Assembly: GCF_032716425.1 (NCBI RefSeq)
Contig: NZ_CP090419.1
Location: 1,614,001-1,678,000 of the forward strand
Length of the DNA: 64,000 nt
Direction: 5' to 3'
Origin: Pseudoalteromonas sp. N1230-9
GTDB taxonomy: Bacteria; Pseudomonadota; Gammaproteobacteria; Enterobacterales; Alteromonadaceae
Shown here: positions 1-64,000 of the stretch, one piece after another
Numbering within the stretch: the stretch's first letter is position 1
Layout: the number at the start of each line of letters is the position of its first letter
Position numbers and translations under genes: made by a program
Notes under the pieces: generated by a model
The model's database searches: none
What the model was told of the DNA's origin: nothing
The model's input: the letters and a program-made list of their open reading frames with translations, nothing else

Positions 1-3
1 TAT

Positions 4-1854
4 ATGTTGCATCCTCGTATCCAAGAAGTCACCGAACGCGTTATTGAACGTAGTAAAGAGACCCGCCAAGCTTATTTAGATCGTATCGCGCACGCAAAAA
101 AACAAACAAGAGTACGTGCCGGCTTAGGTTGCGGTAATATTGCACACGTTATGGCTGCTTGTAGCAGCGATGACAAAGCTCGTTTAAAAGCAGATGAGCA
201 ACCAAATTTAGCGATTATTAATGCTTACAACGATATGCTTTCTGCGCATGTGCCTTACAAAGAATACCCTGATTTAATAAAAACTATTGCTACCAAGTAC
301 GATGCAACAGCACAAGTTGCTGGTGGCGTGCCTGCAATGTGTGACGGTGTTACTCAAGGCCGTGACGGTATGGAGCTTTCATTGTTCTCACGTGATGTGA
401 TTGCAATGTCTACTGCGGTTTCTTTATCACACGATGTGTTCGATGGTGTATTTTGTTTAGGTGTGTGTGACAAAATTGTCCCTGGACTGTTAATTGGTGC
501 CTTATCATTTGGTCATTTACCAACGTATTTCTTACCTGCAGGTCCAATGCAATCGGGTATCCCAAATAAAGAAAAAGCCCGTGTTCGTCAAAAGTTTGCA
601 CAAGGCTTAGTAAGTCGTGAAGAGTTATTAGAAGCTGAAAGCGCGTCTTATCACAGTGCCGGTACATGTACTTTCTACGGTACCGCAAACTCGAATCAAA
701 TGTTAATGGAAATCATGGGTCTACATTTACCGGGTAGCTCATTCATTAACCCTTACACAGAACTACGTGATGGTTTAACAGGTCATGCTGTCGAAACCAT
801 GTTAAAGCAGTTAATTGATACAAAAGACGCTAACTGCCTTGCTGATGTAGTGAGTGAAAAAACGATTATTAATGGTTTAGTTGGCTTGTTATCAACAGGC
901 GGCTCAACGAACCACGCAATCCACTTAGTGGCTATTGCGAAAGCAGCGGGTGTAATTCTTACTTGGAAAGACATGGCTGACTTATCAGAAGTTGTGCCAC
1001 TTCTTACGCGTATCTACCCGAATGGCTCAGCAGATGTGAACCACTTCCAAGCTGCCGGCGGTATGGGCTTCTTAATGAAGCAACTGCTTAGCAAAGGTTA
1101 TTTACATAACGATGTGAAAACCATTGTGGGTGATGGCCTAGAAGCATACACCACAGAGCCAATGTTAGATAAAGACTCATCAGTGATCATGACAAACAGT
1201 ACAGGCCCAAGCAAAGTTAAATGGGTGGCGTGCCCTGAAAAGTCACACGATGAAGAAGTGTTACGTCCGATTGATAACCCGTTTAGCAAGCAGGGTGGTT
1301 TACAGCTTCTAACTGGTAACCTTGGTAAAGCCGTTATCAAAGTTTCTGCGGTGGCTGAGTCACATCAAATTGTATCTGCACCAGCTAAAGTATTTAGCTC
1401 ACAAGGTGAGTTACAAGAAGCGTATAGCCGCGGTGAATTAAACACAGACTTTATCGCTGTAATTAAAGAGCAAGGTCCAAAAGCGAAAGGTATGCCTGAG
1501 CTTCACAAATTAACGCCAGTAATGGCAACGCTGCAAGACCAAGGCTACAAAGTGGCGATTGTTACAGACGGTCGTATGTCGGGCGCATCAGGTAAAGTTC
1601 CTGCTGCTATCCACTTAGCACCAGAAGCGGTTGAAGGTGGGGTAATCGCTAAAATTCACGAAGGTGATTTAGTGACTCTGGATGCACCAGCGGGTGTATT
1701 GAAAGTACACGTAAGCGATGAAGAATTAGCAAAACGTGAATTACAACTTAGCCAGCCAAGCCAAACATACGGTACAGGCCGAGAGTTATTTGCAGGTTTC
1801 AGAAATATAGTAAGTAGTGCAGACCTTGGCGCAAGTGCCTTTGGTTTAGAATAA
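4..1854 (+). CDS. edd: Phosphogluconate dehydratase (Entner-Doudoroff)
   Basis: Dehydrates 6-phosphogluconate to 2-keto-3-deoxy-6-phosphogluconate (KDPG) in the cytoplasm, the first specific step of the Entner-Doudoroff pathway. The 616-residue length and the N-terminus match the IlvD/Edd family. Cysteines expected to hold the Fe-S cluster are seen in AMCDGVTQG (near C113), GVCDKIVPG (near C155) and [10 protein letters not shown] (near C222); the second family signature [10 protein letters not shown] lies near residues 522-531. The ATG at 4 gives an N-terminus that aligns with known Edd proteins, so the gene is probably complete although its upstream region is outside the window. It is followed 34 nt later by eda, and then gap, in one apparent operon. 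Confidence 0.96.
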
Positions 1855-1888
1855 TAATACGCCGTTACTGGGCTATGAGGAACATACA

Positions 1889-2509
1889 ATGAGCATTGAG
1901 AAAATTTTATCATCGGCACCTGTGGTACCGGTTGTTGTTATCGAAAAACTTGAAGATGCAGCCCCCCTTGCACGTGCGCTTTATAACGGTGGCTTGAAAG
2001 CATTAGAAATTACTTTACGTACGCCGATTGCGGCAGAAGCTGTAAAGCTAATGAAAGAAGCCGTACCAGAAGCATACGTTGGTACAGGTACCGTGGTTGA
2101 TAAAGCGACATTTAATGCATCTGTTGAAGCCGGTGCTGATTTCATGGTTAGCCCAGGTGTAAACGACGAATTATTAGCACTGGCTAAAGAGACTGATATT
2201 CCATTTTTGCCTGGTGCTGCAACACCAAGTGAAGTAATGAAATTAGCAAGCCATGGCTTTAAGTTCTTAAAGTTCTTCCCTGCAGAAGCGGCGGGTGGCA
2301 CTGCAATGCTTAAATCAATTGGTGGTCCTTTACCACAAGTAACTTTTTGCCCTACGGGTGGCATTAGCCTTGAAACAGCGCCTAACTACCTCGCACTTAA
2401 AAACGTTATCTGCGTAGGTGGTACTTGGATGTTAGATAAACAACTTATTGAAAACAAAGACTGGCAAGCCATTGAAGCGCTTGCTCGCCAAGCAAGTGAA
2501 GTAAAATAA
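1889..2509 (+). CDS. eda: KDPG aldolase (2-keto-3-deoxy-6-phosphogluconate aldolase)
   Basis: Class I aldolase that cleaves KDPG to pyruvate and glyceraldehyde-3-phosphate. The 206-residue protein is the usual size for Eda. The Schiff-base lysine is seen in LKFFPAE (K128), and the catalytic glutamate and an active-site arginine in ALEITLR (E40, R44). A GAGGA-type ribosome site (ATGAGGAACA) precedes the ATG at 1889. It sits between edd and gap with short gaps, so the product glyceraldehyde-3-phosphate is handed to the enzyme encoded next. Confidence 0.96.
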   Translation: MSIEKILSSAPVVPVVVIEKLEDAAPLARALYNGGLKALEITLRTPIAAEAVKLMKEAVPEAYVGTGTVVDKATFNASVEAGADFMVSPGVNDELLALAKETDIPFLPGAATPSEVMKLASHGFKFLKFFPAEAAGGTAMLKSIGGPLPQVTFCPTGGISLETAPNYLALKNVICVGGTWMLDKQLIENKDWQAIEALARQASEVK

Positions 2510-2527
2510 TTAACGGGAGATATTAGA

Positions 2528-3532
2528 ATGATTAATGTTGCAATTAATGGCTATGGACGTATCGGTCGTAACGTATTACGTGCTCTTTACGAGTCAGCTC
2601 AAAACAACGAAATCAAAATCGTTGCAATCAACGATTTAGCACCAGCAAATGTTAACGCGCATTTAACTCAATTTGACTCAGTACACGGTCAATTTTCTCA
2701 AAAAGTAACACTTGCTGAAAACACCATGCTAATTGGTAATGATGAAATTACGCTTACGCAAGAGCGTGATCCTGCAAACCTGCCTTGGAAAGCATTAAAC
2801 GTAGATATCGTTTTAGAATGTACAGGTTTATTCACTTCACGTGAAGCAGCGGCTAAACACATTGAAGCAGGTGCTAAAAAAGTAATCGTTTCTGCGCCTG
2901 GTACTGACATGGATGCAACCGTTGTTCATGGTGTTAACAGCGACGTATTAAACGCTGACAGCAACATCATTTCGAACGCATCGTGTACAACAAACTGTTT
3001 AGCGCCGATTGCAAAAGCAATCAACGACACAGTAGGTATTGAGCAAGGTAGCATGACGACAATTCATGCCTACACAAACGATCAAAACTTATCTGACGTT
3101 TATCACCCAGACTTATACCGTGCACGTAGCGCAACTCAGTCGATGATCCCAACTAAAACAGGTGCTGCTAAAGCAGTTGGCCTAGTGCTTCCTGAACTTG
3201 CGGGTAAACTTGACGGCATGGCAGTACGTGTACCAACAATCAACGTTTCTTTAGTAGACTTAACGTTCGTTGCTAAGCGTGAAACAACTGCAGCAGAAAT
3301 CAACGAAGTAGTTAAAGCAGCATCAGAAGGTGCAATGCAAGGTATTCTTGAGTATAACGAGCTACCGCTTGTTTCTATCGACTTTAACCACAACCCAGCG
3401 TCTTCAATCTTTGATTCTACACAAACTAAAGTAGATGGTAAGCTTGTTAAAGTTATGGCTTGGTACGATAACGAGTGGGGTTTCTCAAACCGCATGTTAG
3501 ACCAAGTTAAAGCGCTAGGTCAGTTCTTATAA
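2528..3532 (+). CDS. gap: Glyceraldehyde-3-phosphate dehydrogenase, type I
   Basis: Oxidises and phosphorylates glyceraldehyde-3-phosphate to 1,3-bisphosphoglycerate. The N-terminal NAD-binding motif [10 protein letters not shown] is at residues 6-15, and the active-site cysteine (C153) lies in SNASCTTNC with its partner histidine H180 in TTIHAYTND. An aspartate (D36) at the end of the second beta strand suggests NAD preference. The sequence around the phosphate sites ([19 protein letters not shown]) fits GAPDH better than erythrose-4-phosphate dehydrogenase, though the two are related. GGGAGATATTAGA precedes the ATG. Placement after eda suggests it serves Entner-Doudoroff flux; the cell may have another gap gene elsewhere. 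Confidence 0.93.
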
Positions 3533-3581
3533 GATTAGGTTCTTATAACAGATCAGTAAAAGTTTAAGCTTTATCCAACAA

Positions 3582-3608
3582 AGCCACGTTCATCGTGGCT
3601 TTTTTGGT
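3582..3608 (+). terminator. Rho-independent terminator after gap
   Basis: Perfect 7-bp stem AGCCACG / CGTGGCT with a TTCAT loop, followed by TTTTTTGG. It lies 50 nt after the gap stop and closes the edd-eda-gap operon. Confidence 0.9.
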
Positions 3609-3669
3609 TTTTACTGGATAAAAGCATTTATTCACAGTATCTTGTCCCTTTAATTTTTAGGGACAGATA

Positions 3670-4014
3670 ATGAATAAATTTTTAATACTCGTATGCTTAT
3701 TTTTAGTGGCCTGCTCATCAACAGAACAGAGTAACTTACCAGGCTTTACTATTCCCAAAGACGTGATATCACAAGCAAAAGACGAATTTAGACGCTCAGA
3801 TAATAAAATTTTATTTATGATGATGGTTAATCAAGCGGGTAATGTTGTGAAAGTCAGTGTGTTGGATAACAAATTACAAAACAAGCAATTCTTAAATATG
3901 TTTAAAAAGAATATGTACCAGCTTAAATATCCAAAGGCACAAAAAGGCGACCCAGAATTTAGAGAATTTATTTTACCATTCGGTGTACAAACTGAAGTAG
4001 AATTTTATGGCTAA
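3670..4014 (+). CDS. Small lipoprotein, possibly with a TonB-C-like domain
   Basis: A 114-residue protein with a clear lipoprotein signal: MNKFLILVCLFLVACSS, with the acylated cysteine at 15. The mature part has a short linker followed by a possible two-strand/helix pattern (ILFMMMVNQAGNVVKVSVLD ... KKNMYQLKYPKAQKGD) that resembles the TonB C-terminal fold, in which a G-x-V strand precedes a helix and a W/Y-x-P segment. That assignment is weak. GGGACAG lies before the ATG. It has its own short gap after the gap terminator and is followed by a decayed stretch. Function unknown; probably anchored in the outer membrane. Confidence 0.7.
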   Translation: MNKFLILVCLFLVACSSTEQSNLPGFTIPKDVISQAKDEFRRSDNKILFMMMVNQAGNVVKVSVLDNKLQNKQFLNMFKKNMYQLKYPKAQKGDPEFREFILPFGVQTEVEFYG

Positions 4015-4036
4015 TTTTAATGGCAAAGGAAAGACA

Positions 4037-4114
4037 ATGAAGAATATCTTGTGAGTAGCTTTACTCATTACCGCGGCGGTATTTTCTACTTATATATTCA
4101 CGATTCTAGTGTAG
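4037..4114 (+). pseudogene. Decayed small membrane or exported protein remnant
   Basis: An ATG at 4037 preceded by AAAGGAAAGAC opens a frame that meets TGA after five codons (4052-4054), then continues as a typical hydrophobic segment VALLITAAVFSTYIFTILV until TAG at 4112-4114 and a further TGA at 4127. The good ribosome site and the hydrophobic core suggest a gene that has acquired stops. The alternative is chance, since the stretch is short. No coding signal is visible from 4130 to 4260. Confidence 0.35.
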
Positions 4115-4272
4115 CCTAAACAGTTGTGATTCCTAATAGTTATGTGTAATTTAATTTTTAAAAGTCGTATTTTGATAATTTTTTCGCTGGCTTCGTACTA
4201 AGCTAACGTATAAAAAAGCTGAGGCTAATACCATCTGAAAGCTATTATGTCTAAACATACAAGGTGAGTTTC

Positions 4273-4737
4273 GTGAAAAAATCTATATTGATATTAATTT
4301 GTTTTCTTCTGTCATTTTCTGGTAGTGCAAAAGACACATTCACCTCAGAACAATTAATTGAGAAAGCTAAAACATTTGTAGCAGCAAAAAATGCGCGTCA
4401 ACAGCCCAACGCGACAACTAAAGAAATAGACTACTTTATCTCGTTGCTAGCCGATGATTTTATTGATGAACACGTCAAATTCAAATTTGTTTATACAGAT
4501 AAATCAAAACTCCGAGAGGATATGGTTAGTAAGCTAAATGATGAAGTTATCTTTAGTTCAATAGAAATAAATGAGGTAATGGTTGGCGCTAATGTCGTTT
4601 TTGTAAAAATGACTGAATTAGGCAAAGTTAAGCCTGCTCATTTAGACAAAACTATCGAGTACAATAAAACCAATATTGTTTCACTTGAGTTTGATAAATT
4701 AGGCTTAATTAAACACATTCGCCGACATCACGGCTAA
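4273..4737 (+). CDS. Exported SnoaL/NTF2-like protein
   Basis: About 154 residues with an N-terminal signal peptide (VKKSILILICFLLSFSGSAK) and a mature region whose helix-sheet pattern (TSEQLIEKAKTFVAAKN, DYFISLLADDFIDEHV, and strands near IEINEVMVGANVVFVKM) fits the SnoaL/NTF2-like cone fold. The GTG at 4273 is preferred to the GTG at 4264 because AAGGTGAG at 4261-4268 is correctly spaced for it. No catalytic residues are recognised. It stands alone between a decayed remnant and a frameshifted gene. Likely periplasmic; function unknown. Confidence 0.65.
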   Translation: MKKSILILICFLLSFSGSAKDTFTSEQLIEKAKTFVAAKNARQQPNATTKEIDYFISLLADDFIDEHVKFKFVYTDKSKLREDMVSKLNDEVIFSSIEINEVMVGANVVFVKMTELGKVKPAHLDKTIEYNKTNIVSLEFDKLGLIKHIRRHHG

Positions 4738-4864
4738 TATTTACCTATCAAGATGATAAAGGATAAGGGCGTCTAAATGTTGGACAGATGTTCGTTACTA
4801 ATCGATTTTAGCTAACATTAATACTTCTCTTATTATGCGTTGGTATGTTATTGAGAAAGTGCAT

Positions 4865-5085
4865 ATGTCAAAAATAAGAATTACAGGCTCCGAAAACCTT
4901 AAAAAAATTTCTATGGACAGAGCCTTTAACTTAAACACTCCATTTGATTTAAAGCCTCAAAGTTAATTACTGATGAGCTTTTAAAAAATGGAGTTGTTGA
5001 GTTCGACTTATGTAATGCTAACAACGTAATAGGCTTGCTTAGTGACCTTAAATTGGCAAATGCAACAATTGAGTTTGTCGAGTAA
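4865..5085 (+). pseudogene. Small cytoplasmic protein gene broken by one frameshift
   Basis: The frame starting at ATG 4865 encodes MSKIRITGSENLKKISMDRA... and stops at TAA 4964-4966. The +1 frame takes over at 4963 (LITDELLKNGVVEFDL...) and runs to TAA 5083-5085, ending ...LANATIEFVE. Joined, the two parts give a coherent acidic protein of about 72 residues. A one-base insertion or two-base deletion near 4950-4962 explains the break. A sequencing error would give the same picture. No family recognised; a weak GAGAAA lies before the ATG. Confidence 0.5.
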
Positions 5086-5541
5086 TGCTGTATAACATAT
5101 GGTTTGGGATGAGGCGAAAAGAAGCTTATCTTGTGCTCATTCTTCGCTAATTTCAGCTAAGCCTTTTCTTCCCCATAACTGGTCGTTATCATCCATCGTT
5201 AATAGCTAAGGTTGCTACTGAAAATCAATTATTTTACGTGTCTAATTGTTCAGGCTAGTAGTCACTGTATATGTGTAAAAATATAATTGCTTATTTAGCC
5301 AAATGTAGTTGTAATGGATACACAATAAACGCTGACTAATGCAGAGAAAGCTTAAATATGAGCTAAGCAAATTTAAATTAGCTAGGTGAGTTAGAGCCTC
5401 TAAAAAGCTTTTTATAAGTAAACCCCAAGCACAGCACCCACTCTGACAAACTGAGCAGGTAGTGGCTCAGTCCAATAAGCGATTATGCAACACAAGCTAT
5501 CTAGCACAAATATTAAAATGTTTTGTCTACAGGGAGTTCTG
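5086..5541. other. 456-bp stretch with no gene seen
   Basis: No open frame with a plausible start and ribosome site was found on either strand. It contains a small inverted repeat CTGAGC/GCTCAG near 5452-5470, just before the next gene, and is otherwise AT-rich and multi-stop. It may hold the promoter of the downstream lipoprotein gene or be decayed coding sequence. Confidence 0.5.
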
Positions 5542-5928
5542 TTGAACATTAGGCGTATCTTTTTATTCAGTTTAATCTTTATTTGTTCCGCGTGTACAAC
5601 GTCTGGTCAGCTTTATTATGTTGATAGTGAGGGTAGTGAAAGGCTTGGTTGTGACGTTGAATTTATTGGCATGCCAAGTGTCGATAAATTTGCCGTTGAA
5701 TATGCTTTAAGCCTTTGCGCTAAAAGTATTGTTAAAAAAGGTGGCAGGATTAAGGAAAGTCACCTTTTAAAAATTGATACTACGATTCCTGCTGCGCCCT
5801 GTGGTGAAGCTTGGACTCATGAGCTAGCAAAGCAACATTTCCAATCCAAATATATATCTAAAAAAGAGTATGGTTATATTGTTGCTAATATTGATCTTGG
5901 GCTTGCTGAAATAAACAAGTGCATTTAA
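5542..5928 (+). CDS. Small cysteine-containing putative lipoprotein
   Basis: About 129 residues from a TTG start at 5542, chosen because AGGGAG (5531-5536) is well spaced and because the resulting N-terminus (LNIRRIFLFSLIFICSAC) is a normal export signal; the longer frame from 5485 would bury it. The likely acylation cysteine follows CSA, a weak lipobox. Four further cysteines occur in the mature part (GCDVEF, LCAKS, PCGEAW, NKCI), which suggests disulfides in the periplasm. Not recognised; function unknown. Confidence 0.6.
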   Translation: MNIRRIFLFSLIFICSACTTSGQLYYVDSEGSERLGCDVEFIGMPSVDKFAVEYALSLCAKSIVKKGGRIKESHLLKIDTTIPAAPCGEAWTHELAKQHFQSKYISKKEYGYIVANIDLGLAEINKCI

Positions 5929-5996
5929 CAAGCTCATAATTTAAGCCATATATTTCTTGTACTGCTTGTGCGGGCTGAAAGGAAAAAATTAAAACG

Positions 5997-6368
5997 ATGG
6001 ATACACATTTAAAAATAGTTGCAGATTTAGCGAATGGCATTGATCCAATAACAGGTGAACTTCTTCCTAGTGAGTCTCCATACAATCATCCAGATGTAAT
6101 TAGAGCATTATTTACTACGCTTGATTTAGTAAAAAATCTGCCAAAGAAAGCTCCTAAAGTGAAAAAGACACCAGAACAAAAGCAAGCAGAAAATATCGAA
6201 AATGGTTTGCCTAAAAATGCTGGACTACCGTGGACAGACCAACAGCGTGCTGAATTAGCACAAAAGTTTTCATCAGGAAAAGAAATTAAGGAGTTAGCAG
6301 AAATTCACGGACGAACAGATGGTGCCATTACTTCCGAACTAAAAAAACAAGGTCTTCTTGAAAAGTAA
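5997..6368 (+). CDS. Small protein with a C-terminal Myb/SANT-like helix-turn-helix
   Basis: A 123-residue cytoplasmic protein. The first 60 residues include IDPITGELLPSESPYNHPDV, then a lysine-rich linker (KKAPKVKKTPEQKQ). The last 45 residues, from LPWTDQQRAELAQKF through KELAEIHGRTDGAITSEL, follow the pattern of a short Myb-like or helicase-associated DNA-binding module ('W-T-x-E-x-x ... G-R-T-x-G-A-I'). AAAGGAAAAAATTAAAACG precedes the ATG. It may bind DNA or RNA; partner unknown. A perfect 16-bp palindrome follows its stop. Confidence 0.7.
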   Translation: MDTHLKIVADLANGIDPITGELLPSESPYNHPDVIRALFTTLDLVKNLPKKAPKVKKTPEQKQAENIENGLPKNAGLPWTDQQRAELAQKFSSGKEIKELAEIHGRTDGAITSELKKQGLLEK

Positions 6369-6371
6369 TAG

Positions 6372-6387
6372 TGTCATGTACATGACA
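6372..6387. repeat. Perfect 16-bp palindrome, operator-like
   Basis: TGTCATGTACATGACA lies 4 nt after the stop codon at 6366-6368. It has no spacer and no following T-run, so it is more like a dimeric-protein binding site than a terminator. Ownership is unknown. Confidence 0.5.
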
Positions 6388-6512
6388 AACAACTCAAGCA
6401 GATTGGCAATGCGTTATAGCAATGGTTAACGTTTGAGTAACTTGGAATTTATCCCATTGCCCTTATATCTACAGTAATAATTACAACTGCAATTAATGCA
6501 TGGAGGTATATT

Positions 6513-6704
6513 GTGAGCATAGAAATAATGTCAATGTTTCAGCCTTCGCTAAAAAACCTAGCGAAGGCTGAAGAAAGAAGGTTGGATCAACATGAGAACG
6601 GTGATGACTCAAAGAAAAGAGCTGAGTTAGATAAAATAATTAAAGAAGGCCTTTCACCAAACAGCTTTAAAAATGAAAAAAGGTCAGGTGAAGATTCACC
6701 ATAG
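6513..6704 (+). CDS. Small hydrophilic hypothetical protein
   Basis: A 63-residue charged protein from a GTG start at 6513, chosen because GGAGG at 6502-6506 is ideally placed. It has few hydrophobic residues after the first 15 and is rich in E, K and D (AEERRLDQHENGDDSKK). No domain recognised. Codons 9-20 form a perfect 13-bp inverted repeat in the mRNA (6539-6571). It is one of several short plus-strand genes in this accessory patch. Confidence 0.55.
   Translation: MSIEIMSMFQPSLKNLAKAEERRLDQHENGDDSKKRAELDKIIKEGLSPNSFKNEKRSGEDSP
6539..6571. repeat. Perfect 13-bp intragenic hairpin
   Basis: TCAGCCTTCGCTA at 6539-6551 is repeated inverted as TAGCGAAGGCTGA at 6559-6571, with a 7-nt AAAAACC loop. 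It lies 24 nt inside the GTG-started gene, close enough to affect initiation or early elongation. There is no T-run after it on either strand. Confidence 0.8.
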
Positions 6705-6825
6705 AAAGTTGTTTAAAAGTCATTCTGCTATGGCACTTTTAAGTTGAAATCAAGTTTGCTGTGAGTGATAGTATTAAATCAAAGTTATTGATTAGCGCAG
6801 TCGTCAGCTATACAAAAGGATTTTA

Positions 6826-7170
6826 ATGAAATATTCAATTTTAACGTCAATATCATTCGTTTTATTTATGGGGTGTTCATCAACACCACAGCCAGAAAGG
6901 CCTCATGCAGTTCTGCAAAAAACAGCAAATCCAACTTATCCAATTCATGCTGTACGTAATAGAATTGAAGGCTATGTTCAAATGAGTTTCGATATTAGTG
7001 AACATGGTGAACCAGTTAATATTCACGTTTTGAACTCTGTGCCTGAACACATCTTTGATAAAGCTGCGATTAAGGCCCTATCTAATTGGAAATATGCACC
7101 TAAAGTTGAAAACGGTGTTGCAGTAATGCAAAAAGACCTTCAAGTGCAATTAGATTTTAAATTAGGTTAA
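6826..7170 (+). CDS. Lipoprotein with a TonB C-terminal domain
   Basis: A 114-residue protein with a lipobox signal (MKYSILTSISFVLFMGC, acylated C17). Residues 35-114 match the TonB C-terminal fold: NPTYPIHAVRNRIEGYVQMS (the 'P-x-Y-P' and 'G-x-V' motifs), then ISEHGEPVNIHVLNS, and a helix ending in ALSNWKYAPK. Free-standing lipid-anchored TonB-C proteins are common in Alteromonadales, where their role is unclear; they may act at the outer membrane rather than as energy transducers. AAAGGATTTTA precedes the ATG. Confidence 0.8.
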   Translation: MKYSILTSISFVLFMGCSSTPQPERPHAVLQKTANPTYPIHAVRNRIEGYVQMSFDISEHGEPVNIHVLNSVPEHIFDKAAIKALSNWKYAPKVENGVAVMQKDLQVQLDFKLG

Positions 7171-7327
7171 TTGATTAAGCATTGTATCACTAAAAACCAA
7201 TTTTTTAGGCTTTATGACATTAATATCAATGAGTTGTGTACATATAATTACGCAGAGTTAGCTGATATTTTTTTCCTAAAAGCTTCTGTGCTATGCTGCG
7301 ATAAATTTTTAAATGGATTTTTGTGTT

Positions 7328-8449
7328 ATGTCTCGTCTTTCGCAACGAGTGTTCCGCGCTGAACAATTCCAGATCGGTGAAGGCAATATTAGTGGCTATA
7401 TTGCGTGCTTTTTGGCTATTTTATCCTGTTTAGGGGTTTTAGCGTTTCACTTTCCTGAGTACTTAACGACGCCAGAGCTCAGACAAAATTACAGTGTTGA
7501 GTTTTTACGTCAGCTAATGTTTGTGGCATTAATTATTTCGGGCAGTTTAGGGCTCTTGAATTTTGTTCGTAATACTAATAAACGGCTCGGTGCAACGGCT
7601 TGGTTTTTTATAGTTGTGGCAATTGCGTTTGGCGGGCCGAATGTTGAAGTGGGCGACTTCAGAGATAACACGCCGTATTTAGGGCTTGATTGGTTTATTC
7701 TTGATTTACTTGGCTCTACACTCATTTTTATCTTAATAGAAAAGCTTTTACCGCATCGTAAGGAGCAAAAGATCCTCCGCTCTGAGTGGCAAGGCGATTT
7801 GAACCATTTCTTTGTAAATCATTTAATTATCGGTTTTGTACTGCTTGCTACTAACCAGTTTGTGCATCATGCATTTGGTTGGGCGGTATCAGAGACTGTG
7901 CAAGGCTTTATTGTACAAATGCCGTTTCTTTTACAACTGTTTTTGATTATTTTAGTAGCCGATTTAATGCAGTATTTTGTGCATCGTGCTTATCATGAAG
8001 TGCCACTGCTTTGGCGTTTTCATGCTGTACATCACAGTGCAAAAGAAATGGATTGGTTGGCAGGCTCTCGACAGCATATTTTAGAAATTTTAGTCACCCG
8101 AAGTTTAGTGCTCACACCGATTTTTGTATTAGGTTTTCCATCTGAAGTGATTAGCCTTTATGTGATTATTGTCGGTTTTCAGGCTGTGTTTAACCATGCT
8201 AACGTAAGAGTGAAATTTGGCTGGTTAAGGTATGTGATTGTTACACCACAATTTCATCATTGGCACCATTCTTCAGATAAAGCAGCCATCGACAGAAACT
8301 ATGCCGCGCACTTTTCGTTTTTAGATTATTTGTTAGGTACCGCTGTAAAAGGCCAAGCTGAATGGCCCGATAAATACGGGGTGGTTGGTGACTACATGCC
8401 TGAAGGCATGCTTAGGCAGCAGCTATTTCCTTTTAAAAAACAAAAGTAA
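7328..8449 (+). CDS. Fatty acid hydroxylase/sterol desaturase superfamily membrane protein
   Basis: A di-iron membrane oxygenase family member of about 373 residues with at least six hydrophobic segments. The histidine clusters that bind iron are visible: FVHRAYHE, FHAVHHSAKEMDW, FNHANV and FHHWHHSSD. The substrate is likely a lipid; the family includes hydroxylases and desaturases acting on acyl chains and sterols. The start is placed at ATG 7328; an in-frame ATG at 7313 is also possible and neither has a strong ribosome site. It converges on the yeeN-like gene across a shared terminator. Confidence 0.88.
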   Translation: MSRLSQRVFRAEQFQIGEGNISGYIACFLAILSCLGVLAFHFPEYLTTPELRQNYSVEFLRQLMFVALIISGSLGLLNFVRNTNKRLGATAWFFIVVAIAFGGPNVEVGDFRDNTPYLGLDWFILDLLGSTLIFILIEKLLPHRKEQKILRSEWQGDLNHFFVNHLIIGFVLLATNQFVHHAFGWAVSETVQGFIVQMPFLLQLFLIILVADLMQYFVHRAYHEVPLLWRFHAVHHSAKEMDWLAGSRQHILEILVTRSLVLTPIFVLGFPSEVISLYVIIVGFQAVFNHANVRVKFGWLRYVIVTPQFHHWHHSSDKAAIDRNYAAHFSFLDYLLGTAVKGQAEWPDKYGVVGDYMPEGMLRQQLFPFKKQK

Positions 8450-8457
8450 TCGCTAGG

Positions 8458-8491
8458 TTATTTAACGGCTAAACTATTAGCCGTTAAATAA
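8458..8491. terminator. Bidirectional terminator between convergent genes
   Basis: A perfect 15-bp stem TTATTTAACGGCTAA / TTAGCCGTTAAATAA with a 4-nt loop lies between the hydroxylase-type gene and the minus-strand yeeN-like gene. AT-rich outer arms supply U-rich ends in both directions. Confidence 0.8.
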
Positions 8492-8498
8492 TATGACA

Positions 8499-9212
8499 TT
8501 AAAATTGTGCGTTGTGGTAAACGTTTTGTACGTCGTCACAATCTTCTAGCATGGCTAAAAAGCGTTCCATCACTTCAACGTCTTCACCTTCAATCGGTGC
8601 TTCTACTTGCGGCACAAAAGCAATTAGATCTTCGTGGAAATCAGTAATGCCCATTTCTTCAAGTGCTGTACGCGTGCTGTTGTATTCTGTGTGTGGCGCG
8701 AATACAGTCACTTTACCGTCCTCAACTTCTACATCTGTTACATCAACATCGGCCATCATTAGTGCTTCTAAAACAGCTTCGTCATCATCACCATCAAATA
8801 CAAAAATAGCGAGGTGATCAAATAAGTGTGATACTGAGTTTTGCGCACCAATTTTTGCATTTGCTTTAGTAAAACAAACACGTACGTCAGCGAAGGTACG
8901 TTTGTTGTTGTCGGTTAAGCAGTCAACAATGATCATACAGTTGCCCGGGCCGTAACCTTCGTAGCGTGTTGCTACGTAATCTTCGCCGCCACCCCCTTTG
9001 GCTTTATCGATTGCACGCTCGATTACGTGCGTTGGTACTTGGTCTTTTTTAGCACGCTCAATTAAGCGACGAAGCGCTAAGTTGCCATCGGGATCAACAC
9101 CACCATTCTTAGCGCAGATATAAATTTCTTTTCCGTACTTTGAATAAACTTTGGTTTTTGCACCCGCAGTTTTTGCCATTGAGTCTTTTTTGTTTTGATA
9201 AGCTCTGCCCAT
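8499..9212 (-). CDS. YebC/PmpR family protein, YeeN type
   Basis: A 237-residue protein of the YebC family, which binds DNA or acts on translating ribosomes at proline-rich stretches. The family core is clear: [62 protein letters not shown] and the C-terminal [13 protein letters not shown]. The N-terminus, with its spacer before the YSKYGKEIY region, is closer to E. coli YeeN than to YebC. A second, housekeeping yebC is expected elsewhere next to ruvC. Transcribed alone; divergent promoter region lies before 9240. Confidence 0.9.
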
Positions 9213-9286
9213 CTGCGTGTTGCCTTTTTGTTATAGATAAAAATAAAGCGGTTATTCTAATCATTTAACCTACTAGTTAACAGTGT

Positions 9287-11077
9287 TTATTCTTCGCTTT
9301 GCTGTAACTGCCACATTCGTGCGTATTCACCATTCGCCGCAAGTAGCTGTTGGTGCTGACCTTGTTCAACAACCTGTCCTTGTTTCATCACAATAATATT
9401 GTCTGCGTCAGTAATTGTTGATAAACGATGTGCAATAACCAAGCTGGTGTGCCTTTGTGCGACTTCACGCATCGCGCTGAGAATGGCTTGCTCTGAATGC
9501 GAATCTAGCGCCGATGTTGCTTCATCAAATAATAAAATGGGTGAACCTTTTAAAATGGCTCTGGCAATTGCAATGCGCTGCTTTTCACCGCCTGATACTT
9601 TTAAACCGCGCTCACCAACAAGGGTTTTATCGCCTTTATCTAGGCTGGCAATAAATCCATCTAAATGGGCAAGGCTTATCGCTTTATCAATTTCATCTTC
9701 GCTTGCTGTTGGGTTTCCGTAGGCGATGTTTTCGCGAATGCTGGTATTAAATAGCACGGTATCTTGCGGAACGATGGCAATAGCTTGGCGCAAACTTTCA
9801 AGTGTTACTGTGTTGATTGCTTGCTCATCGATATAAATTTTGCCCGCATCCACATCATAAAAGCGGTAGAGCAGGCGGCTTAGAGTGCTTTTACCTGCGC
9901 CACTGGCACCCACAATGGCCACTTTGCTGCCAGACGTAACCTCAAAGCTTAAGTTATTTAAAATTGGCCGTTGTTTGTCGTAACTAAACGACACATTTTC
10001 AAATCGGATAGCTGCTTTGGTTGCTTTTAATGGTTTTGCATCTTTGTCATTGCTAATGGCGGCTTTTCGATTTAACAGTCCCAGCATGTTTTCAAGGTCG
10101 GTCAGCGCACGGCGTATCTCACGATAAACAAAGCCTAAAAAGTTAAGCGGTAAAAATAGCTGGATCATGTAAGCATTGATCATCACAAGCTCACCTATTG
10201 TTAGCTCTTTATTGACCACTGAGCTGGCACCTAGCCACATTAGCGCTGTAATAGCCGCGGCAATAATAAGCGCTTGCCCTGAATTAAGCGCCAGTAACGA
10301 TAAACGATTTTTTAGCCTCGCTTGCTCCCATTTAGCTAAAAAGCCGTCGTAGGTGTTTGCTTCATAGTGTTCATTGTTGAAGTACTTAACGGTTTCGTAA
10401 TTGAGTAAGCTGTCGATAGCACGGGTATTAGAGTTGTTATCGGCAGCATTTGCTTCACGAATAAATCGGTTACGCCACTGAGTTACAATCACAGTAAAAG
10501 CAATGTAAGTAGCGACTGCAATTAATGTGACTAATGCAAACCACGGTGAAAACAAGGTTGCAAAAATAATCGCTACAGTGATTATTTCAAATAGGGTTGG
10601 TACGATATTAAACATCAAAAAGCGCATTAAAAAGCTGAGGCCATTTGTGCCACGCTCTATATCGCGACTAATTCCACCTGTTTGCCTATCAAGATGAAAG
10701 GCAAGTTCTAAACTATGCAAGTGTTTGAAAACTTTTAAGCCAATATGGCGCATAGCGTGCTCTGTAACACGACCAAATAATGCATCGCGTACTTCACCAA
10801 AAAATACACTGGCAAAGCGCAGTAAACCATAAGCGATTAGCAAGGCAATTGGAACGCTTAATAGCGGGTTGATACTCGCATCAACCGCGTCAATTATTTC
10901 TTTTAGTGCCCAAGGCATCAGCAATGTGGCGCCTTTTGCAGCAATAAGCGCCAAAATGGCTAAAATAACGCGGCCTTTAAAGGTCATTAAATAGGGCCAG
11001 AGTGTTTTGATGCTTTGTGATAGGTTCATTGCATCAGGCGATCTCGTCACCTGTTCTTTGCGGCTCATTCCACGCAT
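9287..11077 (-). CDS. ATM1/HMT1-type ABC exporter (fused permease and ATPase)
   Basis: A 596-residue half-transporter. Residues 30-320 hold six membrane segments of the type I exporter fold, and the stretch LELAFHLDRQTGGISRDIERG is characteristic of the ABCB7/ATM1 group, which exports glutathione-linked or metal-related compounds. The nucleotide-binding domain has Walker A GASGAGKS (390-397), Q-loop VPQDT, signature VSGGEKQR (494-501) and Walker B ILLFDEA (514-520). The start is uncertain: internal ATGs at codons 4 and 17 are possible. It is divergent from the alcohol dehydrogenase gene. Substrate not shown by sequence. Confidence 0.9.
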   Translation of the reverse strand: MRGMSRKEQVTRSPDAMNLSQSIKTLWPYLMTFKGRVILAILALIAAKGATLLMPWALKEIIDAVDASINPLLSVPIALLIAYGLLRFASVFFGEVRDALFGRVTEHAMRHIGLKVFKHLHSLELAFHLDRQTGGISRDIERGTNGLSFLMRFLMFNIVPTLFEIITVAIIFATLFSPWFALVTLIAVATYIAFTVIVTQWRNRFIREANAADNNSNTRAIDSLLNYETVKYFNNEHYEANTYDGFLAKWEQARLKNRLSLLALNSGQALIIAAAITALMWLGASSVVNKELTIGELVMINAYMIQLFLPLNFLGFVYREIRRALTDLENMLGLLNRKAAISNDKDAKPLKATKAAIRFENVSFSYDKQRPILNNLSFEVTSGSKVAIVGASGAGKSTLSRLLYRFYDVDAGKIYIDEQAINTVTLESLRQAIAIVPQDTVLFNTSIRENIAYGNPTASEDEIDKAISLAHLDGFIASLDKGDKTLVGERGLKVSGGEKQRIAIARAILKGSPILLFDEATSALDSHSEQAILSAMREVAQRHTSLVIAHRLSTITDADNIIVMKQGQVVEQGQHQQLLAANGEYARMWQLQQSEE

Positions 11078-11149
11078 GGGGGTCTCTTAAAATCAATTTG
11101 ATAAAAATAGGCAAAAGCTTTCGTGTTTTAGGCAAGTGTAGTTTGCAGA

Positions 11150-11178
11150 TTTACCTCTATACTGAGTGCAAGTATACA
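11150..11178 (+). promoter_or_regulatory. Candidate promoter with overlapping inverted repeat before the alcohol dehydrogenase gene
   Basis: TTTACC at 11150-11155 and TATACA at 11173-11178 are separated by 17 nt. An inverted repeat TATACT (11158-11163) / AGTATA (11171-11176) occupies the spacer and reaches into the -10 box, the arrangement seen for MerR-type activators or for a repressor. No regulator gene is adjacent. Confidence 0.35.
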
Positions 11179-11239
11179 CCAGTGCATTAGCAAATTAGTT
11201 AATGCATGAGTTAAACACGAAGAAAATTAAGGAGTAAGC

Positions 11240-12286
11240 ATGAAAACTGTCGGTTATGCAGCACATGATTCTGAAAAACCATTAGAGCCGTATCATTTTG
11301 AACGCCGTGCACTTCGTGATGAAGATGTATCCATTGAAATTCTTTATTGTGGTGTGTGCCATTCAGACTTGCACACAGCAGAAAACGACTGGGGCTGGAC
11401 TCATTATCCTGTCGTACCAGGCCATGAAATTGTTGGCCGTGTCCTTGAAGTAGGCAGTGGCGTTACAAAATATAAAGTAGGCGATAATGTCGCTGTAGGG
11501 TGTATGGTTGATAGCTGTTTAAGCTGTGACCAGTGTCATCACGGTGAAGAGCAGTTTTGTCGCGAAGGGATGGTAGGAACCTACTCAGGACAAGACCGTA
11601 TCAGTGGTGAACTCACTCAAGGTGGCTATTCAAAGCACATTGTGGTGCGTGAAGAGTTTGTATTGAGCGTGCCAAAAGGCTTAGACCTTGCTAAATGTGC
11701 ACCAATTCTATGTGCGGGTATCACAACGTATTCGCCATTACGTACGTGGAATGTCGGCCCAGGTAGCCGTGTTGGTGTGATTGGGCTAGGTGGTTTAGGA
11801 CACATGGCGATTAAAATCGCAGCTGCAATGGGTGCACATGTTACGGCAATTAGCCGTAGTGATAAGAAAAAACAGCAGGTTTTATCTTATGGCGCAAAAG
11901 ATTTATTGGTATCGAGTGATGAAGCTGCCATGCAAGCGCATGCTAATCAATTTGATGTGATCATTAATACCATTCCGGTAAAACACGACTTTACGCCGTA
12001 TATTCCGCTTTTGGATATTGATGGTACGCAAGTATTGGTTGGTCAAGTAGGTGAGCTTGCTGAGTCTAACTCAGTGCCGTTATTAATGGGGCGTCGCCGT
12101 GTTGCTGGCTCATTAATTGGCGGTATAGCGCAAACCCAAGAGATCCTCGATTTCTGTGCGTTACATAATATTCTGCCAGAAGTCGAAATGATCAAAATGG
12201 ACCAAATTAACGACGCATTCGATAAATTAAAGCAAGGTGATATGGCCTCACGCTTTGTAATCGACATGTCATCATTAGAAGTTTGA
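11240..12286 (+). CDS. Zinc-dependent NADP(H) alcohol dehydrogenase, YahK/Ahr-like
   Basis: A 348-residue medium-chain dehydrogenase/reductase of the cinnamyl-alcohol group, likely reducing aldehydes. Catalytic zinc ligands are C40 (CGVCHSDLH) and H62 (PGHEIVG); the structural zinc is held by C93, C96, C99 and C107. The Rossmann motif GLGGLGH is at 182-188, and ISRSDKK after the second strand suggests NADP(H). GGAG precedes the ATG. It is a single-gene unit closed by a strong terminator. Confidence 0.9.
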   Translation: MKTVGYAAHDSEKPLEPYHFERRALRDEDVSIEILYCGVCHSDLHTAENDWGWTHYPVVPGHEIVGRVLEVGSGVTKYKVGDNVAVGCMVDSCLSCDQCHHGEEQFCREGMVGTYSGQDRISGELTQGGYSKHIVVREEFVLSVPKGLDLAKCAPILCAGITTYSPLRTWNVGPGSRVGVIGLGGLGHMAIKIAAAMGAHVTAISRSDKKKQQVLSYGAKDLLVSSDEAAMQAHANQFDVIINTIPVKHDFTPYIPLLDIDGTQVLVGQVGELAESNSVPLLMGRRRVAGSLIGGIAQTQEILDFCALHNILPEVEMIKMDQINDAFDKLKQGDMASRFVIDMSSLEV

Positions 12287-12301
12287 CAAAGTTAAATTAC
12301 T

Positions 12302-12332
12302 AAGCGGGCTTAATTAGGCCCGCTTTTGTTTT
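12302..12332 (+). terminator. Rho-independent terminator after the alcohol dehydrogenase gene
   Basis: Stem AAGCGGGC / GCCCGCTT with a TTAATTAG loop, followed by TTGTTTT. Confidence 0.88.
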
Positions 12333-12418
12333 AGTCACTTTTATTTAAGTAATAACTTGTGTTTTATTTTTTTACCCTCATTATATCCCTGTTATCCGTT
12401 TAATTTGTTGGTCAGTTC

Positions 12419-12856
12419 TTGTTACGGTTTTTCTCAGTCATTATCTTGCTATTTACTGTGTTCTTTAGTGCACAGAGCATGGCTATGCCTGACAATCACT
12501 CACACTATGCTGCGACTAAATTGTTCCAAGTCGAGCTGACTAAAACCCCTGTTATTTCTCAAACTCATACAGTTGAACACCCTAAACCGGTAGAACCATC
12601 GGGGTTTGATACCCTTGTGCCGCGCTTAACTGCCAGTAATTCATCATTGTTTCTTTATCATAGTCAGGTTGATCCTGATTACGAGCTATTGATTGAATTC
12701 TTTGCTGAAGATTGGGGAAAAGAGCACTTTTTAGCGCCGCCAGGTGCTGTGCGTGTGATCCCATGGTTTGCGTTAGCCACTCAACGTAAATCCCGCATTA
12801 GTGGCTGGAAAGACGCCAACCTCTTGTACAAAGCCAATACAACCTACCATAGCTAA
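12419..12856 (+). CDS. vemP: VemP-like Sec-monitoring arrest peptide upstream of secDF
   Basis: A 145-codon gene directly before a second secD-secF pair. TTG 12419 is the only usable start after the in-frame TAA at 12401. The N-terminus is a Sec signal peptide (hydrophobic core VIILLFTVFFSAQSMA, probable cleavage near residue 22). The middle is low-complexity and unlike an enzyme. The last 20 residues, RISGWKDANLLYKANTTYHS (126-145), resemble the arrest segment of Vibrio alginolyticus VemP as I recall it, and position, signal peptide and length also match VemP. In Vibrio, VemP stalls its ribosome unless Sec export pulls it free, and stalling exposes the secD2 ribosome site. A complementary element is visible here just after the stop. 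Homology is by motif memory, not alignment; the alternative is an unrelated exported protein. Confidence 0.72.
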   Translation: MLRFFSVIILLFTVFFSAQSMAMPDNHSHYAATKLFQVELTKTPVISQTHTVEHPKPVEPSGFDTLVPRLTASNSSLFLYHSQVDPDYELLIEFFAEDWGKEHFLAPPGAVRVIPWFALATQRKSRISGWKDANLLYKANTTYHS

Positions 12857-12858
12857 AC

Positions 12859-12926
12859 GACTTCCTTCGTTACTTTTTATTTTTTGGAATTAAATTTTTA
12901 CCGGCTGACAATGCCGGAAGGAAGTC
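12859..12926 (+). promoter_or_regulatory. mRNA stem that sequesters the secD ribosome binding site
   Basis: GACTTCCTTC at 12859-12868, two nucleotides after the vemP-like stop codon, is perfectly complementary to GAAGGAAGTC at 12917-12926. The latter contains the secD Shine-Dalgarno sequence (GGAAGGAAG, 12916-12924), correctly spaced for the secD ATG at 12931. A smaller stem CGGC/GCCG (12902-12905, 12913-12916) nests inside. A ribosome paused on the last codons of the upstream gene would reach the left arm and could free the secD ribosome site, as in the Vibrio vemP-secDF2 switch. Complementarity is seen directly; the switch is inferred. Confidence 0.75.
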
Positions 12927-12930
12927 ATGT

Positions 12931-14742
12931 ATGTCACATAAATCTAAGCCGGCGCTATGGCGTCGTCTAAAAATGAGTTATGTCGCTATGATAGCGGCGT
13001 GTATTTTATTAGCGGTTAGCGCACTACCTAACCTTTACCCTAACAAATCTTGGTTGCACATTAGCTTGCCAGATCAAACTGTGACGCTGCAAAGTGTGAC
13101 AACGTCACTAAATCAACATGGTTTTGAAGTGACTGAAGCCAATGATAGCCAAGCACAACTGGCTATTTTATTAGCTGAGCCGACCCAAAGTGCTAATGCG
13201 TTGAGCTTTATAAAAACGCAATACCCACAGCTAGTGGCTAAAATTGTTGAGCATGCGACAAGTCCACAATGGCTTCAGCAGCTTGGCCTTTCACCGATTA
13301 AGTTGGGACTCGACTTAAATGGTGGGGTGTTATTTGTGCTTGATGTTGACCTAGATAAAGCAATGCAAGAGCACTTAAACAGTGTGTATCAACAAACAAA
13401 ATTGACGCTTCGCAAAGACAAAATTCGTGGGATTCGGGCAAGTGAAGTAAAAGAAGGCGTTGAGCTACAAATTTTACCAAGCGGTGAGGAGCAACTGGCA
13501 GGGCTTGTCTCAACGTTACAAAGTCAATTCAAAGGCCTGATGCAAACTAAATCAACAACGAATAACCTAACCACGGTATTACTGCATTTTAATGAGCAAA
13601 GCCAAAACGAATTCAATAAACAAGTTATGGCGCAAAGCTTAACAACCCTGCGTGGTCGTATTGAAGAGCTTGGTATCACTGAAGCGGTAACACAAAGACA
13701 AGGTAAGCAGCGCATTCGCATTGAGTTACCCGGTGTGCAAGACCCATCTGAAGCAAAGCGTATTATCGGTGCAACTGCGACCCTCGATTTTTATCAAGTC
13801 GTCGAAGTAGGTGGTAAAGCGTTTAATGTGCAAGGCGGTGGCGTTGTTAATTTAAATCCGATGGTGATTTTTTCTGGTGATCACATTAATAATGCCAGTG
13901 TTGGCAAAGATGAATGGGGCAAGCCTTTAGTTCAGCTTAGCTTAGATTCGCAAGGTGGTGATGCGATGTCTGCTTTTTCGAAGCACAACATAGGTAAGCC
14001 TATGGCCACGGTGTATTCTGAATACTCACGGGATGCAAATGGCGACGTTGTGAAAAAAAGCGAAGTGATCAATGTGGCAAACATTGCCCAGCATTTAAGT
14101 TCTCGTTTTAGCATTACTAATATGAAAAGCCCGCAAGCAGCTTACGATTTAGCGCTTTTACTACGCGCAGGGTCACTCACAGCGCCAGTGACCATCGTTC
14201 AAGAACAAACCATAGGCCCAAGCTTAGGCAGTGAAAACATTGAACACGGTTTAGCAGCGTTAATGCTGGGTATCGGTATTACCCTTGCATTTATGGCGCT
14301 TTGGTATCGTCGCTTAGGGCTGATTGCCAATATTGCTTTACTGCTTAATTTAACGGCTTTAGTCGGTTTAATGTCGTTATTGCCAGGTGTTGTGCTGACC
14401 TTACCGGGGATTGCAGGACTTGTACTGACGATAGGGATGGCAGTGGATACCAATGTGATTATCTTTGAGCGAATAAAAGAAGAGAAGCGTAAAGGTCGAC
14501 CTACATATCAAGCGATTGAGCAAGGTTATAACCAAGCATTTACGACTATTTTTGATGCCAATGTAACTACGATGATCACGGCAATTATTTTATACGCCAT
14601 AGGTTATGGGCCGGTGAAAGGCTTTGCAATCACGTTAGCGCTTGGGCTATTAACCAGTGTCTTTACTGGCGTTTATATTTCGAAAGCGCTTAGCCAAACA
14701 CTCTACATTAAACTAACCAATTTGACGGGGGCTAAAGCATGA
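12931..14742 (+). CDS. secD: Protein translocase subunit SecD, second copy (SecD2 type)
   Basis: Inner-membrane subunit that, with SecF, uses the cation gradient to pull exported proteins through SecYEG. At 603 residues it has the usual layout: TM1, the large periplasmic P1 region (residues ~40-440) and five C-terminal TMs. Motifs include LGLDLNGGVLF (usual form LGLDLRGG), GMAVDTNVIIFERI, and FDANVTT with the essential aspartate D542. ATG 12931 is the start; an ATG at 12927 meets a stop after four codons. Neither tgt nor yajC is upstream, which is unusual for the housekeeping secDF and suggests a second, conditional copy. The stop overlaps secF. Confidence 0.92.
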   Translation: MSHKSKPALWRRLKMSYVAMIAACILLAVSALPNLYPNKSWLHISLPDQTVTLQSVTTSLNQHGFEVTEANDSQAQLAILLAEPTQSANALSFIKTQYPQLVAKIVEHATSPQWLQQLGLSPIKLGLDLNGGVLFVLDVDLDKAMQEHLNSVYQQTKLTLRKDKIRGIRASEVKEGVELQILPSGEEQLAGLVSTLQSQFKGLMQTKSTTNNLTTVLLHFNEQSQNEFNKQVMAQSLTTLRGRIEELGITEAVTQRQGKQRIRIELPGVQDPSEAKRIIGATATLDFYQVVEVGGKAFNVQGGGVVNLNPMVIFSGDHINNASVGKDEWGKPLVQLSLDSQGGDAMSAFSKHNIGKPMATVYSEYSRDANGDVVKKSEVINVANIAQHLSSRFSITNMKSPQAAYDLALLLRAGSLTAPVTIVQEQTIGPSLGSENIEHGLAALMLGIGITLAFMALWYRRLGLIANIALLLNLTALVGLMSLLPGVVLTLPGIAGLVLTIGMAVDTNVIIFERIKEEKRKGRPTYQAIEQGYNQAFTTIFDANVTTMITAIILYAIGYGPVKGFAITLALGLLTSVFTGVYISKALSQTLYIKLTNLTGAKA

Positions 14743-15659
14743 GTTGGTCAACATTAACTGCAGCGAGTAAAGCGCGCGTTTTAGGGTTATTGCTAAGCTG
14801 TATTTTAGTCATCGCGAGCTTAACTGTTTTATCTGTAAAAGGGCTAAACTTTGGCCTTGATTTTACAGGTGGCTACATCACGGAAATTAACACAACGTCA
14901 GTCACGACAATTACTGATTTAAAGGCAAAGTTAAGCCCTGAGGTTGCGAGTAAATTAGCCATCAGTAAAGCGGGTGAATATCACTTTGTTTTAAGAGAAG
15001 CACCAGAGGCTAGCAAAGCGAGTACTTGGCAAGCAGAGCTGAGTGAGCAAGGCGTCGACTATAGCGTATTATCTAGCTCATTTTTAGGTTCACAAGTGGG
15101 TGATGAGCTTTTTGAGCAAGGTTGTTTAGCTTTATTTGCAGCGCTGATTGCAATTATGGTTTATCTTGCCGTGCGCTTTGAATGGCGACTCGCGGTAGGT
15201 TCAGTGGTTGCACTGTTACATGATTTAATCTTGGTGCTTGGTTTGTTTTCCTTGTTAGGGCTTGAATTTAATTTAACCGTGCTGGCGAGTTTACTGGCTA
15301 TTATTGGTTATTCATTAAATGACTCAATTATTGTTGGCGACAGAGTCAGAGAGCTTTTACGTATTCAGCCAGACAATCAACGCATTAATACCCATGTTGT
15401 AATTAACGATGCAATTGGCTCTACCTTAACGCGTACATTGATCACCTCAGGCACAACACTTGCGACCATTGCCTGTATTTGGCTGCTTGCAGGGGCTGCA
15501 TTAACGGGGTTTGCCATCGCGTTATTTGTAGGCATTGTGGTGGGAACCTTCTCATCGATTTGTATCGCTGCGACCTTGCCGCAGCTATTGGGGTTAAGTT
15601 CAGAAAATTACACCCAAACACTGGATGATAAAACCAAAGCCTATATGGAGATGCCGTAA
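14739..15659 (+). CDS. secF: Protein translocase subunit SecF, second copy (SecF2 type)
   Basis: The 306-residue partner of SecD. It starts with TM1 followed by the conserved GLDFTGGYITEI, then a short periplasmic P4 domain, then five TMs carrying NDSIIVGDRVREL (with the ion-pathway aspartate) and TLTRTLITSGTT. ATGA overlap of 4 nt with secD implies translational coupling. Together the pair would drive late steps of export from the same message as the upstream VemP-like gene, so production would be tied to export demand. Confidence 0.93.
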   Translation: MSWSTLTAASKARVLGLLLSCILVIASLTVLSVKGLNFGLDFTGGYITEINTTSVTTITDLKAKLSPEVASKLAISKAGEYHFVLREAPEASKASTWQAELSEQGVDYSVLSSSFLGSQVGDELFEQGCLALFAALIAIMVYLAVRFEWRLAVGSVVALLHDLILVLGLFSLLGLEFNLTVLASLLAIIGYSLNDSIIVGDRVRELLRIQPDNQRINTHVVINDAIGSTLTRTLITSGTTLATIACIWLLAGAALTGFAIALFVGIVVGTFSSICIAATLPQLLGLSSENYTQTLDDKTKAYMEMP

Positions 15660-15665
15660 ATGAAT

Positions 15666-15696
15666 GGTGCAGGGTTAATAGGCTTAACCCTGCACC
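15666..15696. terminator. Hairpin between convergent secF and MAPEG genes
   Basis: Perfect 13-bp stem GGTGCAGGGTTAA / TTAACCCTGCACC with a TAGGC loop. No long T-run follows on either strand, so it may be a weak bidirectional terminator or an mRNA 3'-end stabiliser. Confidence 0.6.
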
Positions 15697-15699
15697 AGC

Positions 15700-16122
15700 C
15701 TAAAATTGAGCTAGTTCATTAAAAAACAAACCCCAAATCATCAAGTGAGTTATAGAACTTAGGCCAAACGCAATAGTACGCCGTAATATACTATTGTTGA
15801 TTACATGCTCATAGCTATGCCAATAACGAGCAATAACAAACATCCAACTTAATATCAATGAAGCGTAACTTTCTAAACCAAACATTAAAATCAATGCATT
15901 GAGAAGCATAAACAAAACAGGTTGTTGAAATTGGTTATCGTAGCTATAGCCAAGTAAAGTTACATGATGTGGAGCATTGCTAAAATCCTTATTTACAAGC
16001 TGTGCAATAGTGATTTGACGGGTTCTAACAAGCTTAAAACGGCAATAAAATGCACTGAATAACAAAATAAAGATCAGCACAATAAGTGCAGCACTTGGTA
16101 GGCTATAAATGAATGGTGTCAT
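15700..16122 (-). CDS. MAPEG family membrane protein
   Basis: A 140-residue protein with four hydrophobic segments, the size and topology of the MAPEG group (membrane-associated proteins in eicosanoid and glutathione metabolism). Family features visible are the N-in first helix followed by the basic stretch RFKLVRTRQI, NQFQQPVLFMLLNA in helix 2, and ARYWHSYEHVINN before the third/fourth helices. Bacterial members are often of unknown activity; some are glutathione transferases. It is divergent from a GlxA-type regulator that might control it. Confidence 0.8.
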   Translation of the reverse strand: MTPFIYSLPSAALIVLIFILLFSAFYCRFKLVRTRQITIAQLVNKDFSNAPHHVTLLGYSYDNQFQQPVLFMLLNALILMFGLESYASLILSWMFVIARYWHSYEHVINNSILRRTIAFGLSSITHLMIWGLFFNELAQF

Positions 16123-16220
16123 GGTAATCCTTCGTTATATTGTTTGCATAACAAGCAGTTTATTTTATTTAAGGAGCTTGTTAGAGTGTCTTAAAAGACA
16201 AATAAGAGTAAAAACAAGAC

Positions 16221-17216
16221 ATGATTCATGTGATGGTCTTCGTTCCAGAGAATCCGTTAGCAAGTAGTGTTACAGGCTTTTTAGACACCTTAGCTATAGC
16301 AAACCAATTTTTGGCTTATCAAGGTGTGGATGAAGCATTGTTTTTTGACTGGCAGCTTGTGTCACTGGAAGGCGGCCCACAAGTAAGTAGTCAAGGAGTG
16401 AGTTTTGAGACCCAAAAACTCAATCAAATAATAAAGCCTCTCGATTGCTTATATTTTGCTGCACAGCATTATCAAAATGATAAAAAACTGTTGGCAACAC
16501 TTAATAAAAATAAGCAAAATGATTTACTTAATGAACTATGCAACTACGCCAAATATGTGGGAGCACAGTGTACAGGTGTCAGTTTGTTAGCGAGTACGGG
16601 GCAACTTGATGGCCATATTGCGACTACAAGTTGGTGGCTTAACCGATTTATGAAAGCTCACTTTCTGGAAGTCGATGTCCAAGTAAATCGGCTGTTATGT
16701 CAGTCAAGCAAGTTCATCACTAGCGCTGCTACAAACTCAAGCCTGCTGGTGGCACTGACAATTATTGAAAACATATTTAGTTATGAATTTGCTGCGCGTG
16801 TTGCTCGCTGTATGACTGTTGATTATCAACAGAACTCCCAAGGGCGCTTTATGCACTCTTCAGAAATGATTTCTCAGCCAGATAGAGTCGTCGATAAAGC
16901 CAAATTGTTAGTTACTCAGCAAAAAAATCCCGTTTTTACTGTAAAGTTATTGGCTGATGAGTGCGCTGTAACCGAAAGAACCCTTAATCGACGGTTCAAA
17001 CATTCACTTGGCCTCTCACCGAAGCAATATATTAATTTAGTTCGTATTGAAAAGGCTTGTTGGTTATTAGTACATACAGATTTATCAATCATTGAAATAA
17101 GTAGTCAATTACAATTTGTAGATGAAAGCGCTCTTCGTAAAGCTTTTGTGAAGCAGCAGGGACAATCTATGAATCACTATCGTCAGTTCAGTTACAAACA
17201 TCGTAAATCAGGGTAA
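16221..17216 (+). CDS. GlxA-type transcriptional regulator (DJ-1/PfpI domain plus AraC HTH)
   Basis: A 331-residue protein. Residues 1-190 follow the DJ-1/PfpI-like amidotransferase fold typical of the GlxA group (CTGVSLLASTGQLDGHIATTSWW). Residues 225-325 form the AraC double helix-turn-helix: LLADECAVTERTLNRRFKHS, then LSIIEISSQLQFVDESALRKA. GlxA-type proteins sense small molecules and usually control neighbouring genes. Here the divergent neighbour is the MAPEG gene, separated by 98 nt. Ligand unknown. Confidence 0.85.
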   Translation: MIHVMVFVPENPLASSVTGFLDTLAIANQFLAYQGVDEALFFDWQLVSLEGGPQVSSQGVSFETQKLNQIIKPLDCLYFAAQHYQNDKKLLATLNKNKQNDLLNELCNYAKYVGAQCTGVSLLASTGQLDGHIATTSWWLNRFMKAHFLEVDVQVNRLLCQSSKFITSAATNSSLLVALTIIENIFSYEFAARVARCMTVDYQQNSQGRFMHSSEMISQPDRVVDKAKLLVTQQKNPVFTVKLLADECAVTERTLNRRFKHSLGLSPKQYINLVRIEKACWLLVHTDLSIIEISSQLQFVDESALRKAFVKQQGQSMNHYRQFSYKHRKSG

Positions 17217-17246
17217 ACTGCATATTTTTCTTGCTGCTATTAAACT

Positions 17247-17723
17247 ATGAATAAAACACACGTAATTGAACATTTACGCTTTGCGCTAGAGGCACAACTA
17301 CAAAACGCCAAAGCAGCGGCAAAAGCGGCTCATGACGCTGCAACTCACGAAGAAAGTGTCGCTGAAACCCAATACGATACCTTGGGTTTAGAGGCCGCAT
17401 ACTTAGCGCAAGGGCAAGCTGAACGAGTTAATGAGTGCTACCGTGATATTCAAGCATTCAATACGGTGTTCAAAGAAAGCGAATTTAATAAGGTTCGTGA
17501 AGGTGCATTAGTGTGTCTTATCGATGAGCAAGATAACGCAAAGTGGTTCTTCATGGGTCCAAGTGCAGGTGGCTTAGTGGTCACCGTAAAAGAGCAGCCT
17601 ATTTATGTTGTAACCCGAGAAGCGCCGTTAGGTAAGCAACTGATTGGTAAACAAATTGATGATGAAGTTGAACTTTCTATTGCTGGTAATAAACAGCTGT
17701 ACACCATAGATCAGTTAATTTAG
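17247..17723 (+). CDS. GreA/GreB-like transcription factor family protein
   Basis: A 158-residue protein with a helical first half (residues 1-75, alanine-rich with LEAQLQNAKAAAKAAHDAATHEES and similar) and a beta-rich second half (EGALVCLIDEQDNAKWFFMGP, then APLGKQLIGKQIDDEVEL) matching the C-terminal FKBP-like domain of GreA/GreB. This suggests binding at the RNA polymerase secondary channel. Acidic residues at the tip (THEESVAETQYD) are present. It is not the housekeeping greA in context. Ribosome site is weak. Confidence 0.75.
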   Translation: MNKTHVIEHLRFALEAQLQNAKAAAKAAHDAATHEESVAETQYDTLGLEAAYLAQGQAERVNECYRDIQAFNTVFKESEFNKVREGALVCLIDEQDNAKWFFMGPSAGGLVVTVKEQPIYVVTREAPLGKQLIGKQIDDEVELSIAGNKQLYTIDQLI

Positions 17724-17840
17724 TTATTGGTATTTTTAATCAGTAAATTTCATCTTCAAGTAAAAAATATCTCGTTGGTAACAAAGCAAAAAAACCTCTA
17801 TAAATCACTTCAAGCATAATGCTTATAAGCACCCATCTAG

Positions 17841-17873
17841 TTAAGTGAAATTTAGCCTCATGCGTTCACTTAA
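17841..17873 (+). promoter_or_regulatory. Inverted repeat upstream of the RimK-like gene
   Basis: TTAAGTGAA (17841-17849) and TTCACTTAA (17865-17873) can form a 9-bp stem with a 15-nt loop, about 50 nt before the GTG start of the ATP-grasp gene. It could be a terminator of the preceding gene (a weak GGTTGGGTGTTTTTC follows), or an operator. Confidence 0.4.
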
Positions 17874-17921
17874 TTGGTTGGGTGTTTTTCATTTTATCTA
17901 TGGCTTAATTTAGGAAAAGTC

Positions 17922-19316
17922 GTGTTTAAAACCTTGATTGTGGTTGATAACAATGAGCAACGTATTGCTCAAAATTTCGAAAATGTCATTACCTTTGACA
18001 CCTACTTACGTGATTACCCAAAACATAATGAGCCAAAAACTCGCATTTTAAACTTGTGTGATACAGGGCAGTATTTAAGTAAAGGTTATTATTGTTCTTT
18101 ACTTGCTGAAGCAAGAAAGCATCAGGTATTACCGAGTGTAAAAACAATTAATGCACTACGCAGTGATGAGCACAGTACGCGTCATAAAGAGCTTGCTGGT
18201 GGCACAGTATTTTTTGGTCACACAGATCAAGAGCAGCAAAGCAAAGCAACTAAAGCGCTATTTTCACAATACCCAGCGCCTATTTTAGTGTGTGATGAGC
18301 AAGGGGTTGTTAAGCAAGGTACGATTGCTTCATTAAATGACACCACCTTTACGGAGTTTGTAAAACAACTCAGTAGCTTTACAGAATCCGTGTGGCGTAT
18401 AAACGATAAAAAACGTCGTTACCGTTGGGATATGGCTATATTGGTTGATCACCAAGAAAAGGTGCCGCCAAGTGATAAAGATGCTATTGCTAAATTTATT
18501 AAAGCAGCTGCTAAACATGGTATTTATGCCCAAGCACTGACATTTGATGAAATTACCAGCATCGCACAGTTTGATGCGTTATTTATTCGTCAAACAACGG
18601 CCATCGACCATCCAACCTATCGTTTAGCGAGTAAAGCACAAAGCTTAGGGCTGGTAGTAATTGACGATGCAGAGTCGATACTGCGCTGTTGTAATAAAGT
18701 GTATTTGCACGATGCCTTTAATTATCAAAAAGTGCCGAGTTTAAAAACTCACGTTGTGGCTGATACAGGTGAAGAGACAATTGAAAGCTTAGAAGCACAC
18801 TTTAGCTATCCGCTGGTATTAAAAATGCCAGAAGGCTCTTTCTCAAAAGGCGTCTTTAAAGTCGCTAATCGTGATGAGTTAGTTGCTAAGTTAACAGAAC
18901 TGTTTGAGTTCAGTGCACTTGTGCTTGCACAAGAGTACATGTACACCGAATACGACTGGCGTGTCGGGGTGTTAAATGGCCGTGCAATTTATGCGTGTCG
19001 TTATTTAATGGCGCGTAATCACTGGCAAATTTACAACCATGATGCAAAACGTTTCTTCTCAGGTGGCTTTGAAACCTTGCCAACATTTGAGCTACCAAAA
19101 GTGGTACTTGATGCGGCATTAAAAGCCTGTAAAACGGTGGGTAAAGGTTTGTATGGTGTTGATGTTAAAGAACACCAAGGCAAGGCATACGTGTTAGAAG
19201 TGAATGACAACCCTAGTATTGACCATAAAGTCGAAGATGCTTATTTAGGTGATGAGCTTTATATGATCATTATGGATGAGTTTAAACAACGCCTTGAAGC
19301 GCGGGGCCGCGGTTAA
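17922..19316 (+). CDS. RimK-like ATP-grasp ligase with long N-terminal domain
   Basis: About 464 residues from GTG 17922; AGGA at 17912-17915 supports this start over the in-frame ATG at 17874. Residues 1-180 form an N-terminal domain (FKTLIVVDNNEQRI, RILNLCDTGQYLSKGYYCSLL) seen in RimK-like proteins paired with acetyltransferases. The C-terminal half is an ATP-grasp: FIRQTTAIDHPTYRLA, VLKMPEGSFSKGVFKV (glycine-rich loop), YDWRVGVLNGR and VLEVNDNPS with the metal-binding residues. RimK enzymes add amino acids such as glutamate to peptide carboxyl groups. It is fused by a 1-nt TAATG overlap to the GNAT/C39 gene, implying joint action on a peptide or protein. Confidence 0.85.
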   Translation: MFKTLIVVDNNEQRIAQNFENVITFDTYLRDYPKHNEPKTRILNLCDTGQYLSKGYYCSLLAEARKHQVLPSVKTINALRSDEHSTRHKELAGGTVFFGHTDQEQQSKATKALFSQYPAPILVCDEQGVVKQGTIASLNDTTFTEFVKQLSSFTESVWRINDKKRRYRWDMAILVDHQEKVPPSDKDAIAKFIKAAAKHGIYAQALTFDEITSIAQFDALFIRQTTAIDHPTYRLASKAQSLGLVVIDDAESILRCCNKVYLHDAFNYQKVPSLKTHVVADTGEETIESLEAHFSYPLVLKMPEGSFSKGVFKVANRDELVAKLTELFEFSALVLAQEYMYTEYDWRVGVLNGRAIYACRYLMARNHWQIYNHDAKRFFSGGFETLPTFELPKVVLDAALKACKTVGKGLYGVDVKEHQGKAYVLEVNDNPSIDHKVEDAYLGDELYMIIMDEFKQRLEARGRG

Positions 19317-20419
19317 TGAACGCATCTGTTTGTCAAATCCGCTTTGCCAATGCAACGGATTTGGCGGCCCTTGTTGCCATTGAAGAGCAAAGCTTTAGCC
19401 AAGATAGATTAAGTAGTCGTAGTTTAAAGCGCTGGATCAGCGCAAGCCACGGCTTACTGATGGTGGTCGAGGTAGATAATCAACTGGTTGGTTATGGTTT
19501 AGTGTGGTGCCACAAGGGGACCCGCCTTGCTCGGTTATATTCATTGGCTGTTTTGCAATCTCAGCAAGGTAAAGGTATTGCTTCACAGCTACTGCTTGCG
19601 CTTGAAAATGAAACGGCTAAACGGGGCCGTTTATACATGCGTTTAGAAGTTGCGGTAAACAACCAATCAGCAATTCGCTTGTATGAAAAGCAGGGTTACC
19701 AGGTGTTTGGTCATTACAGTGATTATTATGACGACCATAGTGATGCACATCGAATGCAAAAAAACATTCGTCGTAATATCGAATTTAATGCCGATAAACA
19801 CACGCCTTGGTATCAGCAAACAACTGAGTTTACCTGTGGCCCCGCGGCATTATTAATGGCGATGTCGTCATTAAACGAAACACCTATGAGTCAGCTAAAA
19901 GAGCTGGATATATGGCGTGAAGCAACTACTATTTTTATGACATCAGGTCATGGCGGTTGCCATCCTCTAGGGTTAGCACTTGCTGCAATGAAACGTGGTT
20001 TCAAAGCCGATGTTATTTTAAATACCCGTGATTCGTTGTTTATTGATGGCGTAAGAAGCGAAAAGAAAAAAGCGATCTTGCATACAGTACACAATCAGTT
20101 TGTAGCAGAGGCGATTACTGCAAAACTGCCGGTGCGGTATCAAGAGTTAACTTTGCTAGCTATTGAAGATTGGCTTGCTGAGGGTAAAGCGGTGGTGTTA
20201 TTGATCAGCACCTATCGGTTCGATGGTAAAAAATCACCGCATTGGGTGTGTGTAACGCATATTGATGAGCATTGTTTATACGTGCATGACCCGTTTTGTG
20301 AAAATGAAAAGCAATTGGCGATTGATTGTCAGCATGTGCCGATAGCGAAAGCTGATTTTACTAAAATGGCCAGCTTTGGTTCATCAAGGTTAAGTACCGC
20401 AATGGCCTTTTCTATTTAA
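19316..20419 (+). CDS. GNAT acetyltransferase fused to a C39-like peptidase
   Basis: A 367-residue fusion. Residues 1-150 are a GNAT domain with the acetyl-CoA loop QQGKGIA (83-89) and the NNQSAIRLYEKQGY signature. Residues 160-360 are a papain-like C39 domain: EFTCGPAALL with C174, SPHWVCV with H309 and HDPF with D325, so the catalytic triad appears intact. Such fusions occur next to RimK-like ligases in amidoligase gene neighbourhoods. Plausible roles are acetylating or cleaving a peptide that the ligase extends; the target is unknown. No signal peptide, so the pair is cytoplasmic. Confidence 0.85.
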   Translation: MNASVCQIRFANATDLAALVAIEEQSFSQDRLSSRSLKRWISASHGLLMVVEVDNQLVGYGLVWCHKGTRLARLYSLAVLQSQQGKGIASQLLLALENETAKRGRLYMRLEVAVNNQSAIRLYEKQGYQVFGHYSDYYDDHSDAHRMQKNIRRNIEFNADKHTPWYQQTTEFTCGPAALLMAMSSLNETPMSQLKELDIWREATTIFMTSGHGGCHPLGLALAAMKRGFKADVILNTRDSLFIDGVRSEKKKAILHTVHNQFVAEAITAKLPVRYQELTLLAIEDWLAEGKAVVLLISTYRFDGKKSPHWVCVTHIDEHCLYVHDPFCENEKQLAIDCQHVPIAKADFTKMASFGSSRLSTAMAFSI

Positions 20420-20437
20420 TATAATTTTGGAAGTACA

Positions 20438-20932
20438 GTGACGTTTAGTAGTCTATTAGATATTGCTCCATACTCTTGGCCAGCGATTGGTAGCGCTGCA
20501 TTTTGCGGTGCTATTATTGGTATGGAGCGTCAATTACGTGGTAAGCCGGTGGGTATTCGCACATCTGCATTAATTGTATTAGGGACTTATTTGTTTTTAG
20601 CAACGGCTTTTATGTTACATGGTGATGTGATTGATCACTCCCGTGTGGTTGGGCAAATAATTACCGGAATTGGCTTTTTAGGTGCAGGTGTTATGCTAGC
20701 GAAGGATGGCGCAGTGGTTGGCGTTACGTCTGCGGCGACCATTTGGGTACTGGCATCTATTGGCGTTGTCATTGCCACCGATAACTTACTCGCTGCGATA
20801 AAGCTTTCAGTGTTAGTCGTTGTTATTTTATATGGTGTTGATGTGCTTGAGGCTAAGTTTAAAAACTTAGGGCGCGGCGTGCACGCACGGGTAAAACGCT
20901 ATTCAAAGCTGTACTATCGTAAAGAAAAGTGA
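20438..20932 (+). CDS. MgtC/SapB family membrane protein
   Basis: A 164-residue inner-membrane protein of the MgtC N-terminal-domain type without the large C-terminal ACT-like domain. Family motifs are GAIIGMERQLRGKPVGIRTS, GQIITGIGFLGAGVML and SAATIWVLASIGV. It starts at GTG 20438 with GGAAGT before it. MgtC itself modulates the F-ATPase and Mg2+ adaptation; small environmental members are unassigned. It is 18 nt after the GNAT/C39 gene and may be in the same transcript. Confidence 0.85.
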   Translation: MTFSSLLDIAPYSWPAIGSAAFCGAIIGMERQLRGKPVGIRTSALIVLGTYLFLATAFMLHGDVIDHSRVVGQIITGIGFLGAGVMLAKDGAVVGVTSAATIWVLASIGVVIATDNLLAAIKLSVLVVVILYGVDVLEAKFKNLGRGVHARVKRYSKLYYRKEK

Positions 20933-20976
20933 GCAAAAGTTAGCTATTAAACAACACTAAACGGAAAATAAAATTA

Positions 20977-21435
20977 ATGGCACCTTGTTACACAATAAAG
21001 CCTGCTAGTTTAAAAGACGTATTGCTGGTTGATTGCCAAATTCCCGAATTTGATGGCAGAAATACGCTCAATAAATTACAAGCTAGGATAGCTAATTGTG
21101 AGCACCTTATTTTAGGTGCCTATATAAATAATGAGCCTGTGGCCTACAAACTGGGTTATGCGTTACATGCAAATACCTTCTATAGCTGGCTTGGTGCAGT
21201 GGCGCCAAAATGGCGAGGGAAGGGGATTGCACAGGCATTATTGAAAGCGCAGGAAGCATGGATTAAAGAACATGATTATGATGCTATTCATGTAAAATCA
21301 ATGAATCGTTTTCCTGCAATGCTGAGTATGCTTATTAAAAATGACTATCAAATAGTGGGCTATAAAGACAAAGGCACACCACAAAGTAGTAAAATTTTAT
21401 TTTCCAAAACATTTCTTCCAGATAAAACTACTTAG
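20977..21435 (+). CDS. GNAT family N-acetyltransferase
   Basis: A 152-residue single-domain acetyltransferase. The acetyl-CoA-binding segment WLGAVAPKWRGKGIAQALLKAQ holds the R-x-x-G-x-G/A loop, and IHVKSMNRFPAMLSMLIKNDY is the usual C-terminal helix. Substrate unknown. GGAAAATAAAATTA precedes the ATG. Its 3' end overlaps the convergent histidine kinase gene by 8 nt. Confidence 0.8.
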   Translation: MAPCYTIKPASLKDVLLVDCQIPEFDGRNTLNKLQARIANCEHLILGAYINNEPVAYKLGYALHANTFYSWLGAVAPKWRGKGIAQALLKAQEAWIKEHDYDAIHVKSMNRFPAMLSMLIKNDYQIVGYKDKGTPQSSKILFSKTFLPDKTT

Positions 21436-22627
21436 GTAAGTTTATTAAAAAGTGTGCGCCTACTGAGCTCTCAAGCGCACATATATCACCTTGCAGTTGT
21501 TGGGTCACTATTTTCTTCGCGATACTCAGGCCAAGCCCCATACCTGATTGATTATCTTTGCCTTTGTAAAATGGGGTAAAAATAAAGTGGTGTTCGTTGC
21601 TGTTAATGCCGATGCCATTATCTATGTAATGAACTTTTAAAACTTCGTCAAAATCATAAATATTAATCTCAATGACTGGGTTATCGGTTTTACTAAATGC
21701 ATGTTCAATGGAGTTTTGCAGTAAAATAAACAGGACTTGTTTGAGTAAATCAGTCGCTACTTCACATTGGCTATGTGGATCCTGATATTTCACTGTAAGT
21801 TTAATATTCTGATGTTTCATTTTTTCTTCTAAATGATCCGTTAGAGACTCAGCAAGTTCAGCTAAGGACATAATCGTTTTATTTGATTGTGGATTAGGAT
21901 AAAGCAAATCCTGCAAAATGCGGATTTTGTACGCACAAGTTGATAAGTTTCGATTTAACAATTCACTGGTGTTTATTATTGTGCTTAATGTGTTTTGTAA
22001 TGCGAGTTCACTTAATCTTTTTTGTAGCAGTTTAGCTTGAGTCTCTTTTACAGCCAACTCTGTTACGTCTACTGCGGTGATGCAATTACCAAGAGGGGTA
22101 TTAACTTCATGAGCAATCCCTCTGATTAAGGTAGCAAGCTCTGCAAATTGCTGTTGTTCAAACGCTTGCTTTTGCTGATACAGTAACTTGAGCTGTGTTT
22201 CAAAACTTTGCTTTATTGTTTCAAGAAGCTTGATTACAGGCTCGTCATACTCATGCGGTTTGCTATCGAGAATGCAAATAGTGCCAAACGGAGTCGTATC
22301 TCCAGCACTAATTGGCAAGCCTAAATACGAAATCATATTAAGTTTGATGTCAGGGTTTTCTTTCCAGTCATCATCAATCAGTGCATTTGGAATATTAAGC
22401 AGTTTTTGGGTTTTTATTACATGTTCGCAATAAAGGCCTGAATCTTCTAATTCTTCGCTGTCACCAATCTTATAAGGATTTTCTTGATAATCATTTTTCG
22501 AAAATACGCTAATAATGTTGTTTTCGACTTTCATTACTAACGCAACAGGGACATTGGCAAACAGGGCTAAAACTTCAAGCGTTTTATTCCAACTCTGCAC
22601 TAACTCATTATAATCAGGTTGATACAT
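21428..22627 (-). CDS. GAF-domain sensor histidine kinase
   Basis: A 399-residue cytoplasmic sensor. Residues 15-145 form a GAF domain (VALVMKVENN, YLGLPISAGDTTPFGTICIL). A coiled segment leads to the dimerisation/phosphoacceptor helix GIAHEVNTPLGN with H173. The ATPase domain has the N box LLQNSIEHAF, G1 DNGIGI and G2 GMGLGLSIAKKI. No membrane segment and no receiver domain are seen, and no response regulator is adjacent, so its partner is elsewhere. Signal unknown. Confidence 0.88.
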   Translation of the reverse strand: MYQPDYNELVQSWNKTLEVLALFANVPVALVMKVENNIISVFSKNDYQENPYKIGDSEELEDSGLYCEHVIKTQKLLNIPNALIDDDWKENPDIKLNMISYLGLPISAGDTTPFGTICILDSKPHEYDEPVIKLLETIKQSFETQLKLLYQQKQAFEQQQFAELATLIRGIAHEVNTPLGNCITAVDVTELAVKETQAKLLQKRLSELALQNTLSTIINTSELLNRNLSTCAYKIRILQDLLYPNPQSNKTIMSLAELAESLTDHLEEKMKHQNIKLTVKYQDPHSQCEVATDLLKQVLFILLQNSIEHAFSKTDNPVIEINIYDFDEVLKVHYIDNGIGINSNEHHFIFTPFYKGKDNQSGMGLGLSIAKKIVTQQLQGDICALESSVGAHFLINLPK

Positions 22628-22750
22628 TTATTGGCTCAAAATAGTGAGATACAACTATTTAAAAGCTTAGTAATAATTTTTAAATCAGCAACTTGAATAA
22701 GCTGTATCGGTGTTAATTTTTTAACTTTATTTAATTCATATGGCCTATGT

Positions 22751-23761
22751 TTAACCAAAAAGCTTTCGTCTTACTACAGTACGATACTCACTGGGCGTTT
22801 GTGATAACACTTTTTTAAAAACCCGGGTTAAATGGCCTTGGTCATTATAACCAACTTCAAGTGCCACCTCTTGAATCGATAAATTTGATGAAGCTAGTAG
22901 CTCTTTTGCTGCTTGTACGCGTAATTGCTGCCAATACTCAACGGGCGTTTGGCTGGTGGCTTGGCGAAATCGCCGCGTGAAGGTGCGATAACTCAAGCTA
23001 AATTGCGCCGCAACCTCATGCAGTGTTAGCTCAGAGGCTAAATTGTTTTTTAACCAAAACTGGATCTGCGCGATAAGTTCATCAGGGTGTTTATCAACAG
23101 CACCTTCAAGGTAGCGTTGATCTTCATAAGGCTTACGAATTTCATGGGAAAAGTTGCGCTCAACATGTTGCGCTGCTTCTCGGCCATAATATTGGCTGAT
23201 AATATGGACAATCACATCAGCAAGGGCATTTAAACTAGCAACGGTATACATGCGCTCAGATTGCGTGATGAAAAAGTCAGGTTTAAGCTGCACATTCGGG
23301 TAATCGCGCTTAAATTGCTCTGCATAATGCCAATGGGTAGTTGCAGGGTGACCGTCCAGCAACCCAGCCTCAGCAACTAAGCAGTTGCCGGTCCCCACAC
23401 CAATAATATTGCTTCCTTGCTGCCAAGAATCGCTAAGCCAGTGTATTAATTGCTGTTGTTTACTCACTACCGGACGCGGGTTACGCCAAATACCAGGTAC
23501 AATAATTAAGTCACTGATGGGGGCAGTGTCAGCTTCGCAGTCTGGCACAATAGCAAGACCTGTACGATTGGGGATGGCATTTAAGTTACTTGCTACCAAG
23601 TTAATGTTTAAGGGCCTAAATTCTTCTGATTGCGAATGGCTTTTAGCAAAAGCTTCGCCTGCTCTGAGCATTTCGATAGGCAGAGTTAAACTGGTTATTA
23701 GCAAGTGAGGATAAACCAATATACTAATTTCTATCGCTTTTGCTTGTTGAAGATTCGTCAC
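22751..23761 (-). CDS. GlxA-type transcriptional regulator (DJ-1/PfpI domain plus AraC HTH)
   Basis: A 336-residue regulator with an N-terminal DJ-1/PfpI-like domain (LIIVPGIWRNP, GVGTGNCLVAEAGLLDGHPA) and a C-terminal AraC domain with both helix-turn-helices (VAAQFSLSYRTFTRRFRQAT and SIQEVALEVGYNDQGHLTRV). It is paralogous in layout to the regulator at 16221-17216. It is divergent from the fabY-type gene with a 127-nt gap, making that gene a possible target. Confidence 0.87.
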   Translation of the reverse strand: MTNLQQAKAIEISILVYPHLLITSLTLPIEMLRAGEAFAKSHSQSEEFRPLNINLVASNLNAIPNRTGLAIVPDCEADTAPISDLIIVPGIWRNPRPVVSKQQQLIHWLSDSWQQGSNIIGVGTGNCLVAEAGLLDGHPATTHWHYAEQFKRDYPNVQLKPDFFITQSERMYTVASLNALADVIVHIISQYYGREAAQHVERNFSHEIRKPYEDQRYLEGAVDKHPDELIAQIQFWLKNNLASELTLHEVAAQFSLSYRTFTRRFRQATSQTPVEYWQQLRVQAAKELLASSNLSIQEVALEVGYNDQGHLTRVFKKVLSQTPSEYRTVVRRKLFG

Positions 23762-23888
23762 TCAAATTGCTCCGACCAGTTAATTTTGGCTCATTGTGCA
23801 GGATATTTGGCTATTTAAGCACAAACTGTGCGGGTTAATCCATTTAAACTTGGCTTAATTCTCGTAACACGTTTTCTCAAGGTTAATT

Positions 23889-25787
23889 ATGACAGCATTA
23901 CCCGTTATTGTTGGTATGGGTGGTATTAATGCCGCTGGCCGCACTTCTTTTCATCAAGGTTATCGTCGTATCGTGTTAGACAGCTTGGACGCTAAAGCCC
24001 GCCAAGAAACATTTTTAGGGTTAGCGACACTCATGAATTTAGTCACGTTGACTGAAGGTGTTTTAAAAGATGCAGATGGAAACACTGTTAATGAAGCTGA
24101 TATTGAAGCTCGATTCGGTGAGCAGGTTTTAGCTGGTACGCTTATTCGTAAGATTGAAAAAAATCATTTTGATGTTGACGCCACACCTTGGCAACAAAAA
24201 ATGACGCTGACAGCATCAGATGAGCAACAGATTGTATTTGAAACGCGTCGTCGTGATTTACCAACGCCAGTACCTGAAAGCTGGTTAGTTGAAGACCTTA
24301 GCGATAAAAAAGTAAAAGTAACTATTAGTGCTGATATTGCCGTTAAACATGACAGCACACGTGATAACCCTATTAAAGCAGCTGGTCAGTTACCAACAGG
24401 TTTTGAACCTGCAAATATGTACAACAGTCGTTATCAACCTAGAGGCCTTCAAGCAACTATTTTTGCCGCAACAGATGCAATTCGCTCAACAGGGCTTGAT
24501 TGGCAGCATGTTATGAATAGCGTTGAACCTGATCAAATTGGCACTTATTCAGCATCTGTTGTTGGACAAGTAGATGGCGAAGGGTTAGGTGGTTTAATCC
24601 GCTCACGTCAGCAGGGCGATCGTGTAAGTACTAAGCAATTAGCACTTGGCTTGAATACCATGTCGACTGACTTCATTAACGCGTATGTGACGGGTAATGT
24701 GGGTACAACGTTTACCACATCAGGTGCGTGTGCGACATTTTTATATAACTTACGTGCTGCGGTAAATGATATTCAAGCGGGTCGTACTCGTGTCGCGATT
24801 GTGGCATCGGTTGAGTGTGCAATTACACCTGAAATTGTTGAAGGTTTTGGCAATATGAGTGCGCTTGCTAATGAAGAAGGACTCAAGCGCTTAGATAATA
24901 CAGAGGTGGTTGATCACCGCCGTACAAGCCGCCCATTTGGCGAGAACTGTGGTTTCACAATTGGTGAGGGAGCACAGATTGTTATTTTGATGGATGATGC
25001 CCTTGCTTTAGAACTCGGTGCAGACATTCAAGGTTCCGTTGCTGATGTATTTGTTAATGCAGATGGTATTAAAAAATCAATCACCGCCCCTGGACCTGGT
25101 AATTATATTACTATGGCTAAATCAGTCGCGCTGGCTAGTAGTATTGTTGGCCAAGAAGCAGTGCAAAAACGTAGCTTTATTTTGGCGCATGGTTCAAGTA
25201 CACCCCAAAACCGAGTTACAGAATCGCTTATCTACCATAAGGTAGCAGAGACCTTTGCTATTGATAACTGGAAGGTTGCTGCGCCTAAAGCGTATGTTGG
25301 CCATACGATTGCTCCAGCTAGTGGTGATCAGTTGGCTATGGCACTGGGCGTGTTTAGCCACAACATTATGCCAGGTATTACGACAATCGATAAAGTCGCT
25401 GAGGATGTATATAGCGATCATTTAGATATCCGCACTGAGCATTACCAGTGTGATGCAATGGATGTCGCATTTATTAACTCAAAAGGGTTTGGTGGTAATA
25501 ATGCGACAGCAACAGTGCTTTCACCTGCAATGACATTAAAGATGTTAGCTAAGCGTCATGGCGATGCGGCCATGGCACAATATCAAGACCGTCATACTCA
25601 AGTTGCACTAGCACAAGCTGACTATCAGCAACAAGCTGATTTAGGTCATTATGAGCTAATTTACCGTTTTGGGGATGGTTTAATCGATGAAAATGAGATT
25701 GTAATGAGTGCTGACTCAATGACAATCCCAGGTTTTGATAAATCAATTGCGTTATCAAAATCGAACCCGTATCAGGATATGTTTTAA
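23889..25787 (+). CDS. fabY: Beta-ketoacyl-ACP synthase, FabY type
   Basis: A 632-residue thiolase-fold condensing enzyme, much longer than FabB or FabF (~410). The extra ~200 N-terminal residues and the opening LPVIVGMGGINAAGRTSFH match Pseudomonas FabY, which condenses acetyl-CoA with malonyl-ACP to start fatty acid synthesis. The catalytic triad is C281 (TTSGACATF), H434 (LAHGSSTPQNR) and H472 (YVGHTIAPASGDQ). The frame is a single gene closed by a strong terminator. A role as initiating synthase is inferred from length and N-terminus; another KAS role is possible. Confidence 0.8.
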   Translation: MTALPVIVGMGGINAAGRTSFHQGYRRIVLDSLDAKARQETFLGLATLMNLVTLTEGVLKDADGNTVNEADIEARFGEQVLAGTLIRKIEKNHFDVDATPWQQKMTLTASDEQQIVFETRRRDLPTPVPESWLVEDLSDKKVKVTISADIAVKHDSTRDNPIKAAGQLPTGFEPANMYNSRYQPRGLQATIFAATDAIRSTGLDWQHVMNSVEPDQIGTYSASVVGQVDGEGLGGLIRSRQQGDRVSTKQLALGLNTMSTDFINAYVTGNVGTTFTTSGACATFLYNLRAAVNDIQAGRTRVAIVASVECAITPEIVEGFGNMSALANEEGLKRLDNTEVVDHRRTSRPFGENCGFTIGEGAQIVILMDDALALELGADIQGSVADVFVNADGIKKSITAPGPGNYITMAKSVALASSIVGQEAVQKRSFILAHGSSTPQNRVTESLIYHKVAETFAIDNWKVAAPKAYVGHTIAPASGDQLAMALGVFSHNIMPGITTIDKVAEDVYSDHLDIRTEHYQCDAMDVAFINSKGFGGNNATATVLSPAMTLKMLAKRHGDAAMAQYQDRHTQVALAQADYQQQADLGHYELIYRFGDGLIDENEIVMSADSMTIPGFDKSIALSKSNPYQDMF

Positions 25788-25821
25788 GATCAAGACATGT
25801 TTAAGCACATTCTTGACAGCA

Positions 25822-25846
25822 AGGCGCTTCTATAGCGCCTTTTTTC
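25822..25846 (+). terminator. Rho-independent terminator after fabY
   Basis: Stem AGGCGCT.. GGCGCT / AGCGCC with TCTAT loop followed by TTTTTTC. It lies between convergent fabY and the MgtC-type gene. Confidence 0.88.
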
Positions 25847-26263
25847 TTATTTAAAGCGTTTTACATATCGTAAGGTTACAAAATTGATCAACGCCATCAA
25901 AAAAGCTATTTCATAGCGACTAAACGCAACGGCGATGCCAATTAAACCCATATTCCAAATACTTGCAGCAGTCGCTGTACCATAGGTTGAATTTTTATTC
26001 TTTAAAATTGCGCCACCACCAATAAAGCCTATACCGGTGATAATTCCTTCAAGTACTTTTGATTCAGCCTCTGAGCTTGTTAAAACTGACATGCCAACCA
26101 ATGCATAGCCACAGGACGCCACTGCAACCAGCGGAAAAGTTCTTAAGCCAGCTCCGTTACTTGTCTTTTCTCGGTCAAAGGCCATAGGTAAGGCAAGTAA
26201 ATAGGCAATACCTAGGTGAATTAAATTATCAATGACTTCATGCCAGTCTAAATTAAAGTCCAT
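25847..26263 (-). CDS. MgtC/SapB family membrane protein, second copy
   Basis: A 138-residue inner-membrane protein with the family motifs YLLALPMAFDREK, GLRTFPLVAVASCGYAL, GIITGIGFIGGGAIL and TAASIWNMGLIGIA. It lacks the MgtC C-terminal domain and differs clearly from the copy at 20438-20932, so the two are not a recent duplication. Function unassigned. It is divergent from the BCCT transporter gene. Confidence 0.87.
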   Translation of the reverse strand: MDFNLDWHEVIDNLIHLGIAYLLALPMAFDREKTSNGAGLRTFPLVAVASCGYALVGMSVLTSSEAESKVLEGIITGIGFIGGGAILKNKNSTYGTATAASIWNMGLIGIAVAFSRYEIAFLMALINFVTLRYVKRFK

Positions 26264-26376
26264 TTATCAATTCCTTAAATATACACTCTGTTTACATAGC
26301 AAGTTTAATACCTAGTTAATATTTATAGAAAAATAAGGTAACTAGGACATCTAGCCGAGTTTTAGTGGATCTTAAT

Positions 26377-26385
26377 TGCTATAAT
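26377..26385 (+). promoter_or_regulatory. Candidate extended -10 promoter for the BCCT gene
   Basis: TGCTATAAT provides an extended -10 element about 100 nt before the start of the transporter gene. No good -35 is seen at the proper distance (closest is TTTAGT with a 14-nt gap), as is usual for extended -10 promoters. Confidence 0.35.
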
Positions 26386-26483
26386 TTTGCGAATTTTACC
26401 CAGTAGCGTGTCAAATTTTCAGACTTAGTTTATTTGCACACCGTCATGTACTTTTTAAAAGTGTTCACTATGTAGGCTATAAT

Positions 26484-27977
26484 TTGAAACATTCAATCAC
26501 CATGCTAGAAAAAACAGCGCTGGCTATTTGTATTTTTATTGCGCTCATTGCTGCGGCTCAGCCTGAACTGATGACGGAACATATACAGCCTGTGGTTCAG
26601 GACATCCTCTCTTTTCTAGGAAGTGGCTTTTTCCTGTTCGTTAACTTCTTATTATTTGCCGTTATCATTCTTTCATTTAGCCCCTTGGGCGGCCGAAAAA
26701 TAGGCGGTGAGCATGCAAAAATTGAATATTCCAACTTTGGCTGGTTTGCCATGTTATTCGCAGCCGGAATGGGGTCAGGACTGGTCTTTTGGGGAGTTGC
26801 AGAGCCTGCACTGCATTTTATGAACCCTCCTTTAAAGCAAAGTCTATACCCTGATAGGTTAGCAAGTAGCCTTGCATTAACCCTTGTTAATTGGGGAGCT
26901 CATGCATGGGCCTTGTATGCCGTGTTTGGCTTAGTGCTAGGAGGGTTGACGCAATACAGTGGTAACTCTGGAGATATATGTGCACCTGTTATGAGTGCGT
27001 TTGGAAATAAACTTAGCCTACGTAAGAAGCGAGGAGTGGTCTTTACGATTAAACTAATTGCTGTTTTTGCTGTGTTCTTCGGCGTTGTTGGAACAATTGC
27101 AAACTCAACGTTACTTATTAGTAAGGGCGTTGAGATTGAACTGGGTATTACATCGCCTTTGTTGATAGGCACTGTAATCGTAAGTGTATTATTTGTTACT
27201 TATACTTTATCAGCGAAGTTAGGTCTCAGAAGAGGGGTACAATCGTTAAGTATCTTTAATGTCCTTTTAGCATTTTCATTATTGATTTGGCTGTTATTTA
27301 TCGTGCCTGTTGCACCTATTATGAAGATTGCACTAGATGGAACTGGTTATTATTTACAATTACTAGCCACAGGAACATGGCAGTTTGATAGTCAATTAAA
27401 CACATCCACTTGGGCAACGCACTGGACATATAACTATTATTTTTGGTGGTTAGCTTGGGGGCCATTTGTCGGTGTATTTCTAGCCAACATTAGTCAAGGC
27501 AGAAAAGTGTGGCAATTTATTTTGGCGGTTGTCGGTATTCCTACATGTGTCACGATTATTTGGTTTTCTGTATTCTCTGGCGCTGCAATTGAGTGGGACA
27601 AACTAAACCAAGCCGGTATTTTATCAGCGATTAAGCATGACTACACTCAAGGGTTGTTTGTATTTTTTAGTCAGTTAGGCTGGCAAGGAACCATTTTGAT
27701 ATGGAGTAGCTTGTTATTACTTTTAGTGTTTGTTGCAACCTCGGCGGACTCCGCTATTTTAGTGATAAGGCAGCTTGTTCAAAATCAGTTTAAAAATGAG
27801 AGCACACTGTATGTATGGTGTTTGGCGTTATTTATGTGCAGTTTTGCACTGCTTTTACAACAAGATGAGCCTTTAAATCGGAGTATAGCGATTTTAGGGG
27901 CTTTGCCATTTTTAGCTGTTTTTATTTTGCAATTAGCAGGGTTTTTGAAAGAGTTTGTTCGTGACTTGTGTGCATAA
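26484..27977 (+). CDS. BCCT family betaine/choline/carnitine-type transporter
   Basis: A 497-residue protein with about 12 membrane helices and the BCCT signatures: FAAGMGSGLVFWGVAEP (helix 3 substrate loop), and THWTYNYYFWWLAWGPFVGV followed by ANISQGRKVW (helices 8-9). Family members take up compatible solutes such as glycine betaine with Na+ or H+. It lacks long N- and C-terminal osmosensing extensions. The TTG start at 26484 has TAGG before it; the ATG at 26502 is an alternative. No catabolic genes are adjacent, which fits osmoprotection. Confidence 0.88.
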   Translation: MKHSITMLEKTALAICIFIALIAAAQPELMTEHIQPVVQDILSFLGSGFFLFVNFLLFAVIILSFSPLGGRKIGGEHAKIEYSNFGWFAMLFAAGMGSGLVFWGVAEPALHFMNPPLKQSLYPDRLASSLALTLVNWGAHAWALYAVFGLVLGGLTQYSGNSGDICAPVMSAFGNKLSLRKKRGVVFTIKLIAVFAVFFGVVGTIANSTLLISKGVEIELGITSPLLIGTVIVSVLFVTYTLSAKLGLRRGVQSLSIFNVLLAFSLLIWLLFIVPVAPIMKIALDGTGYYLQLLATGTWQFDSQLNTSTWATHWTYNYYFWWLAWGPFVGVFLANISQGRKVWQFILAVVGIPTCVTIIWFSVFSGAAIEWDKLNQAGILSAIKHDYTQGLFVFFSQLGWQGTILIWSSLLLLLVFVATSADSAILVIRQLVQNQFKNESTLYVWCLALFMCSFALLLQQDEPLNRSIAILGALPFLAVFILQLAGFLKEFVRDLCA

Positions 27978-28051
27978 TTCGAACATTTTTTTACAGTAAA
28001 ATATAAGCAGAGCAATATACTTAATGAGTTATTATGAGTGTGAGGAAAAGG

Positions 28052-28393
28052 ATGTCTAAACTTATTACATTAATTTTAGCCTTCGTAGTGCTTAGCGGCT
28101 GTACAGCGATCGGCTTTGTTGCAGATGGTATTGCAGGTAGAAGTAATCAAGCACAATCGGCAAGTGCTTATTCCGAGGTGAGGTCAAATCATCGCGTGAA
28201 CTACGGTTTAACAATGACTATGTTAGGCTATGAAATAGATAAAGCGATTATTGGAGCGCTTGAAAAAGGAAGTAAAGATAAAAAAGTTAAACTTGAATGT
28301 CGCAAAATAAGTCGAGTTGTGAAAGAGTGTGTGGAGCTAACGGTAACACCTAAAATCCAATCTATTAAAAGGGAGAGCCGTAATAATGGTTAG
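28052..28393 (+). CDS. Small lipoprotein, first of a tandem pair
   Basis: About 113 residues from ATG 28052, which GAGGAAAAGG directly supports; ATG 28034 is less well placed. Lipobox FVVLSGC is clear. The mature protein ends with a conserved block EIDKAIIGAL...KLECRKISRVVKECVEL that recurs in the next gene. Two cysteines in that block could form a disulfide. No known family. The stop overlaps the next gene by 8 nt, implying coupling. Confidence 0.7.
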   Translation: MSKLITLILAFVVLSGCTAIGFVADGIAGRSNQAQSASAYSEVRSNHRVNYGLTMTMLGYEIDKAIIGALEKGSKDKKVKLECRKISRVVKECVELTVTPKIQSIKRESRNNG

Positions 28394-28706
28394 TCGAATA
28401 AAATACATAGTTCTGATTGTGTTAATTTTTCAACTCACAGGTTGCACTCTTGCAGGGGTAATACTGGATGGTCAAGCTAACAACTCTCGCTCAAACAGTA
28501 CTAAAAATGCGGCCGGTTCAGGTGTGTTTGTCAAAGATTCAGAGGCAAAATCTTTTGGAGAACTTGGCGAGCAAATAGATAAATCAATTATAAATTTTAT
28601 TATTGATACTGCAGAGAAAAAGCCACAGTTAAAATGCAGACAAATAACAAGGACTATTAAAGAGTGTGAGAAAATTGATCCCCCACACTCATCAAATGGC
28701 AATTAA
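28386..28706 (+). CDS. Small lipoprotein, second of a tandem pair
   Basis: A 106-residue lipoprotein (lipobox IFQLTGC). It is paralogous to the preceding gene: both have GCT-hydrophobic-DG after the lipobox, then a variable asparagine/serine-rich linker, then a matching EQIDKSIINFI...QLKCRQITRTIKECEKI block. Overlap of 8 nt with the first gene indicates co-translation. The 3' end overlaps the convergent fghA stop by 4 nt. Function unknown; probably envelope-anchored. Confidence 0.7.
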   Translation: MVSRIKYIVLIVLIFQLTGCTLAGVILDGQANNSRSNSTKNAAGSGVFVKDSEAKSFGELGEQIDKSIINFIIDTAEKKPQLKCRQITRTIKECEKIDPPHSSNGN

Positions 28707-29539
28707 AGGTATTGCTCATGAAACACTAAGTGCTCATCGATAAAGCTACTAATAAAAAAGTAACTGTGATCATAGCCTGCGTGCATGTTTATCTCAGCGG
28801 GGTAATCTCTTTCATTCACTACTGCAAATAAGTTTTCTGTTTTAAGCTGCTCTGTTAAAAAGTTATCAGCTTCGCCTTGATCAACGCGTATTGGCAGGTA
28901 ATTATCAGCTTCTGCCTGCTTCATTAGTTCACACGTATCGTATTTAAGCCAACTGCTTTTGTTACTACCTAAATAGTTAGTAAACGCCTTTTCACCCCAT
29001 GGGCAGTTAACAGGGTTTACGATTGGGCTAAAGGCACTGGCACTTACATATTGCTCAGGGTTTCTAAGGGCAATCATCAATGCGCCGTGACCACCCATTG
29101 AGTGACCTGCAATGGCTTTTTTATCACTGACGGGGAAGTGTGCCTCAATAAGTGCCGGTAACTCAGAAACAACATAATCGTACATATTATAATGCACGTT
29201 ATAAGGGGCCTCCGTAGCGTTCACATAAAAACCTGCACCTTGGCCAAAGTCGTAGTTTTCATCATCAGGCACATTATCACCACGAGGGCTCGTGTCTGGT
29301 GCAACGATTGCAATACCTAGCTCAGCCGCTTTTTTGAAGGCACCTGCTTTTTGCATAAAGTTTTCATCAGTACAGGTTAAACCTGATAACCAATACATGA
29401 CGGGTACTTTGTTTGTTTCACTGGCACCAGGCGGTAAAAATATTGCAAAACGCATAGCACAATGGGTACTGCTTGCTTGGTGTGTGTATTGTTTATGCCA
29501 GCCACCGCTGACTTTTGTTGAGCTTATGTTTTCTAGCAT
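28703..29539 (-). CDS. fghA: S-formylglutathione hydrolase
   Basis: Hydrolyses S-formylglutathione to formate and glutathione, the second step of formaldehyde detoxification. The serine hydrolase triad is S147 (GHSMGG), D225 (QGEADNF) and H258 (GYDHSY). WLSGLTCTDENF is the family's oxyanion-hole/cysteine region. The start is placed at MLENISS (29539), with AAGGAT before it; the longer frame from 29578 has no support. It follows frmA by 55 nt in the same direction. Confidence 0.93.
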   Translation of the reverse strand: MLENISSTKVSGGWHKQYTHQASSTHCAMRFAIFLPPGASETNKVPVMYWLSGLTCTDENFMQKAGAFKKAAELGIAIVAPDTSPRGDNVPDDENYDFGQGAGFYVNATEAPYNVHYNMYDYVVSELPALIEAHFPVSDKKAIAGHSMGGHGALMIALRNPEQYVSASAFSPIVNPVNCPWGEKAFTNYLGSNKSSWLKYDTCELMKQAEADNYLPIRVDQGEADNFLTEQLKTENLFAVVNERDYPAEINMHAGYDHSYFFISSFIDEHLVFHEQYL

Positions 29540-29594
29540 AACCACATCCTTGAAACGAAGACGCTTGGGGTTAGCCAAGCGTCAGGTTTATAGA

Positions 29595-30725
<1,131 letters not shown>

Positions 30726-30826
30726 TTATAGTTGTTGGAAGTAAGTAATAAACCTAGTCTATTTTATTTATTTCTCAATGAATGATAATCTCAGTTTTAT
30801 TAAAACACTTTTACAGTATGGTAATA

Positions 30827-31708
30827 ATGAATCGTTGGCATGGAATCGATGAGTTTTTAGCAGTAGCAGAAACTGGCAGTTTTACTAGGGCTGGTAAAAT
30901 GCTTGGTATGTCGGTGGCGCATGTGAGTCGGTATGTCAGTCAATTAGAGGAGCGTTTAAATACACAACTGTTGACCAGAACAACCCGCAAAGTTGTGCTA
31001 ACCAAAGAAGGTGAAATATTTGCTCATCAAACAAAACAACTTCAGCATGCAATGGATGATGCAACGGCACTGCTTGCAGAGCAGCAATTGACACCTAAAG
31101 GCACTATAAAGCTGACTGCTCCAGTAATGTATGGAGAAAGTTATATTATGCCAGCGGTGCATTCGTTTATGCAAAAGCACCCTGATATTGAAGTGATCAG
31201 CCATTTAAGTAATGAGCAAGTGAATCTACTCGAAGAAGGGTATGATTTGGCAATACGACTAGGGCATTTAAAAGATTCTTCTTTAAAAGCAAGACGCATT
31301 AGTCAGCGCAGGCTAGTAATTTGCTGTAGCCCTGAATATATAAACAACTATGGGCAACCACACAGTGTGAGTGAGTTACACCATCATCATTGCTTAATTG
31401 GTAATAACAGCTATTGGCGGGTAAAAGAACAAAACCAAGATAAACACATAAAAGTAGCAGGGCGCTTACAATGTAACAGTGGTTGGGCATTGGTAGATGC
31501 TGCAATTAAAGGGTTAGGTATTGTGCAACTACCAGACTATTATGTAAATGAGCACTTAAATACGGGGAATCTCGTTGCTGTGTTATCGAATGTTGCGCCT
31601 GCACCTGAAGGCGTATGGGGGGTGTATCCACCAAGACAGTTTATTGCAACGAATGTAAAAGCATTACTTGATCATCTTGTTGAGAGTGTTCAAGTATCGG
31701 ATTTATAA
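30827..31708 (+). CDS. LysR family transcriptional regulator next to frmA
   Basis: About 294 residues from ATG 30827 (MNRWHGIDEFLAVAE), which puts the helix-turn-helix at the normal LysR distance from the N-terminus; the frame extends up to 30782 without support. HTH: GSFTRAGKMLGMSVAHVSRYV. The C-terminal effector domain is of the substrate-binding type. Because it is divergent from frmA-fghA it probably controls formaldehyde detoxification, in place of the FrmR repressor of enterobacteria. The inducer is not shown. Confidence 0.85.
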   Translation: MNRWHGIDEFLAVAETGSFTRAGKMLGMSVAHVSRYVSQLEERLNTQLLTRTTRKVVLTKEGEIFAHQTKQLQHAMDDATALLAEQQLTPKGTIKLTAPVMYGESYIMPAVHSFMQKHPDIEVISHLSNEQVNLLEEGYDLAIRLGHLKDSSLKARRISQRRLVICCSPEYINNYGQPHSVSELHHHHCLIGNNSYWRVKEQNQDKHIKVAGRLQCNSGWALVDAAIKGLGIVQLPDYYVNEHLNTGNLVAVLSNVAPAPEGVWGVYPPRQFIATNVKALLDHLVESVQVSDL

Positions 31709-31797
31709 TTATTTTTTACAATTTCTCGCATCCCATCATGGCTAAATATATGCTAACATGAGCGCATATTTAGCCCTTGGATTACCCATAAATTATT

Positions 31798-33015
31798 ATG
31801 TTTCAACCTGTTAGCCTTTTTATAGGGCTGAGATATAGTCGCTCTTCAAAGGGTAATGCCTTTATCTCATTTATTTCATTTTTTTCTATTGCAGGCATCG
31901 CTATTGGCCTGATGGCTCTTTTTACGGTTAGCTCGGTTATGAATGGTTTCGAGAATAATCTAAAAACCAATATGCTAGGGCTAATTCCTCATATTGAAGT
32001 AGAAGGGGATTCCCATTCAAAAGAGGCAATGGCGACGCTTAAAACTCAGCTTACAAACTCTCAAGATGTAAAACAAGTCAACCTATACCGTCATGGTGAA
32101 GCCATTTTACAAACAAATAAAGACTTACATGGTGTGTTGTTACAAGGGCTTTATGATGATGGAAACTCACTTTATCAGATTAAAGATAAAATTGTTGTGG
32201 GTGATTGGTCATTGGTGATGGATAAACAGTACCATATTGCCATAAGTCGTTATTTAAGTCGCAAGCTGGGTATCTCTATCGGTGATAAAGTACGGGTTAT
32301 TATGCCAAATGCAAGCGCGTATACCCCCTTGGGTAGGGTGCCGAGTCAACGCTTATTTACGGTCGCAGCTTTATATGAAACGCAATCTGAAATAGATACC
32401 TCTTTAGCCTTCACCAGTGGTTACTCATTACAGCGAGTTTTAAAAATAGCATCATCAGCAGCACCTAATTTAAGTGTATCCTTGTATGAGCCTTTTGCTG
32501 TTGAGGGTGTTTTACAATCACACAGTCAGATGTTAGCTGGGTTTAAGTATTCAGATTGGCGAGACACGCAAGGAACCCTTTTTGCCGCTGTAGCAATGGA
32601 GAAAAGGATCATGTCAATGCTATTGGGACTGATTGTTTTAGTTGCTGTATTTAATATTGTCTCAGCGTTGACCATGATGGTGAGCGAAAAGCAAAGTGAA
32701 GTAGCAATTTTGCAAACGCTGGGTTTAACGCCCAAGCAAGTACAACATGTATTTATGATACAAGGCTTGTATAACGGTCTTATCGGTACCAGTATCGGTG
32801 CTTTACTTGGGGTATTGTTAAGTAGCAATATCAATGAATTATTGAATATGTTAGGCATCAATTTATTAGCAGGTGTGAGCTTACCCGTTAAATTTGATGT
32901 TATGAGTTTGAGCCTAATTGCCGCAGGGAGTATTGCGATGAGCTTTTTAGCCACTTTGTATCCTGCCCGAAAAGCTGCAAAAGTGAATCCAGCAGAGGTA
33001 TTACGTTATGAGTGA
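31798..33015 (+). CDS. lolC: Lipoprotein-releasing ABC transporter permease LolC
   Basis: An inner-membrane subunit of LolCDE, which extracts outer-membrane lipoproteins and passes them to LolA. 405 residues with one N-terminal TM, a large periplasmic domain, and three C-terminal TMs (the FtsX/MacB layout). LFIGLRYSRSSKGNAFISFISFFSIAG is typical of LolC/E N-termini, and the permease ends LATLYPARKAAKVNPAEVLRYE. The stop overlaps lolD by 8 nt. LolC rather than LolE is chosen from position in the usual order. Confidence 0.9.
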   Translation: MFQPVSLFIGLRYSRSSKGNAFISFISFFSIAGIAIGLMALFTVSSVMNGFENNLKTNMLGLIPHIEVEGDSHSKEAMATLKTQLTNSQDVKQVNLYRHGEAILQTNKDLHGVLLQGLYDDGNSLYQIKDKIVVGDWSLVMDKQYHIAISRYLSRKLGISIGDKVRVIMPNASAYTPLGRVPSQRLFTVAALYETQSEIDTSLAFTSGYSLQRVLKIASSAAPNLSVSLYEPFAVEGVLQSHSQMLAGFKYSDWRDTQGTLFAAVAMEKRIMSMLLGLIVLVAVFNIVSALTMMVSEKQSEVAILQTLGLTPKQVQHVFMIQGLYNGLIGTSIGALLGVLLSSNINELLNMLGINLLAGVSLPVKFDVMSLSLIAAGSIAMSFLATLYPARKAAKVNPAEVLRYE

Positions 33016-33706
33016 TCTAGTCATCAATTGTCAGCAGCTGAACAAAGTTTATCAAGATGGCGATAACCAAGTTGAAGTATTAAAAGGGGTTGAACTAGCG
33101 CTTAAACAGGGTGAAATGTTGGCCATCGTTGGCAGCTCAGGATCGGGTAAAAGTACTTTATTGCACATTTTAGGAACCCTCGATAATGCAACAAACGGCA
33201 AAGTCGAAATTAAAGGTAAGCAAGTAGGAAAGCTAAACCGCAAACAACAAGCTAACTTTCGCAACGAAAATCTTGGTTTTATTTACCAATTCCATCATTT
33301 GTTAATGGAATTCACTGCGATTGAAAATGTTGCTATGCCATTGCTTATAAAAGGCTTAAGTGCAATTGAAGCGAACGAAAAAGCATTAATGATGCTTGAT
33401 AAAGTAGGTCTTTCTCATCGCAGTGAACATAAACCTTCAGCGTTATCAGGCGGTGAGCGTCAACGTGTTGCCATTGCAAGGGCCTTAGTTACTGAGCCTG
33501 CGTTAGTACTTGCAGACGAACCAACCGGTAATTTAGACAAACAGAATGCAATAAAAATTTATGACTTAATTAAAGAATTAAATAGCAGTCTCAAAACAAG
33601 CTTTGTTGTGGTCACGCACGATTTAGAGCTTGCAGATAAGCTGGGAAAAATTGCTTATTTAGATGATGGTAAGCTTGCAATTAAAGAGTCTCAAGATGTT
33701 GCTTAG
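33008..33706 (+). CDS. lolD: Lipoprotein-releasing ABC transporter ATPase LolD
   Basis: A 232-residue ATPase that powers lipoprotein release. Walker A GSSGSGKS, Q-loop YQFHHLLMEFTA (the LolD signature region), signature LSGGERQR and Walker B ALVLADEPTGNLD are all intact. It overlaps lolC and lolE, so the three are translationally coupled. Confidence 0.95.
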   Translation: MSDLVINCQQLNKVYQDGDNQVEVLKGVELALKQGEMLAIVGSSGSGKSTLLHILGTLDNATNGKVEIKGKQVGKLNRKQQANFRNENLGFIYQFHHLLMEFTAIENVAMPLLIKGLSAIEANEKALMMLDKVGLSHRSEHKPSALSGGERQRVAIARALVTEPALVLADEPTGNLDKQNAIKIYDLIKELNSSLKTSFVVVTHDLELADKLGKIAYLDDGKLAIKESQDVA

Positions 33707-34940
33707 TGCCTTTATTTCAAAACGTTTTCGCGCACACAGTGGTCATAAAGATGGTCAAAATGGTTTTGTGAGTTTTATAGCAAAGGCTTCGACCATAGGT
33801 ATTCTATTAGGTGTTGCTGTTCTTATTGTTGCGCTATCGGTCATTAATGGCTTTGAGCAGCAATTGGTGCACAGATTATTGTCTGTTGTGCCACAAGTTG
33901 AATATGTAGCCCCTAATAAACCGATCAATGATTGGCAAAATAAAGTCAAATTACTAGGTGAGCAAAATGGCGTTGCTGGCGCAGCGCCTTTTATCAGTGT
34001 AAGTGGTATGGCACAGTTTAAAAATGAACTGAAAGCGGTTGAGGTACGCGGAGTTGAAGCCGATTTAGAGAACCAAGTTTCTGCGCTTAATCAGTTTACT
34101 CAGGGCCGTTTAGTAAGCCAACTACAGCAAGAAGATGTCATCTTAGGTCAACAAATCGTCAATAAGCTTGGTCTAGAAATTGGCGACCCCGTTACGTTAT
34201 TGATCCCACAGATTAATCAACAAACGAGTAAGTTACTCTCACCAAAGCGGGTGAGTTTAAAGCTTGTGGGTATTGTTAATATGGGCGGGCCTATAGATGA
34301 AACAGCTGCGTATATAAGATTAGATAAAGCACAAGCTGTGCTGGGTTTTACTAAAAACCAAGTAACAGGGCTTAGGTTAAAAGTGGATGATGTTTTTGCT
34401 GCACATCAAACGGCGATGCGGGTCGGGCAAGTTATCCCCGACTATGTGTATGTGTCTAGTTGGTTTAGAACACAAGGCAGTTTGTATCAGGATATTCAAA
34501 TGGTTCGCACGATTGTTTATATCGTGGTGTTTTTAATTATTGCTGTTGCCAGCTTTAATATTGTTTCATCCTTGGTGATGGAAGTACGCGAGAAACAGGC
34601 AAACATTGCTATCTTAAAAACCATGGGTGCACAAGATAGTACAATCTTGGCAACTTTTGTTATGCAAGGCTTTACTCAAGCCCTAATTGGTGTGCTGTTA
34701 GGTACTATTATTGGTGTTATGGTGGCACTTAATATAAGTGAGCTGTTTACTTGGTTAAGCAACCTAGCTGGTGATAACCCGTTACAAGGTGTTTATTTTG
34801 TTGAGTTTCTACCGAGTAAGTTAGTTTGGCAAGATATTGTTGTTACAGTTTTTGTTACTTTTATTTTGGCTATACTAGCAACACTTTATCCAGCATGGCA
34901 GGCAACAAGAATTGACCCTGCAAAGGTGTTAGGTAACTAA
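33696..34940 (+). CDS. lolE: Lipoprotein-releasing ABC transporter permease LolE
   Basis: Second permease of LolCDE, about 414 residues from ATG 33696 within the end of lolD; this start gives MLLSAFISKRFRAHSG, a normal LolE N-terminus. It has the same layout as LolC, with a periplasmic domain (residues ~45-275) and C-terminal TMs ending LATLYPAWQATRIDPAKVLGN. The overlap with lolD is 11 nt. Confidence 0.92.
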   Translation: MLLSAFISKRFRAHSGHKDGQNGFVSFIAKASTIGILLGVAVLIVALSVINGFEQQLVHRLLSVVPQVEYVAPNKPINDWQNKVKLLGEQNGVAGAAPFISVSGMAQFKNELKAVEVRGVEADLENQVSALNQFTQGRLVSQLQQEDVILGQQIVNKLGLEIGDPVTLLIPQINQQTSKLLSPKRVSLKLVGIVNMGGPIDETAAYIRLDKAQAVLGFTKNQVTGLRLKVDDVFAAHQTAMRVGQVIPDYVYVSSWFRTQGSLYQDIQMVRTIVYIVVFLIIAVASFNIVSSLVMEVREKQANIAILKTMGAQDSTILATFVMQGFTQALIGVLLGTIIGVMVALNISELFTWLSNLAGDNPLQGVYFVEFLPSKLVWQDIVVTVFVTFILAILATLYPAWQATRIDPAKVLGN

Positions 34941-35031
34941 AAGTGTGAATCAAGCTTAAATGCTCGCAAACACTTGCACCCTAGTATATTAAGCCTTAAA
35001 GTGTCCTAAATGTAGTAAAAGAGTAACCAAT

Positions 35032-35478
35032 ATGGAACAAAAACAAGCTAAGCCACTGACAGAAGAAGAGCAAGCACAAGCACACAAACAAAGTATTATG
35101 TGGCAACGAGAATGTTTCCAGAACGCGCAAAAGCATTTAGCTGAAAAAGGTGTGATCCCGCAAACAGTCATTGAAAAAGAAAGCCGCTTTATTGCGCCAC
35201 TAGTTGCTGTTTGGAAATTCAAAGCTCAAAATGGTAAAAGCTACTGGGTGGTGACGGGCCGTTTACCGACGGACCACGCCGAAGCGAGCGCAGCGAAAGA
35301 TGCACGTGAAGCTTTACGCTTCTTTTCGATGCAATGGCAGCTTAAAGCAGACCAACTTATGCAATCAGGTGCAGTCGATAAAACAAAAGTTGATTTTGCG
35401 AACCTGTTGATAAATCGTGCACACGGTTTGTATGAGTTATTTGAAAAAGATGATATGTGGCAAAACGAGCCTGCATAA
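35032..35478 (+). CDS. DUF4826 family protein
   Basis: A 148-residue soluble protein of a conserved gammaproteobacterial family of unknown function. It opens with an acidic/glutamine-rich segment (EEEQAQAHKQSIMWQRECFQ) and contains WKFKAQNGKSYWVVTGRLPTDH and AREALRFFSMQWQLKA. No catalytic motif or membrane segment is visible. Monocistronic, ended by a good terminator. Confidence 0.8.
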   Translation: MEQKQAKPLTEEEQAQAHKQSIMWQRECFQNAQKHLAEKGVIPQTVIEKESRFIAPLVAVWKFKAQNGKSYWVVTGRLPTDHAEASAAKDAREALRFFSMQWQLKADQLMQSGAVDKTKVDFANLLINRAHGLYELFEKDDMWQNEPA

Positions 35479-35493
35479 TCTGAGTTTACTGTA

Positions 35494-35524
35494 AAAAGCT
35501 GAATAGAACTATTCAGCTTTTTAT
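35494..35524 (+). terminator. Rho-independent terminator after the DUF4826 gene
   Basis: 12-bp stem AAAAGCTGAATA / TATTCAGCTTTT with a GAAC loop, followed by TTATTTT. Confidence 0.88.
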
Positions 35525-35529
35525 TTTCG

Positions 35530-36131
35530 GCCCTAAACCACCTACTTCAGTAGGTGGTTATCATCATTTAGGCTTTGCCTGAAAAAATACTCATGTTAAT
35601 TCCTTACTTGATTTTTAGCGAAGTCATATAAGGAAAAAACATGAGTAGATACGAGAAAGCATCGCATGTGTATTGGCGATGTCAATATCATATAGTCTGG
35701 ACACCAAAGTATAGGTTCTGAATATTGAAGAACAAAGTAGGCAGAGATGTTTACAGGTGCATACAAGTGTATTGTGAGCAGTTAGGGTGCAAAGTAGTCG
35801 AGTTAAATGTGCAGGTTGACCATGTTCATTTGGTAGTGAAGATACCGCCGAAGTTATCAGTCTCGAAACTAATGGGTGCTTTAAAGGGAAAAATAGCTCT
35901 AAAGCTATTTAGCAAATATCCATACTTAAGGAAAAACAAGTTATGGGGAAACCATTTTTGGCAGAGAGGGTACTTCGTAGATACTGTAGGGATAAATGAA
36001 GAAATAATAAGACGGTATGTCAGGCACCAAGAAAAGGAAGAGGTGCAAGAGCAGGCGCAGTTAACACTGCAGTAAACAACGCCCCCTTCTAGGGGGCTAA
36101 TGCAAAGCCACCTTCTTTAGAAGGTGGATCT
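35530..36131 (+). mobile_element. IS200-type insertion sequence (IS200/IS605 family)
   Basis: A single tnpA-type frame flanked by subterminal hairpins rather than terminal inverted repeats, as expected for IS200. Left hairpin: AACCACCTAC / GTAGGTGGTT (35536-35559, TTCA loop). Right hairpin: CCACCTTCT / AGAAGGTGG (36108-36127). A third stem GCCCCCT / AGGGGGC (36081-36097) lies after tnpA. The exact cleavage sites are not determined; edges are estimated. It is inserted just behind the DUF4826 terminator. No tnpB is present. Confidence 0.85.
35641..36075 (+). pseudogene. tnpA: IS200-type Y1 transposase with an in-frame stop
   Basis: The frame from ATG 35641 (AAGGA before it) encodes MSRYEKASHVYWRCQYHIVW, reaches TGA at 35719-35721 after TPKYRF, and then continues in the same frame to 36075. 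Family members have arginine here (CGA), so a single C-to-T change explains the stop. The HUH metal site VDHVHLVV and the catalytic tyrosine in RRYVRHQ remain intact downstream. The element may be dead, moved in trans, or expressed by readthrough. Confidence 0.88.
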
Positions 36132-36145
36132 TTTACTTTGTATCG

Positions 36146-36604
36146 TTAATGCACCAAGGTGAATGGTCGCGTATCAAATTGTTTGATGGGGCAAAGCATT
36201 CGTTGTCTTGGAATACCAGCTTCCATAAATACTAAGCCATCTGCTGCAAAACCATTTCGTTTAAACCTGTCAACTTCGTTCAAAATGCAATTAATACTCA
36301 CACAGTCGCACCCTTGTTTTTCAGCCATTTTAACTAAATAGGTTAGTAGCGATTTATAGACAGAGCGATTGCGATGCTCAGGCAAGACAGCAATACGGCC
36401 TATGAGCCCATCATTACATAAACGCCCTGTAGCGACAGGGCATTTACCATCTTTTGTAACCAATACATGGTGCGCTGTTTGATCAAGATGATCGAATTCT
36501 ACGTGTTTAGGGATGTGTAATTCATATACAAACACACGCTCCCTGATTTGCTGCAAGAGTTCCTTGTCGATACTCCATTCAACTTCATCGATATGATAGC
36601 CCAT
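36146..36604 (-). CDS. GNAT family N-acetyltransferase, ElaA/YjcF-like
   Basis: About 152 residues from the ATG at 36604 (AGGAG lies 9 nt before it). The GNAT core is seen in PVATGRLCNDGLIGRIAVLPEHRNRSVYKSLL, where the usual R-x-x-G-x-G/A loop reads HRNRSV, so the glycines of the pyrophosphate loop are replaced. KRNGFAADGLVFMEAGIPRQRM closes the domain. Substrate unknown. It lies immediately after roxA on the minus strand. Confidence 0.8.
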   Translation of the reverse strand: MGYHIDEVEWSIDKELLQQIRERVFVYELHIPKHVEFDHLDQTAHHVLVTKDGKCPVATGRLCNDGLIGRIAVLPEHRNRSVYKSLLTYLVKMAEKQGCDCVSINCILNEVDRFKRNGFAADGLVFMEAGIPRQRMLCPIKQFDTRPFTLVH

Positions 36605-36616
36605 AAACACACGCTC

Positions 36617-37762
36617 CTAACAAAACCAAATACCCTCATTTAAAAGTGTAGTAAAGGTTTTCAAGAAAATGTGATTATTTTTTGAACTATTTATGTCGGT
36701 AGCTGTCAGGTAAGTTTGATCGGTGAGCTTTTTGATTAGCTCAAGTTCATCTAAATCATGCATATAGTTAACACCATTGATGCTTAATAGAACCTGTTCA
36801 TCAATTATTTGGTAAATTGCACGAGTACCGCCTAAACGCTCAAAAACAACGTCTTCATCATTGAGTAAGTCATTTACATCATCTAATGTGTAGGGCTCTT
36901 CTAAAGGCGCTAAATCCATTTCATGCTTTGGCTGGCTCATACTATTGCCTAGCCAAGTCTTAAACACTGCGTCATCATTAATCGCAGCAATCATTAATTG
37001 TTTTACTTTCTCGGCTTCAGTTTGGTCAAGTTCACCTTTTGATGAGCGTAATTTAAGCTCTGCATCACCGTATCGTTGATTGCCAAGTTCAGTATCAATG
37101 AGGTGATCAGCAAATTGTGATAATAAATCACGCTGATTAGGCGCTCTAAAACCAACAGAATAATTTAGTGCATTTTCAACTGCATAGCCTTCATGTGGGC
37201 AACCTGGTGGAACATAGAGAATATCTCCAGGTTCTAACACACAATCGATAACCGCAGGGAATTGCTCAACTTGCAACAGACTTTTATTTTGCGCAAATTG
37301 TTTTAAATTCGCGTCAGGCATACCAACTCGCCAGTGGCGTTTACCTTCACCCTGTATAATAAACACATCGTACTGGTCTAAATGCGGGCCTACACCACCA
37401 CCTGGGGTTGAGTAGCTGATCATCAAGTCATCGATACGCCAGTTTGGAATAAAGCGAAATGGTTCTAGCAGTTGCGCAGCATCGTTATGCCAATGGTCAA
37501 CTGCTTGCACTAAGAGTGTTGAATGTTGCTCTGTCAGTAAGCTAAAGTCTTCAAACGGGCCATGATATGCTTGCCAATCATCTGAGTGATTGGTCACAAT
37601 ACGTGATTCAATGCTTTCTTCCATTGCTAGACCGGCTAATTCTTCGGGCTCTATAGGATCAGCAAAATCTTTGAAGCCTTGTTTAATAAGTAATGGTTTT
37701 TTCTGCCAATACTCAGCTAAAAATTGCTCTTGGGTTAATGAATTGATGGTTAATTGATACAT
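36617..37762 (-). CDS. roxA: Ribosomal protein L16 arginine hydroxylase (JmjC-type cupin)
   Basis: A 2-oxoglutarate/Fe(II) oxygenase that hydroxylates an arginine of 50S ribosomal protein L16. The metal ligands are H127 and D129 (GPHLDQYD) and H190 (PPGCPHEGY), spaced as in E. coli YcfD/RoxA. The 381-residue length and the C-terminal winged-helix region also match. Its neighbours purB, hflD and mnmA are the usual context. Separated from purB by a terminator, so it probably has its own promoter. Confidence 0.92.
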   Translation of the reverse strand: MYQLTINSLTQEQFLAEYWQKKPLLIKQGFKDFADPIEPEELAGLAMEESIESRIVTNHSDDWQAYHGPFEDFSLLTEQHSTLLVQAVDHWHNDAAQLLEPFRFIPNWRIDDLMISYSTPGGGVGPHLDQYDVFIIQGEGKRHWRVGMPDANLKQFAQNKSLLQVEQFPAVIDCVLEPGDILYVPPGCPHEGYAVENALNYSVGFRAPNQRDLLSQFADHLIDTELGNQRYGDAELKLRSSKGELDQTEAEKVKQLMIAAINDDAVFKTWLGNSMSQPKHEMDLAPLEEPYTLDDVNDLLNDEDVVFERLGGTRAIYQIIDEQVLLSINGVNYMHDLDELELIKKLTDQTYLTATDINSSKNNHIFLKTFTTLLNEGIWFC

Positions 37763-37788
37763 AACATGACCTAAGCGAATTGATATAA

Positions 37789-37818
37789 AAAAAGCGAAAG
37801 GAAGGCCTTTCGCTTTTT
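37789..37818 (-). terminator. Rho-independent terminator after purB
   Basis: Stem AAAAAGCGAAAGG / CCTTTCGCTTTTT with an AAGG loop. On the minus strand it follows the purB stop and ends in a T-run. It may also work in the other direction. Confidence 0.88.
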
Positions 37819-37835
37819 TAAGTCTTAATTTGAAT

Positions 37836-39239
<1,404 letters not shown>

Positions 39240-39842
39240 TTAAATATACTGTTTAGCAATAGCGAGAATTTTTCTCTTCGAAAAGAAAAAGTGACGGCGT
39301 TTACCGCCCATTTGTCGCCATAACACGGCACTACGAATTCCGGCCAATAATAGGGCGCGGATTTTGTTTTGCGTGAGTTGCTGTTTTAATAACTCTGGCT
39401 TGCCGTATACTTGAATACGATGCCCAAGGGGGCTTAGCACCGATGAGTAAATATCGGCAAGCGCTGCGACCACAGTATCATCTGTGATAGCAAAATGGTC
39501 GAGGCGACGCTTAACATCATCAATGCGACGACCTAATTCATTTAAACTGTTTTGTTTTGCACTTAATGCGCGCTCTAACTGCATTAAGCCACCCACATAT
39601 TTTACGATTTCAACGTCTTTGTCAGAGCCTGCTGAAAGCTGGGCGATTAAGACACGGTAACCGTCACGTAAATTATGTTTACCCTGATATACATCTTCAG
39701 GGCTATTAGGTGATGTCTCGACAATACAGTTTAGTAATTTTTCTAATTCGTGATCACTGCCTTGGCCATATTGCGCAACTTTTTGTACTTGTTTGGCAAC
39801 TTGGCACATGGCGGCTAAAGCCATGACTTGGTGTTCTGTCAT
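39240..39842 (-). CDS. hflD: HflD family protein
   Basis: A 200-residue helical protein of the HflD family, named in E. coli for its effect on phage lambda lysogenisation; it binds CII and associates with the inner membrane. Family features include the N-terminal HQVMALAAMCQVAKQVQKVAQYG, and the C-terminal LLAGIRSAVLWRQMGGKRRHF. It starts in a TAATG overlap with mnmA, so the two are translationally coupled. Confidence 0.92.
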   Translation of the reverse strand: MTEHQVMALAAMCQVAKQVQKVAQYGQGSDHELEKLLNCIVETSPNSPEDVYQGKHNLRDGYRVLIAQLSAGSDKDVEIVKYVGGLMQLERALSAKQNSLNELGRRIDDVKRRLDHFAITDDTVVAALADIYSSVLSPLGHRIQVYGKPELLKQQLTQNKIRALLLAGIRSAVLWRQMGGKRRHFFFSKRKILAIAKQYI

Positions 39843-40942
39843 TATTTGATCACCGAATCAATAATACCACCACCTAAACAGACTTCGTCAGCATAGAATA
39901 CGGCTGATTGACCTGGTGTAACTGCTTTTTGTGGCTCATCAAATAATACGCGTGCCATACCATCTTCACCAACGAGTAAAGTACAGCTGATGTCTTCTTG
40001 GCGATAGCGGGTTTTAACAGTACAGCGTGTGGTACCTTTGGGGCCTTCGCGATCAACCCAGTGAAGTTGATTTGCATTTAAGCCATTACTGTATAGGCGA
40101 GGGTGGTCTTTACCTTGACCAACCACTAATACGTTACGGTCAACGTCTTTATCAACCACATACCAAGGTTCACCTGAACCTTCTTTCATGCCACCAATTA
40201 ATAAACCTTTACGTTGACCAAGGGTGTGGTACATCAAGCCTTCGTGATCACCTACTTCGTTGCCATCGGTATCTTCAATTTTACCTGGCTGTGCTGGTAA
40301 GAATTTTTGTAAGAAGTCTTTAAACTTACGCTCACCGATAAAGCAAATACCGGTACTGTCTTTTTTATCATGCGTAATTAAGTCTTGTTCTTCAGCTATG
40401 CGGCGAACTTCAGGCTTAGCAATATCGCCAACAGGGAACAGTGTTTGCGCAATATGCTCATGGCTTAGAGTGTATAAGAAATAGCTTTGATCTTTGTTGT
40501 CATCAAGGCCACGACACATTACAAATTTATCATCGCGTTTTTCGCGGCGTACATAGTGGCCTGTGGCAATGTAATCAGCACCCAAAGCCTCTGCTGCAAA
40601 TTCTAAAAATGCTTTGAATTTGATTTCTTTATTACACATGATGTCTGGGTTTGGCGTACGGCCTGCCTTGTACTCAGCTAAAAAGTACTCAAACACATTG
40701 TCCCAGTATTCGGCTGCAAAATTTACAGTGTGAAGCTCAATATCGAGCTTGTCGCACACAGCTTGTGCGTCTTTAAGGTCTTCAGCTGCAGCGCAATATT
40801 CATCATTATCGTCTTCTTCCCAGTTTTTCATGAACAGGCCTTCAACTTGATAGCCTTGTTGCTTTAATAAATACGCTGATACAGAAGAATCCACACCGCC
40901 GGACATACCCACGATGACTTTAATGTGACTATTTTCGCTCAT
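39842..40942 (-). CDS. mnmA: tRNA-specific 2-thiouridylase
   Basis: Adds sulfur to the wobble uridine (s2U34) of tRNA-Lys, tRNA-Glu and tRNA-Gln, using sulfur passed along the Tus relay. The PP-loop is GMSGGVDSS, and the two catalytic cysteines lie in MCNKEIKF (C103 from this start) and GICFIGER. The start at MSENSHIK fits other MnmA proteins; an upstream ATG at 40957 is possible. The tusDCBE operon that supplies sulfur is encoded 1.2 kb away. Confidence 0.96.
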
Positions 40943-41032
40943 AATATTCGCTGTCATTTTTTAACTGCTATGGAAAGGCTGGCATTATAGCATGCTTTTA
41001 GACGCCCAAACCAGCCAAAATCACAGCCGTTA

Positions 41033-41464
41033 TTAGTAAATCAAACTCAGTGGGTAGGCTTTGCCAGCTAAATGATCTTCAATGCATTTTAAAACTAGAG
41101 GGCTTCTAAGCGGCAGGCTTTTAATTTGCTCAAGGCTAAACCAATCTGCGCCTAGAATGTCATCATCTTGGGGAGATGGTTTAAACAGCTCTGGGCTATT
41201 AAAAGCAAAGCTAAAACGCATATAGTGAACGCCATTCGCGGCATGCAAATTATAAATGCCAACAAGATGGCTGGGATTAAGGCTAATGCCCGTTTCCTCT
41301 ATAAGTTCACGATGTGCAGCATCTGCTAAGGTTTCATTTGCCTCCAAATGGCCGGCAGGTTGGTTATAACAGATTTCACCTGTGTGTTTGTCACGCTCTT
41401 TAACAAGTAAAAATTTCTCTTGGCACGTGACAATAGCGGCCACTGTGACATTGGGTTTATGCAT
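41033..41464 (-). CDS. nudJ: Nudix hydrolase, NudJ-like
   Basis: A 143-residue pyrophosphohydrolase. The Nudix box runs from G38 to G59 ([20 protein letters not shown] and then TG), with all catalytic glutamates present. NudJ acts on HMP-PP and other diphosphates. Its start overlaps rluE by 8 nt, so the two form an operon, and it lies next to mnmA as in E. coli. Confidence 0.88.
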
Positions 41465-42104
41465 CTGGGTTGTTCACTACTTTAAATTGGCCGTTATCTA
41501 AGCCATCGAGAGTATAGTCACCAATGCTGTACCGAATTAATCGCAAAGTTGGAAAGCCAACATGAGCAGTCATCCGGCGAACTTGGCGATTACGTCCTTC
41601 AGTGATAGAGATTTCTAACCAACTGGTTGGAATGTTTTTCCGCTCGCGAACGGGTGGTGTACGCGGCCAAATTGATGGCTCGTCAATACGTCTGACCTTA
41701 GCGGGCTTGGTCATGCCATCTTTAAGTTCTACGCCTTTGTTAAGGGCAAAGATAGCCTCATCACTGACATCACCTTCTACTTGCACCCAATATGTTTTAG
41801 CTGTTTTTTTATTGGGTTCAGTTAGTGTGTGTTGTAACTTACCGCAGTTTGTAAGAAGCAAGAGTCCTTCGCTGTCTCTGTCTAGGCGTCCTGCCGCATA
41901 CACGTCTTTAATAGTAATAAAGTCGGCTAGGGTTTTACGGTTTTGGTCATCAGTAAATTGGCAAAGCACATCAAATGGTTTGTTAAACAGCACCACTTTG
42001 CGTTGCTCTGGGCTAATTGCTTTTTTTACTTCTCGTTTTTGCGTAGGTCTTGAGTATGTTCGGCCACTGCTGCGACGCGGTTTATTTTTTGGTTTATTTA
42101 CCAT
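41457..42104 (-). CDS. rluE: 23S rRNA pseudouridine synthase E
   Basis: Converts uridine 2457 of 23S rRNA to pseudouridine. The RsuA-type core has [17 protein letters not shown] with the catalytic aspartate, and [13 protein letters not shown]. The basic N-terminus ([17 protein letters not shown]) is usual. ATG 42104 is used because AGGTG lies 7 nt upstream; it overlaps the tusE stop (TAATG). It therefore extends the tus operon. Confidence 0.92.
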
Positions 42105-42433
42105 TAAATACACCTAGCCGGTTTAGGTAAACCTGCAATTTTAGTTGCTTGCTTTGCAGGGCCTTTTGGAAACAGTTTGTATAAATACATACTGTTACCT
42201 TTTTCTTCACCTAGCTTTTGAGCCATTGCTTTTACCAGCATTCGAATAGCGGGGCTGGTGTTGTATTCAAGATAAAAATCACGCACAAAATGCACAACTT
42301 CCCAGTGCTGTTCACTTAAAGTAATGTTTTCTTGCTCGGCAATAATAGGTGCAAGCTCTTCGCTCCAATCATTTGTATCGAGCAAATAGCCTTGTTTGTC
42401 TGTTTCAATCTGTTTGTTATTAAATTCAAGCAT
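42104..42433 (-). CDS. tusE: Sulfur relay protein TusE/DsrC
   Basis: A 109-residue DsrC-family protein that accepts sulfur from TusBCD and passes it to MnmA for tRNA thiolation. The sulfur-carrying cysteine is the penultimate residue in GLPKPARCI. The body includes [22 protein letters not shown], characteristic of the family. It follows tusB by 3 nt. Confidence 0.95.
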
Positions 42434-42436
42434 GAT

Positions 42437-42703
42437 TTACCAAGTAATCGTGTTTTGAGCTGATAATGTGAGTTCTACAAACTCAGCATAGCTAATGTTA
42501 ATATCACTTTCGTTTAGTGAGATGGCGCGTGCCGTGGCATCTTCTTCCAACAAGTGCAGGGTAGCAGAAAATTGTTTAAATTGGTTGATGTTATAACAAG
42601 CATCACCAACCAAAAGTACAGCGTGGTTGCTATCAATCAAATTCTCAAGTGTATTAAGGCAGTAATGCGATAAAGGTTTTGAAAAAATATGTAAGGTACT
42701 CAT
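42437..42703 (-). CDS. tusB: Sulfur relay protein TusB
   Basis: An 88-residue subunit of the TusBCD hexamer (DsrH family). MSTLHIFSKP, VLLVGDACYN and the terminal NTITW are typical. The catalytic cysteine of the complex is in TusD, so TusB is structural. It overlaps tusC by 4 nt. Confidence 0.88.
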   Translation of the reverse strand: MSTLHIFSKPLSHYCLNTLENLIDSNHAVLLVGDACYNINQFKQFSATLHLLEEDATARAISLNESDINISYAEFVELTLSAQNTITW

Positions 42704-43056
42704 AGAGTCACCACTTGATGCTGTTGAGCTATTAAAGCACGCTGCTGTTCAAAGTTAGCAACTTTAACGTCAATAATGAGATTTTCCTTAGTTAAATTAA
42801 AATCCACAAGTGACTTCTCGCACACATATATGTTTTCAACATCATATAACTCAAGCGTTTTTATCGTTTTAAAATAATTTTTAATACCTAACAGTTCAGG
42901 TTGTTGGTTTTTTTTAAGTGCTAGCACTGCATCCGCACTTAATAACCAACTGATATTCTGATCAATAGCTGCGAAGATAAGTGCCATGTCGAGCGATTCC
43001 CGAATGTGTTGGTCGTCAAATGGAGCATGTTGACTTATTACTAAAACATTTTTCAT
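42700..43056 (-). CDS. tusC: Sulfur relay protein TusC
   Basis: A 118-residue DsrF-family subunit of TusBCD. VLVISQHAPFDDQHIRESLDMALIFAA is the conserved N-terminus, and a second half (ALKKNQQPELLGIKNYFKTI, YVCEKSLVDFN) matches the family. Overlaps tusD by 4 nt. Confidence 0.9.
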   Translation of the reverse strand: MKNVLVISQHAPFDDQHIRESLDMALIFAAIDQNISWLLSADAVLALKKNQQPELLGIKNYFKTIKTLELYDVENIYVCEKSLVDFNLTKENLIIDVKVANFEQQRALIAQQHQVVTL

Positions 43057-43406
43057 TTAAATTGCACCCATTTATCTGCTTCACTGGCTAGCATTGCAAA
43101 CTCAGCAAGCCCTGCAACCGTGAAAACACCCGTATTCTGTGTATCCAAACCACGTTTTTCGGCTGCTGTAACGCATAACAATAGAGGAACTTCTTTTGCC
43201 GATAACTTTTGCCAAAGTTGTTTTATAGGTAGTTCATCGCTAGCAAGATCTAAATGATTGCTCGCATGGAAAATTCCTGCTTGGTATAAGAAAATAGCTG
43301 AAATGGTGTGGCCGCCTGCAATACAAGCTTCAGCAAACTTAATTAAGCGCTGTGTTGTATCATGATCAGTCGGTGCGGTATGAAGAGATAGTACAAATTG
43401 TGCCAA
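43053..43406 (-). CDS. tusD: Sulfur relay protein TusD
   Basis: A 117-residue DsrE-family subunit. The active cysteine C78 lies in LLLCVTAAEKRG, the same position as in E. coli TusD. It is first in the tusD-C-B-E-rluE-nudJ transcript and has its own promoter region behind the yccA terminator. Confidence 0.92.
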   Translation of the reverse strand: MAQFVLSLHTAPTDHDTTQRLIKFAEACIAGGHTISAIFLYQAGIFHASNHLDLASDELPIKQLWQKLSAKEVPLLLCVTAAEKRGLDTQNTGVFTVAGLAEFAMLASEADKWVQFK

Positions 43407-43423
43407 AACGCATCCAATAAAAA

Positions 43424-43441
43424 AGCCCCTAGAAAGGGGCT
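43424..43441 (-). terminator. Rho-independent terminator after yccA
   Basis: Stem AGCCCCT / AGGGGCT with an AGAA loop. On the minus strand it is followed by TTTTATTGG and separates yccA from tusD. Confidence 0.82.
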
Positions 43442-43463
43442 ATTTTATCAGATAAATATCTAT

Positions 43464-44129
43464 TTAGTCATCACTTGCGCCAAGTAGGTGTAGAAGTGAT
43501 GTAAATAAGTTATATACATTCAAGTAAAGGGCTACAGTTGCACGAATGTAGTTAGTTTCACCACCGTTAATAATACGGCTTGTGTCAAATAAGATTAAGC
43601 CAGACATGATTAAAACTACAGCAGCATTGATAACCATGAAAGTAATAGAGCTACCGATGAATAGGTTTACTAAACTAGCAATGATAACAACGATTAGACC
43701 AACTGTTAAAAAGCCACCCATGAATGAGAAGTCTTTTTTAGTCGTCAGTGCATAGGCTGATAAACCAAAGAAAATTAACGCGGTCGAACCAAGAGCCTGC
43801 ATAATGAGTAATGGGCCGTTTGGCATTGCTGCATAGTAATTTAAAATAGGACCAAGGCCTGCGCCCATAAGCCCTGTAAATACAAATACCCAAGCGACAC
43901 CAGAGGCTGAGTCAGCTTTTTTGTTGACTACAAAAAGTACACCAAATGCAATAAGGCTGAATACCAGACCCATGAAGTAAGGTAAATTCATCGCCATTGA
44001 AATACCGGCTGTCACTGCGCTGAATGCTAATGTCATGGCCAGTAAGAAATAAGTATTTTTAAGTACTTTGTTTGTTTCAATGGTCGACATAACCGGTTTA
44101 GCGGTATTGTACGAGTGATTAAACGCCAT
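43464..44129 (-). CDS. yccA: Bax inhibitor-1/YccA family membrane protein
   Basis: A 221-residue inner-membrane protein with seven hydrophobic segments, of the BI-1 family; E. coli YccA modulates FtsH. Family motifs are NKVLKNTYFLLAMTLAFSA and the C-terminal LNVYNLFTSLLHLLG, and LILFDTSRIINGGE. AAAGGAGCTCTACA precedes the ATG. It adjoins the tus operon, as in E. coli and Vibrio. Confidence 0.93.
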   Translation of the reverse strand: MAFNHSYNTAKPVMSTIETNKVLKNTYFLLAMTLAFSAVTAGISMAMNLPYFMGLVFSLIAFGVLFVVNKKADSASGVAWVFVFTGLMGAGLGPILNYYAAMPNGPLLIMQALGSTALIFFGLSAYALTTKKDFSFMGGFLTVGLIVVIIASLVNLFIGSSITFMVINAAVVLIMSGLILFDTSRIINGGETNYIRATVALYLNVYNLFTSLLHLLGASDD

Positions 44130-44388
44130 TGTAGAGCTCCTTTAAATGAACTATTTAGTTCGTTAGTTCCAATTATTAAACTAGAACTAAGACTACCAAG
44201 AGTTATATATTTGGGCAAACCTTTGTAGTTCAATAGACACGATAAATAATTGAAAAGTTCAATGTTGCGCATAATCTAAACGCTGCTGTACTAATGCTGA
44301 GCAAATTAATTGTTTTTTAATCACTTAAACAGTTTTTTGAAAAAAAAGCTTCACAAAGCTCATTGGCTTATCTATTATGCACGCCGTC

Positions 44389-44479
44389 GGAGAGATGGCA
44401 GAGTGGTCGAATGCACCGGTCTTGAAAACCGGCAGGGGTTTGTAGCCCCTCTAGGGTTCAAATCCCTATCTCTCCACCA
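44389..44479 (+). tRNA. tRNA-Ser (anticodon UGA), copy 1
   Basis: A 91-nt gene including an encoded CCA. The acceptor stem is GGAGAGA / TCTCTCC. The anticodon loop CTTGAAA gives UGA, decoding UCA and related codons. The long variable arm GGGG-TTTGTAG-CCCC is of the class II serine type, and the T arm GGGTTCAAATCCC is intact. Confidence 0.96.
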
Positions 44480-44523
44480 TTATTACTAAGCTATTTGCGC
44501 AAGCGAGTAGTTATTTCGCATTC

Positions 44524-44614
44524 GGAGAGATGGCAGAGTGGTCGAATGCACCGGTCTTGAAAACCGGCAGGGGTTTGTAGCCCTTCTAGGGTTCAAATCC
44601 CTATCTCTCCACCA
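44524..44614 (+). tRNA. tRNA-Ser (anticodon UGA), copy 2
   Basis: A tandem duplicate of the first copy, 44 nt downstream and also 91 nt with CCA. It differs by one base in the variable arm (CCCC to CCCT), changing a G-C pair to G-U. The acceptor, anticodon and T arms are identical. Followed by a terminator, so both are likely one transcript. Confidence 0.96.
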
Positions 44615-44621
44615 TCATTAG

Positions 44622-44650
44622 AGCCGCTGATTAGTTCAGCGGCTTTTTTG
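44622..44650 (+). terminator. Rho-independent terminator after the tRNA-Ser pair
   Basis: 9-bp stem AGCCGCTGA / TCAGCGGCT with a TTAGT loop and a TTTTT tail. Confidence 0.9.
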
Positions 44651-44759
44651 TGTCTAATCCTTTCTCATCTCTAGTACGACTATTGTCGATATTTCGGATT
44701 TTCTCTAGTTAGTCCATGCTTATTACTTCTCGTATTATCTTTGTTAAAGTAGGGAATTT

Positions 44760-45155
44760 ATGAAACATCGTATAGCAAAGAGTGTAGGACTATCTTTATT
44801 ATCGCCTGTGATCATTGGTTGTGTCTTAGGCCTGTATTATGCGTTTACCTTAGAAGGAAATGGCTTAAGTATTTTCTTTAACCTCTTAGTGAGCGCCATT
44901 TCTAATGCCCATATTGTTGGCTTAACAATGGCGGCCTTTGTCGTGCCTGGTTACTTATTAATGTATAAGTACGCGAAAGTGAACTACTCGGGTGTTTTAA
45001 CACTGGGTTTATTAGGTGGCGCTATTTTTAGTTACTTGCTAAGTGCAACTGCGGGTACCGCATTTATTGTGAATGCACTTATGTCTGCATTGGCTGCAGG
45101 TTTATTCTTATTTGGATTGAGACAAGGCTTGGCAGTTCAAACTCCCCATCAATAG
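44760..45155 (+). CDS. Small integral membrane protein, unrecognised
   Basis: A 131-residue protein with four hydrophobic segments (LSLLSPVIIGCVLGLYYAF, AHIVGLTMAAFVVPGYLLM, GVLTLGLLGGAIFSYLLSA, VNALMSALAAGLFLFGL). A four-helix layout with short loops and no charged motif in the membrane. AAGTAGGGAATTT precedes the ATG. No family recognised. It stands alone between the tRNA pair and msrC. Confidence 0.65.
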   Translation: MKHRIAKSVGLSLLSPVIIGCVLGLYYAFTLEGNGLSIFFNLLVSAISNAHIVGLTMAAFVVPGYLLMYKYAKVNYSGVLTLGLLGGAIFSYLLSATAGTAFIVNALMSALAAGLFLFGLRQGLAVQTPHQ

Positions 45156-45280
45156 CAGAATATTTAATCAAGCTGACTGAAATTGAGGGCAAAATGTTTT
45201 TTTTTGCCTTTAAAAGGTTTCATTTGTCGCCCACAAAGAGTACCTTTAGCTACTGTATGTTTAATAAGAAGTAGTTTGGT

Positions 45281-45739
45281 ATGTCGAAGCAAAAATTTTA
45301 CCAGTCATTAGTTAAACAAACTGAATCGCTGATTAATGGTGAGTCAAATGTTATAGCGAATATGGCAAATATTAGTGCGCTTTTGTTTACCTCGTTAGAG
45401 GATATTAACTGGGCGGGTTTTTATTTAATGGATTCGCCAGATGAGCTAGTACTTGGTCCGTTTCAAGGCAATCCGGCCTGTATCCGTATTCCTGTAGGTA
45501 AAGGAGTATGTGGCACGGCTGCTAAGACACAAGAAACACAATTAGTGGAAGATGTTCATGCATTTGCCGGTCATATAGCCTGTGACGCTGCATCTAACTC
45601 TGAAATTGTGGTACCCATTTTTAAAGATGGTAAAGTTTTTGCCGTACTTGATATTGATAGTCCAAGTATCGGACGTTTCGATGTTGACGACCGCACAGGT
45701 CTAGAAGCACTTGTAAAATGCTTTGAGGCAAACCTGTAA
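45281..45739 (+). CDS. msrC: Free methionine-(R)-sulfoxide reductase (GAF domain)
   Basis: A 152-residue GAF-fold enzyme that reduces free L-methionine-(R)-sulfoxide. Three cysteines C67 (PACIRI), C77 (GVCGTA) and C101 (HIACDAAS) have the 10- and 24-residue spacing of the E. coli fRMsr catalytic cysteines. DINWAGFYL and VPIFKDGKVFAVLDIDSP are family motifs. It overlaps the next gene in a TAATG, forming an operon towards proQ and prc. Confidence 0.93.
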   Translation: MSKQKFYQSLVKQTESLINGESNVIANMANISALLFTSLEDINWAGFYLMDSPDELVLGPFQGNPACIRIPVGKGVCGTAAKTQETQLVEDVHAFAGHIACDAASNSEIVVPIFKDGKVFAVLDIDSPSIGRFDVDDRTGLEALVKCFEANL

Positions 45740-46017
45740 TGAAAGATCTACTAAACGTGCAAGATTACCTTTTTTCCATTCAAGATGTTGGTGATTGGGA
45801 AGGTGAAGAAGAAGTTGTAGCCGAAAGGCTCAATGAGTTGATTCACATGGCTTGGGATCGTCTCCCTGACGACCTTGACTGTGAGTCGATTGATGAAATT
45901 ATAAATGGTATTTGGGAACACCTTCGAGGGGAGCTTGCACTTTTAGAGGCCGAATTCGAAGAGTTGACCGACTGGGTAACACACTATGTCGATTCATCAC
46001 TTGATGAAAAGATGTAA
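45739..46017 (+). CDS. Small acidic helical protein between msrC and proQ
   Basis: A 92-residue, strongly acidic protein (DVGDWEGEEEVVAERLNEL, ALLEAEFEELTDWV) predicted all-helical with no membrane segment. It is coupled to msrC by a 1-nt overlap and is 14 nt before proQ. No family recognised. Constant location and tight packing suggest a real gene. Confidence 0.75.
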   Translation: MKDLLNVQDYLFSIQDVGDWEGEEEVVAERLNELIHMAWDRLPDDLDCESIDEIINGIWEHLRGELALLEAEFEELTDWVTHYVDSSLDEKM

Positions 46018-46031
46018 TAAAAGGTTCTAAC

Positions 46032-46682
46032 ATGGAAACCACAAACAAGCTAAAAGATATTAATGAAGTACTGGATTTCTTATATCAAGAATTTCCGCAA
46101 TGTTTTAAACAAAAAGACGGCATTCAGCCGCTTAAAGTCGGTATCTTTAAAGATATCGCTGAGCGCATTGAAGGTTCTGAGAAAGTAAGTAAAACTCAGG
46201 TTCGTCAAGCACTTAGAAAGTATACCTCAAATTGGCGCTATTTAGAGGCAGTGACTAAATCTGAGTTCCGCATCGATCTTGATGGTAATCAAGATGAAAA
46301 AGTGGAACAAGAACACATTGAGCACGCCCAAAAAGCACTTGAAGAAAGCCGCGCCAAAATGGCTAAGCGTAAAAAGCAGCAACGTCCACGTAGAGATTCA
46401 GACACAAAATCTTACAAAAAGAACGGTGCTCAAAATGCCAAATCTGGTGATAAAGGCGCTAGAGTAGGTAATAAGCCTGCAAAAGCTGCACCTGCTAAAC
46501 GTTCAGGAAAAGTTGAACCTTTACCTGCCTCTGAGGTCAAGGTTAATAGCAAAGTGAAAGTTAAACTTGGCCAAGCCCTTGTAAATGCTGTTATAACAGA
46601 AGTGAACAAAGATGAAGTTCATGTTGAGTTAGTAACAGGGATGCAAGTTAAGACCAAAGCAGACAGCCTGTATATCATTTAA
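46032..46682 (+). CDS. proQ: RNA chaperone ProQ
   Basis: A global RNA-binding protein that stabilises sRNAs and mRNA 3' ends. Residues 1-115 are the FinO/ProQ domain (VLDFLYQEFPQCF, PLKVGIFKDIAER, VRQALRKYTSNWRYLEAV). A lysine/arginine-rich linker (KRKKQQRPRRDSDTKSYKKN) joins it to a C-terminal Tudor-like domain (VKVNSKVKVKLGQALVNAVI). The layout matches E. coli ProQ. It precedes prc, as in E. coli. Confidence 0.95.
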   Translation: METTNKLKDINEVLDFLYQEFPQCFKQKDGIQPLKVGIFKDIAERIEGSEKVSKTQVRQALRKYTSNWRYLEAVTKSEFRIDLDGNQDEKVEQEHIEHAQKALEESRAKMAKRKKQQRPRRDSDTKSYKKNGAQNAKSGDKGARVGNKPAKAAPAKRSGKVEPLPASEVKVNSKVKVKLGQALVNAVITEVNKDEVHVELVTGMQVKTKADSLYII

Positions 46683-46708
46683 TAGCTGTAAAAAGAAAGG
46701 AGTTGTGT

Positions 46709-48733
46709 ATGAGTAAAAAGTTTACGCTCATTCCGTTAGTCGCTGCCCTGTTTTCAGGCTCATTATTGGCCGCTGCAGATAATTTAACTGAAGATGATTT
46801 GCCAGTACTAAAGCAAGAAAGCCAGCATAGTACAGCAAGCAAACGGGTGACAAACTTATTTACTCGTGCACACTATAAACCAATACGTTTTAACGATAGC
46901 TTATCTGAAAAAGTTTTCGAACGTTATATTGAGTCTCTTGACTACAATAAGAGTGTTTTTTTAGCCTCAGACATTGCTTCTTTTGAGCAATATAAAGATC
47001 AGTTTGACAATGCATTGTCGACAGGCAAACTTGGTTTTGCATTTGATATTTTTAACCTGAGCCTAAAACGTCGCTTTGAACGTTACGACTATTCTTTATC
47101 GCTCCTAGAAAAGGAAATGAAGTTTGATAAAGAAGATGAGTACGTGTTTGACCGTGAAGAAGCTAATTGGGCTACAAGCCAAGCTGAGCTTGATGAACTT
47201 TGGCGTCAACGCGTTAAATATGATGCGTTACGTTTAAAAATGACGGGTAAAGATTGGCAAGGAATTAAAGACGTTCTTACCAAGCGCTACCACAATGCGC
47301 AAAAACGTTTAGTGCAAACAAACAGTGAAGATGCTTTCCAAATTGTGATGAATTCATTTGCACGTAGCATCGAAGCACATACTTCTTACTTATCGCCACG
47401 TCGTGCTGAACAGTTTAAGATGGATATGGACCTTGAACTTGAAGGTATAGGTGCCGTTCTTAGCTATGATGAAGATTACACGGTTATTCGTAGTTTAGTG
47501 CCAGGTGGCCCTGCGGATAAATCAGAACAAATCAAAGCCGATGACCGAATTATTGGTGTAGCTCAAGATGGCGAAGAGTTTGTTGATGTGATTGGTTGGC
47601 GTCTTGATGACGTGGTTGACTTAATCAAAGGTCCTAAAGGCACTAAAGTTCGTTTGCAATATTTAAAAGGTGCAGACGCCCATGGTACACCTAAAGTCGT
47701 TGAGATTACGCGTGATAAAATTCGCCTTGAAGACCGCGCAGCTAAATCAGAAGTATTTGAAGCTAAATATTCAGACTTAACCAGTAAAATTGGTGTGATT
47801 GAAATACCAGGTTTCTACAATAACTTGTCGCAAGACGTTAAAGTTGAAATAGCTAAGTTAAAAGAAGCTAAGGTTGATGGTATTATTATCGATTTGCGTC
47901 AAAACGGTGGTGGTTCTTTATACGAAGCAACTCAGTTGTCAGGTTTATTTATTGATCAAGGACCCGTGGTACAAATCCACACTTTAAATAATCGAATTGA
48001 AGAGCAAAAAGACCGCGATGGTGTCACTTTTTATGATGGTCCATTAACCGTTTTGGTTGATCGATACAGTGCTTCAGCATCTGAAATATTCGCAGCTGCA
48101 ATGCAAGACTATGGTCGTGCAATTGTCATTGGTGAGCAAACCTTTGGTAAAGGTACAGTACAACAGCATAAACCACTTGGTCGTGCTTATGACTTATATG
48201 ATCACCCATTAGGTAGCGTACAGTACACAATTGCTAAATTCTATCGTATTAATGGTGGTAGTACTCAGCATAAAGGTGTGATACCAGATGTATCGTTCCC
48301 ATCGGCAATCGATCCAGCGGATTGGGGCGAAAGCCAACAAGACAACGCGTTACCGTGGGATAGTATCATTCGTGCTAAATACAACTCTGTTGATAACCTA
48401 GAGCCTGCAATTGCGTATGTGAATAAGTTACATGATACACGTATTGCGAGCGAGCCAGAGTTCGGTTACGTATTTGATGACATTAAGCGTTATCAACAAG
48501 AGAAAGATCGTAAAACAATTTCACTGGTTGAAGCCGCTCGTATTAAAGAGAAAGATGAAGGTGAAGAACGAGCACTTGAGCGTGCCAATGAACGCTTAGT
48601 TCGCCTAGGTGAAAAGCCGGTAGAGAACTTAGACGATTTACCTGACACCTTAGATGATCTTGACCCATTTTTGGAAGAAGCGGCATTAATCACGCAAGAT
48701 TACATCAAGTACGGCCGTATCGCGAAAAAATAA
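46709..48733 (+). CDS. prc: Tail-specific carboxy-terminal protease Prc
   Basis: A periplasmic protease that degrades substrates with non-polar C-termini and matures or turns over envelope proteins. Signal peptide MSKKFTLIPLVAALFSGSLL, followed by the helical N-domain, a PDZ domain (residues ~235-330, LELEGIGAVLSYDEDYTVIR), and the S41 core with the serine in YSASASEIFAAAMQDYGR (near 454-458) and the lysine in FGKGTVQQ. AAAGGAGTTGTGT supports the ATG at 46709. It forms the end of the msrC-proQ-prc transcript. Confidence 0.96.
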   Translation: MSKKFTLIPLVAALFSGSLLAAADNLTEDDLPVLKQESQHSTASKRVTNLFTRAHYKPIRFNDSLSEKVFERYIESLDYNKSVFLASDIASFEQYKDQFDNALSTGKLGFAFDIFNLSLKRRFERYDYSLSLLEKEMKFDKEDEYVFDREEANWATSQAELDELWRQRVKYDALRLKMTGKDWQGIKDVLTKRYHNAQKRLVQTNSEDAFQIVMNSFARSIEAHTSYLSPRRAEQFKMDMDLELEGIGAVLSYDEDYTVIRSLVPGGPADKSEQIKADDRIIGVAQDGEEFVDVIGWRLDDVVDLIKGPKGTKVRLQYLKGADAHGTPKVVEITRDKIRLEDRAAKSEVFEAKYSDLTSKIGVIEIPGFYNNLSQDVKVEIAKLKEAKVDGIIIDLRQNGGGSLYEATQLSGLFIDQGPVVQIHTLNNRIEEQKDRDGVTFYDGPLTVLVDRYSASASEIFAAAMQDYGRAIVIGEQTFGKGTVQQHKPLGRAYDLYDHPLGSVQYTIAKFYRINGGSTQHKGVIPDVSFPSAIDPADWGESQQDNALPWDSIIRAKYNSVDNLEPAIAYVNKLHDTRIASEPEFGYVFDDIKRYQQEKDRKTISLVEAARIKEKDEGEERALERANERLVRLGEKPVENLDDLPDTLDDLDPFLEEAALITQDYIKYGRIAKK

Positions 48734-48753
48734 ATACTTACTTATGATTAATA

Positions 48754-48777
48754 AAAAGGCGCTTAGGCGCCTTTTTT
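48754..48777 (+). terminator. Rho-independent terminator after prc
   Basis: Stem AAAAGGCGC / GCGCCTTTT with a TTAG loop followed by TTT. Confidence 0.88.
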
Positions 48778-48902
48778 GCTACCTAAAACAGGTCAGCTTG
48801 TTATAATTGGACAATCTGGCTGTCAAAAAAGCCACTGAAGTTTTGCGTCAAGCTTACAATAATAATTAAACACGCCACATAAGACGTGTAGGAGACTATC
48901 TT

Positions 48903-50381
48903 TTGAATTCTATTGAAGAAAAGCCGATCAAGCAGGCTAGTTTTTTAGATGCTTTGATCCCAATTACTGTGCTTGTGTGCCTTTTAGGCGCTGCTGTTTA
49001 TTTGTTTGGTGATAATTCGTCATCAGGTCCTAACCAAATTGCATTATTGTTCGCTACTTTTACAGCGGCTTTAATTGGTTTAAAAAATGGCTATACATGG
49101 AAAAAACTTGAACAAGCCATGATTGAAGGGATCACTTTATCCCTTGGTGCAATTATTATCTTGCTTATGGTTGGTGCTTTAATTGGTACTTGGTTATTAT
49201 CCGGTACTGTACCCACCCTTATTTACTATGGCCTTCAAATCATTAATCCAAGTTGGTTTTATGCTGCCAGTTGTTTAATCTGTGGCATTGTAGCTATGAG
49301 TATTGGTAGTTCATGGACCACAGCTGCAACTATTGGTGTGGCGTTATTAGGTGTTGCAACTGGTCTTGGTCTTGAGCAAGTTGTTACTGCTGGTGCTGTT
49401 ATTTCTGGTGCATACTTTGGTGATAAGTTAAGCCCTCTTTCAGAAACCACAAACTTAGCACCTGCAGTAGCCGGTGCCGATTTATTTGACCATATTCACC
49501 ATATGCTTTGGACAACGGTACCAAGCTTTATCATCGCTTTAATTATTTTTATCTTTATGGGCTTTAATGCCGGTGGCTCAACTGAGGCAGGGCGTATTGA
49601 AGAAATTGTCAATTTACTGGAACAAAACTTCAACATTGGTTTTGAAATGCTAGTGCCCTTAGCTGTGCTGCTATTTTTAGCTATTCGTAAAATGCCAGCT
49701 TTTCCTGCTATATCAATCGGTGCTGTGCTTGGTGCTATTTGGGCAATGCTATTTCAATCAGATTTAATTAGCAGCCAAATTGATGCATCACAAGGTGAAA
49801 TTATTGGCTATTTTAAACTAGTATGGACCACTTTTTTCGATGGGTTTAGTATCGATACTGGTGATGAAAAAATGGATTCATTGCTCAGTGGTGGTGGTAT
49901 GGCTGGCATGTTAACGACTACATGGTTAATTATGACTGCGCTTATGTTTGGTGCCATTATGGAAAAAACGGGCTTACTTGATATGTTCGTAAAGAGCATC
50001 TTAAAAATAGCGAAGAGTACCGGCTCGCTTATTACCGCAACGATTGCTACGTGTATCGGTACAAATGCGGTAGCAGCTGATCAATATATTGCCATTGTCG
50101 TGCCTGGCCGCATGTTTAAAGAAGAATATGAAAAACGTGGTTTAAAGCCGGTTAACTTATCACGCACCTTAGAAGATGGCGGAACGATAACTAGTCCATT
50201 GATCCCCTGGAATACTTGTGGTGCGTATATGCAAAGTGTTTTATTAATCAATCCATTTGATTATGCACTGTATGCTTTCTTTAATTTAATTAATCCGTTC
50301 CTAGCGGTTATTTATGCTTATTTGGGAATTAAGATTTTACGCATTACCCCAAAACATGCGAAACCAAGCACTGTTGAATAA
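48903..50381 (+). CDS. nhaC: Na+/H+ antiporter, NhaC family
   Basis: A 492-residue inner-membrane protein with about 11-12 helices. GAYFGDKLSPLSETTNLAPA is the NhaC signature, followed by a repeat-like counterpart in the second half (GTNAVAADQYIAIVVPGR, LEDGGTITSPLIPWNTCGAY). Exports Na+ in exchange for protons, useful in seawater. TTG 48903 is chosen because AGGAG is 8 nt before it. Monocistronic. Confidence 0.92.
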   Translation: MNSIEEKPIKQASFLDALIPITVLVCLLGAAVYLFGDNSSSGPNQIALLFATFTAALIGLKNGYTWKKLEQAMIEGITLSLGAIIILLMVGALIGTWLLSGTVPTLIYYGLQIINPSWFYAASCLICGIVAMSIGSSWTTAATIGVALLGVATGLGLEQVVTAGAVISGAYFGDKLSPLSETTNLAPAVAGADLFDHIHHMLWTTVPSFIIALIIFIFMGFNAGGSTEAGRIEEIVNLLEQNFNIGFEMLVPLAVLLFLAIRKMPAFPAISIGAVLGAIWAMLFQSDLISSQIDASQGEIIGYFKLVWTTFFDGFSIDTGDEKMDSLLSGGGMAGMLTTTWLIMTALMFGAIMEKTGLLDMFVKSILKIAKSTGSLITATIATCIGTNAVAADQYIAIVVPGRMFKEEYEKRGLKPVNLSRTLEDGGTITSPLIPWNTCGAYMQSVLLINPFDYALYAFFNLINPFLAVIYAYLGIKILRITPKHAKPSTVE

Positions 50382-50423
50382 TAACGTAAGGCCCTACAGA
50401 AGTGGGGCCATTTGGAGCCTTTT

Positions 50424-53018
50424 ATGTCTGTAACGAATAAACCTCAAGCTCAATATCTAAAAGATTACCAATCCCCACAATTTTCAATTCACCATATCGA
50501 TTTACGCTTCGAATTAGCACCATTAAAAACCACAGTGCAATCGACAATGACGATGAGTCGTACGGATAATACCGAGGCCGACCTAATATTAGATGGTGTG
50601 GATTTAGTGCTTATTTCATTATCTGTAAATAATGAACAATACGATGATTATACACTTGAAGATGAAAAGCTGATTATCCATCATTTACCTGACAGCTTTA
50701 CACTTAAAATAGAAAATCATATTGATCCACAAACAAATACATCACTTGAAGGGTTGTATTTATCTGGCGGTGCGTATTGCACGCAATGTGAAGCGCAAGG
50801 TTTTAGAAAAATTACGTATTACATGGATCGCCCTGATATTTTAGCCAGCTTTGATGTCACCATTATCGCGGACCAGAAATACACTCATTTATTATCAAAT
50901 GGTAATCAAATTGACGCTGGCACATTGGATGACGGTCGTCATTTTGTAAAATGGCAAGACCCATTCAAAAAACCAAGTTACTTGTTCGCTTTAGTAGCAG
51001 GGGATTTTGATGTTTTGCGTGACCAGTACACAACTAAGTCTGGTCGTAACGTAGAGCTGGCATTATTTGTCGATAAAGGAAATTTAGCTAAAACTCCGCA
51101 TGCAATGTCTTCACTTAAAAAGTCAATGCAGTGGGATGAAGAGCGTTTTAATCTTGAGTATGACCTAGATATATACATGATTGTTGCTGTCGACTTTTTT
51201 AATATGGGGGCGATGGAAAATAAAGGGCTAAATATCTTTAATAGCAAATGCGTACTTGCCAACCAAGAGACGGCCACAGATAAAGATTACCATACCATTG
51301 AGTCTATCGTTGGCCATGAGTATTTTCATAACTGGACCGGTAACCGTGTAACGTGTCGAGATTGGTTCCAGCTATCATTAAAAGAAGGCTTAACGGTCTT
51401 TCGTGACCAAGAATTTAGTAGTGATTTAGGCTCACGAGCACTTAACCGAATTGACGCGGTTAAGGTTATGCGTACTCACCAGTTTAGCGAAGATGCTGGG
51501 CCTATGGCGCACCCAATTCGTCCTGAAAAAGTGATTGAAATGAATAATTTCTACACTGTTACAGTCTATGACAAAGGCGCTGAAGTTATTCGTATGATGC
51601 ACACTTTATTGGGCGAAGAGAAGTTCCAGCAAGGCATGTCACTCTATTTCGAACGTCATGATGGACAAGCTGTGACCTGTGATGACTTTGTCGCTGCTAT
51701 GAATGATGCGTCAGGCATTGATTTAAGCCAATTTAAACGTTGGTATAGTCAAGCTGGCACTCCAAAACTGAATGTTGAGCAACAGTACAATAGCGAAAAA
51801 CAAACGTTTACTTTAACAATTGAGCAATTCGCACCAGACAATCAACCTGAGAATGATCTGTTGCATATTCCATTTGCTATTGAATTATTGAATCCGGCGG
51901 GGGAGTCATTACCACTGGTAGTTAATGATCAAGCCCATGATTCAGTATTGAATGTGACTAAACAGAAGCAACAATTTGTTTTTGAAGGACTCGCTGAGCG
52001 ACCTGTTGCTGTTCTATTGGAAGACTTCTCGGCCCCTTGTATTGTCAATCAATCTAGTTCGGCTGAGGATTTGCTGCATATAATGCGTTTTGCTCGTAGT
52101 GACTTCTCTCGCTGGGATGCGCAACAACGTCTTTTGACCAATGAAATTAAAACAGCGATTTCGTCGGGTAATAACGAGTTATCGCCGTCGGTTATTAATA
52201 CATTCGATACGCTTATTACTAAGCGTGAAGGTGATTTAGCATTGATTGCTGAATTACTTAAGTTACCAAGCTACGATACCCTGGCTGCTGAATACAAAGT
52301 CATTCCTGTTGATAATATTATTGATGTATTAAATGCGTTTGAAAAACAAATTGCATCGAGTCTTTCAGAGTCCTTAACGAATTGTTATCAATCACTCGAA
52401 GATGATGGGTCAACGTCTGCTGACGCTGTTGCGGTGCGAGCATTAAAACAAGTTTGTTTGCATTACTTAGCTAAAACACCTGATCCAGCTATCAATGAGC
52501 TAATCATTGAAGCTGCAAATAGCGCGAATATGACAAATGTGCTCGCGTCACTGGGTGCTGTGGTGAAAGCAAATCATTCTCTTGGCGAGCGTTTATTGAG
52601 TGAATTTGATGCCAAGTGGCGTCATGATGTACTGGTAATGGATAAGTGGTTTGCCTTACAGGCGATGAATGATACTGATACCTGTATCGATGAAATTAAA
52701 GGTTTATATGAGCACCCAAGTTTTGATTTTGGCAACCCTAACCGTGTTCGAGCATTAGTGGGTAGTTTTAGTCATTTTAATATTACGCAATTTCATCGTG
52801 CAGATGGCAAGGGCTATCAGTTATTGGGTGATCTATTGGTTAAGCTTAATGAAATAAACCCACAGAATGCGTCAAGAATGTTGACACCTTTCATGTCATG
52901 GCGTCGCTATGACGACAATCGTTCAGCGGCGATGAAGGCACAACTTACTCGGCTAGCGTCATTGGATGGTTTAAGTGACGACTTATATGAAAAAGTAGAG
53001 AAGGCACTTGCTAGTTAA
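50424..53018 (+). CDS. pepN: Aminopeptidase N (M1 family)
   Basis: A broad-specificity cytoplasmic zinc aminopeptidase. About 864 residues, with the substrate-binding GAMEN motif at 262-266 and the zinc site HEYFHNWTGNRVT beginning at H298 with the third ligand E in a downstream LKEGLTVFRDQE. The C-terminal helical superhelix (DUF3458-type) is complete. ATG 50424 follows GGAG by 7 nt and is preferred to the TTG at 50412. Its stop overlaps the next gene. Confidence 0.96.
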   Translation: MSVTNKPQAQYLKDYQSPQFSIHHIDLRFELAPLKTTVQSTMTMSRTDNTEADLILDGVDLVLISLSVNNEQYDDYTLEDEKLIIHHLPDSFTLKIENHIDPQTNTSLEGLYLSGGAYCTQCEAQGFRKITYYMDRPDILASFDVTIIADQKYTHLLSNGNQIDAGTLDDGRHFVKWQDPFKKPSYLFALVAGDFDVLRDQYTTKSGRNVELALFVDKGNLAKTPHAMSSLKKSMQWDEERFNLEYDLDIYMIVAVDFFNMGAMENKGLNIFNSKCVLANQETATDKDYHTIESIVGHEYFHNWTGNRVTCRDWFQLSLKEGLTVFRDQEFSSDLGSRALNRIDAVKVMRTHQFSEDAGPMAHPIRPEKVIEMNNFYTVTVYDKGAEVIRMMHTLLGEEKFQQGMSLYFERHDGQAVTCDDFVAAMNDASGIDLSQFKRWYSQAGTPKLNVEQQYNSEKQTFTLTIEQFAPDNQPENDLLHIPFAIELLNPAGESLPLVVNDQAHDSVLNVTKQKQQFVFEGLAERPVAVLLEDFSAPCIVNQSSSAEDLLHIMRFARSDFSRWDAQQRLLTNEIKTAISSGNNELSPSVINTFDTLITKREGDLALIAELLKLPSYDTLAAEYKVIPVDNIIDVLNAFEKQIASSLSESLTNCYQSLEDDGSTSADAVAVRALKQVCLHYLAKTPDPAINELIIEAANSANMTNVLASLGAVVKANHSLGERLLSEFDAKWRHDVLVMDKWFALQAMNDTDTCIDEIKGLYEHPSFDFGNPNRVRALVGSFSHFNITQFHRADGKGYQLLGDLLVKLNEINPQNASRMLTPFMSWRRYDDNRSAAMKAQLTRLASLDGLSDDLYEKVEKALAS

Positions 53019-53239
53019 TGAACGAATACTATTTTTCGCTCTACCTGAGTTACTCTAAATGTTTAGATTATTATCATGGTAAATATAAATCAGTCCAAGT
53101 GACGGAAGATGGTGGTAAAACAGTTCGTTTCGATGCTGAACATTTGCGTCCTTTTATTTCTTCGATAGGAATAAGAGGGCGCTTTAGGCTGATACTCACT
53201 GAGCAAAACAGATTCCTTAAACTTGAGAAAGTCAGCTAA
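53018..53239 (+). CDS. DUF2835 family protein
   Basis: A 73-residue protein of a small gammaproteobacterial family of unknown function, typically found behind pepN. YYFSLYLSYSKCLDYYHGKYK and RFDAEHLRPFISSIGIRGRF are the conserved parts. It starts in the TAATG of pepN, so is translationally coupled to it. Confidence 0.85.
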   Translation: MNEYYFSLYLSYSKCLDYYHGKYKSVQVTEDGGKTVRFDAEHLRPFISSIGIRGRFRLILTEQNRFLKLEKVS

Positions 53240-53269
53240 AAGCATGAAATCTAATTTATAACTCTTCTT

Positions 53270-53308
53270 CAAAGTACGGTATTTTGTTCTAAAATTAACC
53301 GTACTTTG
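53270..53308. repeat. Long inverted repeat after pepN-DUF2835
   Basis: CAAAGTACGGT (53270-53280) and ACCGTACTTTG (53298-53308) are perfectly complementary; ATTTT / AAAAT inside adds five more pairs after a TA bulge, with a GTTCT loop. No T-run follows, so it may end the upstream transcript only weakly or act on RNA. Confidence 0.7.
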
Positions 53309-53352
53309 CTGTCCCCAATTAACTAAATTTATTATATTTTTGTTAATTCGGT

Positions 53353-53381
53353 TTGTTCTATTGTTAATTTACGTGTATAAA
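53353..53381 (+). promoter_or_regulatory. Candidate promoter for the DUF1302-DUF1329 genes
   Basis: TTGTTC (53353-53358) and TATAAA (53376-53381) are 17 nt apart. The implied 5' leader is about 160 nt and contains TGACGT (53392-53397) / ACGTCA (53413-53418). The remainder of the 310-bp gap from 53240 to 53549 is AT-rich with no gene seen. Confidence 0.4.
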
Positions 53382-53549
53382 TTATCTGGTATGACGTCTT
53401 ACCAATGCGTAAACGTCACATAATTAAATAAATATTAACCGATTGAACGCGTTCTATATTGTATTTTTACTATTTCGCTTCTATCGTTAGAAAGATACTA
53501 AAAACAACAATTTGATCACAAAACAACCCGTTACAGGGGGATGAACACA

Positions 53550-55634
53550 ATGATAAAACGCTCGCTTTTTGTTAAAAACAAAATAGCACTGGGGCTTGCG
53601 GCAGCAACCCTTGGGCTTTCAAGCACTGCTTTGCACGCGGCAACTTTTGAGTTAGGGGATTTTGACGTCCGTTTTGACTCTAGTTTTTCTTATGGACAGA
53701 GCATTCGTGTTGAAGACCGCGACTTTCAGCATATAGGTAAAAGTAATAATCCGTCATTCGATTGGACCGGCTATCACTCAGCTTTAAATCCTATCTACTC
53801 GTCTGCGGATGTTTGGAACCAGCCAGGTGCATATTCAAATAACGGTGATGCTGGTAACTTAAACTTCGATAGTGGCGATTCGTTTTCAAAGCTATTAAAA
53901 GGCAACCACGAGTTATCAATTAGCAAAGATAACTATGGCTTCTTCACACGCTTCATGTATTTCTATGATTTTGCTTTGATGGATGGCGACTTCGCTTATA
54001 ACAATCCAACTTCAGGGCAAAAAGTCGATCCATGTGATGATGACGATACTAAAGAACAAGTGTGTGCGGACCTGCGACTTTTAGATGCCTACGTTTGGGC
54101 TAACTTCGATTTAAATGAAGGGCGTAACCCGCTATCTATCCGTTTAGGTCAACAAGTCGTAAACTGGGGTGAAAGTACACTGATCTCTCATGGTATTAAT
54201 GTCAACCCAGTTGATATTGATCGCCTTAAAGCACCTGGTGCTGAGCTTAAAGAAGCGTTTATCCCTGTGGGCATGCTTTGGGCATCGCTCGGTATTACCG
54301 ATAACCTTACTTTGGAAGGGTTTTATCAGTACGAGTGGCACGAGACACGTCTTCCTGCTGCGGGTACTTACTTCTCAACCAATGATTTTGCATCAGAGAA
54401 TGGTTACCAACAAAATATCCAACTTGGTTTTACCTCAAACCCTGACATTGATTTAGCATTTTTAACAGAAAGCTTAAATAGTTTAGATGACATTGTGCGC
54501 TCGCAAGGAGTCGATCCTACATCAGCGCAAGGCCAAGCGATGATGGCACAGCTGTACTTAGCTTACCCAACTAAAGTGGCGTTAAAAGGTAAGGGCAACG
54601 CAGGTAAGAGTGAGCCTGATGATGGTGGTCAATATGGTTTACGTTTAGGTATGTTTTTACCTGAGCTAAATGATACTGAAGTTGCGTTATATCACATCAA
54701 CTATCATAGCCGTCGTCCGGTAATATCAGGTCAAGTTTCTAATTTTACAAGCGCAGCAATCGCGTCTGATATTGGTATGTTACTTAGCACTGAAATTACT
54801 GAAGACAATGTAACTGGCTTACAAGCGTTTACTAAGGGCCAATTAGAATACCCTGAAGATATTAAGCTTTACGGTTTAAGCTTTAATACTTCGTTAGGCG
54901 AAACCGCATTTGCGGGTGAGTTTGCCTTCCGTCAAGATGAGCCTTTGCAAATTGATGACGTAGAGTTACTTTATGCTGGTATGCCTGAGCAATTAGCTGT
55001 TGCAGGTATCCGCCCTGATTTTGCTGGTATCTCACAAATGAGCCCAGGTGATGCAACAAGCGTTGTCGGTCCTGGTGAATTAGCACAAGGCTTTATTTTA
55101 CGTAATACTGCGCAATTGCAATTCACGGCGACTCATTTATTTGGTCCATCTTTAGGTGCTGATAGCTGGGCTGTGGTCGGTGAAATTGGTGGTGTACGAA
55201 TTAATAATATGCCGGAATATGATGAGCTTCGTTTAAACGTGGCAGGTACAGGGCGTAGTGGCGTTATCCAAGGTCCATTGGCTGACGATTATTCTACATT
55301 GCACTTAGGTCTTTCTAATGGCCCAGAGACAAACCCTTTCCCAACTGCATCAGCGTGGGGCTACCGTTTAATCGCAAAGGGTGATTATTTCAATATCTTT
55401 AACGGTGTGAACTTTTCCCCTCGTTTTGTATTTTCACATGACGTGAATGGTATTACACCAGACCCAATGTTCTTATTTGTTGAAGACCGTAAATCACTCG
55501 GTGTAACTATGAACTTCAACTATCAAAATGCGTGGTCGTTCGACTTTAGCTACAACTCATTCTGGGGTGGTGGCGCGACGAATACATTCTCTGACCGCGA
55601 TTATGTTTCTTTCAATATCAAATATTCAATTTAA
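53550..55634 (+). CDS. DUF1302 family outer-membrane beta-barrel protein
   Basis: About 694 residues with signal peptide IKRSLFVKNKIALGLAAAT and cleavage near ALHA. The mature protein is rich in alternating hydrophobic residues and ends in an aromatic-type strand (YVSFNIKYSI), typical of outer-membrane barrels. DUF1302 members occur in gene sets for uptake or export of hydrophobic compounds such as steroids and alkyl esters. ATG 53550 is preferred because AGGGGG lies 9 nt before it. DUF1329 follows after 9 nt. Confidence 0.88.
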   Translation: MIKRSLFVKNKIALGLAAATLGLSSTALHAATFELGDFDVRFDSSFSYGQSIRVEDRDFQHIGKSNNPSFDWTGYHSALNPIYSSADVWNQPGAYSNNGDAGNLNFDSGDSFSKLLKGNHELSISKDNYGFFTRFMYFYDFALMDGDFAYNNPTSGQKVDPCDDDDTKEQVCADLRLLDAYVWANFDLNEGRNPLSIRLGQQVVNWGESTLISHGINVNPVDIDRLKAPGAELKEAFIPVGMLWASLGITDNLTLEGFYQYEWHETRLPAAGTYFSTNDFASENGYQQNIQLGFTSNPDIDLAFLTESLNSLDDIVRSQGVDPTSAQGQAMMAQLYLAYPTKVALKGKGNAGKSEPDDGGQYGLRLGMFLPELNDTEVALYHINYHSRRPVISGQVSNFTSAAIASDIGMLLSTEITEDNVTGLQAFTKGQLEYPEDIKLYGLSFNTSLGETAFAGEFAFRQDEPLQIDDVELLYAGMPEQLAVAGIRPDFAGISQMSPGDATSVVGPGELAQGFILRNTAQLQFTATHLFGPSLGADSWAVVGEIGGVRINNMPEYDELRLNVAGTGRSGVIQGPLADDYSTLHLGLSNGPETNPFPTASAWGYRLIAKGDYFNIFNGVNFSPRFVFSHDVNGITPDPMFLFVEDRKSLGVTMNFNYQNAWSFDFSYNSFWGGGATNTFSDRDYVSFNIKYSI

Positions 55635-55643
55635 GGGTAAATT

Positions 55644-57011
55644 ATGATTATTAGAAAACCTACCCTCATTGCTGCAGCTTTTTGCAGTGTTTTCGCAAGC
55701 TCAAGTGTACTTGCAAAAATTACCGCTGATGAAGCAGCACGTTTAGGTAATGATTTAACACCAATCGGTGCAGAGAAAGCGGCGAATAAAGATGGTTCTA
55801 TTCCAGCTTGGACAGGGGGAATTACAACACCTCCTGCTAGTTATAAAGCGGGAATGCACCACCCAGACCCATACGCTGAAGATAAAGTTTTATTTACCAT
55901 TGATAAGTCAAACGTAGATAAATACAAAGAATACCTAAGCCCTGGTCAAATTGAACTATTCAAAACATACCCTGATACGTTCAAAATGAATATTTATCAA
56001 ACTCGCCGTAGCGCTTCTTATCCTCAGTTTGTTTATGATGCAACTAAAAAATATGCAACGACAGCTGAGTTGGTTGAAGGTGGTAATGGTATTAAAAACA
56101 CGGCGGTTGGTGTACCGTTTCCTATTCCTAAGGACGGCTTAGAGGCTATCTGGAATCATCTATTACGTTTTAGAGGTTTATCTATTGAACGTTTTGGTGG
56201 ACAAGCTGCACCAACAGCATCAGGCTCATATAATTATGTTGGCTTTGATGAGCAACTATTAGTTGAGTATTCAGATCCAAAAGCGACACCTGAAAAACTT
56301 CAAGAATCAAACATTCTATTCAAGTTTAAGCAAAAAGTAACAGAACCTGCACGTCTTGCTGGTACTGCATTACTTGTCCATGAAACCATGGACCAAATTT
56401 TAACACCTCGTCAAGCGTGGACTTATAACTCTGGTCAGCGTCGTGTTCGTCGTGCGCCAAATGTGGCATATGATGCACCAGGTACTGCAGCAGATAGTTT
56501 ACGTACTACCGATGACTTCGATATGTTTAATGGTTCACCAAACCGTTATAACTGGACGTTAAAAGGTAAGCAGGAGCTTTATATTCCATATAACAGCTAC
56601 AAACTGCACAGCGATAAGCTTGAATACGATGATATCTTGCAAGCAGGTCATATCAACCCTGAATACGTTCGTTATGAGAAGCACCGTGTTTGGGTTGTTG
56701 AAGCTAACTTAAAAGAGGGCACTCGTCACATTTATAAAAAACGTGTGTTCTATATTGATGAAGACAGCTGGCAAGTTCACGTAGCAGATATATATGATAA
56801 TCGTGACCAAATGTATCGTGTGGCGATGGCCCATGGCCTAAACTACTATGAAGTACCAACTCACTGGAGTACCTTAGAAGTTTACCATGATCTTAATTCA
56901 CGTCGTTATTTGGCAATTGGTTTAGATAACCAAGAGAAGATGTATGACTTCTCACAATCATTTAACGATAACGAGTTTACGTCAAGCGCACTTCGCCGCG
57001 AAGGCCGTTAA
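55644..57011 (+). CDS. DUF1329 family periplasmic or outer-membrane lipid-handling protein
   Basis: A 455-residue exported protein (signal IRKPTLIAAAFCSVFASSSVL, cleaved near LAK). DUF1329 is thought, from fold comparison, to resemble the LolA/LolB lipoprotein carriers with a hydrophobic cavity. Conserved parts are LGNDLTPIGAEKAANKDGSI and IPYNSYKLHSDKLEYDDILQ, plus KKRVFYIDEDSWQVHVAD. It follows the DUF1302 gene and is always paired with it in the known gene sets. Confidence 0.87.
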   Translation: MIIRKPTLIAAAFCSVFASSSVLAKITADEAARLGNDLTPIGAEKAANKDGSIPAWTGGITTPPASYKAGMHHPDPYAEDKVLFTIDKSNVDKYKEYLSPGQIELFKTYPDTFKMNIYQTRRSASYPQFVYDATKKYATTAELVEGGNGIKNTAVGVPFPIPKDGLEAIWNHLLRFRGLSIERFGGQAAPTASGSYNYVGFDEQLLVEYSDPKATPEKLQESNILFKFKQKVTEPARLAGTALLVHETMDQILTPRQAWTYNSGQRRVRRAPNVAYDAPGTAADSLRTTDDFDMFNGSPNRYNWTLKGKQELYIPYNSYKLHSDKLEYDDILQAGHINPEYVRYEKHRVWVVEANLKEGTRHIYKKRVFYIDEDSWQVHVADIYDNRDQMYRVAMAHGLNYYEVPTHWSTLEVYHDLNSRRYLAIGLDNQEKMYDFSQSFNDNEFTSSALRREGR

Positions 57012-57019
57012 TCCAAATA

Positions 57020-57043
57020 GGCACCTGTTTTATCAGGTGCCTT
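57020..57043 (+). terminator. Hairpin between the DUF1329 and YCF48 genes
   Basis: 9-bp stem AGGCACCTG / CAGGTGCCT with a TTTTAT loop and a short TT tail. It may terminate part of the transcripts, letting the two outer-envelope genes be made in excess over the downstream pair. Confidence 0.6.
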
Positions 57044-57131
57044 TGCAATTCATATTAGTCAATTAGGCACAATTGGTTTAACACGTGACTTATGGCTTAC
57101 TCATTTATCTTTTCGAAGGCGATTTACCCTT

Positions 57132-58139
57132 ATGAAGTATTTGCTTTATGCTTGTCTTGCTTATAGTGCTTCATGTTTTTCTCAGGACATGCCCCAACTA
57201 GAACATGCTATTAGTGCTGTTAATGCAGACAAAACACTCCTCACAGATATTGAATTAATTGATGATCAATTAGTGGCTGTTGGAAAACACGGCGTCGTAA
57301 TCACCAGTAGCGATGCACAATCATGGCAGCAAGCCAGTGTTCCAACGCAAGTTTTACTCACCGCAGTCGATTTCTATAATAAGAACCTAGGGTGGGCATG
57401 TGGTCATGATGCCACTATTATTAATACTACGGATGCGGGCAAAACATGGCAGCTTCAGCAAGCACTTCCAGATATGGATAAGCCTTGCTTAGATATACTT
57501 TTCACCTCAGAAAAGCATGGCTATGCTGTGGGTGCATACGGCATGTTTTTTGAAACGCAGGATGGTGGCCAGAAATGGCAAAAACGATTTTTAGATAGCT
57601 TACTTTTTGAAGAAGACCGTGCATACCTTAATGAACTAAAAAAGAGTGACCCAGAAGGGTATGAGTATGAGACAGCTTCGATTCTTCCACATTTTAACCG
57701 TATTGTGAAAACCAATGACCGTTTAATATTGGTTGGTGAAATGGGGTTGATGGCTGAAAGTTTTGATAACGGTGGCACGTGGCAACGTCTAGAAGAAATA
57801 TATATGGGGTCTTTCTTTACGTTTGCGTCAACTGCAGAACAATCTCAAGGAGAAGACTTAGTTGCAGGTTTAAGAGGGAATATTTTTACTCGTCAAGCAG
57901 GCAGTGAACAATGGCAACAAATCCACACAGACAATTTCGCAACAGTAAACAGTGCAATTAACTACAATAACGAATGGCTGCTGTTTGCCAATAGCGGTGT
58001 CATTTTTCATATTAAAAATGATGAACTAACTGAAGAACAAATGGATGATGGCAAGTCTTTACTTGATGGTGTTGTATTTAAAAATAAACTCATTATGGCT
58101 TCAGAAGATGGTATTAAAGTGAAGGAGTTGAATCCGTAA
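57132..58139 (+). CDS. YCF48/HCF136-like beta-propeller protein
   Basis: A 335-residue exported protein (signal KYLLYACLAYSASCFSQ). It contains several BNR/YCF48-type repeats, such as GWACGHDATIINTTDAGKTW and GYAVGAYGMFFETQDGGQKW, which fold as propeller blades. In plants and cyanobacteria, YCF48 assists membrane-protein assembly; here it probably assists or docks the transporter encoded next. It shares a TAATG overlap with that gene. Confidence 0.85.
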   Translation: MKYLLYACLAYSASCFSQDMPQLEHAISAVNADKTLLTDIELIDDQLVAVGKHGVVITSSDAQSWQQASVPTQVLLTAVDFYNKNLGWACGHDATIINTTDAGKTWQLQQALPDMDKPCLDILFTSEKHGYAVGAYGMFFETQDGGQKWQKRFLDSLLFEEDRAYLNELKKSDPEGYEYETASILPHFNRIVKTNDRLILVGEMGLMAESFDNGGTWQRLEEIYMGSFFTFASTAEQSQGEDLVAGLRGNIFTRQAGSEQWQQIHTDNFATVNSAINYNNEWLLFANSGVIFHIKNDELTEEQMDDGKSLLDGVVFKNKLIMASEDGIKVKELNP

Positions 58140-60463
58140 TGCGTGGTTTTTTAGATTTTTTAGAAAAGGCGGTATTCCGTCACCGTTTATTTGCGATTAT
58201 CTCTTTTGCATTAATTACTTGTTTTTTACTTTTTAAAGCAACGCAGATTCAATTAGATGCGTCATTTAATAAAAATATTCCACTTAATCATGACTACATG
58301 AAGGTCTACACCAAGCATGAAAAACAGTTTGGTGGAGCTAACAGCATTTTGATTTCTGTCTGTGATGCAGATGGTGATATTTTTAATGAAGAATTTTTCA
58401 CCCAGCTTAAAGCTGTTCATGACCAGCTTTACTTTATTCCTGGTGTAAATCGTCCGTTAGTAAATTCAATTTTTGCCCCCAGTGCCCGTTTCGTCGAAGT
58501 CGTTGAAGATGGTTTTGCCGGGGGGCCAATCATACCGGCAAACTTTACCGCGGATAAACGTGGACTTGCCGTTGTAAAAGAGAACATTGAAAAAGCCAAA
58601 GTCGTTGGCCGTATGATTGCCAGCGACTATTCATGCGCCATGGTAACAGCTCAGTTATTGGAAACTGATCCACAAACACAAGAAAAGCTCGATACTTTAG
58701 CGTTTGCAGAAAAGCTAGAAACTCAAGTACGTGAACCACTGAGCACGGATAAAGTCAGTATCCATATTATTGGTTTTGCGAAAATGGCGGGAGATGTCGC
58801 AGAGGGTGCCAAAGGCGTACTGTTATTCTTCGCAATTGCAATAGCCTTTACGTTTGTAATGGTTTGGCTATTCTGCCATAGCTTAAAACTCACTATTTTA
58901 CCGATCGCTTGCTCTATTATTGCGGTGGTTTGGCAGCTTGGCTTACTGTCATCGCTTGGTTTTGGTTTAGATCCTATGTCTATTCTGGTGCCATTTTTAG
59001 TATTTGCAATTGGTGTGAGCCATGGTGTGCAAATGATTAACGATATTGGCAAGAAAGTATGCGGTGGCAGCAGCACGCGAGTTTGTTGCCAAGCAAGTTT
59101 TAGGGCTTTATTAATTCCAGGTGGTATTGCACTGTTATCAGATACAGTTGGTTTCTTAACGTTACTCACTATTGATATCGGTATTATTCGTGAACTTGCG
59201 ATCACGGCGAGCTTAGGGGTGGCGGTGATTATTTTCACGAACTTAATTTTGCTTCCTGTCTGGGCATCATACATGCAGTTTGAAGGCTCAGTGCGTATCC
59301 AATCTGGTACACACTCAGATAAGCCAAATGTTCTTGATAATTTACGCGAGATACTGGTTAAAGCAACAGACCCTAAAACGGCACGGCTAATTATCGGACT
59401 TACAGTGATACTGTTTGCTTTTGGTTACTGGCAAGCAGATAAAATGCGTATTGGCGACTTACACGCTGGTGCGCCATCGCTTCATCAAGATGCACGATAT
59501 AACCAAGATACTTTCTTGATTTCAGATAAATACACCATTTCATCCGATATTTTAAAAGTCATTGTTGAAGCATATCCTGCTGCGTGTACAGAACATGATG
59601 TGATGGAACGTATCAGCCGTTTCCAATGGCAAATGGAAAATGTGCCAGGTGTGCAATCAGCAGTTAGTTTAAGTTCAGTCGCGCAGTCAGTGAATGCTGG
59701 CTTTAATGAAGGTAATTTAAAGTGGCAAAGCTTACCGCGTAATACAGCAAGCTTAGTACAATCTACAGCAAGAGTTGAAACAAGCTCAGGCTTACTTGAT
59801 GGTAACTGCTCTGTTATGCCTGTGATTTTCTTCTTAGAAGATCACAAAGCCGAAACTATTGATCATGTGGTTGCTAAAGTAAAAGAGTTTGCGGCTAAAG
59901 AGGAAACCGATAAATTGAAGTTCAAGCTTGCTTCAGGCCCTGTGGGTGTGATGGCAGCTACCAATGAATCAGTTTCAGCGGCACAGCTTCCCATGATGCT
60001 TTACGTTTACGGTGCCGTCATCTTGCTATGCTTAATTAGCTTTAGAAGTGTGAAAGCCACTGTTGCTGTGGTACTACCTTTGTATATCGTATCGACCCTA
60101 GCACAAGCGTTGATGGTACAGCTTGAAATTGGTTTAACAGTGTCAACATTGCCAGTTATTGCTTTAGGTGTAGGTATTGGTGTTGACTACGGCATTTATA
60201 TTCTTTCATCAATGATGGGGCAGCTAAAACAAGGTGTTGCACTTGAGGTTGCTTATCGTAATGCGTTAGTAGAGCGAGGCAGTGCGGTGTTATTCACAGG
60301 TATCACCTTAGCCATTGGTGTGAGTACATGGATTTTCTCTGATTTGAAGTTCCAAGTTGATATGGGGATCCTACTGACCTTTATGTTCTTAGTGAATATG
60401 TTGGGTGCCGTATTACTTTTACCTGCAATAGGTAGTTTCCTCTGGACTGACCAGAAAAAATAA
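58139..60463 (+). CDS. MMPL/RND superfamily transporter (COG1033 type)
   Basis: A 774-residue inner-membrane exporter or importer with two repeats of one helix, a periplasmic domain and five helices. The second repeat has GVGIGVDYGIYILSS with the proton-relay aspartate; the first has FAIGVSHGVQMIN in its place, as usual for this subgroup. It is co-translated with the YCF48 gene. With the DUF1302 and DUF1329 proteins it would form a path across both membranes for a hydrophobic substrate. Confidence 0.9.
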   Translation: MRGFLDFLEKAVFRHRLFAIISFALITCFLLFKATQIQLDASFNKNIPLNHDYMKVYTKHEKQFGGANSILISVCDADGDIFNEEFFTQLKAVHDQLYFIPGVNRPLVNSIFAPSARFVEVVEDGFAGGPIIPANFTADKRGLAVVKENIEKAKVVGRMIASDYSCAMVTAQLLETDPQTQEKLDTLAFAEKLETQVREPLSTDKVSIHIIGFAKMAGDVAEGAKGVLLFFAIAIAFTFVMVWLFCHSLKLTILPIACSIIAVVWQLGLLSSLGFGLDPMSILVPFLVFAIGVSHGVQMINDIGKKVCGGSSTRVCCQASFRALLIPGGIALLSDTVGFLTLLTIDIGIIRELAITASLGVAVIIFTNLILLPVWASYMQFEGSVRIQSGTHSDKPNVLDNLREILVKATDPKTARLIIGLTVILFAFGYWQADKMRIGDLHAGAPSLHQDARYNQDTFLISDKYTISSDILKVIVEAYPAACTEHDVMERISRFQWQMENVPGVQSAVSLSSVAQSVNAGFNEGNLKWQSLPRNTASLVQSTARVETSSGLLDGNCSVMPVIFFLEDHKAETIDHVVAKVKEFAAKEETDKLKFKLASGPVGVMAATNESVSAAQLPMMLYVYGAVILLCLISFRSVKATVAVVLPLYIVSTLAQALMVQLEIGLTVSTLPVIALGVGIGVDYGIYILSSMMGQLKQGVALEVAYRNALVERGSAVLFTGITLAIGVSTWIFSDLKFQVDMGILLTFMFLVNMLGAVLLLPAIGSFLWTDQKK

Positions 60464-60484
60464 TGTGAATAATTGTGCTCCAAT

Positions 60485-60506
60485 ATGGCCAGTAATGGCC
60501 ATTTAT
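60485..60506 (+). terminator. Weak terminator after the MMPL gene
   Basis: Stem ATGGCC / GGCCAT with AGTAAT loop, followed by TTATAT. It separates the transporter operon from the glutamate dehydrogenase gene. Confidence 0.4.
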
Positions 60507-60675
60507 ATCTATATTTTGTGAATAGATGACCAAATAGCTGAAAAGCTTAAAATGATTTCATCGAAAAGGCTGTTTATTAGCTGTAAAAGAGTTAGAATTT
60601 ACCTGACTCCACGCTAATAAATGGCTGTACAAATATTCTACTAATCAATAAGTAGTATAGATTAAGGAACATACA

Positions 60676-63600
60676 ATGACACGAAATGAAGGGCAAGCCT
60701 CGGTTATCTTAGATAATGTCTGTAAGCTGATCCAGAAAAAAGTTCACGCTGATAATGTGTTACTCGTTGAGAAATTCGCCAAAGCCTTGTACAGCAATAT
60801 GTCTAAAGAGGATTTGGCACATCGCAACGATAGTGACTTATATGGCGCTGCACTAAGCCTATGGAACTCGCTAGAAAAAAATAATTCTGATGACGCGGTT
60901 GTCCGTGTCTTCAATCCTGAAGTTGCAAAAGATGGCTGGCAGTCATCGCACACAATTGTCGAAATTATCGCTAAAGATATGCCTTTCTTAGTTGATTCTG
61001 TGCGTATGGCGATGACTCGCGAAAATATCGCTTCTCACCTGCTACTTCACTCTCCGCTTAAAATTCAACGTGATAAGAATGAAAAAATCACGGGTATTTC
61101 TAGTTTAAAAGCTGAGCAAGAATCAACCTCGACTAAAACGGTTTTCTTCATTGAAATAGACCGCCAAACTGATGCTAAAGTAATCGAGTCTTTCAAAAAA
61201 GAGCTTGAGTCTGTCCTCGTTGATGTATCTATTGCTGTTGAAGATTGGCAGCCAATTCGCGAAAAGCTAGTTGCTGTAACTAAGGACTTACCAAACCGTC
61301 ACCATAATAATAACAAAGACGAAGTTGCTGAAACGGTTGAGTTTCTAGACTGGTTAGCAAAAGATAACTTTACACTAATGGGCTACCGTGAATATGAGCT
61401 TTCTCCTGTTCAAGGTGACTATCAGTTAAAAGGTAAAAAAGGCACAAGCCTTGGCCTAATGAAAAACACTGATGAAGAGCACAGTCGCCTTTTATCTGAA
61501 TTACCTGAAGTTGCTCGCCAAGAAGCACGCAGCAGTAATTTACTTATTTTGACTAAAACAAACTCTGTTTCTCGTGTTCATCGTCCAGCATACATTGATT
61601 ATGTAGGTATAAAACGTTTTGATGATCAAGGCAATGTGATTGGTGAAGACCGTTTCCTTGGTTTATTCTCATCTAGCTTTTATAACAACAGCGCAACCGA
61701 TGTGCCTGTTCTGAAAAGCAAAATCAATCGCATCATGGAAATGTGTGACTTTGCAAAAGGCACCCATGCCTACAAAGCGGTATTAAATATTTTAGAGACC
61801 TACCCACGTGATGAACTTGTTCAAGCACGTGAAACAGAGCTACTCGAAGTAGCTATGGGTGTTTTACAAGTACAAGAACGCGATATGTGTCGTATTTTTG
61901 TTCGTAAAGATGCCTATGGTCGTTTCTTCTCATGTATGGTGTATGTGCCACGTGAGCGTTATAACACCGCACTACGTCGTGAAACACAACGTATTTTAGC
62001 AAACGCATTTAATTCTGACGATAAAGTCGAATTTACTACTTTCTTCTCTGAGTCAACATTAGCCCGTACACATTACACGGTGCGTGTGACTGACAATAAT
62101 ATTGAATATAACGTGAAAGACATCGAAAACAACCTAATTGAAGCTGCCCGTACTTGGGAAGATAGACTACAATCTGCGTTACTTGAAAGTGCAGGTGAAG
62201 CCCGCGGTAAAGAGCTTAACCGTAAATATGCACAAGCTTTTGCCAGCTCGTATAAAGATCAAGTTCTGCCAAGCGCTGCGGTTGTTGATATTGAAAAGCT
62301 TGAACTTCTTAACGACGAAAACAAATTAGAAATGTTGTTCTACCGTCCACAAGAAGAAGCGAATACAAATGTTGTTCGTTTAAGCTTATTCCATAAAGAT
62401 GAGCCAATCCACTTATCTGACGTTATGCCAATGCTTGAAAACTTTGGTTTACGTGTAGTGGGTGAAACGCCTTACTCAGTTAAAACGACAGATGGTAATG
62501 TTAATTGGATCATGGATTTCACCATGCTAATTGACAACAAAGGTATTGCTGACTTTGATAAAGTGTCTGCGCGTTTCCGTGCTGCACTAACAAATGTGTG
62601 GAATAACCGCTTAGAGAACGATGGTTTTAATCGTTTAGTATTAATGGGCGGTTTAACAGGTCGTGAAGCATCTATTCTGCGCGCTTATGCTAAATACATG
62701 CGTCAAATTGGTGTGACTTTCTCGCAAACTTATATTGAAAGCACATTTGCAAATTATCCACATATCGCATCGCAAATCGTAAACTTATTCACTAAAAAGT
62801 TCTCAGTTAAGAACCCAGGAAGTGAAAAGGCGCTTGAGAAGCTTGTAAGCCAAGTTTACCTAGAGCTTGAAAACGTAGCGAACCTTGATGATGACCGCAT
62901 CATCCGTTTATACGTTGATATGATCAATGCAACTTTAAGAACGAACTTCTTCCAAAAAGAAGCTGATGGCCAATTTAAGTCATATGTATCGTTCAAAGTT
63001 CAGCCTTCAATGATCCCAGAAATGCCATTACCACTTCCTGCGTTCGAGATTTTCGTATACTCGCCGCGCGTTGAGGGTGTGCATTTACGTGGTGGTAAAG
63101 TCGCACGTGGTGGCTTACGTTGGTCTGACCGTCGTGAAGACTTCCGTACTGAGGTACTGGGCCTTGTTAAAGCACAACAAGTTAAAAATACCGTTATTGT
63201 ACCAGTGGGTTCAAAAGGTGGTTTCGTATGTAAACAACTACCGACTGACCGTGAAGCGTTCTTCAAAGAAGGCCAAGAGTGTTACAAAATTTTCATCCGT
63301 GGTTTATTAGATATCACAGATAACATCGAACGCGGTGAGATTGTTCCACCAGTTGATGTTGTTCGTCACGATGAAGATGACCCATATTTAGTTGTTGCTG
63401 CCGATAAAGGGACTGCAACCTTCTCTGATATCGCAAACGGTATCGCAAATGAGTATAACTTCTGGCTAGGTGATGCATTCGCATCAGGTGGTTCAGTAGG
63501 TTATGACCATAAGAAAATGGGGATCACAGCTAAAGGTGCGTGGGAATCTGTTAAACGTCACTTCCGTGAGATGGATATTGACTGTCAAACTACTGACTTC

Positions 63601-64000
63601 ACAGTTGTTGCTATCGGTGACATGGCGGGTGACGTATTTGGTAACGGCATGTTGCTTTCTAAGCATATTCGCTTACAAGTGGCATTCAACCACATGCACA
63701 TCTTCGTTGATCCGAATCCAGATGCAGCAACATCTTACCCTGAGCGTGAGCGTTTATTTAACTTACCGCGTTCTTCATGGGAAGATTACAATAAAGAGCT
63801 AATTTCGCAAGGTGGTGGCGTATTCTCTCGTGCGGCTAAATCAATTAGCTTAAGCCCAGAAATGAAGAAAATGCTTGGCACTAAAAAAGCGAGCATGACA
63901 CCTAACGAGTTAATCAAAGCAGCGTTAATGATGGAGTTTGATTTACTGTGGAATGGTGGTATCGGTACTTACATCAAGAACTCTAAAGAAACGGATGCAG
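60676..64000 (+). CDS. gdhB: NAD-specific glutamate dehydrogenase, large (GDH2) type, 3' end outside the window
   Basis: Oxidatively deaminates glutamate to 2-oxoglutarate with NAD, feeding the TCA cycle. The frame from ATG 60676 (AAGGAAC before it) stays open to the window end, about 1108 codons, of an expected ~1600. The N-terminal region (ILDNVCKLIQKKVHADNV, DLYGAALSLW) is the helical/ACT-like regulatory part of the large class. The catalytic domain begins near residue 790, where LRWSDRREDFRTEVLGLVKA and VIVPVGSKGGFV contain the substrate-binding residues, followed by GDMAGDVFGNGMLL. Partial at the 3' end. Confidence 0.95.
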   Translation, partial: MTRNEGQASVILDNVCKLIQKKVHADNVLLVEKFAKALYSNMSKEDLAHRNDSDLYGAALSLWNSLEKNNSDDAVVRVFNPEVAKDGWQSSHTIVEIIAKDMPFLVDSVRMAMTRENIASHLLLHSPLKIQRDKNEKITGISSLKAEQESTSTKTVFFIEIDRQTDAKVIESFKKELESVLVDVSIAVEDWQPIREKLVAVTKDLPNRHHNNNKDEVAETVEFLDWLAKDNFTLMGYREYELSPVQGDYQLKGKKGTSLGLMKNTDEEHSRLLSELPEVARQEARSSNLLILTKTNSVSRVHRPAYIDYVGIKRFDDQGNVIGEDRFLGLFSSSFYNNSATDVPVLKSKINRIMEMCDFAKGTHAYKAVLNILETYPRDELVQARETELLEVAMGVLQVQERDMCRIFVRKDAYGRFFSCMVYVPRERYNTALRRETQRILANAFNSDDKVEFTTFFSESTLARTHYTVRVTDNNIEYNVKDIENNLIEAARTWEDRLQSALLESAGEARGKELNRKYAQAFASSYKDQVLPSAAVVDIEKLELLNDENKLEMLFYRPQEEANTNVVRLSLFHKDEPIHLSDVMPMLENFGLRVVGETPYSVKTTDGNVNWIMDFTMLIDNKGIADFDKVSARFRAALTNVWNNRLENDGFNRLVLMGGLTGREASILRAYAKYMRQIGVTFSQTYIESTFANYPHIASQIVNLFTKKFSVKNPGSEKALEKLVSQVYLELENVANLDDDRIIRLYVDMINATLRTNFFQKEADGQFKSYVSFKVQPSMIPEMPLPLPAFEIFVYSPRVEGVHLRGGKVARGGLRWSDRREDFRTEVLGLVKAQQVKNTVIVPVGSKGGFVCKQLPTDREAFFKEGQECYKIFIRGLLDITDNIERGEIVPPVDVVRHDEDDPYLVVAADKGTATFSDIANGIANEYNFWLGDAFASGGSVGYDHKKMGITAKGAWESVKRHFREMDIDCQTTDFTVVAIGDMAGDVFGNGMLLSKHIRLQVAFNHMHIFVDPNPDAATSYPERERLFNLPRSSWEDYNKELISQGGGVFSRAAKSISLSPEMKKMLGTKKASMTPNELIKAALMMEFDLLWNGGIGTYIKNSKETDA

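Follow-up and report, generated by a model that had tools for sequence, protein, structure and literature searches.

The 145-codon open reading frame that precedes the second secDF pair of a Pseudoalteromonas genome (4.63 Mb, two contigs) very probably encodes, judging by its sequence, a secretion-monitoring arrest peptide of the VemP type whose stall would expose the start of secD2. The arrest step, the exact stall codon and any link to sodium are what we infer for this leader. The window referred to below is the whole stretch of 64,000 nucleotides that was analysed; its features are collected in Table 1.

Table 1. Features of the leader-secD2-secF2 locus (positions in the window)
Feature	Position	Strand	Remarks
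VemP-like uORF (leader)	12419..12856	+	145 codons, TTG start, TAA stop
Predicted Sec signal peptide, residues 1-22 (..SAQSMA)	12419..12484	+	hydropathy, sequence inspection
Conserved block, residues 63-95 (FDTLVPRLTASNSSLFLYHSQVDPDYELLIEFF)	12605..12703	+	alignments, dN/dS
Putative tunnel anchor R126-Y137 (RISGWKDANLLY)	12794..12829	+	aligned with VemP R139-Y150
PTC-proximal tail KANTTYHS (TYH type)	12830..12853	+	replaces VemP VALNSQ..
5' arm GACTTCCTTC	12859..12868	+	first base is the third nucleotide past the leader stop codon
3' arm GAAGGAAGTC	12917..12926	+	over secD2 Shine-Dalgarno
secD2	12931..14742	+	603 aa
secF2	14739..15659	+	306 aa
Terminator-like hairpin after upstream alcohol-dehydrogenase gene	12302..12325	+	consensus scan
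14-bp terminator-like hairpin after secF2	15665..15697	-	consensus scan, listed on - strand

The original prediction described a gene with a Sec signal and no enzyme-like domain, placed directly before a second secDF pair, and both points were confirmed. The N-terminus (LLRFFSVIILLFTVFFSAQSMA) is signal-peptide-like by hydropathy and inspection, with a peak 10-residue Kyte-Doolittle mean of 3.3, and the protein ends in SRISGWKDANLLYKANTTYHS-stop. Searches with the leader gave no match in Pfam or NCBIfam at E<=1 and none among PDB sequences at E<=10. A phage origin was rejected, as a phage collection contained no match at E<=1 either. The leader stop codon is followed by 74 nt before secD2. Exactly two SecD proteins of this genome score above the family cut-off; secD1 is located elsewhere, after a yajC-like gene as seen by inspection, and no leader-type motif was found at its locus.

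A terminator consensus scan of the region, which found 13 sites against 3.9 in shuffles, gave the two hairpins of Table 1. The first indicates that the leader gene probably begins a separate unit, and together they suggest a single transcription unit made up of leader, secD2 and secF2. A sigma-70 scan upstream of the leader did not find a promoter-like site. An RNA family at the locus was considered and dismissed: the sole Rfam match, L20_leader at 12250-12337, scored 21.7 bits, below the gathering score (58.7), and is probably due to chance.

The TTG start is shared by all 13 genomes of the window clade (own genome counted), and inspection ahead of it revealed no clear Shine-Dalgarno sequence. 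In the NCBI record of a close relative (P0001) the protein starts at the methionine of MAMPD, past the signal sequence, so that the TTG start can conceal the signal from automatic annotation in this clade. Leader start codons outside the clade were picked by a simple rule and are unreliable individually. Named close relatives of the leader gene are found in P. gelatinilytica, P. shioyasakiensis and P. arabiensis. At the other end of the spacer, an ATG at 12927-12929, four bases ahead of the secD2 ATG, opens a 4-codon reading frame (ATG TAT GTC ACA TAA) that overlaps the secD2 start; it is a possible decoy start for secD2.

Similarity to VemP beyond chance had been proposed, and the alignments bore it out in both directions. 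Profile-profile comparison with hhalign of 10 Pseudoalteromonas-type leaders against 20 Vibrionaceae leaders (18 distinct), with disjoint members, gave 96% and E 3.8e-9. Conversely, profile A3 (20 rows, 18 distinct, of Vibrio type and Photobacterium lipolyticum, none from Pseudoalteromonas) was run against 394 genomes of the order, and its sole match in the own genome at E<=0.1 was the C-terminus of the window leader (G000:C1:1626782-1626835, E 0.0014). A chance resemblance was rejected on this reciprocal evidence.

Residue numbers of VemP could be transferred through locus L192, a canonical-type VemP of 159 aa with the length and numbering of the V. alginolyticus protein of the literature: P67, R85, R139, W143, K144, N147, Y150, L153, N154 and Q156 all stand where they should. 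The arginine of RISGWK opens the last 20 residues of the window leader and the last 21 of L192, so the claim of a VemP-like distance from the C-terminus was upheld. Besides a signal peptide and the position before orthologous secD2F2, VemP and the window leader share R139, I140, G142, W143, K144, N147 and Y150 at a near-identical distance from the stop codon. They differ in the TTG start, in the TYHS tail and at H138, E145, T146, A148, M149, V151, L153, N154 and Q156. Consequently the leader departs from the full arrest motif HRIXGWKETNAMYVXLNXX, as given in PMC7897499, keeping its R, I, G, W, K, N and Y.

The orthology of the downstream genes was examined by phylogeny because the NCBIfam model PRK12933 gave no clean separation of SecD1 from SecD2 (644 versus 713 bits, both under its cut-off of 728). 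In a tree of 34 SecD sequences, 18 rows of SecD2 type lay on one side and 16 of SecD1 on the other (UFBoot/SH-aLRT 100/100). The former comprised 14 leader-bearing genomes outside Pseudoalteromonas, the third SecD of one of them and three Pseudoalteromonas. SecD2 of the window grouped with SecD2 of Vibrio (100/100).

In the cryo-EM structure of the VemP-stalled ribosome, R139, W143, K144, Y150 and N154 touch the tunnel, R92 of the uL22 loop contacts W143, and Q156 occupies the P site (PMC5449182). The window leader keeps R139, W143, K144, N147 and Y150 and has N, T and Y in place of L153, N154 and Q156. The uL22 loop, KRIMPRAKGRADRI, was found in the own genome and is presumably identical to that of E. 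coli. Among 59 dereplicated leaders drawn from 156 loci, R139 was retained in 53, W143 in 53, K144 in 53, N147 in 59 and Y150 in 55, conservation that is partly by construction at 143, 144 and 150 and wholly so at N147, since the column-anchoring pattern demands N147 and permits few residues at the other three positions. The low conservation of positions 151-157 is genuine, with L153 in 10 leaders and N154 in 12. The anchor R-x-x-x-W-K-x-x-N-x-x-Y recurs, and its distance from the stop codon hardly varies. The tails are clade specific. VALN-like tails occur only in genus g38 (Vibrio). TYH-like tails, a loose class that takes in TYQ, TYL, TFE and similar endings, occur in Pseudoalteromonas and in genera of families f1, f7, f11, f18 and f6; in the SecD2 tree, mapped without the leader of row G116_D3, they belong to a single one of the two subclades, G123 being the sole exception. 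The expectation of an arrest region like that of VemP thus stood for the tunnel anchor and failed for the PTC-proximal half. As this half of the V. alginolyticus motif is not conserved, the window leader is a variant of VemP and not a copy.

SecD was matched at E<=1e-100 in every one of the 108 Pseudoalteromonas genomes; a secD2, defined by at least 50% identity to SecD2 of the window, is present in 76. When the gene upstream of secD2 was collected, the leader was present in all 76 (74 loci of the scripted table plus G107 and G040, both seen individually), although in G074 leader and secD2 lie on different contigs. In G040 (L228) the leader stands about 600 nt upstream of secD2, with extra sequence in between and an HU-like gene directly before the leader. 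The anchor is intact in 48 of the 76 genomes; its K is replaced by Q or H in two, and in 26 it reads C-[KQ]-x-x-N-L, with R replaced and W changed to Cys.

Selection on the leader is markedly uneven along its length. Counted from the C-terminal end, residues 123-86, 85-46, 45-23, 22-11 and 10-1 had pairwise dN/dS values of 0.28, 0.05, 0.23, 0.00 and 0.09 among the 13 sequences of the window clade, and of 0.47, 0.09, 0.17, 0.01 and 0.13 among the 21 sequences of a second clade. Residues 22-11 from the end showed 148 synonymous and no nonsynonymous pairwise differences among the 13 sequences, in agreement with the proposal that the C-terminus is conserved among close relatives. Two segments are thus under strong constraint, one at the C-terminus and the other near residues 63-95. 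A diverged middle region had also been suggested; this holds for residues 123-86 from the end but not for residues 85-46. We regard the block 63-95 as a candidate translocon-pausing region. The cis elements of VemP are R85, a short hydrophobic segment and QxP. Its TLALFN/R85 pause element is unrecognisable in the window leader, which has a block of the form SSLFLYxxQxxPxYxxxxEFF instead. R69 of this block, invariant in leader alignments A1 and A4, sits 57 residues before R126 (54 for R85 and R139 in VemP), though the neighbouring segments do not align.

It might be argued that such a protein is simply exported, has a periplasmic function and is translationally coupled to secD2 through the hairpin described below, without any nascent-chain arrest. 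The signal peptide and the block 63-95 would suit this explanation, and coupling through the passage of ribosomes requires no stall. We consider it improbable, however, because conservation peaks within the final 22 residues, at positions that match the tunnel contacts of VemP, while overall length and the segment 123-86 from the end are free to vary; moreover, homologues before unrelated genes keep a similar C-terminus, several of them with a stem that joins the stop codon to the following start. Still less credible is a decayed VemP, in other words an ancestral arrest peptide that lost stalling when its PTC-proximal residues changed. L153, N154 and Q156 are indeed not kept, and the anchor R and W are replaced as well in the 26 genomes mentioned. 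Against decay, the last 10 residues are under purifying selection (dN/dS 0.09-0.13) and TYH-like tails recur in several families, also before DedA genes.

A hairpin is predicted in the spacer between leader and secD2. The two arms of Table 1 form a perfect 10-bp pairing with no mismatches (folding z -2.44; 4 of 200 shuffles were equally good). Stems linking stop codon and secD2 start are likewise predicted at the VemP-type loci L190, L192 and L193, and in other lineages different letters stand at the same places, such as TCATTATCTA/TAGATAATGA and TTCACTTATC/GATGAGTGAA. Set against their own shuffles, single-locus arm energies were mostly no better, the exceptions being the window clade and a few others. 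Such duplex energies often miss significance on account of A+U-rich arms, and a genome-swap test was used instead. It covered 129 of the 156 loci (12 were without a placed SecD and 15 without an ATG start accepted by the script). In 21 dereplicated lineages of Pseudoalteromonas, own arms averaged -8.21 kcal/mol against -5.49 for swapped arms (permutation p 1e-4), and in 46 lineages pooled from other genera the values were -6.70 and -5.20 (p 1e-4). Taken singly, co-variation was seen in f21/g38 (p 0.001, 11 lineages) and f6/g23 (p 0.0036, 12), but not in f2/g19 (p 0.87, 6), f7 (p 0.97, 5) or f11/g28 (p 0.70, 4). Control windows shifted by -40, +25 and +45 gave null results (p 0.87, 0.90 and 0.47). 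Pairing was weak in L033, L074, L078 and L093 (-2.8 to -5.1 kcal/mol).

The effect of a stalled ribosome on this stem was modelled by removing the nucleotides beneath it and computing the unpaired probability of the start-site region. For the window this probability rose from 0.01 to 0.24 with the ribosome edge 4 nt past the stop codon and to 0.53 with the edge at +7. In the 21 Pseudoalteromonas lineages the mean rose from 0.25 to 0.50 (+4) and 0.59 (+7), and in 56 other loci from 0.27 to 0.44. L033 and L078 hardly responded, and in L084, L093, L095 and L102 the site was open with the ribosome edge still upstream of the stop codon. As for VemP, the model thus predicts a stem-loop that conceals the secD2 start and would be opened by a ribosome near the end of the leader.

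In VemP, the pull of export relieves the stall; without pull, the stalled ribosome keeps the hairpin open (PMC7793623, PMC11470409, PMC7897499, PMC5449182). Systems of the V. alginolyticus type pair a Na+-driven SecDF1 with a Na+-independent SecDF2. By the same logic, export capacity would be read in the window as pulling force on the nascent leader. As the last codons are read, the anchor would grip the exit tunnel (uL22 loop and 23S rRNA) and the TYHS tail would block the peptidyl-transferase centre. The predicted stall zone comprises the final three codons and the stop codon. If the Sec machinery with SecDF pulls on the exported N-terminus, the stall would be brief or released, the ribosome would depart and the hairpin would hide the secD2 start. 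Under weak export the ribosome would stay stalled over the 5' arm, leave the Shine-Dalgarno sequence free and allow SecD2F2 to be made.

The position of the stall admits a further possibility, that members of this family arrest at termination: the P site would hold the codon of the final residue, and the A site the stop codon (TYHS-stop). VemP differs in stalling during elongation, when Q156 occupies the P site. The tail runs right up to the stop codon, and the distance from the anchor K to the C-terminal end is exactly 15 residues in 102 of the 156 loci in spite of widely varying protein lengths. In the window the secD2 site is more exposed when the ribosome edge stands at +7 to +10 than at +4, which fits codons 144-145 in the P site if the edge lies about 16 nt from the first base of the P-site codon. 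On the other hand, the distance from K ranges from 13 to 24 residues overall, with members at 16-24, and codon 143, which aligns with Q156, would already free the site in part (0.24). Stop codons are a mixture of TAA, TAG and TGA and so give no sign of a release-factor preference; stalling specific to one release factor was rejected on this ground. Arrest at termination is a tentative proposal, somewhat unlikely on balance.

VemP-like leaders are not confined to the window and Vibrio. A search of the 394 genomes with profile A1, which is led by Pseudoalteromonas sequences, gave matches in 117 at E<=0.5, many of them weak. Of these matches, setting aside those judged too weak, 87 loci (L108-L194) were inspected, among them the window leader itself and a repeat from the same genus. 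In 84 of these a leader was followed by an assignable gene, namely SecD in 74, DedA in 5, an S41 peptidase in 4 and a ChaA-like protein in 1; among the other three, L149 has SecD and a related C-terminus. The 156 loci tabulated altogether represent 10 families and 18 genera, the own genus counted, and named members from matched records include Vibrio, Photobacterium lipolyticum and Shewanella litorisediminis. The predicted reach beyond Vibrionaceae therefore held for the gene family, but the range is wider than the Alteromonadales to which it had been extended.

Eight Pseudoalteromonas genomes, all without secD2, carry a family member ahead of an S41-peptidase gene (L229-L235 and L249 in G021, G012, G088, G085, G077, G011, G002 and G009), assigned by Pfam PF03572 in one case and by tblastn in the rest. 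These leaders end in W[RH][DN][SN]NILxR[QH]TxHSLxL-stop, except that L249 differs, and the peptidase genes have signal-like N-termini. In seven of the eight loci a stem leads from the last codons or stop codon to the peptidase Shine-Dalgarno sequence (shuffle p 0.001-0.02); L249 shows weak pairing at the peptidase start (-6.6 kcal/mol). Two further S41 groups, f16/g33 and f6/g45, account for four loci (L127, L160, L146 and L148), and in L127 a pairing AAACCTTATT/AATAAGGTTT is visible at the leader stop codon.

In family f18 a leader profile matched 23 of 295 genomes, with a DedA-family gene 82-330 nt downstream in 21 loci (L320-L340). Most of these leaders end in ..GGWKESNxLYRGxLTYHS-stop or similar, and their arms co-vary weakly (p 0.033; 7 lineages from 12 loci with a script-recognised start). 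When leaders alone were compared, the closest named ones among the matches listed came from Serratia, Yersinia, Chania and Edwardsiella. Vibrio G483 has a diverged member (IAGWQDGNLLFRFIHSR, L194) 66 nt before a DedA gene, and members also before two secD2-like genes. In another Vibrio (L141, G412) a family member stands ahead of a ChaA-like cation/proton antiporter gene; no convincing stem was found there and this output is not claimed. A third Vibrio (L185, G448), which has a canonical-type VemP too, carries a degenerate-looking copy (..LSGRKEANLLYVF..) followed by an overlapping 123-aa reading frame.

From these comparisons we lean towards the view that force-sensing arrest peptides form a large family, present in at least 10 families of the order, of which VemP is a single branch. 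Its members would have a constant tunnel anchor R-W-K-N-Y and interchangeable PTC-proximal tails and outputs. The outputs would be secD2F2, S41 peptidases (three groups) and DedA-type transporters (one family with named Serratia and Yersinia leader relatives, and one Vibrio), typically reached by a stem from the leader stop codon that hides the downstream start.

Earlier work describes conservation of the vemP-secD2F2 operon as specific to Vibrio (PMC11470409) and the distribution of arrest peptides as narrow (PMC7897499, PMC10987492). A literature search found nothing on VemP in Alteromonadales or Pseudoalteromonas (matches to 'vemp' were the personal names Vempala and Vemparthan), nothing by title and abstract on VemP in Shewanella, and nothing on arrest peptides together with Pseudoalteromonas or with yqjA. 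Fujiwara et al. (2024) reported 339 VemP-like sequences ahead of secDF with a RxxxWKxxNxxY-like motif (PMC10987492). The window leader agrees with that definition in having such a motif near its C-terminus, being a uORF of secDF and carrying a predicted localization signal, and its relatives are therefore probably in the set, the taxon lists of which are in the supplements; the main text was not found to mention Pseudoalteromonas, Shewanella, Serratia or Yersinia. The same source describes Vibrio sp. 10N.286.49.B1 as having two copies of vemP-secD/F. Of the two secDF leaders in the matching genome (G483), one ends in THQHARFS, a tail that is not of VALN type, so that cluster probably contains diverse tails already. 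We do not claim that the secDF members or their tail variants were unlisted before. The search of PMC10987492 took in uORFs of secA, secDF and yidC, which places the S41 and DedA contexts outside its scope; uORFs without a signal were dropped from it.

Other arrest peptides resemble the leader less closely. uDF_RQH_Enterobacterales of Alteromonas naphthalenivorans, described in PMC10987492, comes from a related genus, occupies the same slot before secDF2 and has a stem-loop hiding the start, but its arrest motif is RGPP. Inspection of the window ORF found no RAPP-, RGPP- or RAGP-like motif of the kind seen in RQH/RAPP arrest peptides and SecM. SecM and MifM share the logic of a monitoring substrate with the leader but have other arrest motifs and other targets (secA and yidC2).

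The tunnel contacts of VemP are conserved across the order and its PTC-proximal residues are not, which suggests that gripping of the tunnel is separable from silencing of the catalytic centre, a division that can be tested with natural variants. If the view of a wider family is correct, the well-studied VALN tail known from V. alginolyticus would be peculiar to Vibrio, and secretion stress would set the synthesis of an envelope protease and of DedA transporters besides that of SecDF. Should the S41 and DedA contexts hold, force sensing by nascent chains would regulate more of the envelope than the Sec machinery.
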